Source: Thiotrichaceae bacterium
GTDB taxonomy: Bacteria > Pseudomonadota > Gammaproteobacteria > Thiotrichales > Thiotrichaceae
Length of the DNA stretch: 37,729 bases
Assembly: GCA_015490895.1 (NCBI GenBank)
Contig: WFWY01000083.1
Span: forward strand, 1 to 37,729
Direction of reading: 5' to 3'
Numbering within the stretch: position 1 is the first letter of the stretch; each line of letters opens with the position of its first letter. The translations under genes were made by a program, and so were the position numbers. The notes under the pieces were generated by a model that worked only from the letters and a program-made list of their open reading frames with translations, searched no databases and had not been told where the DNA came from. Below, in pieces: positions 1-37,729 of this stretch.

Positions 1-56
1 AGTGAAGCGATTACAAACTCCATGAGCATCATACTTATTGAAATCGTTGAAGACTC

Positions 57-85
57 AGCGCCAACCTGCCATCAAGCCTGGAACT
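57..85. repeat. Degenerate half-copy of a palindromic intergenic element
   Basis: The twelve bases AGCGCCAACCTG at 57-68, followed by a CAT-CAAGC string, match the right arm and flank of the large hairpin at 14622-14687 (AGCGCCAACCTG at 14675-14686, then CATTCAAGC). The left arm is not recognisable here, so this is probably a decayed copy. It lies upstream of the first gene and shows no coding potential. Confidence 0.35.
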
Positions 86-112
86 GGTTGGAGTACTCAT
101 CATGAAATCCCA

Positions 113-120
113 GAGTCTCC
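113..120. repeat. Orphan end of the MITE family abutting copy A
   Basis: The string CAGAGTCTCC (about 111-120) is the same right terminus seen in the complete elements. It is separated from copy A only by the 4 bp TTTA. The junction right end - TTTA - left end recurs at 1169-1200 and, with TTAA, at 24272-24300, so elements of this family tend to sit next to one another sharing a 4 bp target. Confidence 0.5.
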
Positions 121-124
121 TTTA

Positions 125-283
125 GGAGCCTCTGATTAAGTCCAGTCGAATTTCCTGTGAGATGAAATTCGTCAGTTTTTTGATAGAAAAGTTAGTAATA
201 GTCATTCTATGGGTCACTTTTATAGCGAAAAAATGGCGATATTTCAGCCTCAGGAAAACGATTGGGACTTGATCAGAGTCTCC
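125..283 (+). repeat. MITE-like element, copy A (159 bp, TTTA target duplication)
   Basis: Starts GGAGCCTCTGATTAAGTCC and ends with the imperfect inverted copy GGGACTTGATCAGAGTCTCC. It is flanked on both sides by TTTA (121-124 and 284-287). The interior is nearly identical to copies B (24300-24449) and C (25514-25672); copy C has exactly the same length. A 4 bp YTAR-like duplication with termini of this form is typical of IS5-family transposition, which is an inference since no transposase is present. Short open frames inside are treated as part of the element, not as genes. It fills most of the 355 bases before the first gene. Confidence 0.85.
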
Positions 284-355
284 TTTAACAAAGTAGAGGG
301 CAATCTGAGCAGTTACAAATCTATTTATTAACCGCCTCGTGAGCACACCCTGCCG

Positions 356-1153
356 ATGAAATTTTTCACTGTATTTCTCCTTTTACTTAATCTTTCCAAT
401 CACTTGTACGCGCTTGACTGTCGCATCATCAGAAGTCAGTATCAGTGCCCAGGAAACGAAAATTACCCTGTTCACCTCAGCTTTGATGATGGCCCCGCAG
501 ATGTGACCCCCGGATTACTGGATCTCCTCAGAAGAGAAAAGATACCGGCGACCTTCTTCGTGCTTGCCGAGCGAATCGATTGTAACCGGCATGACGCCGC
601 ATGCCAGGCGGGAGATGCTACTGCCTGTACCTCGCTGCAATATTGCCAGCAGCATCGAAATACCTTAAAGCGTATTCTCTATGAAGGACATACACTTGGC
701 TCTCACAGTTATAGTCATTTACACCTGTCAGCACTTCCATCCGTCCAGCTACACAAACAGATAAACCGCTCCAAACAGCTCCTTTCGCCTTTTTTGAATA
801 CCACACCCCCCGTGTTCAGACTACCCTTTGGAGATGGCTGGTTTAACCGGAAACAAAAACCTGCTGTACTTGAAGCCCTGAAGAAAGCAGGCTTTAAGCA
901 TATCGCCTGGGAAATGTCGGCCTTTGACTGGCGTCAGGCAGATCAACATGGCGATACTATTTTGCACACGGTCATGCATGAAATATGTACTAAAAAAGAG
1001 GGCGTTATTCTGTTCCACGATGGAGACTTTGAGCAGGAACATAGAGGGCGAACCTTCACCGCAGAACATTTCGCCGAATGGGTGCCTGTCATACGCTGTA
1101 TTGCGGATTTCAAACCTCTCAACTATTTTTATCCCGATATTATCAGGCACTGA
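356..1153 (+). CDS. Exported polysaccharide deacetylase (NodB homology, carbohydrate esterase family 4)
   Basis: Predicted metal-dependent deacetylase acting on an acetylated glycan in the periplasm or envelope. Residues 1-19 form a signal peptide ending NHLYA. The NodB motifs are visible: FDDG at 43-46 (D44 base and D45 metal ligand by family rule), metal ligands H117 and H121 in HSYSH, R155 in the FRLPFGDG motif, D191 in the DWR motif and H221 in LFHDGD. An unusual insertion at about 72-100 holds four cysteines (C76, C83, C91, C97) between motifs 1 and 2. The ATG at 356 is the only start that precedes the signal peptide. No good Shine-Dalgarno is seen. It stands alone between two MITE remnants; substrate unknown. 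Confidence 0.88.
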   Translation: MKFFTVFLLLLNLSNHLYALDCRIIRSQYQCPGNENYPVHLSFDDGPADVTPGLLDLLRREKIPATFFVLAERIDCNRHDAACQAGDATACTSLQYCQQHRNTLKRILYEGHTLGSHSYSHLHLSALPSVQLHKQINRSKQLLSPFLNTTPPVFRLPFGDGWFNRKQKPAVLEALKKAGFKHIAWEMSAFDWRQADQHGDTILHTVMHEICTKKEGVILFHDGDFEQEHRGRTFTAEHFAEWVPVIRCIADFKPLNYFYPDIIRH

Positions 1154-1168
1154 TTCCATCATGTTTTC

Positions 1169-1200
1169 GACTTAATCAGAGTCTCCTTTAGGAACCTCAC
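1169..1200. repeat. Orphan MITE ends (right end - TTTA - left-end stub)
   Basis: GACTTAATCAGAGTCTCC (1169-1186) is a right terminus of the family. It is followed by TTTA and then GGAACCTC, a stub of a left terminus. No full element follows, so this is a remnant or a pair of remnants lying in the promoter region of tpx. Confidence 0.55.
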
Positions 1201-1210
1201 AATAAGGAAA

Positions 1211-1241
1211 TTAGAAAATCCATCGATAAAACCATTATACT
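1211..1241 (+). promoter_or_regulatory. Weak candidate sigma70 promoter for tpx
   Basis: A -10-like TATACT lies at 1236-1241, about 29 bases before the tpx start. The best upstream -35 match, TTAGAA at 1211-1216, is poor and spaced 19 bases away. The -10 is reasonable and the -35 is not convincing. Confidence 0.3.
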
Positions 1242-1269
1242 GATACCTTCACACTCAAAGGAGAACAAT

Positions 1270-1770
1270 ATGGCTACTATCACACTGGAAGGAAATGAAA
1301 TTAACACGACGGGTGAACTACCCGCCATTGGCTCAACTGCCCCTGACTTTACACTCACTACCGGGGAGCTCGGCGATATTACACTGGCAGATTTTGCCGG
1401 GAAAAAGAAATTACTCAATATTGTGCCCAGCCTGGATACCGGCATTTGTGCACTCTCGACCAAGCGCTTTAATGAGGCTGCCACGACCCATGAAGACACT
1501 GTTTTTCTCACCATTTCAGCCGATCTTCCCTTTGCTCAGGGGCGGTTTTGTGAAGCAGAAAATGTAGACAAGGTACAAACCCTATCCATGATGCGTGACA
1601 AAAACTTCGCCAAAGACTATGGCGTACTCATTAAAGATGGCCCCCTGAAAGGCATTACAGCCAGAGCGGTTATCGTTCTGGATACAGCCAACAAGGTCAT
1701 CTATACAGAGCTCGTACCCGAAATAGCCCAGGAACCTGACTACGATAGCGCCCTGGCCGCCCTGTCATAA
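1270..1770 (+). CDS. tpx: Thiol peroxidase, atypical 2-Cys peroxiredoxin
   Basis: Reduces hydrogen peroxide and alkyl hydroperoxides using thioredoxin as reductant. At 166 residues it has the usual Tpx length. The peroxidatic motif SLDTGIC places T57 and C60 in the active site with R66 following. The resolving cysteine is C94 in GRFCEAE, matching the C61/C95 pair of E. coli Tpx minus one residue. The ATG at 1270 has a good ribosome site, AAAGGAGA, ending 6 bases upstream. It is probably monocistronic, with MITE remnants on both sides. Confidence 0.96.
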   Translation: MATITLEGNEINTTGELPAIGSTAPDFTLTTGELGDITLADFAGKKKLLNIVPSLDTGICALSTKRFNEAATTHEDTVFLTISADLPFAQGRFCEAENVDKVQTLSMMRDKNFAKDYGVLIKDGPLKGITARAVIVLDTANKVIYTELVPEIAQEPDYDSALAALS

Positions 1771-1773
1771 TCG

Positions 1774-1797
1774 TTATGGAACCTCTGTTGTAATTAC
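1774..1797. repeat. Decayed MITE left end
   Basis: TTAT followed by GGAACCTCTGTTGTAATT resembles the left terminus of the MITE family, and the same TTAT-GGA-CCTCTG arrangement occurs at 26648-26661. No right end is recognised. The remaining bases to 2024 are AT-rich with no recognisable gene or hairpin. Confidence 0.35.
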
Positions 1798-2024
1798 TCA
1801 GCGCAATGATACGCAAGGTGGTAAATTTTGTTGATCATTAGGGCTTTGGTAGCAGGAATGCTGCCGTAAAGCTTACAGGGATGTATCCAAATATATCCTT
1901 AATAATAAATAGCTTAACTACTACACTGTTTAATTACACTGTACATCGATTAATAGTTTGTATTTTCGACTTCTCAGAAAAACTCCTGGTGAGAGAACCT
2001 GAACACTACTAACAAATAACCCGC

Positions 2025-2543
2025 ATGAGAATATCATTGAAAACTATTTTAAAGAACCGGTCTGTCAGGAAACTGGCGCTCATCGTAGCGGTTATTCTAC
2101 TGGCAGCTGGCTATGATTTTTTCCAGGGTAAAATACAGTCAACCCGAGAATCGCCGTCTGCTGAAATTTCAGACACACCCACTGCTTTCTCTGAAAAAGA
2201 ACCTCACGTTGCAACACTCAATAAAATACGTCAGGCCGCAGATTCACAGCGATCCGGCTGGTGGTTAACAACCCAGGGGCACATTCTCAAAACCTTGAAG
2301 GATGACACCAGAGGCAGTCAGCATCAGCGGTTTCTTCTGAAACTGGCACCGGATATTACACTGCTGGTTGCCCATAACATTGATCTGGCTCCACGGGTCC
2401 CCCTGAAACAAGGTGATTCCATCAAAATACGAGGGCGTTATGAATGGAATCATAAAGGTGGCGTTTTGCACTGGACACATCACGACCCCAAAAAACGTCA
2501 GAAAGGCGGCTGGATTTACTATAAAAACAAGTACTATCAATAA
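2025..2543 (+). CDS. DUF3465-family protein with N-terminal membrane anchor
   Basis: Conserved protein of unknown function. Residues 1-15 are basic, followed by a hydrophobic segment at about 17-30 that should be an uncleaved anchor or signal. The C-terminal half (about 85-172) has the features I associate with DUF3465: a GHI...D...H.RFLL strand pattern, an RVPL..GD....GRYEWN segment and the HWTHHDP...GGWI signature near 145-163. This layout is compatible with a small OB-like fold exposed in the periplasm. No strong ribosome site precedes the ATG. It sits upstream of the HerA-like ATPase with a 96-base gap, so cotranscription is possible. Confidence 0.72.
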   Translation: MRISLKTILKNRSVRKLALIVAVILLAAGYDFFQGKIQSTRESPSAEISDTPTAFSEKEPHVATLNKIRQAADSQRSGWWLTTQGHILKTLKDDTRGSQHQRFLLKLAPDITLLVAHNIDLAPRVPLKQGDSIKIRGRYEWNHKGGVLHWTHHDPKKRQKGGWIYYKNKYYQ

Positions 2544-2639
2544 TACCTGCAAACTATAAAGTGTTATTATCAAATACCCACTGCACCCGTTATGACACAA
2601 GGGGTGAGTAAAACTACATCACACAGCAAAGGAACCACC

Positions 2640-5009
2640 ATGGTCGAAATCTATGAAAAACTGGGTCTCTTTTACATAGGACAGGATGTCGATAAAAACA
2701 CCCTGCAAACGACCGATGCCCTGACTCTGCTAAAAAACAAAAGCTTCACCACACACGCTGCCATTATTGGCATGACCGGAAGTGGTAAAACCGGGTTGGG
2801 CATTGGTCTAATCGAAGAGGCTGCGATTGATAATATCCCCTCGATTATTATTGATCCCAAAGGTGACATGGGCAACTTGTGCCTGACTGATCCAACCTTT
2901 TCGGCTAAACACTTCGAGCCCTGGGTTGCAGATGAAGCACGCACCAAAGAACAGGATATACGTGAATACGCAGCCAAAACAGCCGCCATGTGGAAATCGG
3001 GTATTGAATCCCATTATCAGGATAGTGCCCGCGTCGAGAAATTTGCGCGGGTGGAAAAAACCATCTATACGCCTGGCAGTAGCGCAGGTGTTAGCATCAA
3101 TATCCTGAGCTCACTGGACACACCTCCTGCTGAAATACTCAACGATACGGATACCTTTTCATCCTATATCCAAAGTACAGTCAGTAGCTTGCTGGCACTA
3201 ATTGGGATTGAAGCTGACCCGGTGGAATCCCGAGAGTACATTCTGCTGGCACAAATAATCACTCATGCCTGGCTCTCCGCAGAAAACCTCAACCTGGAAG
3301 ATCTTATCGGTCGCATTATCAGCCCGCCCTTCAAGAAAATCGGTGTGCTCCCACTGGAAGGTTTTTATCCACAAGCAGATCGCTTCAAGTTAGCTACCCG
3401 ATTCAATGCCCTTATAGCTTCCCCCACTTTTGCCGCCTGGCTTAGCGGTGAAAATCTGGATATCCAGCGCCTGTTGTACGATAACGATGGCAAAGCCAGA
3501 ATCGCCATTTTCTCCATTTCACATTTAAGTGATGATGAGCGTATGTTTTTTGTCACGCTGCTGCTCAACAAATATATCGCCTGGATGCGTCGCCAGAGCG
3601 GCACTTCCGCACTAAAAACTGTGCTCTATATGGATGAAATCTATGGTTTCTTCCCACCTACAAAAAACCCACCCAGCAAAGAACCCATGCTACTGATGCT
3701 CAAGCAGGCACGCGCCTTTGGGGTTGGTATTATACTCAGCACCCAGAACCCGGTAGATCTGGACTATAAAGGCTTATCCAACATCGGCACCTGGTTTATT
3801 GGACGCCTACAAACAACACAGGATATTGACCGGGTGATCGACGGACTCGGTGGCAAGGTGGATTCAGACTTTGACAAAAAAGAAATTAAAAACCTCCTTG
3901 CCAACCTGAAAAAACGTACCTTTTTCCTGAAAAGTGCTCACCTTGACACGATTCGCCTGTTTGGAACACGTTGGGTTCTCAGCTATTTAAAAGGCCCCTT
4001 AAAACGTGACGAAATCAGCCTGCTCATGGCTCATAAAAAACAACAGCTGGATAATAACGATGACAAAGATACCACACCGGATGAGAACAGCGCCTCACTA
4101 GCAACAGAAGGCTATGAAACCTATTCCGGGCTGGACGCCAACACCCCACAACGCTTTATGCCGGACACCTCAGGCAAGCATCTTTACAAACCCAGTTTGA
4201 TGGCACAAAGCACCCTGCACTTCTTCAACCAGACTCGTGGTATCAATGAAGAGGAAACCCAGTGCTTATCGCTTGAACTGACTGCAAACACACCACAACT
4301 GGACTGGGAACAGGCACAAACGGCGGACGAGGATATCCCCGGCAATGACTGCTTTAATCAACTTCCGGCACAAGCACCCGCAGAAGCCCGTTACGCTGCA
4401 TGTCCCGACTTTATCAAGACAGATAAAAAACTGACCGCAGCCATCAAAAGTCTCAAGAACTGGCTTTATCACGAACACCGGCTGGAATTATTCCGCTGCA
4501 AAAACCCCAGGCTAGAATCCAGACCTTACGAATCCCTGGCTGATTTCAAGGTTCGACTCAGTGATCTTCTCAATGACAAAAAAGAACTCGCCATTGAAAA
4601 GTTGCAGGAGCGCTACGGAAAAAAAGAGGCTGTATTACTTGCCCGCCTGTCACGCGCAGAGGAGCGGATTGAAAAAGAGCGCTCTGACACAACTGGCTCC
4701 ATGTTGCAAGCCGGAGTAGCGGTACTCGGTGCACTATTTGGCCGTTCTTCCTCTGCCAAAGTCGGTCGGGCCATTAGTCGCGGTAGCCGGGTCTTCAAGG
4801 AACGGGGTGATGTAAGCCGGGCGCAGGAAAGAGCCAATGAAGTCAGGGAAGCCATTGAACAGCTAACCTATGAGCTGGAGGATAAAATAGATGAGATGTC
4901 CGAAAAATATGATGTAGATCAAGTTGTTATCGAAGAGTTCTCTATCAGGTTGAGAAGAACAGATATTGAAGTGAAAAATATAGCCATTGTCTGGAAACCA
5001 GCACCGTAA
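2640..5009 (+). CDS. HerA/DUF853-like P-loop ATPase with coiled-coil C terminus
   Basis: A P-loop ATPase of the FtsK-HerA superfamily; the cellular role is unknown. The ATG at 2640 is preferred over the in-frame ATG at 2592 because AAAGGA lies a few bases before it; the product is then 789 residues. Walker A is GMTGSGKT at 44-51 and a DPKGD motif follows at 72-76. Walker B, with YMDEIYGFFPP, is near residue 330, and a sensor-like LSTQNPVDLD segment follows near 365-375. From about 640 onward the chain is rich in Lys, Glu and Arg and likely coiled coil, apart from a Gly/Ala-rich patch near 690-705. Unlike HerA in DNA-end resection it has no NurA nuclease neighbour. Confidence 0.8.
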   Translation: MVEIYEKLGLFYIGQDVDKNTLQTTDALTLLKNKSFTTHAAIIGMTGSGKTGLGIGLIEEAAIDNIPSIIIDPKGDMGNLCLTDPTFSAKHFEPWVADEARTKEQDIREYAAKTAAMWKSGIESHYQDSARVEKFARVEKTIYTPGSSAGVSINILSSLDTPPAEILNDTDTFSSYIQSTVSSLLALIGIEADPVESREYILLAQIITHAWLSAENLNLEDLIGRIISPPFKKIGVLPLEGFYPQADRFKLATRFNALIASPTFAAWLSGENLDIQRLLYDNDGKARIAIFSISHLSDDERMFFVTLLLNKYIAWMRRQSGTSALKTVLYMDEIYGFFPPTKNPPSKEPMLLMLKQARAFGVGIILSTQNPVDLDYKGLSNIGTWFIGRLQTTQDIDRVIDGLGGKVDSDFDKKEIKNLLANLKKRTFFLKSAHLDTIRLFGTRWVLSYLKGPLKRDEISLLMAHKKQQLDNNDDKDTTPDENSASLATEGYETYSGLDANTPQRFMPDTSGKHLYKPSLMAQSTLHFFNQTRGINEEETQCLSLELTANTPQLDWEQAQTADEDIPGNDCFNQLPAQAPAEARYAACPDFIKTDKKLTAAIKSLKNWLYHEHRLELFRCKNPRLESRPYESLADFKVRLSDLLNDKKELAIEKLQERYGKKEAVLLARLSRAEERIEKERSDTTGSMLQAGVAVLGALFGRSSSAKVGRAISRGSRVFKERGDVSRAQERANEVREAIEQLTYELEDKIDEMSEKYDVDQVVIEEFSIRLRRTDIEVKNIAIVWKPAP

Positions 5010-5037
5010 AAATACCTGCTTGCCGGTTCAGGGCAAG
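5003..5037 (-). terminator. Likely rho-independent terminator of rlmD
   Basis: Read on the minus strand, the stem CTTGCC/GGCAAG (5019-5037, 7-base loop) is followed by CAGGTATTTTTAC. It lies just after the rlmD stop in the short gap between convergent genes, so it may also stop the ATPase transcript. The stem is only 6 bp, hence moderate confidence. Confidence 0.5.
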
Positions 5038-5053
5038 TCCTTCCGCCTGCGGC

Positions 5054-6397
5054 TCATTTCTCAAACACGGCGATGGACTCTACATGAGCAGTATGGGGAA
5101 ACATATCCATGACGCCAGCACCCAGCAAGCGGTAACCGTGAGTATGTACCAGTTCCCCGGCATCCCGCGCCAGTGTCCCCGGATGACATGACACATAAAC
5201 TACCCGACGGGCACCCAGTCTGGAAAAATGCTCAATAACCTCTTTGGCACCCAACCGAGGTGGATCCAGCAAGATTTTGTCATAGCGCTGGCGTAACCAC
5301 TTCTCGTGTTGTAACACGCCCATCAAGTTGCAAAAATGATAACTCGTATTCTCGATACCATTGGCTCGGGCGATCTTTTTAGCACGCTCTACCATCGGCA
5401 AATCGCCCTCCACCCCGGTCACGTGTGCGGCGGTTCTGGCTATCGGCAAGGTGAAATTACCCAGGCCGCTGAACAAATCCAGCACACTATCTGCTGCACT
5501 CAACTCTAGCAACTCAACCGCTCTGGCAACCATCTGCCGATTAATCGCAGTATTGACCTGAATAAAATCCTGGGGGTGAAAACTGACCCGTGTATTAAAG
5601 GCAGGATGTTCATAATAGAGCGCTGCTTCGCTATTACCACTTCCATCACAGAGCAATGACACCGTATCAGGCCCACCTGACTGTAAATACAAACGTACCT
5701 TTTCTGCTTTGGCAAAGCCAGCCAGAGCCGCTTTGTCAGCCTCAGTGAGCGCCTCAAGATGACGGAAAATCAACGCCGTTTTATGATCACCGATGGACAC
5801 TTCAATTTGCGGAATTTTTTCCCTGGCCTCCAAACTGGAAATGAATGACTGCAAGGCCGTTAACTTCAACCCCACTGCGGGATGCAACACTTCACATTGC
5901 TGTAAATCTGCCAGAAAGCTATTCCGTTTTTCCCGAAAACCAACCAGTACCTTGCCTTTTTTGAAAACATATTTGGCCCCCAGCCGAGCCTTGCGGCGAT
6001 AACCCCAGGGTTCTGCTGTGATCGGATCAAAGACCTGCTCCGGTTCCACCTTGCCAATATGCTTCAGGTTATCCAGCATCGCCTGTTGCTTGTGGCGGAT
6101 CTGTGCCTCTGGCGACAGATGTTGCAAGCTGCACCCTCCACACAAACCAAAATGTGCACAGCGGGGATCAACCCGGTCAGCTGAAGCACGCAATACTTCA
6201 AGTGCATGCCCTTCATCATAGTTGCGCTGTTTGGACGTGTATTGAAACAGCACCTGTTCACCAGGCAAGGCACCATCAATAAACACCGTTTTGCCCTCCA
6301 GGTGTGTTACACCACGACCATCATGACTGAGTGACTCTATTGTCACCTCGACCGGGTTCTGGGGAAGTCGCTGACGTCTGTGGCGACGACGAGCCAT
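5054..6397 (-). CDS. rlmD: 23S rRNA (uracil-1939-C5)-methyltransferase RlmD
   Basis: Methylates U1939 of 23S rRNA using S-adenosylmethionine. With the ATG at 6397 the product is 447 residues; GTG codons at 6409 and 6406 are less likely. A TRAM-like beta domain occupies about 10-68. Iron-sulfur ligands are C80, C86 and C89 (C-x5-C-x2-C) plus C168. The SAM motif is DLFSGLGNFTLP, followed by LLDPPR, and the catalytic cysteine is C404 in YVSCHPGTLARD. Length and motifs fit RlmD better than TrmA, which lacks the Fe-S motif. A MITE sits directly upstream of the start, so its promoter may lie within or beyond that element. Confidence 0.93.
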   Translation of the reverse strand: MARRRHRRQRLPQNPVEVTIESLSHDGRGVTHLEGKTVFIDGALPGEQVLFQYTSKQRNYDEGHALEVLRASADRVDPRCAHFGLCGGCSLQHLSPEAQIRHKQQAMLDNLKHIGKVEPEQVFDPITAEPWGYRRKARLGAKYVFKKGKVLVGFREKRNSFLADLQQCEVLHPAVGLKLTALQSFISSLEAREKIPQIEVSIGDHKTALIFRHLEALTEADKAALAGFAKAEKVRLYLQSGGPDTVSLLCDGSGNSEAALYYEHPAFNTRVSFHPQDFIQVNTAINRQMVARAVELLELSAADSVLDLFSGLGNFTLPIARTAAHVTGVEGDLPMVERAKKIARANGIENTSYHFCNLMGVLQHEKWLRQRYDKILLDPPRLGAKEVIEHFSRLGARRVVYVSCHPGTLARDAGELVHTHGYRLLGAGVMDMFPHTAHVESIAVFEK

Positions 6398-6419
6398 AGG
6401 AATCACCACTCTAGGTTAA

Positions 6420-6579
6420 GGAGACTCTGAATAAGTCGTGAGCGGTTTTCTCGAAGCTAGAATCGCCCATTTTTTGCTTAAAAATCTCCCTAATAGAGTG
6501 ACGATTAGCTCCATTTTTAAGCAAAAACTGAACAATTCTATCATTCGAGAAACTCCACTCAGACTTAATCAGAGGCTCC
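6420..6579. repeat. MITE-like element, copy D (160 bp, variant interior)
   Basis: Begins GGAGACTCTGAATAAGTCG and ends AGACTTAATCAGAGGCTCC. The flanks are TTAA on the left (6416-6419) and TTGA on the right (6580-6583), consistent with one duplication carrying a mutation. The termini match copies A-C but the interior differs and contains its own inverted repeat (TTTTGCTTAAAAAT against ATTTTTAAGCAAAA). Left-end strings of this type, GTCGTGAGC in reverse complement, also occur at 24162 and 24272. Confidence 0.75.
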
Positions 6580-6583
6580 TTGA

Positions 6584-6647
6584 GGAACCTGATCATATCC
6601 GGTCGAATTTCATCTCACAGGAAATTTGACCGGACATGATCAGGGCC
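6584..6647. repeat. 64 bp palindromic element E, relative of the MITE family
   Basis: A nearly perfect 24 bp stem (6588-6611 with 6621-6644, two mismatches) encloses the loop ATCTCACAG. The arm contains TCCGGTCGAATTTC, as in copies B and C, but the loop is the reverse complement of the CTGTGAGAT found there. The flanks TTGA and TTTA fit the family's target sites. The rest of the gap to 6793 holds no recognisable gene. Confidence 0.65.
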
Positions 6648-6793
6648 TTTAAGTTTTAATCAGGCTGCCCGTTTTCCCTGGAGAGCCAGCGATAAAAGAA
6701 CAACCAAAAAGGGAACAAATAACCCGCCTGTCACTCGGCGATGAAACACTCACCGGCAGTCGCCGTGTTATTGTTTATGCTGATTTTCCTGCT

Positions 6794-7549
6794 TCACTCC
6801 AGTACAAGACGTGCATTTAGAGACTGTACCGGGCGGTTATTCTCATGCTTCAGTGCTACTTGCAAAGCATTGACCTGAGCTTCGGAAACAGTCATCGGTG
6901 ATTGCATAATGACCCAGCGTACACCTTCACTACACGGAGGAGTCGTTAATGAGCCGTTAAAACGATAATAATTGGAGAAGGAGGACTCCGACTCAATGCT
7001 CTTCAAGGCTCCTGATGGCAAACGTACCGAGTCTCCAGCTTCTTTTGGCATATTTTGCCATAACGCTGTCAAGGTGGCATCTGCCTTGCCGGGAACAAAC
7101 ATCATACCCAGTACTGCCAGCTCACCCTCATCATTGGCATGCACAAAATGCGCCTCAATCGGAAAATGTTTGCCATTAACGGTATTTTCACTGGGGGTAT
7201 GGAAGTGAAACTGCTTCAACTCAAATTCCTGACCATCCAGCTGCATCACACCGCCGCTACGCATATCAACCTGGATACTATGCCCCGTATTCCTGATTCG
7301 GTCAGCAACCAGCATGCTGTAGTTCAGTTTGATAGGCTCCTGGTCAAAGTCGGCCGTCTGCTGGCTATTGATATTAATGGGAGACTGGTTCTTGCCCATA
7401 CGACACATCACATTGTCGGGTGACAGTTCTCCCCAGTACGCTGGCCCGGTTTTACCTTCATAACTCCACTCTTTTTGTGAAGCCTGGAGTGAATTAAGGG
7501 AAAGCAGCCCCAGTAGCAGGCTGACTGTTGTGACGGATAGTTTTATCAT
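6794..7549 (-). CDS. Periplasmic alpha-class carbonic anhydrase
   Basis: Interconverts CO2 and bicarbonate in the periplasm. The start at 7549 gives 251 residues beginning with a signal peptide (about 1-23, cleavage near LQAS); the longer in-frame start adds ten residues that would displace it. The zinc ligands are H115 and H117 in FHFHTPSE, and H134 in EAHFVH. A C49-to-C(TTPPCSEG) pair probably forms the disulfide common to bacterial alpha enzymes, and NQSPINI near 54-60 is conserved. It is a single gene but lies in the same window as a DAB operon, so a part in inorganic-carbon uptake is plausible. Confidence 0.93.
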   Translation of the reverse strand: MIKLSVTTVSLLLGLLSLNSLQASQKEWSYEGKTGPAYWGELSPDNVMCRMGKNQSPININSQQTADFDQEPIKLNYSMLVADRIRNTGHSIQVDMRSGGVMQLDGQEFELKQFHFHTPSENTVNGKHFPIEAHFVHANDEGELAVLGMMFVPGKADATLTALWQNMPKEAGDSVRLPSGALKSIESESSFSNYYRFNGSLTTPPCSEGVRWVIMQSPMTVSEAQVNALQVALKHENNRPVQSLNARLVLE

Positions 7550-7776
7550 GCTTGACTCATCATAGGGTTTAAAAAGCACACAGGTGACATGCGCTGAAGA
7601 CTGTGCGATCAGGTCACGCCATGTTGTGAGTGGCTATGGTAAAGACGTTTTACCTGACTGTCCAGTACACGGGTCACATTATATCGGCGAGTTCAGCCTT
7701 TCTGTGGCGCTTCGCATCAAGGCGTAATGTGCATCCCTGATAAGGTTACAACGCAGAGACAGGGCACCACAACAAC
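7550..7776. other. Upstream region of the carbonic anhydrase gene
   Basis: About 230 bases without a gene. It should contain the carbonic anhydrase promoter; a TATGAT on the minus strand lies very near the start codon, but no matching -35 was found. No repeat of the MITE family was seen here. Confidence 0.4.
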
Positions 7777-7851
7777 TGTAGGTTAGCACAGAGGAACGAG
7801 GCCCAACATGCCCTGGTTTGTTGGGCTTCTCAAGCTCAGCACCAGCCTACA
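7777..7851 (-). terminator. Palindromic GCCCAACA element, probable terminator of the CHAT gene
   Basis: The inner arms GCCCAACA (7801-7808) and TGTTGGGC (7819-7826) pair perfectly, and outer arms TGTAGGTT (7777-7784) and AGCCTACA (7844-7851) pair with one G-T. It lies 42 bases past the CHAT stop. The same kind of hairpin occurs at 14622-14687, so it is likely a dispersed palindromic repeat that doubles as a transcription stop. Confidence 0.55.
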
Positions 7852-7893
7852 AGTCACCCTGTTTTTACTCGTCGATATAATGAGTCGGTGTGC

Positions 7894-10800
7894 TTATGCC
7901 AGTCTGTTACAAATTAAATCCACCTGTTCATACAGGGCTTTGAGCCGGGTCACCGCTGCCTGTCGTCTCGGGCTCCAGGTTTTTGACAAATAGACAATGA
8001 GAAAATGAATCCGCCGTAGTGCCCGTGCCTGGTTTTTTTCCGAAGCCGGATCTAGCAAGCGCACATAGGCTCGCCGCAGGTCAGATAGTGCAAGCCGTGA
8101 TGGTTGCCGCTGAATATTTAACAGCTTTAGCAACAGTCTGGTACGCAAAATAGCCTCCCGGGTAGAAAACATAGCCCGACTATCCAATGTCAAGTTCGTT
8201 GCTTCAAGCTGCGCCTTGAGTACCTGTAGCTGCTGCCGGTGCTGGCGATTTTTTTTACCCTTGTCACGACTGTTTATACCTAGCGAAACACTTACCGCTT
8301 CCAGCAATAACGCAGCATCATAACGCCCAGAACGCTCAAACACCTGCTGGCTATTATCCATAAAGCGCTGATATGCCAGGCGCATGAGCTGTCGCCCTGT
8401 GGGCAGATCGTATTCCAGTTTCACCTGTCCATAGTGCCGGTAGACATGCCCCTGCAATGTCAGCCGTTCCCTATTCTCACCCACCTCCAGTAACCGTTTG
8501 ATTTCTTTATCAGCGGTCTTGATATAATACTCATCAAACTCCGGCATGGTCGTAAACTTGCTATAAAACAGAAACATTTCTTCAGATAACCGGATTAATA
8601 ACCGCACCCGGTTCTCCAGCGCTTGCAAGGAAACATGAGCGTTATCCGCAACCATTGCCTGCTGATAACATTCCAGCGCTTTGACATCTTCGTTAACCCT
8701 GGCAAACACATTGCCCAGAGCCTCCAGCACCGCAGCTTCCCGCTTCCAGCTGTCCGGCAGTCCAGCCATGTGGAAACGTGCCTCCTGAGCGACTTTTCGG
8801 TTTTGCGCTACATTAAGCTCCGGCCTCGCACAGAAATTCTCTGCCCAGACAATCAGCTCTCTGGGGCTATGAAAAACATTCGTTTCTCGCGCTTGCCGGG
8901 TACTCTCGCTGGAACGAACCTGAGTCAGACGAAACTGGGGGTCACCATAAGCCTGGTAAGCTCCCCAGGTATTACTGCGCGGAAACTTGTTATAAACCGC
9001 CACCCGCGCCTGCTTACAAGCCTCACCAAAAGTATTGCCCTTGAGGATCATCTGCTCGTAAAACTGACCTGCAAACTCCAGTGCTGCATCATCATCCACT
9101 TCCCAGCCCGCAGCAATTACACACTTGGCACCGGCTTCGATGAAAGCAGTTCCCAGGCTGGCTGCCAATGAGGCGCGAGACTCGATTAAAAACAGGTTCT
9201 CTGAGGGGGGGTCTCCACCCTCATCAAACCGGGCTGTACGCATTATTCTGCCAAGATAACAGGCATTAATAAAAATCAGTTCAGGAATAAACTCCAGCTG
9301 TTGTACCTCATGATCTGTCAGAAATATTCCTTCACCCAGAACCATTCCTGCCAGTCCTTTCTTGTAGGATCGACCCGCATAAGATTCACCCGGTGGCACA
9401 TAGACACCATGCCCCGCCAAATGCAGTACCTGCACCTGAGCATTCATGACTTGCGAGACAATATCCACGCCACGGGAACGAATCATTACATGGGCTGCCG
9501 CGTCTAAAGTTGTCCCCCCGACCAGTTGCCTGAGCATTTCAGCTTCCTGCTGGGCACCTGGCAGTTCCGGCAATGAGGAAAGTGGATCCCCGACAATCAT
9601 AATGCGTTGGTTGATAATGGCAGGGCGACTCTTGTCAACCGTCGTATGTAACTTGCGAACTAGCCCTGTTTCAATGGCAAAGGGAGCCCCTCCTGTGTCA
9701 CCCTCATCACTGGGAACCAGCATTTCCCAGGGATATTGGGCAGCCTGTTTGTTAAGCAACAGAACAACCCCGTTATCATCCAGTACCTGGCCTTTAAACT
9801 CGTTTGGGATTAATAGTTTAAATAATGTTTGACTAAACTGGCGATTAAATACGGTCTGCCGTGTCGACTGTTTCACCAGCGTATCAATCAGTTGTGCCTG
9901 GGTATCCAGAATCGTGGTGCTCAGGCCTGCGCGTGCTGTCAGGGGTGAGAACGTCAGATTACCTTTCTTGTTGGCAATGACCTGAATATGTTGCCACCAG
10001 TCATCCTGTCCTTGCGAAGCGGCACGTTTGCGTAGTCCGCAAAGGGGAACAATCAACGGTTCAACACTGACATTCACATCCAGACGGGATTGTATTTTCT
10101 CCAGCGAACGCGCGGCACTGATCGCCACATCTTCATATAACTCCACAATATCCAGACGCATAATGGGTTCACAACGCATATCCACCAATACCTGATTTGC
10201 CTCTGACAGGGCACGCAACAAGGCCATCACACTATCTTCTATGGTGACCCCTCCTGAACCGGTTCCAATTAGCAGGCTGGCCAGAGCAATCGGCGGCATC
10301 TGGCCTGCCGCAAAACCACAATTCTGCCGCAGCTCACGCTGGTGCAAGCCATAGCTGATAAAGCCATTTTTCAAGGTCGATCGTAACTTGCGTACAGTGA
10401 GTGAGCCAATCGTCCCCAGCCCTACAACAACTGCGCCAAAAGCCGTTGTTTCCAGCCCTCGTTGTGTCACTACCTGCACACTCTCCAGCTCACCGGGGTA
10501 CAGGTTTTTGCGATACAGATCCGACAAACCACCTTCCAGTGCTTCATCAATGACAGCCTCGGCTGACTTGATACCATCCTGTAAATAATGGCCTACCAAA
10601 ACAGGCTGGGTGATATAGCGCAAATCACCACTCACAATACGGATTTGTGCAACTGGCAATTTCCTTGTCTGTTGAGGTGTGATTGCAACGCTTCGTGACC
10701 GTAGGACAACATTTTCAATATCGCTCTGATCCGGATACAGCAGAGAATAGCCCCCCGACTTGAGTTGCCGGTGTTTTAATGAGCGAGTGCTACGCGACAA

Positions 10801-13437
10801 AGGCCGGGTATGGCTAATCTGTTTGGTATCTCCTTTGATGACAAGTTCTGCCAATGCAGGAAACAAACCCGGCATAGCCAGCAAGTTGCCATGAATCCCC
10901 CCCATGTACCATATTTTTTCTTCGGGTATCCAGTCAGGAATTTCACTCCACCGGGCACTGCCATCACCTTCTGCTGTGGTTGAAAACACACCCGTGCTTT
11001 GCATGTCAATCGGTGTTCTCGGATAACTCCCGGCAAGATAATGTATCCGGTTGGTATATGCTGGCTGATGGTTGGGCTTGCTGCTCAGTTGCTTGTGTAA
11101 CGACCTGTTAGCCTGTTCCAGAGTGCTGGGCAGCATATCGACAAGACCGGGGAAACTGCTAAACAACTGCTGTAATTCCTCCACAGTGTTTTTGCGGTCT
11201 ATCAATGTCAGATAAGGTAATAACGGCGCAACGCCCTTGAGAAGTTCCAGTGCATAAAAAGTGCCGTTAAATGGCATTCCCGCCAAAAATAGCTGCATAT
11301 CGTGCTGCTGTATGAGCAGCTTTCTCAATGTTGCTGACTGGTGCAACGCACGTAATACAATATAGCCCCCGGTCGAGTGAGCAACGATTCGAACTGGCAG
11401 TGACGAATAGATATCGTAGCTGAGCGCCTGCTGTACAAATTTGGTGAACTCCCGGGCATTCTGTTCCGTTGATAGCCGCCAGTCATAGGGGAAGCTGACA
11501 ATCGTTTGTGCATGTCCTCTTTCCAGATAATCTGCAAACAGCTGATAACGACTTTCAATCCAGCCATCTGTCTGTGCCCGTGGTGTCTGTTGCAAACTAA
11601 GTTGCTCCAGCTTGCCGGCTGCAATACTTTCTGTTTTGAGCCAGACACGCTGCTGCTTTGCCAGTAAATGTGTGGCTGCGAAAGCAGGAACAATAATCGT
11701 GACACCCCGAGACTCTGGTCGTCGTCCGGAACGTAGCGGAACCAGGCTACCCAGCAGACCGGAGCGCGGCGAGTATGTCTTACCAGTAGCATTTTTCGGT
11801 AATGGTTTGAGGCCGTTATACAGCCCTTTCAGGCTGGTTTCATTCTTGAAATAGGAGAAATGATTCACATCCTTGCTTTTATCCAGCAGCAAGAGCGGTG
11901 TCTGACTACGGCGCAAGCCGCCTCGCATTGCGCCGGTTTCTACAACAAAGTCATTGCGTTCCCAGTAATAAGAATTACTTAACGCGACCAGTAAGGTTTG
12001 ACGGGAGAAACCATCAGCCTGTGCATTCCCTGCAATCACCGTCAAACGGGATTCAACTTTGCTGGCATGATCATTTAACAGACGAGTCAGTCCCCTGTTG
12101 GGTATCATACTCTCCAGCCCCGGTAACGCTTCCATCTGGAAGCGCTCTTTGGCGGCAATGATTGCAAAACTTTTGAGTGTATCGACCGTACGTGAAAGTT
12201 TCGGGTTAGTCAGGCGGGCAAACCACTGTACCGCTGTTGCCATCACACTCAAATAAAGATCCAGGCGACCACTGGCCAGCGTTGTGCCCCGCATCGGGCA
12301 CGCGACACGTACAAAACGCTCAACGACTGGTGCTTTTTCGACTAGCTGCCTGTTCAGTTGCCGTAATTCCTGTACGACAGCTTTTGGCACCTCATCATCA
12401 TAAGCGGAGGAAAAACGCTCAATATCCTGTTTTGAAATCGGCTGAACGGGGTTTCCCTGGTCATTTCCGGATTGCTCAACCATTGACAGACACAGCAATT
12501 CACCAACTAGCCCACCTCTGGAGTGAGAGAGCACATGCAACTGCTGACCTTTAGGCAATCGGCTCAAAATATCCCGTGCATTCTGAACAGGACTGCGGGT
12601 CAGGGTGTCATGCTCAAAAGCATACACCCGTCCAAAATAATAGCTATCGATAAAATCAAACCAGGCAGAACGCTGATCACGATTTTCGGCCTGGGAAGTA
12701 GCGGATGCTTCACTCCACCATAAATCACCAAAACTGCCTTCAGTGGAGGATGCTGTGCCATGAATCAGCAATAACAGCGGCTGCTCACTGGGGGGGAGTG
12801 TCTGTTGCGAATCAATGGCTTGCCACTTTTTCCCTGTGTGATCCCAGCGTAACATGCCCTCTTTTTCAGTTTGCAGACGTGTCACAAAATGATTGGCAAT
12901 AGCCTGTGTATCAACAGGCTTGCCATTCTGTTTATCGGCATTCAACCAGTCGATCTCTGGCAAACTGATCGTTTTAATAATATCCGTTAAACCACGGGAT
13001 AACGCAGGGTCTGCCACACCACTTATGGGAGTCGCAGCTGTTAACGTCAATCTCGAAGAAGATGATTCCGTAGCCGCCCTGGAGGCAGCGGGCTGCACCA
13101 GCGCCTGTAACTCATCCAGCCTGAGGTACAGTACACCGCCATCGACCAGCTCCACTTCGATAATTTGTCCAGCATCACAATCCAGCACTATCGGACTTGT
13201 ACTCGCCCCCCTAGAGCGGCGAAAGTCATAGGTTCTGGTCGCTGTTATGGTAAATAGCCCATCCGCCTGCTGACTGATAGCTGTGTATTTTTCTACGCCG
13301 GGTTCCGCTTCAAGTTTTCTACCACTACGTGTAACCGTAGCGAGAGGTGCTGCATACAGTGTGAGTTGAATAGTAGCCACTGATTCCTCGACTAGCTTGT
13401 AGGGACTGTACTTACCGCTCTTGCAAGACGGAAGCAT
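7894..13437 (-). CDS. Giant protein: two alpha/beta-hydrolase domains, CHAT protease domain and helical tail
   Basis: 1,847 residues. The start at 13437 has GAGG 5 bases upstream. Residues 1-130 look beta-rich and have no recognised family. Hydrolase 1 (about 215-500) shows LLLIHG (oxyanion strand) and a nucleophile elbow SHSRGG with S306. Hydrolase 2 (about 575-870) shows a PYDWR motif and the elbow AHSTGG with S688, as in LCAT-like lipases. At about 930-1130 is a region with VVVGLGTIGSLT and LLIGTGSGG strings that faintly recalls the N-terminal domain of M17 aminopeptidases. The CHAT domain (about 1180-1505) has the caspase-type pair H1343 in HLAGHG and C1393 in FINACYLGR. The tail is helical with at least one TPR-like pair near 1566-1600. 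No signal peptide or membrane segment, so cytoplasmic. Function unknown; conflict, lipid or protease signalling are inferences. Confidence 0.85.
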   Translation of the reverse strand: MLPSCKSGKYSPYKLVEESVATIQLTLYAAPLATVTRSGRKLEAEPGVEKYTAISQQADGLFTITATRTYDFRRSRGASTSPIVLDCDAGQIIEVELVDGGVLYLRLDELQALVQPAASRAATESSSSRLTLTAATPISGVADPALSRGLTDIIKTISLPEIDWLNADKQNGKPVDTQAIANHFVTRLQTEKEGMLRWDHTGKKWQAIDSQQTLPPSEQPLLLLIHGTASSTEGSFGDLWWSEASATSQAENRDQRSAWFDFIDSYYFGRVYAFEHDTLTRSPVQNARDILSRLPKGQQLHVLSHSRGGLVGELLCLSMVEQSGNDQGNPVQPISKQDIERFSSAYDDEVPKAVVQELRQLNRQLVEKAPVVERFVRVACPMRGTTLASGRLDLYLSVMATAVQWFARLTNPKLSRTVDTLKSFAIIAAKERFQMEALPGLESMIPNRGLTRLLNDHASKVESRLTVIAGNAQADGFSRQTLLVALSNSYYWERNDFVVETGAMRGGLRRSQTPLLLLDKSKDVNHFSYFKNETSLKGLYNGLKPLPKNATGKTYSPRSGLLGSLVPLRSGRRPESRGVTIIVPAFAATHLLAKQQRVWLKTESIAAGKLEQLSLQQTPRAQTDGWIESRYQLFADYLERGHAQTIVSFPYDWRLSTEQNAREFTKFVQQALSYDIYSSLPVRIVAHSTGGYIVLRALHQSATLRKLLIQQHDMQLFLAGMPFNGTFYALELLKGVAPLLPYLTLIDRKNTVEELQQLFSSFPGLVDMLPSTLEQANRSLHKQLSSKPNHQPAYTNRIHYLAGSYPRTPIDMQSTGVFSTTAEGDGSARWSEIPDWIPEEKIWYMGGIHGNLLAMPGLFPALAELVIKGDTKQISHTRPLSRSTRSLKHRQLKSGGYSLLYPDQSDIENVVLRSRSVAITPQQTRKLPVAQIRIVSGDLRYITQPVLVGHYLQDGIKSAEAVIDEALEGGLSDLYRKNLYPGELESVQVVTQRGLETTAFGAVVVGLGTIGSLTVRKLRSTLKNGFISYGLHQRELRQNCGFAAGQMPPIALASLLIGTGSGGVTIEDSVMALLRALSEANQVLVDMRCEPIMRLDIVELYEDVAISAARSLEKIQSRLDVNVSVEPLIVPLCGLRKRAASQGQDDWWQHIQVIANKKGNLTFSPLTARAGLSTTILDTQAQLIDTLVKQSTRQTVFNRQFSQTLFKLLIPNEFKGQVLDDNGVVLLLNKQAAQYPWEMLVPSDEGDTGGAPFAIETGLVRKLHTTVDKSRPAIINQRIMIVGDPLSSLPELPGAQQEAEMLRQLVGGTTLDAAAHVMIRSRGVDIVSQVMNAQVQVLHLAGHGVYVPPGESYAGRSYKKGLAGMVLGEGIFLTDHEVQQLEFIPELIFINACYLGRIMRTARFDEGGDPPSENLFLIESRASLAASLGTAFIEAGAKCVIAAGWEVDDDAALEFAGQFYEQMILKGNTFGEACKQARVAVYNKFPRSNTWGAYQAYGDPQFRLTQVRSSESTRQARETNVFHSPRELIVWAENFCARPELNVAQNRKVAQEARFHMAGLPDSWKREAAVLEALGNVFARVNEDVKALECYQQAMVADNAHVSLQALENRVRLLIRLSEEMFLFYSKFTTMPEFDEYYIKTADKEIKRLLEVGENRERLTLQGHVYRHYGQVKLEYDLPTGRQLMRLAYQRFMDNSQQVFERSGRYDAALLLEAVSVSLGINSRDKGKKNRQHRQQLQVLKAQLEATNLTLDSRAMFSTREAILRTRLLLKLLNIQRQPSRLALSDLRRAYVRLLDPASEKNQARALRRIHFLIVYLSKTWSPRRQAAVTRLKALYEQVDLICNRLA

Positions 13438-13858
13438 CTAAACCTCATAATCACAATGAAAAATAATATGTAATGATCTGTTTTATAACACTCTTGACGG
13501 CATATCCTTTACCGTAGCATACTCTCCATATTGAGTACAGAATCTGGTCACAATGTCGAATGAGGTATCAGCACTAAGCATGACAGATAGATTGCTTATA
13601 AAATGAGCTAAATGGCTTGTTATATATGAGAGATACCGATACCCTTGTGAGAATCTTTATAAACCATGCCGAAGGATTACAGATCATTGCCTTTTGCCCG
13701 CTTTCTGTGTTGAATGAGTTTTACAACCGTCACGACGTTGCTACGACGCTCACTGTCCACCCGCCTTGTACTCCGTACTCAGGCAACACTTCTGGTTAAT
13801 AGAGATTTTCTTTATTGAACAACTAAGTAACGATAATTGACTAACAACGCCAACTCAT
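13438..13858. other. Divergent intergenic region between CHAT gene and response regulator
   Basis: 421 bases shared by two divergent genes, so both promoters are expected here. A 60-codon frame at 13617-13799 has no recognisable homology or ribosome site and is not called. No repeat of the MITE family was found. Confidence 0.5.
13494..13523 (+). promoter_or_regulatory. Candidate sigma70 promoter towards the response regulator
   Basis: TTGACG at 13494-13499 is followed after 18 bases by CATACT (13518-13523). The -35 is good and the -10 moderate. It would give a leader of over 300 bases before the regulator, so a closer promoter may also exist. Confidence 0.3.
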
Positions 13859-14554
13859 ATGCCAACAGCTTCTACCATTCTTTTTGTCGATGATGAAAAA
13901 CATGAGACCAAATATTTCAAAAAAGCACTTTGCCAGCATTTTTTGATAGAAACTGCAGACAGTGTTGACGCTGCTATCACGCTGCTTAATGAAAAACATG
14001 ACGAAATCGCGGTCGTCATTACTGACCAGCGGATGCCAAAACAGCTGGGAGTTGAGTTATTACACTACACACAAACGCATTACCCCCATATTGTGCGTAT
14101 GTTGACCACCGCTTTTTGTGACTTCGATAGTGCTGTGGATGCCATTAATAAAGCAGAGGTTTTCCGCTATATCCCCAAACCCTGGGATCTTGATGTGCTT
14201 GAAGATGCTTTACATCATGCCCTGCAACGCTTTCACTCCCTGCAAAAGGATTCGGGCAGCACGCTGGAAAACAATCTCATCACTGAAATGCGGGATGACT
14301 GTGAACACTGGTTAATGTATGCCATTCACGCCTATGGCGATGAAAATGTCTATCGTAGTGGTATTGAAGCACTATCCTGCCGCTACCATATCCTGATTAA
14401 CAGTCACTTCAAGGGTGAAGCTGCCAAAAGGCTCCTTGCAAACATGGATACTATTATTGCAGATAATTTTCTCAGTACAGAAGTACTTCAACAACTAAAC
14501 AGTCAAAAGGACGAAGGGTTTGGAGTCAGTCATTCAAGCCGTAAAACTCATTAG
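13859..14554 (+). CDS. Response regulator with unrecognised C-terminal domain
   Basis: The receiver domain covers residues 1-125. The acidic pocket is D11/D12, the phosphoacceptor is D56 in ITDQRMP, and the switch residues are T84 and K107 in YIPKPW. The ALQRF helix end resembles RpfG/HD-GYP-type regulators, but no HD-GYP, GGDEF or DNA-binding domain follows. Residues 126-231 are mainly helical and carry a segment with W, H and Y residues (HWLMYAIHAYGDENVY) that I cannot assign. No histidine kinase gene is adjacent. It reads away from the CHAT gene; shared regulation is possible but not shown. Confidence 0.85.
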   Translation: MPTASTILFVDDEKHETKYFKKALCQHFLIETADSVDAAITLLNEKHDEIAVVITDQRMPKQLGVELLHYTQTHYPHIVRMLTTAFCDFDSAVDAINKAEVFRYIPKPWDLDVLEDALHHALQRFHSLQKDSGSTLENNLITEMRDDCEHWLMYAIHAYGDENVYRSGIEALSCRYHILINSHFKGEAAKRLLANMDTIIADNFLSTEVLQQLNSQKDEGFGVSHSSRKTH

Positions 14555-14621
14555 CCTCTCTGGTGAATGCGCTGCGTTTGTTCCAATAATCTCACCTTGT
14601 GACTACGTAAAGGACTAATTT

Positions 14622-14687
14622 ACAGGTTGGCTGACACGAAGCCCAACAAATCACGCCATGTTGAGCTTCGTGCCAGCGCCAACCTGT
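14622..14687. terminator. Large two-part hairpin between convergent genes
   Basis: The outer arms ACAGGTTGGC (14622-14631) and GCCAACCTGT (14678-14687) are perfect. The inner arms CACGAAGCCCAACA (14635-14648) and TGTTGAGCTTCGTG (14659-14672) have one mismatch. The loop is AATCACGCCA. It sits between the 3' ends of the response regulator and the DAB operon, so it can stop both transcripts. Its arms resemble the hairpin at 7777-7851. Confidence 0.65.
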
Positions 14688-14720
14688 CATTCAAGCTTCC
14701 AGAGTACTGACACCGGAACT

Positions 14721-16211
14721 TTAGCGTCCTGCTTGCAACCCGGAAAGCCACGCATTCAAGGTTACTTCCATCACATCAAGTACCAGAGCAGGAAATAAGC
14801 CACCAATAAATACAAGCAGCAGAAAAACAACCATTATCAGGCTTTCCCGATACTGCAAGTCTTTTGCTTCTGCCACTACCTGATGGGTAACCGGCCCCAA
14901 AAAACTCTGTCGGTAAATAGTAAATAGATAAACCGCACCCAACACCATGCCCAGCAAGGCAGCCAGACCTGCCCCGGTGTGGCTAGTCAATACGCTGATC
15001 AACATCATGAATTCAGCCGGAAAACCACTGGTACCTGGAATGCCAATACTGGCAATACCCAGCAGAAAGAAAAAGGCGGCCAACAAAGGCATGGTGCTGA
15101 CCACGCCGCCCAGACTAATTACTTCTGTCGAGTGAGTACGGGCATAGAGGAAACCGGCCAGCAGAAACAGACCACCTGATATAAGTGTAAAATTCAGCAA
15201 CTGGAAGACTGCCCCCTGGACTCCCTGTATATCAAAAGAAGCGATACTCAATACCACCAGACCAACATGACTCATGCTGGAATAGGCCAGCATACTGCGT
15301 AAATTGCTTTGTTGCATTGCCATGAGTGCGCCATAGAGGATACCGATCAGCCCTAACCCGGCCAGTAACCAGTGAAATTGCAGGGCAGCATCTGGAGCCA
15401 GTGGAATAGTGAAACGAATCAAGCCATAGGCACCTAGCTTGAGTCCGGTCATGATCACGCCTATAGCCACCGGCCCTTCCAGGGTCAGTACCGGTAGCCA
15501 GGTATGAAACGGGAACAACGGAATTTTGAAGGTAAAACCCACAAACAGTAAGAAAAAGACCAGTACCTGCTGTGACGTCGGCAGGGGATGTTCGCGCAGG
15601 AGGGCATAATCAAAGACCAAAGGAGTTTCACTAGCCGTAACATCTCCCAGAGCCAACAATACAAATCCAAACAGTAAAGGTATACCACCGGCCATCATAA
15701 GCAGGATATATTTCGTTGCTGCATAACGGCGGTTAGGTCCCTTGCCCCACAAGGCAATCAGGAAATACGCCGGGATCAGGGTTAGCTCCCAGAACAGCAT
15801 AAACAGAATTGTATCCGTTGCCGTAAAAATACCCAGTGTGGTTGCCTGTAAAAGTAACAACAAGGAGTAATACACGCGCGGCATAATATGTATCCGTTTC
15901 CATGATGCCAGAATCATGGTCACAAACATTAAAGTTGTCAGGGGTAAAAATAGTATGGAAAGTCCATCAACACCAACCCGGTAATGAATATTCAGTGTCG
16001 GTATCCAGGAGTATGTTTCAACAAACTGAAAAGCGGCACTTTGCTCATCAAAACCCGTCAACATCAGCACCGACAACAGTAAGCCGGCAACCGAAGTTAG
16101 CAGGGCAATACGTCTTGCCATTACCGTTGCCCTGAATATCCAGATCGCCGCTACCCCCACTACCATGAACAGAAGTAACAGGCTAATCAGAGGTAAAGAT
16201 GCCAGGTTCAT
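14721..16211 (-). CDS. NuoM/MrpD-type ion-translocating membrane subunit, last gene of the DAB operon
   Basis: A 496-residue polytopic protein of the proton-conducting antiporter family (NuoM type), with about 13-14 membrane segments. Family landmarks are GVDGLSILF, the charged residue in FWELTLIP, the FPFHTWLPVLTLEGPVAIGV loop and lysine in GLKLGAYGLIRF. Its ATG at 16211 overlaps the stop of the gene before it by one base (TAATG), so translation is coupled. It is not part of a complex I operon: no nuoA-K or NADH module is nearby. It probably helps drive DabA/DabB transport or works as an ion channel beside it. Confidence 0.88.
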   Translation of the reverse strand: MNLASLPLISLLLLFMVVGVAAIWIFRATVMARRIALLTSVAGLLLSVLMLTGFDEQSAAFQFVETYSWIPTLNIHYRVGVDGLSILFLPLTTLMFVTMILASWKRIHIMPRVYYSLLLLLQATTLGIFTATDTILFMLFWELTLIPAYFLIALWGKGPNRRYAATKYILLMMAGGIPLLFGFVLLALGDVTASETPLVFDYALLREHPLPTSQQVLVFFLLFVGFTFKIPLFPFHTWLPVLTLEGPVAIGVIMTGLKLGAYGLIRFTIPLAPDAALQFHWLLAGLGLIGILYGALMAMQQSNLRSMLAYSSMSHVGLVVLSIASFDIQGVQGAVFQLLNFTLISGGLFLLAGFLYARTHSTEVISLGGVVSTMPLLAAFFFLLGIASIGIPGTSGFPAEFMMLISVLTSHTGAGLAALLGMVLGAVYLFTIYRQSFLGPVTHQVVAEAKDLQYRESLIMVVFLLLVFIGGLFPALVLDVMEVTLNAWLSGLQAGR

Positions 16212-17746
16212 TATTCAACACCTTCCACATGATACAGGCTATACAGGTTCTCTAGCGGGGCATCAATGAGATGAAGCCAGGGCTCAGAATGAAAACCGGC
16301 AGTGACCAAAACAGCCAGTAACAGGAGGGCGACAGCCCGCTCGCTCCAGGTGGTTTTCTCAAGATAAGAGGTGTTAACGGGAGCCTCTCTCGGCGTTAAA
16401 AATGCCCGCTGAAATGACCACAGTAAAAAGCCCGCTGCAATCACATTGCCCAGTGCAGCTACCACTGTAATCAGTGCTCCAAAACGCTCCATAGCCGCTT
16501 CCAATACCAGGTGTGCAGCATCAAAGCCTGGTGTGCCTGGCATACCAACAATGGCCAGCCCTGCAATCAAAAAGGTCACACCAATCAGAGGGATGGTATC
16601 AAACAACCCTCCCAGACGACTTAGTAACAGGCTCTTGCTGCGACGAAAAACAAAACCCGACATAAACACCAGGCCAACCATGGCCAGCCCGAAGTTTGCA
16701 GAAAGCAGAACGCTTCCCTGAAATGCAGTATGTCCCAGACTAAATAGCCCAATGATCAAAATACTGGTATGTGAAATGACTGCAAATGCCAGTAAACGCC
16801 GTAAATTCTTTTGCATAAACGCGAGAAGGGCTGCATAAAACACACCCACCACAGCAAAAGCAATAACATAATTCTGCCATTGCTGAATGGCTTCGGGAGT
16901 CAGCGGCAGTACAAACCGTAACAGCCCAAAGATACCCACCTTGATACCAATCATAACCGCCGGCGCCAGAGCCACGTTGCCATGGGTAGTGAAAACGGGT
17001 AGCCAGCCATGTAACGGAAACAAAGGAATACGAATAGCCAGTCCATAAAACAGCAAGAAGAAAATGACTGTTTGCAGGGGTGCTGGAATAGACAGTTTCA
17101 CCAGGTCAAACAGGTCAAAGCTCCATTTCCCTCCGGGAACGACATCAGAGTAATACCAGCCTAGCGTCATGACGCCTGCGAAAAAGAGCAACAAGGCCAC
17201 CAGCATGAACTGAATGTAACGTGCCCGTGCCAGATCCTTCTCCGGAGAACTTGCCCAGTGCAACAGCAGGTAGGCAACCAGCACCAGCTCAAGCGCTGAA
17301 AATACTACAAACCAGAGCAGGTTCATTGTGGTAAACAAAGTCATAAGAATGGCTTCGATTGCCAGCAATGTCGGCATTAACCTGTATATCTCCTGTATCT
17401 GACGTGCCAGTGAATACAATACCAGCATGATAAAGACAAACGCACTTAGCAAAATAAATAACAGGCTAACACCGTCAACCGCTGCATGATAACCCGGTAA
17501 CAGACCCCAGTACTCGGCATACTGCATCATTGTCGTCTGACGATCAAAACCGTGATACAAAAAAATGCTTAGTATCAGCTCGATACTCACCGCCGCCACC
17601 GTGATCAACTTCACGAACAGTTCCCGACGCTGAAAAGCCAGAACAAGCAGTGCCGCCAGCAAAGGCACTAGCTGTAATACAGACAATACCGGAAAATCAA
17701 GCTGTGTTTGCCACAGGCTCTCTGTTAGCGTGTATTGCGATGTCAT
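16211..17746 (-). CDS. NuoM-like ion-translocating membrane subunit of the DAB operon
   Basis: 511 residues, a second antiporter-type subunit. AVDGVSLLF, the glutamate in SALELVLVAYLLL, FPLHGWLPVFTTHGNVAL and lysine in GIKVGIFGLLRF mark the family, but the HGNVAL loop and the ALEL helix are more divergent than in its two paralogs. Its ATG overlaps the dabB stop by one base (TAATG). It lies between dabB and another NuoM-like gene, so all three are probably made in fixed ratio as one membrane complex. Confidence 0.86.
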   Translation of the reverse strand: MTSQYTLTESLWQTQLDFPVLSVLQLVPLLAALLVLAFQRRELFVKLITVAAVSIELILSIFLYHGFDRQTTMMQYAEYWGLLPGYHAAVDGVSLLFILLSAFVFIMLVLYSLARQIQEIYRLMPTLLAIEAILMTLFTTMNLLWFVVFSALELVLVAYLLLHWASSPEKDLARARYIQFMLVALLLFFAGVMTLGWYYSDVVPGGKWSFDLFDLVKLSIPAPLQTVIFFLLFYGLAIRIPLFPLHGWLPVFTTHGNVALAPAVMIGIKVGIFGLLRFVLPLTPEAIQQWQNYVIAFAVVGVFYAALLAFMQKNLRRLLAFAVISHTSILIIGLFSLGHTAFQGSVLLSANFGLAMVGLVFMSGFVFRRSKSLLLSRLGGLFDTIPLIGVTFLIAGLAIVGMPGTPGFDAAHLVLEAAMERFGALITVVAALGNVIAAGFLLWSFQRAFLTPREAPVNTSYLEKTTWSERAVALLLLAVLVTAGFHSEPWLHLIDAPLENLYSLYHVEGVE

Positions 17747-19287
17747 TAGATAATCACCACAAAGGTGACCGCGACCAGAACCACCAGATAACGTGGCTGA
17801 CTAAGCAGCTTTTCTATCGTCAGCATGTAGCCTCCCAGATGATGCAGCATTTTCAGTAACCCTTCACCACCACCTTGCAAGATCAGACGTTCTTCGAACC
17901 ACTCAAAGGCTGAAGCTACCATTTCCATCAGCTTGCCTGTCAGGCCCCTGCCCTTGCCAATATTTTCTATCCAGCGTTGTTGCTGTACCCCCGGCAAGCC
18001 TGCGGGCTCTGTTGGCAGGCCAATCATGCGGTTTATTACTTTTTCGTCAAAGTCACGGACTTCTTTGGCCAAAGACCGGGTAGGCCGGATCAGGAACCAG
18101 TCTGCAAGATGATCCAGCCAAAAGCGTTGCAGGGCTGCGGTATACAGGAATGTGCGTGACCGTAGCCAGGGCGCGACTTCACGCGCCGGTCGATGCACCA
18201 TAAACATCAGGTCGGGCGAGCTTAGAAATTGCCAGGAACGCCAGATAGCGTGTGCAGTCAGGTGCCAGGCCGCCAGCTCAAACCAGCCCAGGCCGCATTC
18301 AACAAACATGAGTCCTACCTGAGCAGTGGTTGAAAACATCAGCGAACTTTTTACATCCGTTTGCACCAATGCCGATAACCAGCCATAAATCGCTGTGATA
18401 CCACCCACAATGACCAGTATCCACATCACCAGAGGAACCTGCTCAAACAGAAATTGCAGCCGGATTACCAGATAGACACCTGCATGTACCATCAATGAAC
18501 CATAAAAAATTGCACTGGACGGGGTTGGCCCTTCCAGTGCCCGACTGATCCAGCCAGAAAAAGGCAACATTGCTGATTTGGCCAGTGCTGCAACCAGGAA
18601 ACCAGCCAGCATCAGCCCCAGATGCAAGGTACTTTGCTCAGGGCTGTGGTTCATAATATCTACCCAGTCAGCACTCCCGATCACACTAAAACTCACATAC
18701 AGGGCAAATAAAAATCCAGCATCTCCCACACGGTTGGTAATCAATGCGTAATTGGCATTTTTCGTAGCGACCCGGCGATGACTGGAATAGGCAATTAAAA
18801 GGAAAGAGCTAATCCCTGCCAGCTCCCAGCCAACAAAAGCCAGTACACCATTACCTGCCAGCACTATCAGTAACATACCACTGGAAAAAAGGGACAGAAT
18901 TATGAAAAAACGCTGAAAACCTGCTTCACGGTGAAGGTAATTCACCGAAAACCGAATAGTAACCAGTAGCAGAAAACTGGCCAGAGTACCAAATGTCAGC
19001 CCCAGCGTATCAAGGTATAGACCGAAATCGACCTTTATCGCACCGCTATGGAACCACTCACCGATGTGAATAGAACCAGGTGCCCCCTGAAACAGGGCGA
19101 TGGTGTCAACAACCAGTATCAGGATCAATGAAAAAGCGCTGGCACTCACTGCAACAGAAGCAGTGTGTCGCTCACCAGACTCGCCACGATTCATACCACT
19201 TAAGTACCCCAGTGCAATAAAACCTGCTGCAAACAATGGTGCAAGAGGTACCAGCCAAACCAGCTGGATAATGCTCTCCCCTGTCAT
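17746..19287 (-). CDS. dabB: DabB, NuoL-like membrane subunit of the inorganic-carbon transporter
   Basis: 513 residues. Membrane partner of DabA; in characterised DAB complexes it is thought to use a cation gradient to drive one-way CO2 hydration in the cytoplasm. NuoL landmarks are present: E155 in FVGWELAG, the TNRVGDAGFLF loop, K237 in LAKSAMLPFSGW, the GPTPSSAIFYGSLMVHAGVYL segment and DVKSSLMFSTTAQVGLM. The C-terminal part (about 370-513) is hydrophilic and amphipathic, with a final membrane segment. The ATG overlaps the dabA stop (ATGA) and has a strong AGGAGG site 6 bases upstream. Confidence 0.9.
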   Translation of the reverse strand: MTGESIIQLVWLVPLAPLFAAGFIALGYLSGMNRGESGERHTASVAVSASAFSLILILVVDTIALFQGAPGSIHIGEWFHSGAIKVDFGLYLDTLGLTFGTLASFLLLVTIRFSVNYLHREAGFQRFFIILSLFSSGMLLIVLAGNGVLAFVGWELAGISSFLLIAYSSHRRVATKNANYALITNRVGDAGFLFALYVSFSVIGSADWVDIMNHSPEQSTLHLGLMLAGFLVAALAKSAMLPFSGWISRALEGPTPSSAIFYGSLMVHAGVYLVIRLQFLFEQVPLVMWILVIVGGITAIYGWLSALVQTDVKSSLMFSTTAQVGLMFVECGLGWFELAAWHLTAHAIWRSWQFLSSPDLMFMVHRPAREVAPWLRSRTFLYTAALQRFWLDHLADWFLIRPTRSLAKEVRDFDEKVINRMIGLPTEPAGLPGVQQQRWIENIGKGRGLTGKLMEMVASAFEWFEERLILQGGGEGLLKMLHHLGGYMLTIEKLLSQPRYLVVLVAVTFVVII

Positions 19288-22200
19288 ATCGTCCCTCCTG
19301 ATGGATGACCAGACCCGGAAGGCGCAATCAAAACAGGTGACAGCGGTTCCATATGACCCGTATACCAGTCAGAGGATTGCTGGACGGTTTGCAGAGCCGG
19401 CAACTGTTCATTTGACCAGGGAATAAAACCACGTTGCGGGTCGAAAAAATGAATAGCTCCACTCTCTGGATCAACGGACGATAACAGTATCCACTCATTG
19501 CCAATCAGCTCCTGCAATGCCGGGGCACGTTGGTAAATTGCCGTGAGGATATCCGTGCTGGCTTCTACCATCACCTGCAAGCGCATGGCTTCATGGATTT
19601 CAACCATTTGCTGGGGCAAGCCGGTTCTCAGATCAGAACCAGCACCTTCCATCACGCCAAAAAAACCGGTGACATTATGTGTCACCTTGCTACCGGCACC
19701 AAAGCGATCATTGCTGACTTTGGAGAAATAGTATTCAAGGCTAATACCGGCTCCCACTGGCCCTGCCGACAATAACAGGGCTTCCAGTAACGAGCCTTGA
19801 TCATCGTCCACAGTCGCATCATAGGAAATCAAAAACAGGCGTCGATCAAAAAACACTCCCTGGCTCACTGCCCGACGTCCGATAATAGCGCAAGCATTCG
19901 TGGCATGCCCCAGCTCCGGGCGTGCCTGGGAGAAATCAAGTGAACGCTCAATGCTATGCTTAAGGGCTTGCTGTTTGTCTGGCATGGATGGCGCAGAAGC
20001 AAATTTGCGACAACGCTCATGGGCAGAGAACGCTGTTGCCTGCAAGACTTCCTGTTGCAAAGTTACAAAATCATGCTGCAATGCATCCGGTATCAAGGCG
20101 GTATCATACCAGTCAACCGTCTCATTACAGGTATTATGCATGGCACCAACAAACCAGCAATGATCAGGAATCGACAGACCTTCCTCGCAGAGCTGTTTTC
20201 TTACCTCGGAATGATTGGCCATTGATGCCAGAATACGTGCATTGGGGCCACTGTATTTGCCACTACAGGCACCGCAACCATAAGCCGAACGATGCGGGTT
20301 ATTTTCATTTGTCGAACCATGCCCCATGATGACAACAAAACGTCCGAAACCTTCTGTCAGGCCATTGGTACGCAAAAAGCCACCCACACGTGCTACCTGC
20401 TCTTCCAGGCTATATCCCATGGAAGGGTTATCCGGGGTCGCATCAGGTTTGGTCTTTTCCACACAGGTGTGAATCTCGGTAGTAACCGGGATCGCTATAC
20501 GTTGGCGCAAGCTTTGTAGTAATTGTCCAGTTCTTAGTGGTGCGAACACCTTTCCGGCCAGCGTGAGCAGAGTCAACGGCGCACTGGCCATAATCAAGGC
20601 AGAGGAGCTGAGCAGGTTGCGACGCACTTCATGGTTCAACGTGTTTTCCAATCGCACACGTTGCTGATGGCGCTGCTTATGTCTGGCCAGCAGTGACTGA
20701 TCCTGTGGTGCAACGGTTTCATGAATTTCATGCACTGGATCTATGGTTACCGGGGTCAGTTTGATGCACTGATCATGATCCAGCCCCTGCCAGCGATGGG
20801 GGACGTTAAAATGCGCCGCAGCCCCCAGTGTTTCAATCGACGGGTTAATGGCTTCCAGGTGTCGCCGTATACCTTCTTCACGGTCATCCATGCAAAAAAT
20901 AACCTGGGCACTGGGTGAGGTGCCGCTGGTAGAAGTACGGCTGTGCCAGTGGCCGCGGCCCTTGTTCTGTTTAACCGCGTGGAAAAACATTTCCCGGTAA
21001 TGATGCTCATAAGCCTGTAACCAAAGGTAACCGGTTTTATGCTTGTGCATCTGATCCAGCGATGCAAAAAAAGTCTCTACCTGCGCCGTTGTCAGAGAGC
21101 GCACAGCCACAGCGGGAATCCCCAGTATCTGCATCAGGCGAAATAACCGCCAGGCATGGTCATGTACGGTGTAGCGACTTTCCTGTCCGGCAAATTCATG
21201 CTGCTGCCAGACCCAGATCATGTCTGCCAGCTTTTGCCAGTTATCGTAATCATCGGCAAAACGACTATCATGACTGGAAAGACGGTATGCCCGGCTAACC
21301 AGAAACTCCGGCAAATGTTCATTGTACAATTGATAACGTACGAACAACTCGGAACGACGACGGTGAAAATACCACTGTATCGAATGTAAACTGGCTTCGA
21401 GGCGCCATAATTGCCGTGTCAGGCGTTGGGCATATAAACGCTCCAGTACCATACGCACAGCCAGATATTCCATCATGTCAACCCGTTGCTGCATGCCTTC
21501 ATAACCCGGGTGCTCATGCAGCCATAGAAACATGCCAGACCAGCCAGGCAACTCCAGTGCCAGGCGTTGCAGATAATCTGCCCAGTGTGATTCATCCAGC
21601 CCCAGATGGTCCAGTTCCCACATAACAACTTCTAGCGGATCATCCGGTAAACTCTCCAGTTCATCCTGCCAGTCAGGAAGCTCTGGGTCAAAACGAACCA
21701 GATCTTCATAGGCACTGGCCTTCCAGCTGGAAAAAAAGCCCTGCTCACGTTGCGGATGGTGCCAGGCTGCTACTCCCTGATCAAGAAAAGCACCAATATG
21801 ACGTAACAGGCCAGGCCGGTAATCTTCCAGAATATCGTGGCCCGTGAGTTTTTTTAACAGGTCTCGCAAGGTCATGTTCCGGCCAACATCCGACCATAAT
21901 TGTTCCCGAATATGGTCGGATGCCTTCCGCATCGCCCCGTGCAAAATAAAATGGTCTGTGGTTTCCTGCTGCTTCCCCGCCGTCAACTTCCTAAGCAGGC
22001 TCTCGGCAAATTCGGGGGACAAATCAGCAACCTCTTCGGGATGGAGCATGTCATGGCTTAATCCCAACCGATCCAGACAGGCCTCCCACAAGCTACTCAC
22101 GGCACTTTCTTCCGATGAGCTTTCAGCCAGCAGAGCCTGACGGCTACGCCGGGGAACATACGGCATGAAGGAAGTCAACCTATCTTTTTCTTCAATCAGC

Positions 22201-22607
22201 CAGCTTAACTTGCTCGCGCTAATGGACTCGTTGCCATACAAAATAGCAGTAAAATAAAGTTGCTCACGTTTGATAAGGCGCTTCCCGACAGTAAGCCAGC
22301 TCTCCTCTGTGGGCAAGGCCTTATCCGCACGAATCACCGCATAGATATCATCTCGGGTAATACGTCCCTCACGGTAGTAGCCGACATATTCATCCTGCCC
22401 CATATAGCCGTAAATGCCGGTTGTTTTATCCGCAACCTGTAATGCTTCGTTAAAATGCAAATGCTGATAACCGTGCAAGGTATTGTGATGCACAAAGTCC
22501 TTGATAGGTGCCTGTCCGGGCAAGACATGCTGCAAATGCGCCACCATCTGTAACAAACGCTGCCGGGTATCCTCCTCCTTTTGTGGCCTATTATGAGCCT
22601 GTGCCAT
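19284..22607 (-). CDS. dabA: DabA (DUF2309/UPF0753), zinc subunit of the inorganic-carbon transporter
   Basis: Cytoplasmic carbonic-anhydrase-like subunit that hydrates CO2 vectorially with DabB. At 1,107 residues it is of the long DUF2309 type. The predicted zinc site is C572 and D574 in IFCMDDREEG, with H763 in GHGSTNENNP and C778 in YGCGACSG. The spacings (2 and 15 residues) match those of the C351, D353, H524 and C539 ligands of Halothiobacillus DabA. R577 in the DDREEG motif is also conserved. The start codon directly follows the stop of the upstream NuoM-like gene (TAAATG). The N-terminal VHHNTL motif (39-44) is characteristic of the family. Confidence 0.94.
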   Translation of the reverse strand: MAQAHNRPQKEEDTRQRLLQMVAHLQHVLPGQAPIKDFVHHNTLHGYQHLHFNEALQVADKTTGIYGYMGQDEYVGYYREGRITRDDIYAVIRADKALPTEESWLTVGKRLIKREQLYFTAILYGNESISASKLSWLIEEKDRLTSFMPYVPRRSRQALLAESSSEESAVSSLWEACLDRLGLSHDMLHPEEVADLSPEFAESLLRKLTAGKQQETTDHFILHGAMRKASDHIREQLWSDVGRNMTLRDLLKKLTGHDILEDYRPGLLRHIGAFLDQGVAAWHHPQREQGFFSSWKASAYEDLVRFDPELPDWQDELESLPDDPLEVVMWELDHLGLDESHWADYLQRLALELPGWSGMFLWLHEHPGYEGMQQRVDMMEYLAVRMVLERLYAQRLTRQLWRLEASLHSIQWYFHRRRSELFVRYQLYNEHLPEFLVSRAYRLSSHDSRFADDYDNWQKLADMIWVWQQHEFAGQESRYTVHDHAWRLFRLMQILGIPAVAVRSLTTAQVETFFASLDQMHKHKTGYLWLQAYEHHYREMFFHAVKQNKGRGHWHSRTSTSGTSPSAQVIFCMDDREEGIRRHLEAINPSIETLGAAAHFNVPHRWQGLDHDQCIKLTPVTIDPVHEIHETVAPQDQSLLARHKQRHQQRVRLENTLNHEVRRNLLSSSALIMASAPLTLLTLAGKVFAPLRTGQLLQSLRQRIAIPVTTEIHTCVEKTKPDATPDNPSMGYSLEEQVARVGGFLRTNGLTEGFGRFVVIMGHGSTNENNPHRSAYGCGACSGKYSGPNARILASMANHSEVRKQLCEEGLSIPDHCWFVGAMHNTCNETVDWYDTALIPDALQHDFVTLQQEVLQATAFSAHERCRKFASAPSMPDKQQALKHSIERSLDFSQARPELGHATNACAIIGRRAVSQGVFFDRRLFLISYDATVDDDQGSLLEALLLSAGPVGAGISLEYYFSKVSNDRFGAGSKVTHNVTGFFGVMEGAGSDLRTGLPQQMVEIHEAMRLQVMVEASTDILTAIYQRAPALQELIGNEWILLSSVDPESGAIHFFDPQRGFIPWSNEQLPALQTVQQSSDWYTGHMEPLSPVLIAPSGSGHPSGGTI

Positions 22608-24077
22608 TTAAAACAACCTCACTAACTGTTTGATGCTTTGCTCAGAGAGCTGTATCCAGCCTGCCGGCATCACACCCAGTATAATAATCGCACCCATTAG
22701 AACAGAGGCTGCCAGTATTCCCGTAGGCTGCATATCTTCTACTTCCCGCATACTACTGCGTACCGGGCCTGTAAACAGGCGACCCACAGTGCGGATTGCA
22801 TAAATGGCGGAAATAACCACACCCAGGCTAACCAGGAATACCCACCACCCCCAGGCCTGATAGCCACCAATCAAGGCATGTAATTCAGCAATAAAGCCGA
22901 AAGTTCCCGGCATACTGACAGCCGCGATAAAGGCAAGCACCAGGAAAAAGGCAAAACGGGGAGTAATACGGGTGAGTGAACTGTATTGGGAAATATCACG
23001 GGTATGGGTACGCTCATACAACATTCCGATCAGCATGAACGTAACACCAGCCACCAGCCCATGTGCGGTCATTTGTGCAACCGCACCGGTCATGCCCGTG
23101 AAATTCAATGTCGAAATACCCAATAACACCACACCCATATGGCTAACTGAAGAATAAGCAATCATACGTTTCAAATCACGCTGCCGCCATGCCAGCAAGC
23201 CCCCATACACAATACTGAACAATGCCAGTACTACCAGTAAAACCTGCAACGCCTGTGTCGCATCTGGCAACATGCCAGTAGCACGAATGATTCCGTAAGC
23301 ACCCATTTTCAGCAAAATACCGGACAATAAAATACTGACCGGGCCAGGCGCCTCTACATGCGCCAGGGGTAACCAGCCATGCAGGGGAAATATCGGCATC
23401 TTTACACCAAAGCCAACCAGCAGTCCCAATAAGATCAATGTCTGCTGCTGCACCGGGAACCCCTGTGCAGCAGCCATCATTGGTGCCATGGAAAAAGAAC
23501 GCTCGGGCACTGCATCAAACAAGACCAGCAAGCTCACCAGTATAAAGACAGAACCTCCCATGGTATACAATACAAAGTTCAACGCTGCTGTTTGTCGGTT
23601 TTCACCTCCCCAGCGATCAATCAGAAAAAACAGCGGAATCAGGGTCATCTCCCAAAAGACATAAAAGAGCGCCCAGTCCTGTGCCAGAAACACACCCAGA
23701 ATAGCCGTTTCCAGCAACAGTATTAAGATGTAATAGCCTTTTATATGCTGCCGGATACTGGTCGACACCAACAAGGCAATCAGACACAGTAACGCCGTTA
23801 GTATCAGCATTGTTATGGAAAAGCCATCAACACCTACCGCATATGCCGTTCCAAGGCGTTGATTCCAGGAAATATATTCCGCCATTTGAATACCAGCATG
23901 GCTGCTATCGTAACGCATCAGTACTTGTATGGATAACAGCAGGGTTAGCATGCTGCCTGATAGTGCTACCGCACGAACCCATCCGGTACGAGCACCAGGC
24001 AGCAGCACAATAAAAGCAGCGCTCAATACCGGCAACAGCAATAAAAAAGACAGAATATGCGAGTGGAAAAAGGACAT
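22608..24077 (-). CDS. NuoM-like ion-translocating subunit, first gene of the DAB operon
   Basis: 489 residues when begun at the ATG at 24077; a TTG at 24086 is also in frame, and neither has a clear Shine-Dalgarno. Landmarks are GVDGFSITML, the glutamate in FWEMTLIPLFFLID, FPLHGWLPLAHVEAPGPVSILLSG, lysine in LLKMGAYGIIR, and RDLKRMIAYSSVSHMG. It is the most NuoM-like of the three paralogs. Being first, upstream of dabA, suggests it belongs to the transporter and not to complex I. Confidence 0.88.
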   Translation of the reverse strand: MSFFHSHILSFLLLLPVLSAAFIVLLPGARTGWVRAVALSGSMLTLLLSIQVLMRYDSSHAGIQMAEYISWNQRLGTAYAVGVDGFSITMLILTALLCLIALLVSTSIRQHIKGYYILILLLETAILGVFLAQDWALFYVFWEMTLIPLFFLIDRWGGENRQTAALNFVLYTMGGSVFILVSLLVLFDAVPERSFSMAPMMAAAQGFPVQQQTLILLGLLVGFGVKMPIFPLHGWLPLAHVEAPGPVSILLSGILLKMGAYGIIRATGMLPDATQALQVLLVVLALFSIVYGGLLAWRQRDLKRMIAYSSVSHMGVVLLGISTLNFTGMTGAVAQMTAHGLVAGVTFMLIGMLYERTHTRDISQYSSLTRITPRFAFFLVLAFIAAVSMPGTFGFIAELHALIGGYQAWGWWVFLVSLGVVISAIYAIRTVGRLFTGPVRSSMREVEDMQPTGILAASVLMGAIIILGVMPAGWIQLSEQSIKQLVRLF

Positions 24078-24130
24078 ACAGGCCAATACAACCGACTATC
24101 AAAAATAATAAAACGCGCAAGTATAACGGA

Positions 24131-24158
24131 ATAGTATTCACCTCTCTACGCCTATCAA
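24131..24158 (-). promoter_or_regulatory. Candidate sigma70 promoter of the DAB operon
   Basis: On the minus strand TTGATA (24153-24158) is followed after 16 bases by TACTAT (24131-24136). It is about 54 bases before the first start codon of the operon. The -35 box lies 3 bases inside a MITE end remnant at 24162-24180, so the element may have shaped this promoter. Confidence 0.42.
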
Positions 24159-24161
24159 TTC

Positions 24162-24180
24162 GCTCACGACTCAATCAGAG
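24162..24180. repeat. Decayed D-type MITE end
   Basis: GCTCACGACTCAATCAGAG matches the reverse complement of the copy D left end, lacks the final TCTCC, and is followed by TTAA. It lies just upstream of the DAB promoter candidate. Confidence 0.5.
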
Positions 24181-24271
24181 TTAATCACACCATTAATCGT
24201 ATTTCCGTAAATTATTGTTCACAGGATGGTGATCACGGCGTGTTCTCATTTGATTCTCATGTAATAATAGC

Positions 24272-24295
24272 GCTCACGACTTAATCAGAGTCTCC
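24272..24295. repeat. D-type MITE end abutting copy B
   Basis: GCTCACGACTTAATCAGAG followed by TCTCC matches the reverse complement of the copy D left end at 23 of 24 bases. It is joined to copy B through a single TTAA, as at other junctions in the window. No matching second end of this element was found, so it is an orphan end. Confidence 0.6.
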
Positions 24296-24299
24296 TTAA

Positions 24300-24449
24300 G
24301 GAGAAGTCCGGTCGAATTTCCTGTGAGATGAAATTCGTCAGTTTTTTGATAGAAAAGTTAGCAATAGTCATTCTATGGGTCACTTTTATAGCGAAAAAAT
24401 GGCGATATTTTAGCCTTAGGAAAACGATTGGGACTTGATCAGAGACTCC
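24300..24449 (+). repeat. MITE-like element, copy B (150 bp, TTAA target duplication)
   Basis: Same interior and orientation as copies A and C, but 9 bases are missing at the left end (GGAGAAGTCC instead of GGAGCCTCTGATTAAGTCC). TTAA flanks both sides (24296-24299 and 24450-24453). It ends 42 bases before the Nudix start codon. Together with remnants it fills most of the divergent region between the DAB operon and the Nudix gene. Confidence 0.85.
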
Positions 24450-24491
24450 TTAAAGCACTCTGTACGAGCTATACCAGATAAAAGGATTCGT

Positions 24492-25031
24492 GTGAATTAT
24501 TGCAGCCATTGTGGTGCCCCTGTTTCTGTCAAGATACCGGAAGGTGATGAACGTCCACGTCATGTCTGTGAGCGTTGCGACACTATCCACTATCAGAACC
24601 CGAAGATTGTTGCCGGTGTGCTACCTACCTGGAAAGACCAGATCCTTTTTTGTCGTCGCGCCATAGAACCCAGAAAAGGCCTATGGACATTACCCGCCGG
24701 CTTTATGGAGAATAATGAAACTGTTGCTGAAGCAGCATGTCGGGAAACCTATGAAGAAGCCCATGCACGTCTTGCCGGGGTCGAGTTATATACCGTCATT
24801 AGTCTGCCGCATATTAGCCAGGTCTATATGCTTTATCGCGGAGAACTGGATGATGGAAGCTATTCACCCGGCATAGAAAGCCTGGAAACCCGGTTATTTG
24901 ATATTGACACCATACCCTGGGGTGAACTGGCTTTCAAAACGATTGAAAAAACCCTGCAATGTTTCGTCGAGGATCGCAAATCAGGCACGTTCCCGGTACA
25001 TAACCTGACGATTACTCCGGCGAAAAAATGA
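24492..25031 (+). CDS. Nudix hydrolase with N-terminal zinc ribbon
   Basis: Hydrolyses a nucleoside diphosphate linked to another group; the exact substrate is unknown. The GTG at 24492 is chosen because AAAAGG lies 6 bases upstream and the product then starts VNYCSHCG, as family members do (179 residues). The earlier in-frame TTG at 24435 lies inside a MITE. The zinc ribbon ligands are C4, C7, C26 and C29. The Nudix box follows, G-x5-E-x7-RE-x2-EE, in the GFMENNETVAEAACRETYEE segment. ADP-ribose, NADH or capped-RNA type substrates are possible. It overlaps the NYN gene by 4 bases (ATGA). Confidence 0.9.
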   Translation: MNYCSHCGAPVSVKIPEGDERPRHVCERCDTIHYQNPKIVAGVLPTWKDQILFCRRAIEPRKGLWTLPAGFMENNETVAEAACRETYEEAHARLAGVELYTVISLPHISQVYMLYRGELDDGSYSPGIESLETRLFDIDTIPWGELAFKTIEKTLQCFVEDRKSGTFPVHNLTITPAKK

Positions 25032-25513
25032 TATCTTCAGCAACCAGTATTGCCGTCTTTGTCGATGTACAGAATATCTATTATACCGTACGTGACACTT
25101 ACCAGCGCCATTTTAACTATCGCGCTTTCTGGAACGCTATTAGCCAGCGTGGACACATTCAGCACGCTTTCGCCTATGCCATAGACCGGGGTGATGCCCG
25201 GCAGGAAAAATTTCAGCAAATCCTCCGAAATATCGGTTTTGAAATCAAGCTGAAACCTTACATTCAGCGCAGGGATGGAACTGCCAAAGGTGACTGGGAT
25301 GTCGGCATTACTCTGGATGTCATGGAATATGCCCCCCACGTCAATACCATTGTGCTTGCATCAGGAGATGGTGATTTCGACCTGCTCTTGCAAAAAGTCA
25401 CACAGGATTACTCTGTCACTACCGAGGTCTATGGTGTTCCGGCACTAACCGCAACAACGCTCATACACGCTGCAACCTACTTTCATCCCATTGATAAGAA
25501 ACTGCTGCTTTAA
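25028..25513 (+). CDS. NYN-domain (LabA/DUF88-type) putative ribonuclease
   Basis: 161 residues, almost entirely one NYN/PIN-like domain. Acidic metal-binding positions are visible: D13 in FVDVQN, D89 and D91 in KGDWDVG, D97 in ITLDVM, and D114 and D116 in ASGDGDFDLLL. NYN proteins of this type are predicted or shown to be RNases, but the target is unknown. It starts inside the end of the Nudix gene (ATGA), so the two are translationally coupled; together they could act on modified or capped RNA, which is inference. Its stop codon is provided by the TTAA duplication of MITE copy C. Confidence 0.88.
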   Translation: MISSATSIAVFVDVQNIYYTVRDTYQRHFNYRAFWNAISQRGHIQHAFAYAIDRGDARQEKFQQILRNIGFEIKLKPYIQRRDGTAKGDWDVGITLDVMEYAPHVNTIVLASGDGDFDLLLQKVTQDYSVTTEVYGVPALTATTLIHAATYFHPIDKKLLL

Positions 25514-25672
25514 GGAGCCTCTGATTACGTCCGGTCGAATTTCCTGTGAGATGAAATTCGTCAGTTTTTTGATAGAAAAGTTAGCAATAGTCATTCTATG
25601 GGTCACTTTTATAGCGAAAAAATGGCGGTATTTCAGCCTCAGGAAAACAATTGGGACTTATTCAGAGGCTCC
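25514..25672 (+). repeat. MITE-like element, copy C (159 bp, TTAA target duplication)
   Basis: Begins GGAGCCTCTGATTACGTCC and ends GGGACTTATTCAGAGGCTCC. TTAA flanks both ends (25510-25513 and 25673-25676). It has the same length and orientation as copy A and differs from it at a handful of positions. The left duplication contains the TAA stop of the NYN gene, so the insertion site is exactly at the gene's end. Confidence 0.87.
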
Positions 25673-25677
25673 TTAAG

Positions 25678-25760
25678 TACAGGAAGTACAGGCTGAAGCA
25701 TTAGTCATCGGGGTGGCACCCACTTGCTATTTTAAACGAAGCTTTCAGGCACAAAAATAA
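25678..25760 (+). pseudogene. Possible 3' tail of a TnpB-like gene
   Basis: A plus-strand frame encodes a short C-terminal-like peptide ending in CYFKRSFQAQK and a TAA at 25758-25760, with no start. It is followed by three tandem hairpins, as often seen after the TnpB gene of IS200/IS605 elements, and MITE copy C abuts its left side. The homology is only suggested by shape; treat as speculative. Confidence 0.22.
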
Positions 25761-25785
25761 ACACCCCTCTTTTTATTTCCCAATA

Positions 25786-25822
25786 GGCGGCTTTAGTCCG
25801 CACGGATGTGCGATAGTCCGCC
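25786..25822. repeat. Hairpin 1 of a tandem hairpin cluster
   Basis: Outer arms GGCGG (25786-25790) and CCGCC (25818-25822) enclose the perfect inner stem CGCAC-GGAT-GTGCG (25799-25812). It is the first of three hairpins in under 100 bases. Confidence 0.5.
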
Positions 25823-25831
25823 GATAGAGCA

Positions 25832-25854
25832 TTGAGCGATGTATCATCGCTCAA
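25832..25854. repeat. Hairpin 2 of the cluster (perfect 10 bp stem)
   Basis: TTGAGCGATG and CATCGCTCAA form a perfect stem around the loop TAT. Such stable stems could be part of an element end or a structured RNA. Confidence 0.6.
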
Positions 25855-25879
25855 ACCCACCAGCTTGAGCTGGTGGGTT
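25854..25879. terminator. Hairpin 3, perfect 12 bp palindrome, possible bidirectional terminator
   Basis: AACCCACCAGCT, two bases (TG), then AGCTGGTGGGTT form a perfect stem, followed on the plus strand by GTTTAGTCGATTTT. It lies downstream of the Nudix-NYN pair and also past the cyclophilin stop on the other strand, so it may end transcripts from either side. It may also be an insertion-sequence terminus. Confidence 0.55.
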
Positions 25880-25947
25880 GTTTAGTCGATTTTCTCGATT
25901 TGTCCCTTAAAAATCAGGACGATGTCGCCAAAAATGAACGTGAGAGG

Positions 25948-26586
25948 TTATTCTTCGATAACAGTAACCTTCTTCATAATAACAGGCTCTTGCGGGACAT
26001 CCTGGTGATACCCCTTATTGCCCGTCTTGACCGCCTCAATTTTATCCACAACATCCATGCCCTCAACCACTTTACCAAAAACAGCATACCCCCAGCCTTG
26101 CATATCCTCACGGGTAAAGTTCAAAAAACCATTATCTTTCACATTGATAAAAAACTGTGATGTTGCAGAATGAGGGTCATTGGTACGCGCCATTGCAACC
26201 GTACCACGTTCATTTTTCAGACTATTATTGGCTTCATTTTTAATCGGTGCCCGAGTCTCTTTTTCCGACATATCAGGGTTCATGCCACCACCCTGTATCA
26301 TAAAGTTAGGGATAACCCGGTGAAAAATTGTACCGTCATAATGGCCTGCTTTAACATAGGTCATAAAATTCTGGGTGGAGACAGGTGCATTCTGGGCATC
26401 CAGCTCCAGCACGATATCACCGAGTGTTGTTTCGATTTTAACCTTGGGGTTTGTTGTATTCGCAGCCATTTTCTCTCCATTAGATTGCGTTGCGTTATCA
26501 GTGCCAGTTGCTATATCAGTCGTGTCACTACTACATGCAGTTAAAGACCATACCAAAAAGCTAAAAATGATGAGTAAATTTTTCAT
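25948..26586 (-). CDS. Cyclophilin-type peptidyl-prolyl cis-trans isomerase, lipoprotein
   Basis: Folding catalyst that isomerises X-Pro bonds, probably tethered to a membrane in the periplasm. Residues 1-18 are a lipoprotein signal with the lipobox LTAC (C18). A low-complexity Thr/Asn linker follows, and the cyclophilin domain runs from about 48 to 212 with [13 protein letters not shown] (catalytic Arg), [17 protein letters not shown] and a W in the [10 protein letters not shown] strand. The ATG has AAGGA 6 bases upstream. It is a single gene with its own promoter candidate at 26616-26644. Confidence 0.94.
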
Positions 26587-26615
26587 CGTCTTTCCTTATT
26601 AACAATAATCAGCGG

Positions 26616-26644
26616 ATCATACCGGCTTCACAATGGCGCATCAA
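26616..26644 (-). promoter_or_regulatory. Sigma70-type promoter of the cyclophilin gene
   Basis: On the minus strand TTGATG (26639-26644) and TATGAT (26616-26621) are separated by exactly 17 bases, about 30 bases before the start codon. This is the best promoter match seen in the window. Confidence 0.55.
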
Positions 26645-26647
26645 TAG

Positions 26648-26697
26648 TTATGGAGCCTCTGGTGAAGTCTAATCGGAATTTCTCGAATAATAGAAAC
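26648..26697. repeat. Decayed MITE left end
   Basis: TTAT, then GGAGCCTCTGGTGAAGTC and a GGAATTTCTCGAATAATAGAA string, resemble a left terminus of the family with part of a D-like interior. No right end was recognised. It lies between the cyclophilin promoter and the SPOR gene end. Confidence 0.45.
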
Positions 26698-26742
26698 AGC
26701 GCAGATTATTGGCTGGCAGCAGCCTCTCCATGATAAGGGGCG

Positions 26743-27447
26743 CTAATTTGTATAAGCACTGTCTGCAAATGCTCTGGAGCCATACCAGACTTGCTGGTCA
26801 CAATTTCGGGGAATGATTTGTGCATGGGAAGCAGGGTCTATGGATTGACTCCAGGACAAGGCAGGGATAGCTGCCCCCATAGGTTCGTCATAATCGACCC
26901 AAAAGACCTTTCGGGTTACTTTTTGACCATTAAAACGGGCATCGTAGCCCAGGTAGCGAATATATTCCGTTTTCCGCTTTGCCCGCTCCAGATTTTTGAA
27001 AAAACCGAAGGTTATAGTGTTTTTATAAGGGCCTTCCTTAATTATTTCGTGCTGTCCTGCATTCTGTTTTTCAAGGTCTACCATAACTTTTCGGGCAGCT
27101 TCATACGATGGTAAATTAGCAATATAAACCAGGTAGTTAAGTGTCTCTCGTGTGTTCATGCTACGAATGGTCACTGCAAGACCTGCGTTGCGAATATTCC
27201 CTGCAACCAGTTGTGCTGCCTTTTCACTATAGTAGGGGCCAATGGTAAAACAGCTACTGGCACCTTCTGCCTTGCTGGCGGAGTATTTGCTACCCGGGAG
27301 TTCAGGCAAAATATGCAACGTGGCGATACCATCTTCCGTCAGACTGACAGAGTCAGTGCCACGTCCATGAATGAACAGAATCGCAAGTAACAAGAAGGCA
27401 TTGACAGCAACAAGCGCGACAATCATCTTACGCATTTTCAGTCTCAT
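26743..27447 (-). CDS. Membrane-anchored SPOR-domain-like protein
   Basis: 234 residues with one membrane segment at about 8-26 and a periplasmic remainder. Residues 65-140 (CFTIGPYYSEKAAQLVAGNIRNAG and following) look like a SPOR repeat, the domain that binds denuded peptidoglycan; a second, weaker repeat may cover 140-195. It is the last gene of the MFS-birA-coaX-SPOR operon and overlaps coaX by 20 bases. The ATG at 27435 (residue 5) is an alternative start with a weak GAGA site. Confidence 0.78.
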   Translation of the reverse strand: MRLKMRKMIVALVAVNAFLLLAILFIHGRGTDSVSLTEDGIATLHILPELPGSKYSASKAEGASSCFTIGPYYSEKAAQLVAGNIRNAGLAVTIRSMNTRETLNYLVYIANLPSYEAARKVMVDLEKQNAGQHEIIKEGPYKNTITFGFFKNLERAKRKTEYIRYLGYDARFNGQKVTRKVFWVDYDEPMGAAIPALSWSQSIDPASHAQIIPRNCDQQVWYGSRAFADSAYTN

Positions 27448-28201
27448 TTATAATGGTTAGACCTTCCATAACAAGCTCCGGTACCACTTCCATGTCTTTA
27501 TCTTTTTTATAGTGGGTATGCCCGGCCAGGTGGCTGGCTACGACAGCGCTATCACCGCCACAGAGGACGATTTTTGCAGGCCGGGTAAACACGGTATTAT
27601 TGAGTAATGAACTAACATGACGAATAGCCCCCGACAGCCCATAGATACTGCCACTTGTTATTGCATCATGCGTATTGGTTGCCAGCAACCTGGGTTGCTG
27701 GTAACCAGGTGTTACCCGCAACCGGGTGTTCTTTATAAGGGTATTGGTACTTAATTGCAAGCCGGGCATGATAAGCCCCCCCAGATGTTGACCATCACTC
27801 GTCAGCGCATCAATGGTGACGGCAGTACCACAATCTACAATAATGACATTATGCCGGGGAAAACGGTGATGAGCAGCGATCAGTGCCACAAAGCGATCAG
27901 CTCCTAACTGCCCTGCCCGCTCATAGCCATTACTGACACCGCAGCAAAAAGCGACAGACTGTACAAGTTGGCTGGGGATTTTTTCTTTCTGGCAGTACTG
28001 AGTCACCCGGCTTTCAAAAGCATCACCCAACACATGCACCATTAATAAGCTATTGATTTGATAACAAGACAGAATATCTTTCACATCTTCCAAACGGTCT
28101 GTGTATTGATAGAGCCGTGCATTAACCGTCAAAGTTTCTCCCTGTTCGGGTACAACCGCCCATTTGAGACGGCTGTTTCCGGCATCAATCAGTAGCTGCA
28201 T
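27428..28201 (-). CDS. coaX: Type III pantothenate kinase
   Basis: Phosphorylates pantothenate in the first step of coenzyme A synthesis. At 257 residues it has the normal length. The ASKHA-fold motifs are present: DAGNSRLKWAVV at 6-17 (phosphate 1), GADRFVALIAA, VIIVDCGTAVTID (catalytic Asp) and GGLIMPGLQLS. It overlaps birA by 13 bases, and the SPOR gene starts inside its end. CoaX enzymes need a monovalent cation and are usually insensitive to feedback by CoA. Confidence 0.95.
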   Translation of the reverse strand: MQLLIDAGNSRLKWAVVPEQGETLTVNARLYQYTDRLEDVKDILSCYQINSLLMVHVLGDAFESRVTQYCQKEKIPSQLVQSVAFCCGVSNGYERAGQLGADRFVALIAAHHRFPRHNVIIVDCGTAVTIDALTSDGQHLGGLIMPGLQLSTNTLIKNTRLRVTPGYQQPRLLATNTHDAITSGSIYGLSGAIRHVSSLLNNTVFTRPAKIVLCGGDSAVVASHLAGHTHYKKDKDMEVVPELVMEGLTIINETENA

Positions 28202-28962
28202 CGTAGACTAATCTCCGCTGATGAAAAGGTTGTAATCTGCCCCTGGTCCAGCTCCACCTTTATATGACCCTGTGTATCAATCCCCCGGGCAATGCCTGTT
28301 AACGGATACTTCCCTTGCAGGACAGTCACCGGCTTATTCGTTGTAAGATCCCAGTCTACCCAGCGCTGCTCGAAGTCTGAAAACGTCAAACAGGGCAAAG
28401 CATGCAACTGCTGCGAAAGGTTATCCAGAAGAAGTGCAACCAGCTGGTTTCTGTCAGGGACAACCGACAGGTGCTGATCCAGGCTGCACCTGTCTTCTGC
28501 GTGGATATTGATCCCGTTCCTGGAAACATTCAAACCGATACCAATAACCAGTTTCTGGCATTGGTGTGAGCTTTCAACCAGTATTCCCGCCAGTTTTTTG
28601 TTGCCAAGCAGGATATCATTGGGCCACTTTAAACCCTGCCCCTGAAGCCCCAGTTGCTGCAAGCTGTCACAGACACTGATTCCGGTCAACAAGCTGGTGA
28701 GGGCTAATAACCTGGGAGGCTTCTCAAAGCACCAGCATACAGACAGATAAATGTTCCCCGTGGGGGGAGACAACCAGTGATGGCCTCGTCGCCCACGCCC
28801 GGCAGTCTGGGATTCTGCCAGACAACTCTCACCGCACTGCCCCTGTGCCAATAACCAGCTATTCGTCGAATCCAGCGCATCAAAAACATGAATGGTGCCC
28901 AATGTACGACGTGCACGCGATGAAAGATAATGTTCTATCGAGTGGGTATCTAAACGCACCAT
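28189..28962 (-). CDS. birA: Biotin--[acetyl-CoA carboxylase] ligase lacking the repressor domain
   Basis: Attaches biotin to the carboxyl carrier protein of acetyl-CoA carboxylase. Ligase motifs are DSTNSWL, the biotin and ATP loop GRGRRGHHWLSP, and KWPNDILLGNKKLAGILVE; a C-terminal SH3-like domain ends the chain. At 257 residues it is about 60 shorter than E. coli BirA and has no N-terminal winged helix, so it should not act as the biotin repressor. The start overlaps the MFS gene by 13 bases, leaving no room for a longer N terminus in this frame without a different start. Confidence 0.92.
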   Translation of the reverse strand: MVRLDTHSIEHYLSSRARRTLGTIHVFDALDSTNSWLLAQGQCGESCLAESQTAGRGRRGHHWLSPPTGNIYLSVCWCFEKPPRLLALTSLLTGISVCDSLQQLGLQGQGLKWPNDILLGNKKLAGILVESSHQCQKLVIGIGLNVSRNGINIHAEDRCSLDQHLSVVPDRNQLVALLLDNLSQQLHALPCLTFSDFEQRWVDWDLTTNKPVTVLQGKYPLTGIARGIDTQGHIKVELDQGQITTFSSAEISLRCSY

Positions 28963-30125
28963 AAACTGTTCCTGCGAATCATAAAACGGGCTACCAACCA
29001 GCCTGTCAGCGCGATACCTGCCATGATCAGAAAAGTCGTCGCAGCACTGCTGAACTGCCAGAGATAACCACTTAGCAAACTACCCAATGCACCTCCCAGT
29101 CCAAAGCTGAGTCCGGCATACAGGGCTTGTCCCCTGCCCTGTAAACGGCCTGGAAACCATTCATGAATCAAGTGTATGGCAGATGCATGAAACAAACCAT
29201 AGCTGGTCGCATGCAACAACTGGGAAAATACCAGTAATGCGAGCTTATCTGACAGTATTGCCAGTATGAACCATCGAATAGCCGTCAATAGCAAGGAAAC
29301 GGCAAATAACTGATAGGCTCTAAAGTGCCGAAACAAACGATACATGAAAATAAACAAAATGACCTCAGCTATCACGCCCAGTGCCCACATCCAGCCCACA
29401 AAACGACGTGTATGACCCATGTCTTCCAGATAAATACTGAAAAAGGTGTAATAGGCTCCGTGGCTCGCCGTTTGCAGGATACAGGCAATAAAGAGCGCAA
29501 TCACCATGGGGTGTTTCATCACACTGGACATCCCCTGGCGAGTATCGGGGTGTGGATGACTGCCTTGATCCCTGATTAACCCGGTTGTGACCCAGATCAG
29601 CATAAAGAGAGCCAGCACCACTGCTGGCAAGATTTCGATTCCTTTGTCATCAAACAGCAGCGGTAACACGACCACCATCGCAATAAACCCGATTGACCCC
29701 CAGAGTCTTATCCAGCTGTACTGATGAACCTGATGCCCGAGATAGTTCAGGGTAAGGGCTTCAAATTGCGGCAGTGATGCATTCCAGAAAAAACTGAATA
29801 GCAACATAATGATAGCCATGGTATACAGGTTATGATCGACAAAAACGGGAGCCAGGCTCACAATACTGAGAAATGCAGCCCAACGAATCCACTTCAGACG
29901 TTTTCCACTGTGATCTGTCACCCAGCCCCACAGTAAAGGTGCCAGCAATTTGCTCAGCATAAACAACCCCATCAACTGACCAATTTCAATCGCGTTAAAC
30001 TGCAATGTCTTCAGGTAGATAGACCAGTAAGGCACAAAGCTGCCAAGGGCTGCGAAATACACCAGATAGAACAGTGAAAGTCTAAAATAGGGAGGCTTTT
30101 GAATCATCCTGGGATCATAAAACAT
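28950..30125 (-). CDS. MFS transporter, HcaT/LacY-like (nucleoside:H+ symporter superfamily)
   Basis: About 391 residues with 12 membrane segments; probably a proton-coupled importer. It resembles the 3-phenylpropionate transporter type: LSLFYLVYFAALGSFVPYWSIYL in the first helix, GLFMLSKLLAPLLWGWVTDHSGKR after helix 2, and FHASAIHLIHEWFPGRLQGRGQALYAG in the second half. The substrate is not known. The ATG at 30125 has a weak GAAG site; one at 30107 would fit family lengths equally well. It is the first gene of the operon with birA, coaX and the SPOR gene. Confidence 0.85.
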   Translation of the reverse strand: MFYDPRMIQKPPYFRLSLFYLVYFAALGSFVPYWSIYLKTLQFNAIEIGQLMGLFMLSKLLAPLLWGWVTDHSGKRLKWIRWAAFLSIVSLAPVFVDHNLYTMAIIMLLFSFFWNASLPQFEALTLNYLGHQVHQYSWIRLWGSIGFIAMVVVLPLLFDDKGIEILPAVVLALFMLIWVTTGLIRDQGSHPHPDTRQGMSSVMKHPMVIALFIACILQTASHGAYYTFFSIYLEDMGHTRRFVGWMWALGVIAEVILFIFMYRLFRHFRAYQLFAVSLLLTAIRWFILAILSDKLALLVFSQLLHATSYGLFHASAIHLIHEWFPGRLQGRGQALYAGLSFGLGGALGSLLSGYLWQFSSAATTFLIMAGIALTGWLVARFMIRRNSLWCV

Positions 30126-30212
30126 CAAGGCTTCGGGCAGTCTTCGTCTGCCTGTTGTTCGGGATGGTTACACCTGCAAGCTCCGTCTTTCCGGACAAAC
30201 ACTGCTGGAGTA

Positions 30213-31124
30213 CTATTGTGAGAACTTCCCCTTACGAATACGCTCGACATTCATAAGTTCCACCTCACGTGCTCCAGAGATAACAATTTCCGGGTCAGGA
30301 GCATAGTCCAGCTCCTTGTTGATATGCTCATAGGGAACAGCATTGAGAATAACACGCATGGCATTCATACGCGCCAGATGTTTGTTGTTTGAGCGGATTA
30401 CCGTCCATGGTGCCTGTGAGGTGTGAGTGCGTCGCAACATTTCATATTTCTGATGGGTAAAATCATCCCATTTTTCCTGTGCCTGCAAGTCAACCTCACT
30501 GAGTTTCCACTGTCGCAAGGCATCATTCTGGCGACGCCTGAAGCGCCTGGCCTGCTCTTCTCGTGTTACACTGAAATAGAGCTTCAGGAGAATCGTCCCC
30601 TGTCGAACCAGATCCTTTTCAAAGCCGGTGACACCTTTCATAAAGTACTTGTACTCATCCTCCGTACAAAAACCAAAGACAGGCTCTACCATGGCGCGGT
30701 TATACCAGCTCCTGTCAAACAATACCATTTCCCCACCTCGCGGGAACTGGGAAATATATTTCTGAAAAAACCACTGTGTTTTCTCCCGTTCAGTAGGTTT
30801 TCCCAATGCGACCACACGATAGTGCTTGGTATTCATGTAGCGTGTTACCCGGCGGATGGTGCCCCCCTTACCGGAGGCATCCCGACCTTCAAACACGATA
30901 ATCATGCGCTTATTTGTTTGCTCGAGGTATTTTTGCAAGTGGATTAACTCGGCCTGATAAGGCTTCAGCTCTTTCTCCAGCTTATGCTTTGCTACCCGCT
31001 TTTCAGCCACATCAGCCGTTTTGCTGATTTTTTTCAGACGTGCCAGCTTTTCTTTAAGTTTTTGTTTGTCACGGTTCAATTTTTCGATCTGGCGTAGCAA
31101 TTCCTTTCTTTCAAGTTTATCCAT
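30213..31124 (-). CDS. ppk2: Polyphosphate kinase 2 family protein
   Basis: Transfers phosphate between polyphosphate and nucleotides. The ATG at 31124 has an excellent GGAGGAG site 8 bases upstream, giving 303 residues; an ATG at 31166 is in frame but has no site. Residues 1-65 form a charged coiled coil. Walker A is GRDASGKGG (80-88), the lid and Walker B region is FDRSWYNRAMVEPVFGF, and RRRQNDALRQWKLSEVD follows. One kinase domain means a class I or class III type; which nucleotide is used cannot be read from the sequence. Confidence 0.93.
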   Translation of the reverse strand: MDKLERKELLRQIEKLNRDKQKLKEKLARLKKISKTADVAEKRVAKHKLEKELKPYQAELIHLQKYLEQTNKRMIIVFEGRDASGKGGTIRRVTRYMNTKHYRVVALGKPTEREKTQWFFQKYISQFPRGGEMVLFDRSWYNRAMVEPVFGFCTEDEYKYFMKGVTGFEKDLVRQGTILLKLYFSVTREEQARRFRRRQNDALRQWKLSEVDLQAQEKWDDFTHQKYEMLRRTHTSQAPWTVIRSNNKHLARMNAMRVILNAVPYEHINKELDYAPDPEIVISGAREVELMNVERIRKGKFSQ

Positions 31125-31212
31125 ACTCGATGCTCCTCCAGCTGCGGAGGATTTTTCTTCTTTCATGCGCTGATTGGTTCCATTTGGTCGTTTTTCCTGG
31201 CGAATATTGCCA

Positions 31213-31551
31213 TTATTTGCGAGTAGCTGGTGTCGGGTTATGGTTTGTTTTCATGCGCGTCATTATCGCAGCAGCTTCATACCAGTTTCCGTTGATATAA
31301 CAAACAGTAGTAGTCCTGTTTGGTAGACGCCGACAGATGTTGCCATTAGCGGAATAATAATAGGTACGGCTATCCCGGTTGACTGTATCCCGGTCGGGTA
31401 CACCCAGTTGTACCGCCTGCTTTTCGGGGAGCAAGGTGCGTGAAGGGGTTTGAAAACTATACTGCAAGGGCTTGTCACTCTTTAGTGCAGGAGGGTTCTG
31501 GGTGCAGGCGGTGCTGACAAACATCATTAATAAACTCATTGGTATTTTCAT
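31213..31551 (-). CDS. Small lipoprotein of unknown function
   Basis: 112 residues from the ATG at 31551, which has a GAGGAG site 7 bases upstream. The lipobox is STAC with C16. The mature part ends with a conserved-looking patch, YYYSANGNICRRLPNRTTTVCYINGNWYEA written in two pieces: YYYSANGNICRR and CYINGNWYEA. Two cysteines there could form a disulfide. It lies 88 bases before the PPK2 start on the same strand and may share its transcript. Confidence 0.75.
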   Translation of the reverse strand: MKIPMSLLMMFVSTACTQNPPALKSDKPLQYSFQTPSRTLLPEKQAVQLGVPDRDTVNRDSRTYYYSANGNICRRLPNRTTTVCYINGNWYEAAAIMTRMKTNHNPTPATRK

Positions 31552-31847
31552 GTGCCATCTCCTCAGCATGTTCCGTTTCAGGCAGATAACGCTATGATAT
31601 CTACAGCGACACCAAAAAACAGGATGATAGCTTTTGATGCCGGATGATCATACCACGCACTGTGATAACGAAACATACACTTCATCCTGTAACCGGGTCT
31701 GTTGATACAGTTAGTGGCGATATAAACTGCTTTTCTGTTTTTCCTTATGTAGAATCTATCAGGTATTGAAGGTCAACAAAGTTTCATGCTTTAGCGTTAT
31801 GATAGGTGAGTACCACATTCCCTCTCTGATTATTCAGGATCATTACT
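31552..31847. other. Divergent intergenic region before the polyketide synthase
   Basis: 296 bases between the lipoprotein and the polyketide synthase, which read apart. Promoters for both are expected here; the only -10-like strings seen, such as TATGAT near 31799, have no convincing -35 partner. No repeat of the MITE family was found. Confidence 0.4.
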
Positions 31848-34800
31848 TTGCCATTTAAAAAAAAGAAAATTGCCATTGTCGGCATGGCCTGCCGACTTCC
31901 TGGTGGTATCGAGTCCCCGGACGACTACTGGCAAGTTTTGAAACAGGGTACAGATGTCGTCACCAGCATTGACTCAAGCCGTTGGGGAACCGATTTCTAC
32001 CAGCATCCGGATAAAAAAGAACCCGGTAAAAGCTATACTTTCGCTGCGGGTGTTCTGTCCCGGATAGACCAGTTTGATGCCAGTTTTTTTGGCATCTCCC
32101 CCCGTGAAGCAGCACAAATGGATCCGCAGCAACGCCTGTTGCTGGAGCTAACCTGGGAAGCACTAGAAAATGGCGGGCAAATACCTGCCAACCTGGCTGG
32201 CTCCGACTGTGCGGTATACATAGGCATTGCCAGCACAGACTATGCTCATCGACGTATGGATGACCTGTGCTCCCTGGACCCCTACTCCATGACAGGCAAT
32301 ACAGCCAGTATTGCCTCTAACCGGATTTCCTACCTGTTTGATCTGCATGGCCCCAGTGTCTCTGTGGATACCGCCTGCTCTTCTTCACTGGTTGCATTGC
32401 ACCAGGCCTGTAGCTGCATCTGGAACGGTGACACTTCCATGGCACTTGCCGGTGGTGTCAATATGCTCCTGCACCCTTTCGGCTTCGTAGGTTTCTCCAA
32501 AGCTTCCATGCTATCTCCGCAGGGACGTTGCCGGGCTTTTGATGATAGTGGGGACGGCTATGTAAGGGCAGAAGGTGCCGGGATCCTGTTTTTGAAACCG
32601 CTGGAAGATGCACTGGCTGAAGGTGATCCTGTACAGGCGATAATCGTTGAATCCGGGATTAATAGTGATGGCCTGACGAACGGCATCAGCCTGCCCAGCC
32701 AGCAAGGTCAATGTGCCCTGCTGGAGAAGGTTTACGGGAGAGCCGGGGTTGACCCGGAGAGTATCACATATATCGAGGCACACGGCACGGGTACCGCCGT
32801 GGGAGACCCGATTGAAACAGCGGCACTGGCACAGGCGCTGGCTAAACACCGCCGACACGCATTACCTATCGGTTCAGCCAAAACCAATGTAGGGCACCTG
32901 GAGACGGCCTCTGGCATGGCCGGTATCTTTAAACTCATTCTCAGCTTGCAGCACCGCGCCCTGCCAGCTTCCCTGCATTTTCAGAAACCCAACCGGCACA
33001 TTGATTTCAATACCGCTAATCTCAAGGTTGTCGATACTTTCACTCCGCTCGATGATACTACGACTCCCCTGCTGATGGGAGTGAACTCCTTTGGTTTTGG
33101 GGGTGCCAATGCCCATGTTTTACTGGAAGAGTTCCAGGTGGAGACAATGGCAGAGGTTCACTCATTACAACCACCCGGATTTCCCCCCCTGTTTCTGTCG
33201 GCCAACTCGGAGCCAGCGCTGCGTGCCATGGCACAGCAATACACTGAACTGCTGCACCAGCAGGCTGCCAACTATTATGATATTGCCTACACTGCTGTCC
33301 ATTATCGACAGGCGCTTAAATATGGCATCGCTGTTGACGGACAGATTGATCATAAAGCATCAGGCACAGCCATAGTGAAGGCACTTCATCGTTATGCGGA
33401 AGGGACGCCGGTACACGATATTCCGGGCATGACAGAAGCTGTCCGGCTTGTCCCGGCTACCTCTGTGCAAACACCTCGACTGGCTTTGGTTTTTTCGGGT
33501 AATGGTTCGCAGTGGCAAGGGATGGGGTGCGAGCTGTTACAAACGGAACCCCTGTTTCGTACCACAGTCGATGAAATTAACACCTTGCTCCTGGCGCAAC
33601 ACCCGGATTCCCAACTGTGCCTGATGGAGGCGTTTCTGGCGTCACCTGAAGCATCAAGCCTGCATTACACGGAGACAGCCCAGCTTCTGCTGTTTGCCTT
33701 GCAGGTGGGTGTTATCCGGATACTTCGCTCACGTGGCTTGCAGGCTGATGCTGTACTTGGCCATAGTGTGGGGGAAGTCTCGGCCGCCTGGGCTGCTGGT
33801 GCCCTGAGTCTGGAACAAGCCGTGTCTGTTATTTATGAACGCAGCCACGCTCAGGGAGAAACCAGAGGCTCGGGTCGTATGGCGGCTGCAGGCCTGGGAC
33901 TGAATGCTATGCAAGCCGTGCTGCAACGCCTGGGTATCCATGACCGCGTCACGATTGCCGGCATCAACAGCCCCAATGCCGTCACACTTGCTGGAACTTT
34001 CGACGACCTGCAACGAATTGGCCAGGCCCTGCAGGATCAAGGCAGTTTTTATCGTATTCTGGATCTGGATTATGCCTTTCACAGCCCACAAATGCGTAGC
34101 ATCGAGACCCGCATTCGGGAAACCCTGAGCGGACTGTGCCCCCAAAAAAACCACACCCGGTTTATTTCCACGGTAACCGGTGGCGAGGTTTCCGGAGAAA
34201 ACCTGGATGCCAGCTACTGGTGGGAAAATATTCGCAAACCCGTCCTGTTTGAACAGGCAATGAATACAGCCCTGGATACCGGCATCACGGTGTTCCTGGA
34301 AATTGGTCCACAACCCATTTTGCGTGGCTATATCAATGATTGCCTGCGTAACCGGGAGATCACGGGGCGCTACATCCCGACGCTCAGCAAAAAAGAAGAC
34401 AGCCGAACAGCACTGCTAGAAAAGCTGTATCAAGCCTTCCTGGCAGGTTGTCCACTCAAACTGTCGCGACTCTATCCTCAAAAAGGACAGTTTATCAAAC
34501 TGCCCAACTACCCCTGGCAGCGTGAAAGACACTGGTATACAGTTACCCGTGAAGGGCTGGATCTGGTCAGCAGGGAACGCCAACACCCCTTGCTGGGATA
34601 TCCGGAAAAAGACTCACTGCTAACATGGTCAAATGAACTGGATCTACACAAGTTTCCCTATCTTCAGGATCATGTTGTCGATAACGGTGTTGTTTTTCCT
34701 GCTGCCGGCTATATCGAAATGGCACTGGCTGCCTCTCTGTTGCAGGCTGGAGCCCATACAGGCCAAGAACCTTGTGAAATAGAAAACCTGGAAATCAGGT

Positions 34801-37729
34801 CACCCATGCTACTCGACCATACCCGGTCGACCCGTTTCACCCTGTCTGCCGAAGATGGCAGTTTTCATATTGAAAGCCGTGACCGGCTCAGTGATGCGGC
34901 ATGGACACTCAACGTAACCGGTCGCTTGCCAGGGAAAAGCTTTAAGCAACCACAGGAAGCACTGGATATTCCACAGCTTATCCGGCATTCCCGGCTGCAT
35001 ATCAGCGCTTCGGGGCATTATCAACTCACCGGACACGCCGGTCTTGACTATGGCTCCAGTTTTCAGGCAGTGGCTGAAGTTTGGCTGGTATCATCAAGCG
35101 TAGCGCTGGCACGTCTCACCACTCCCGCCAGTATCACAGATACAATGAAACAGTACTACCTGCATCCGGGGCTGCTGGATGCAGGCTTTCAGGTGCTGGT
35201 AGATATCTTCGCAAACACCGCTTGTGACGGTATGAGTGATCACGAAAAGCCTGTGGCCTTCATCCCGATACAGGTGGGAAAAACGCACCTTCATTCACCA
35301 CTTGTCAGTAGCGATGCAGACAGCGCAGAGAGTGAAAAAAAGAAGCACGAAAAGGGAGAAGGAAAAGAAAACATAAAAGCAGTAAAATCAAAAGACCGGA
35401 TCCCCGCCTATGTACAAGCACAGGTTCGTCGCCAAAATCCGCGCTCCGTACTGGCTGATTTCATCTTTTGCGATGCACAGGGGCAAGTGCTGGCAGAACT
35501 GATGAACTGCCGCTTCAAACGTATTCACATTGCCCGTCAGTACCAGTCTGAACTTGCCTGTTATATTTTCAGTAGCAGGCTGATGCCCCATGCTTCCCAG
35601 CAATTGACTGCCCCATCACAGCATCCCGAAAAATGGGTGCAGCAGGCACTTGACAAATTACAGAAGGCAGCACGCCAACAGCAGCGCCAGCTACATTTCC
35701 AGCAAATATTACCCCTGTTTGATGTCATGGTAGCCATGTTTGCCTGGCAAGCCATGCGGGAATTACAGGCAGCCGCCGCAGTGAGTAAGTGGTTCATGGT
35801 AGAGGATCTGCTTCAGGCAGGCGTGCTGGATGCACGCTATACCCCCCTGTGCCAGCGTATATTGCGGTTTCTGGAAACCAGTGAACTGGCAATACAGAAA
35901 GAGACACACTGGCAACTGGAGGCAGAACCCGGTTTTCCGGCGGCGGAAACTATCTGGTTATCCATTCTGGGTGATTCACCCGACTACCTTCCCGAGCTTG
36001 TACTGCTGGCTCGTTGTGGACAACACCTGGCAGCAGTCCTGGGCGGTAAAACAGACCCTGTCACCCTGCTCTCCCCGGCTAAAAGTCGCCTGCTAGAACA
36101 TTGGTACCAGGCTTCACCCAGTCACGATGCAATCAATCGCTCACTGCTTCAGCTTATTCGGCAAATGGTCGCAGACTGGCCCTCCCGGCGGCGCCTTAGA
36201 ATATTGCAACTAGGTGCCGATACCGGACTAACACGCCAGATACTACCGCTCCTTCCCCCAACGCGGTGTGATTATGTATTTGCCAGTACTGATGAACAGT
36301 GTGTCAGCGAAGCATCCATGACACTGGAGAGCTGGGATTTTGTCCATACACGTATGCTGGATATCGACTCCCCTGCCCCTGACATTGGCAATGCAAGCTT
36401 TGATATGGTTATTGCTACTCACAGCTTGCACCTCTGTGCGTCTTTACCCCATGCACTTCGGCAGCTACACCAGTGCCTGACCCGTAACGGCTTGCTCCTG
36501 TTACTGGACAGACAGCCTGACACATTCACTGACTTTACCCTGGGGCTAGACCCGCAATGGTGGAAGTACAGTGAAACAGATGCAGAACCCCTCTCATTAC
36601 TCCTGAGCCTGAATGAATGGCAAGCACAGCTTCAGGCGACACACTTCACCAAACACAGCCTGCTAACCGAACCGCAGGCACTCATGAACGAAGGTGCTTT
36701 CTTATTACTGGCAACAGCAACAACCCCTGCCGATAGCGATACAGGTAAAACTGCAAATGACATGCATCATTCCGATATAATCTGTCAACACTGGCTCCTG
36801 CTGGTTAGTACAGCAGGTTATTCACAAACGGTGGGGCAGCTATTGAAAAAATCACTTGAAGGCAGGCAACAACAGGTGACGCTGCTAACGGTTCCGGAAA
36901 GCACGCAACAGGACACCCTGGCAAGCTTTTTTGCGAGTACAGCAATACCCGCTGCCGACCTTGATCACATCATACAGCTGACAGGTCTGGATGACTGGCA
37001 AACCAAATCTGAATCTTCTCCCCAGCAACGCGAGCAGCCCTGCCACCCATCAGTCTATACCACGCTGCAACTGGTACAATCACTGATACAACAAAGTGTA
37101 GCAACGCCCCCCCAATTATGGCTGCTGACAAGTAATGCTGCCGTCCTTGAATGGGACAATGAGCCGGAACCGGCCGCAGTAACACTACAACCTGCCTTGT
37201 CGCCATTATGGGGTTTTGGCCGGGTACTCATGAACGAACACCCTGAGCTGAATACCCGTTTGCTTGATCTACGGTTCGCTGCCAGAGAACCGGACATAGT
37301 CACCATTGTCAATGCTCTGGCGGCAGAGTGCCTGGAAGAAACAGGTAGCGAAAATGAAATACTGCTGTCTTTCCCTGACAAACCGGAAAACCCCAGGGAC
37401 TATCAGCGTCATGTTTTACGTATGCAGCAGACCTCTTTAGACTCCCAGGCGATAACGGTACCTGAAAACACGCCCGCAATTCGTCTGGCATTCGCAACAC
37501 CTGGATCCCTTGGCAATCTCTATTGGCAGCCCTTGCCCAAACGTCCGCTTGGGGCGAATGAGATTGAAATCCAGACCTGTGCAACCGGCCTGAATTTCCG
37601 TGATGTAATGTACGCCATGGGAATGCTCTCGGATGAAGCGGTTGAAGATGGCTTTGCCGGTGCAACACTGGGCATGGAGCTGGCCGGAAAGGTTACCCGT
37701 GTCGGTAGTGATATTACACACTATACTAT
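31848..37729 (+). CDS. Reducing type I polyketide synthase, 5' part (KS-AT-DH-MT-psiKR-ER...), runs off the window
   Basis: Open for 1,960 codons with no stop. It starts at TTG 31848: an in-frame TGA lies at 31827-31829, no ATG occurs before the first KS motif, and AGGA is 8 bases upstream. KS (6-425): C177 in DTACSSS, H312 in EAHGTGT, H350 in NVGHLE. AT (about 545-840): S640 in GHSVGE and YAFHSP near 745, ambiguous between malonyl and methylmalonyl. DH (about 910-1205): H942 in HVVDNGVVFP and D1111 in HPGLLDAGFQ. C-methyltransferase (about 1420-1620) with SAM motif ILQLGADTGLT at 1452. Structural psiKR (about 1640-1870) and the start of an enoyl reductase from 1880 (NFRDVM). KR and ACP should follow. 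A Lys/Glu-rich stretch at about 1151-1185 interrupts the DH. The product is probably a reduced, perhaps methyl-branched, chain. Confidence 0.92.
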   Translation, partial: MPFKKKKIAIVGMACRLPGGIESPDDYWQVLKQGTDVVTSIDSSRWGTDFYQHPDKKEPGKSYTFAAGVLSRIDQFDASFFGISPREAAQMDPQQRLLLELTWEALENGGQIPANLAGSDCAVYIGIASTDYAHRRMDDLCSLDPYSMTGNTASIASNRISYLFDLHGPSVSVDTACSSSLVALHQACSCIWNGDTSMALAGGVNMLLHPFGFVGFSKASMLSPQGRCRAFDDSGDGYVRAEGAGILFLKPLEDALAEGDPVQAIIVESGINSDGLTNGISLPSQQGQCALLEKVYGRAGVDPESITYIEAHGTGTAVGDPIETAALAQALAKHRRHALPIGSAKTNVGHLETASGMAGIFKLILSLQHRALPASLHFQKPNRHIDFNTANLKVVDTFTPLDDTTTPLLMGVNSFGFGGANAHVLLEEFQVETMAEVHSLQPPGFPPLFLSANSEPALRAMAQQYTELLHQQAANYYDIAYTAVHYRQALKYGIAVDGQIDHKASGTAIVKALHRYAEGTPVHDIPGMTEAVRLVPATSVQTPRLALVFSGNGSQWQGMGCELLQTEPLFRTTVDEINTLLLAQHPDSQLCLMEAFLASPEASSLHYTETAQLLLFALQVGVIRILRSRGLQADAVLGHSVGEVSAAWAAGALSLEQAVSVIYERSHAQGETRGSGRMAAAGLGLNAMQAVLQRLGIHDRVTIAGINSPNAVTLAGTFDDLQRIGQALQDQGSFYRILDLDYAFHSPQMRSIETRIRETLSGLCPQKNHTRFISTVTGGEVSGENLDASYWWENIRKPVLFEQAMNTALDTGITVFLEIGPQPILRGYINDCLRNREITGRYIPTLSKKEDSRTALLEKLYQAFLAGCPLKLSRLYPQKGQFIKLPNYPWQRERHWYTVTREGLDLVSRERQHPLLGYPEKDSLLTWSNELDLHKFPYLQDHVVDNGVVFPAAGYIEMALAASLLQAGAHTGQEPCEIENLEIRSPMLLDHTRSTRFTLSAEDGSFHIESRDRLSDAAWTLNVTGRLPGKSFKQPQEALDIPQLIRHSRLHISASGHYQLTGHAGLDYGSSFQAVAEVWLVSSSVALARLTTPASITDTMKQYYLHPGLLDAGFQVLVDIFANTACDGMSDHEKPVAFIPIQVGKTHLHSPLVSSDADSAESEKKKHEKGEGKENIKAVKSKDRIPAYVQAQVRRQNPRSVLADFIFCDAQGQVLAELMNCRFKRIHIARQYQSELACYIFSSRLMPHASQQLTAPSQHPEKWVQQALDKLQKAARQQQRQLHFQQILPLFDVMVAMFAWQAMRELQAAAAVSKWFMVEDLLQAGVLDARYTPLCQRILRFLETSELAIQKETHWQLEAEPGFPAAETIWLSILGDSPDYLPELVLLARCGQHLAAVLGGKTDPVTLLSPAKSRLLEHWYQASPSHDAINRSLLQLIRQMVADWPSRRRLRILQLGADTGLTRQILPLLPPTRCDYVFASTDEQCVSEASMTLESWDFVHTRMLDIDSPAPDIGNASFDMVIATHSLHLCASLPHALRQLHQCLTRNGLLLLLDRQPDTFTDFTLGLDPQWWKYSETDAEPLSLLLSLNEWQAQLQATHFTKHSLLTEPQALMNEGAFLLLATATTPADSDTGKTANDMHHSDIICQHWLLLVSTAGYSQTVGQLLKKSLEGRQQQVTLLTVPESTQQDTLASFFASTAIPAADLDHIIQLTGLDDWQTKSESSPQQREQPCHPSVYTTLQLVQSLIQQSVATPPQLWLLTSNAAVLEWDNEPEPAAVTLQPALSPLWGFGRVLMNEHPELNTRLLDLRFAAREPDIVTIVNALAAECLEETGSENEILLSFPDKPENPRDYQRHVLRMQQTSLDSQAITVPENTPAIRLAFATPGSLGNLYWQPLPKRPLGANEIEIQTCATGLNFRDVMYAMGMLSDEAVEDGFAGATLGMELAGKVTRVGSDITHYT

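Follow-up and report, generated by a model that had tools for sequence, protein, structure and literature searches.

A widespread bacterial protein family combines two lipase-type domains, a macro-fold domain, a predicted CHAT protease and a putative sensor tail in one chain

What might a bacterium do with a single protein that appears to carry both lipase-like and caspase-like active sites? The question is raised by an open reading frame at 7894-13437 on the minus strand of the window, the whole 37,729-nt stretch of DNA analyzed here. A sequence-only reading had proposed that this frame encodes 1,847 residues with two serine-hydrolase elbows (SHSRGG at S306, AHSTGG at S688), a CHAT His/Cys pair (H1343, C1393) and a helical tail. 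We confirmed the frame, which runs from an ATG at 13437 to a stop, placed it on the minus strand, and found the four residues exactly where they had been located, with H1343 in HLAGHG and C1393 in NAC. The plus strand of the same interval is packed with stops. No strong ribosome site is obvious before the ATG, the first ~16 residues are of low confidence, and promoter scan scores were no better than those of shuffled sequence. Rfam, tRNA and tandem-repeat features were absent across the window. The source genome (2.78 Mb, 95% complete) encodes a single copy of the protein.

Pfam identifies, from N to C terminus, DUF7379 (residues 222-323, E 1.7e-29), LCAT (644-808, 9e-11), CHAT (1201-1499, 4.9e-25) and a weak TPR match. 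We combined these assignments with two AlphaFold models (residues 905-1847, pLDDT 84; residues 1-1185, pLDDT 79) and with residue conservation in 82 full-length homologues. The protein has a conserved five-module architecture with intact catalytic sets, preceded by a beta-rich and poorly conserved N-terminal region (residues 1-214; 12796-13437, minus strand, as are all features of the gene given below). Pfam, conserved residues and folds thus agree with the proposal that two alpha/beta hydrolases and a CHAT domain share one chain.

Hydrolase 1 (residues 215-545; 11803-12795) is a predicted DUF7379 alpha/beta hydrolase. Its DUF7379 match reaches 103.6 bits against a Pfam cut-off of 33, the order of strands and helices in its model fits this fold, a lipase I.5 profile matches weakly (E 0.007), and its triad (S306, 12520-12522; D496, 11950-11952; H526, 11860-11862) is invariant in the 82 homologues. 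An oxyanion-type HG lies at residues 226-227. The fold list for the 1-1185 model was filled by hydrolase 2 and held no separate entry for hydrolase 1, and no paper in the literature searched names DUF7379. Hydrolase 2 (residues 576-871; 10825-11712) belongs by sequence and modeled fold to the LCAT/group XV phospholipase A2 family. It scores 42 bits against PF02450 (LCAT; cut-off 21), its fold matches lysosomal (group XV) phospholipase A2 (Z 23.1 over 271 residues) and LCAT (Z ~20), and a profile search agrees (E 8e-9). Its Ser-Asp-His set is complete (S688, 11374-11376; D825, 10963-10965; H849, 10891-10893), and lipase activity is predicted. The two elbows had been described as duplicated hydrolases, but simple duplication can be rejected: the families differ (DUF7379 versus LCAT/group XV), and their overlap is limited to the common superfamily elbow region (profile-profile E 6e-7 over 80 columns).

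Between hydrolase 2 and CHAT lies a domain that the earlier inventory, otherwise accurate for the hydrolases, CHAT and the helical tail, had overlooked. Residues ~926-1122 (10072-10662) adopt a macro fold in the model, matching macroH2A (Z 16.6 over 168 residues) and the leucyl-aminopeptidase N domain (Z 16.6); by sequence the nearest family is Peptidase_M17_N (14 of 19 members). The aminopeptidase N domain is not known to bind ADP-ribose. Two Gly-rich loops, VGLGxxGxL and LIGTGxGG, may occupy the phosphate-binding positions of macro domains.

The CHAT module (residues 1145-1505; 8923-10005) is a predicted caspase-like protease. It matches PF12770 at 89 bits (cut-off 24), and its modeled fold resembles separase (Z 22.4), Craspase TPR-CHAT (Z ~20) and SAVED-CHAT (Z 19.4 at 2.5 Å), with gingipains also among the closest structures. 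The His/Cys motif of SAVED-CHAT aligns by profile with H1343 (9409-9411) and C1393 (9259-9261). The sequence-only reading had staked its elbows and its CHAT pair on a fold search: hydrolase 2 and CHAT both lie in the expected folds, whereas hydrolase 1 is placed by its Pfam match, the order of its modeled elements and the weak profile hit. The remaining module, a helical tail (residues 1524-1847; 7897-8868), matches the central regulatory region of ASK1 (Z 19.8 over 267 residues), above the ~13 that helical repeats can reach by chance. TPR-S (PF20308) matches 17 of 19 family tails at E<=1 (best 8.7e-15), and in nine related genomes the frames that encode the family score above its cut-off; the tail of the window protein itself falls short of it. 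The family tail is therefore probably a TPR-S sensor-type module with an ASK1-like fold, in line with the sensor role suggested for it earlier.

The architecture had been called unusual; it proved instead to be widespread. An alignment-based scan of a public genome collection identified at least 556 related contigs in nine phyla (Pseudomonadota, Thermodesulfobacteriota, Nitrospirota, Acidobacteriota, Bacteroidota, Verrucomicrobiota, Myxococcota, Chloroflexota and Rhodothermota). We kept the best 80 of these contigs, each with the whole gene or nearly so; the scan patterns were derived from CHAT and top-scoring matches were retained, so this sample is tilted toward complete proteins. Unlike the alignment-based scan, a single-protein query against the contigs of the collection gave zero matches, and the viral contigs scanned contained no relatives. 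Relatives are mostly full length (about 1750-2150 aa) and ~30-45% identical. Counting some partial matches, they occur in 22 of 57 related genomes and 14 of 369 sampled genomes of the class. Others reside on plasmids of Azotobacter, Ensifer and Paracoccus, with one plasmid copy beside type I restriction genes. The distribution is thus patchy, cross-phylum and partly plasmid-borne, as with accessory conflict genes. On two Paracoccus plasmids a protein of ~1080-1095 aa is encoded upstream in the same direction (L064, 8342-11587; L065, 8169-11453); in L064 the genes overlap by 4 bases and the upstream protein has no Pfam match.

Conservation of the catalytic residues is uneven. H1343 and C1393, like the hydrolase 1 triad and D825 and H849 of hydrolase 2, are invariant in the 82 homologues; S688 is kept in 79 and replaced by G, C or A in the other three, with D825 and H849 staying regardless. 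Of the proteins in a second set, from plasmids and more closely related genomes, 6 of 25 no longer have S688, and the CHAT His and Cys are present in 26 of 26. Since S688 is lost in both sets and the CHAT pair never is, constraint is strictest on CHAT and loosest on the hydrolase 2 nucleophile. Shortened relatives also occur: L050 lacks hydrolase 1, and a 942-aa Rhizobium plasmid protein (L066, 11965-14793), which lies amid three large TIR-domain genes, lacks the hydrolases.

Gene neighborhoods associate the family as a whole with TIR and caspase genes, consistent with the conflict-system setting suggested from the window sequence, as does the TIR fusion described below. Among 65 adjacent same-strand genes at 71 loci, 14 encode TIR, 12 caspase C14, 7 M15 peptidase and 2 clostripain; TIR, C14 and M15 were each found in 0 of 65 control genes located 4-6 positions away at the same loci. 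Fisher p values for adjacent versus control genes are 6e-5 for TIR, 3e-4 for C14 and 0.013 for M15, with related loci pooled so that independence is overstated. On the gene tree, TIR neighbors require ~9 changes, counted from a TIR list drawn up partly by eye from N-termini, and therefore do not trace to one lineage; caspase neighbors require 8. In many relatives the gene directly upstream encodes caspase C14, and at two loci (L111 and L146) the family gene stands between an upstream caspase and a downstream TIR gene. The TIR partner of L097 includes a SIR2-like region. In a Geobacter/deltaproteobacterial clade, TIR is fused to the C terminus (L069, 9914-16375; L077, 9992-16369; L076, 3-6164), where it shares 64-69% identity with the free-standing TIR neighbor of L122 and L129. 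At seven related loci the CHAT gene shares its last 4 bases with an M15-type peptidase gene (for example, L100, 14774-15439), which is often followed by an unknown protein of ~517 aa.

The copy in the window is solitary: neither adjoining gene encodes a TIR or caspase protein. A carbonic anhydrase gene lies 315 bp downstream (6794-7579) and a divergent response regulator 421 bp upstream. Further away, 14721-24086 is a bicarbonate uptake operon encoding DabA and four antiporter-like membrane subunits, and with the carbonic anhydrase it makes the genome look like that of a carbon-fixing gammaproteobacterium; in sister genomes the carbonic anhydrase and DabA are on separate contigs. The gene at 2592-5009 encodes a HerA-like ATPase that defense-associated HerA models match only distantly. 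The 95% complete source assembly has no match to TIR_2, so for this copy a TIR step lacks support, and its one partial C14 match is away from the lipase-CHAT gene. No PADLOC family model matches the lipase-CHAT protein. Neither the window nor the neighbor tallies support a phage origin or a CRISPR link.

What, then, does the protein do? We consider it about an even call that the gene encodes a single-chain conflict executor, acting in immunity or cell death, of this widespread family. Every step beyond the architecture and gene partners is inferred. The protein would be cytoplasmic, with the macro-fold and TPR-S modules holding CHAT idle until one or both perceive a danger signal. Published TIR-derived messengers switch on effectors of macro-domain or caspase-like type (PMC12847820, PMC11204291), which, with the TIR link, suggests that the signal in many relatives may be a product that the partner TIR makes from NAD; in the source genome, which has no TIR gene, it would have to come from elsewhere. 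Activated CHAT might cleave in cis, cut a partner caspase, or both. The two lipase-type domains, released or switched on, would then attack membrane lipids and so stop the infected or damaged cell. We hold only tentatively the fullest form of this proposal, a one-chain inflammasome-like system in which a TIR or stress signal triggers CHAT self-cleavage, two phospholipase-type effectors are freed, and death follows without a pore former.

The same evidence can be arranged around the protease. CHAT could be the main effector, cleaving other proteins (in a cascade, for instance, a partner metacaspase), with the hydrolases serving as sensor, targeting or thioesterase modules; the upstream caspases, the unvarying His/Cys pair, the persistence of CHAT where one or both hydrolases are missing and the repeated loss of S688 all favor this arrangement. 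Yet the hydrolase 1 triad never varies, D825 and H849 outlast S688, and the phospholipase A2 fold of hydrolase 2 extends over 271 aligned residues; we regard this protease-centered reading as doubtful. The setting of the window copy, alone among carbonic anhydrase and Dab bicarbonate uptake genes, would instead suit a non-immune enzyme complex for lipid remodeling or for redox stress signaling like that of ASK1, an animal stress sensor (PMC8705584), in which the protease acts as a turnover switch. This seems unlikely for a family with an excess of TIR and caspase genes among its neighbors and a patchy spread over phyla and plasmids. Hydrolase 2 also matches Tle4, a secreted phospholipase effector (4r1d, Z 20.9), as might be expected if the protein were secreted as a toxin or acted against competitors instead of serving in intracellular defense. 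Pfam, however, finds no secretion-type modules, the N terminus has no signal peptide apparent by eye, and TPR-S and CHAT modules are present in a family with TIR and caspase partners; we consider a toxin very improbable.

If the single-chain executor reading is correct, protease-triggered death in bacteria needs no separate gasdermin or other separate substrates, and one gene supplies a sensor, a caspase-like protease and two membrane-lipid enzymes that travel together across many phyla. The family would also place an ASK1-type regulatory fold beside caspases and TIR proteins, a juxtaposition relevant to the origin of animal death signaling. Each module is known singly. A 2020 paper by Burroughs and Aravind, cited in PMC8195603, reportedly deals with TPR-S/ASK-signalosome-related conflict systems; neither PADLOC nor the literature searched contains a chain that joins two lipase-type domains to a macro fold, CHAT and TPR-S, and prior description, above all in that paper, is possible.

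Several known systems share parts of this design. With the TPR-S/ASK-signalosome-related systems, the lipase-CHAT family appears to have in common the TPR-S sensor tail and its ASK1-like fold. Hydrolase 2 is like group XV phospholipase A2 and LCAT in fold and Ser-Asp-His order, but sits within a five-module bacterial protein. SAVED-CHAT (PDB 8tl0) and Craspase TPR-CHAT/Csx29 share the CHAT fold (Z 19-20) and likewise couple a sensor module to it; the lipase-CHAT protein, by contrast, has no CRISPR or SAVED part, includes lipases and a macro-fold domain in the chain itself, and carries its TPRs, which are TPR-S/ASK1-like, at the C terminus. A further parallel is Thoeris, in which TIR is paired with a caspase-like protease (type IV) or a TM-macro effector (type II) (PMC12847820, PMC11204291). 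Relatives share with Thoeris a partner or fused TIR, a caspase-like protease and a macro-fold module; an adjoining or fused TIR (ThsB) is absent for the window copy and present in other members. They depart from it in that CHAT replaces the type IV effector, the macro fold is nearer to M17_N, and lipase-type domains are present.
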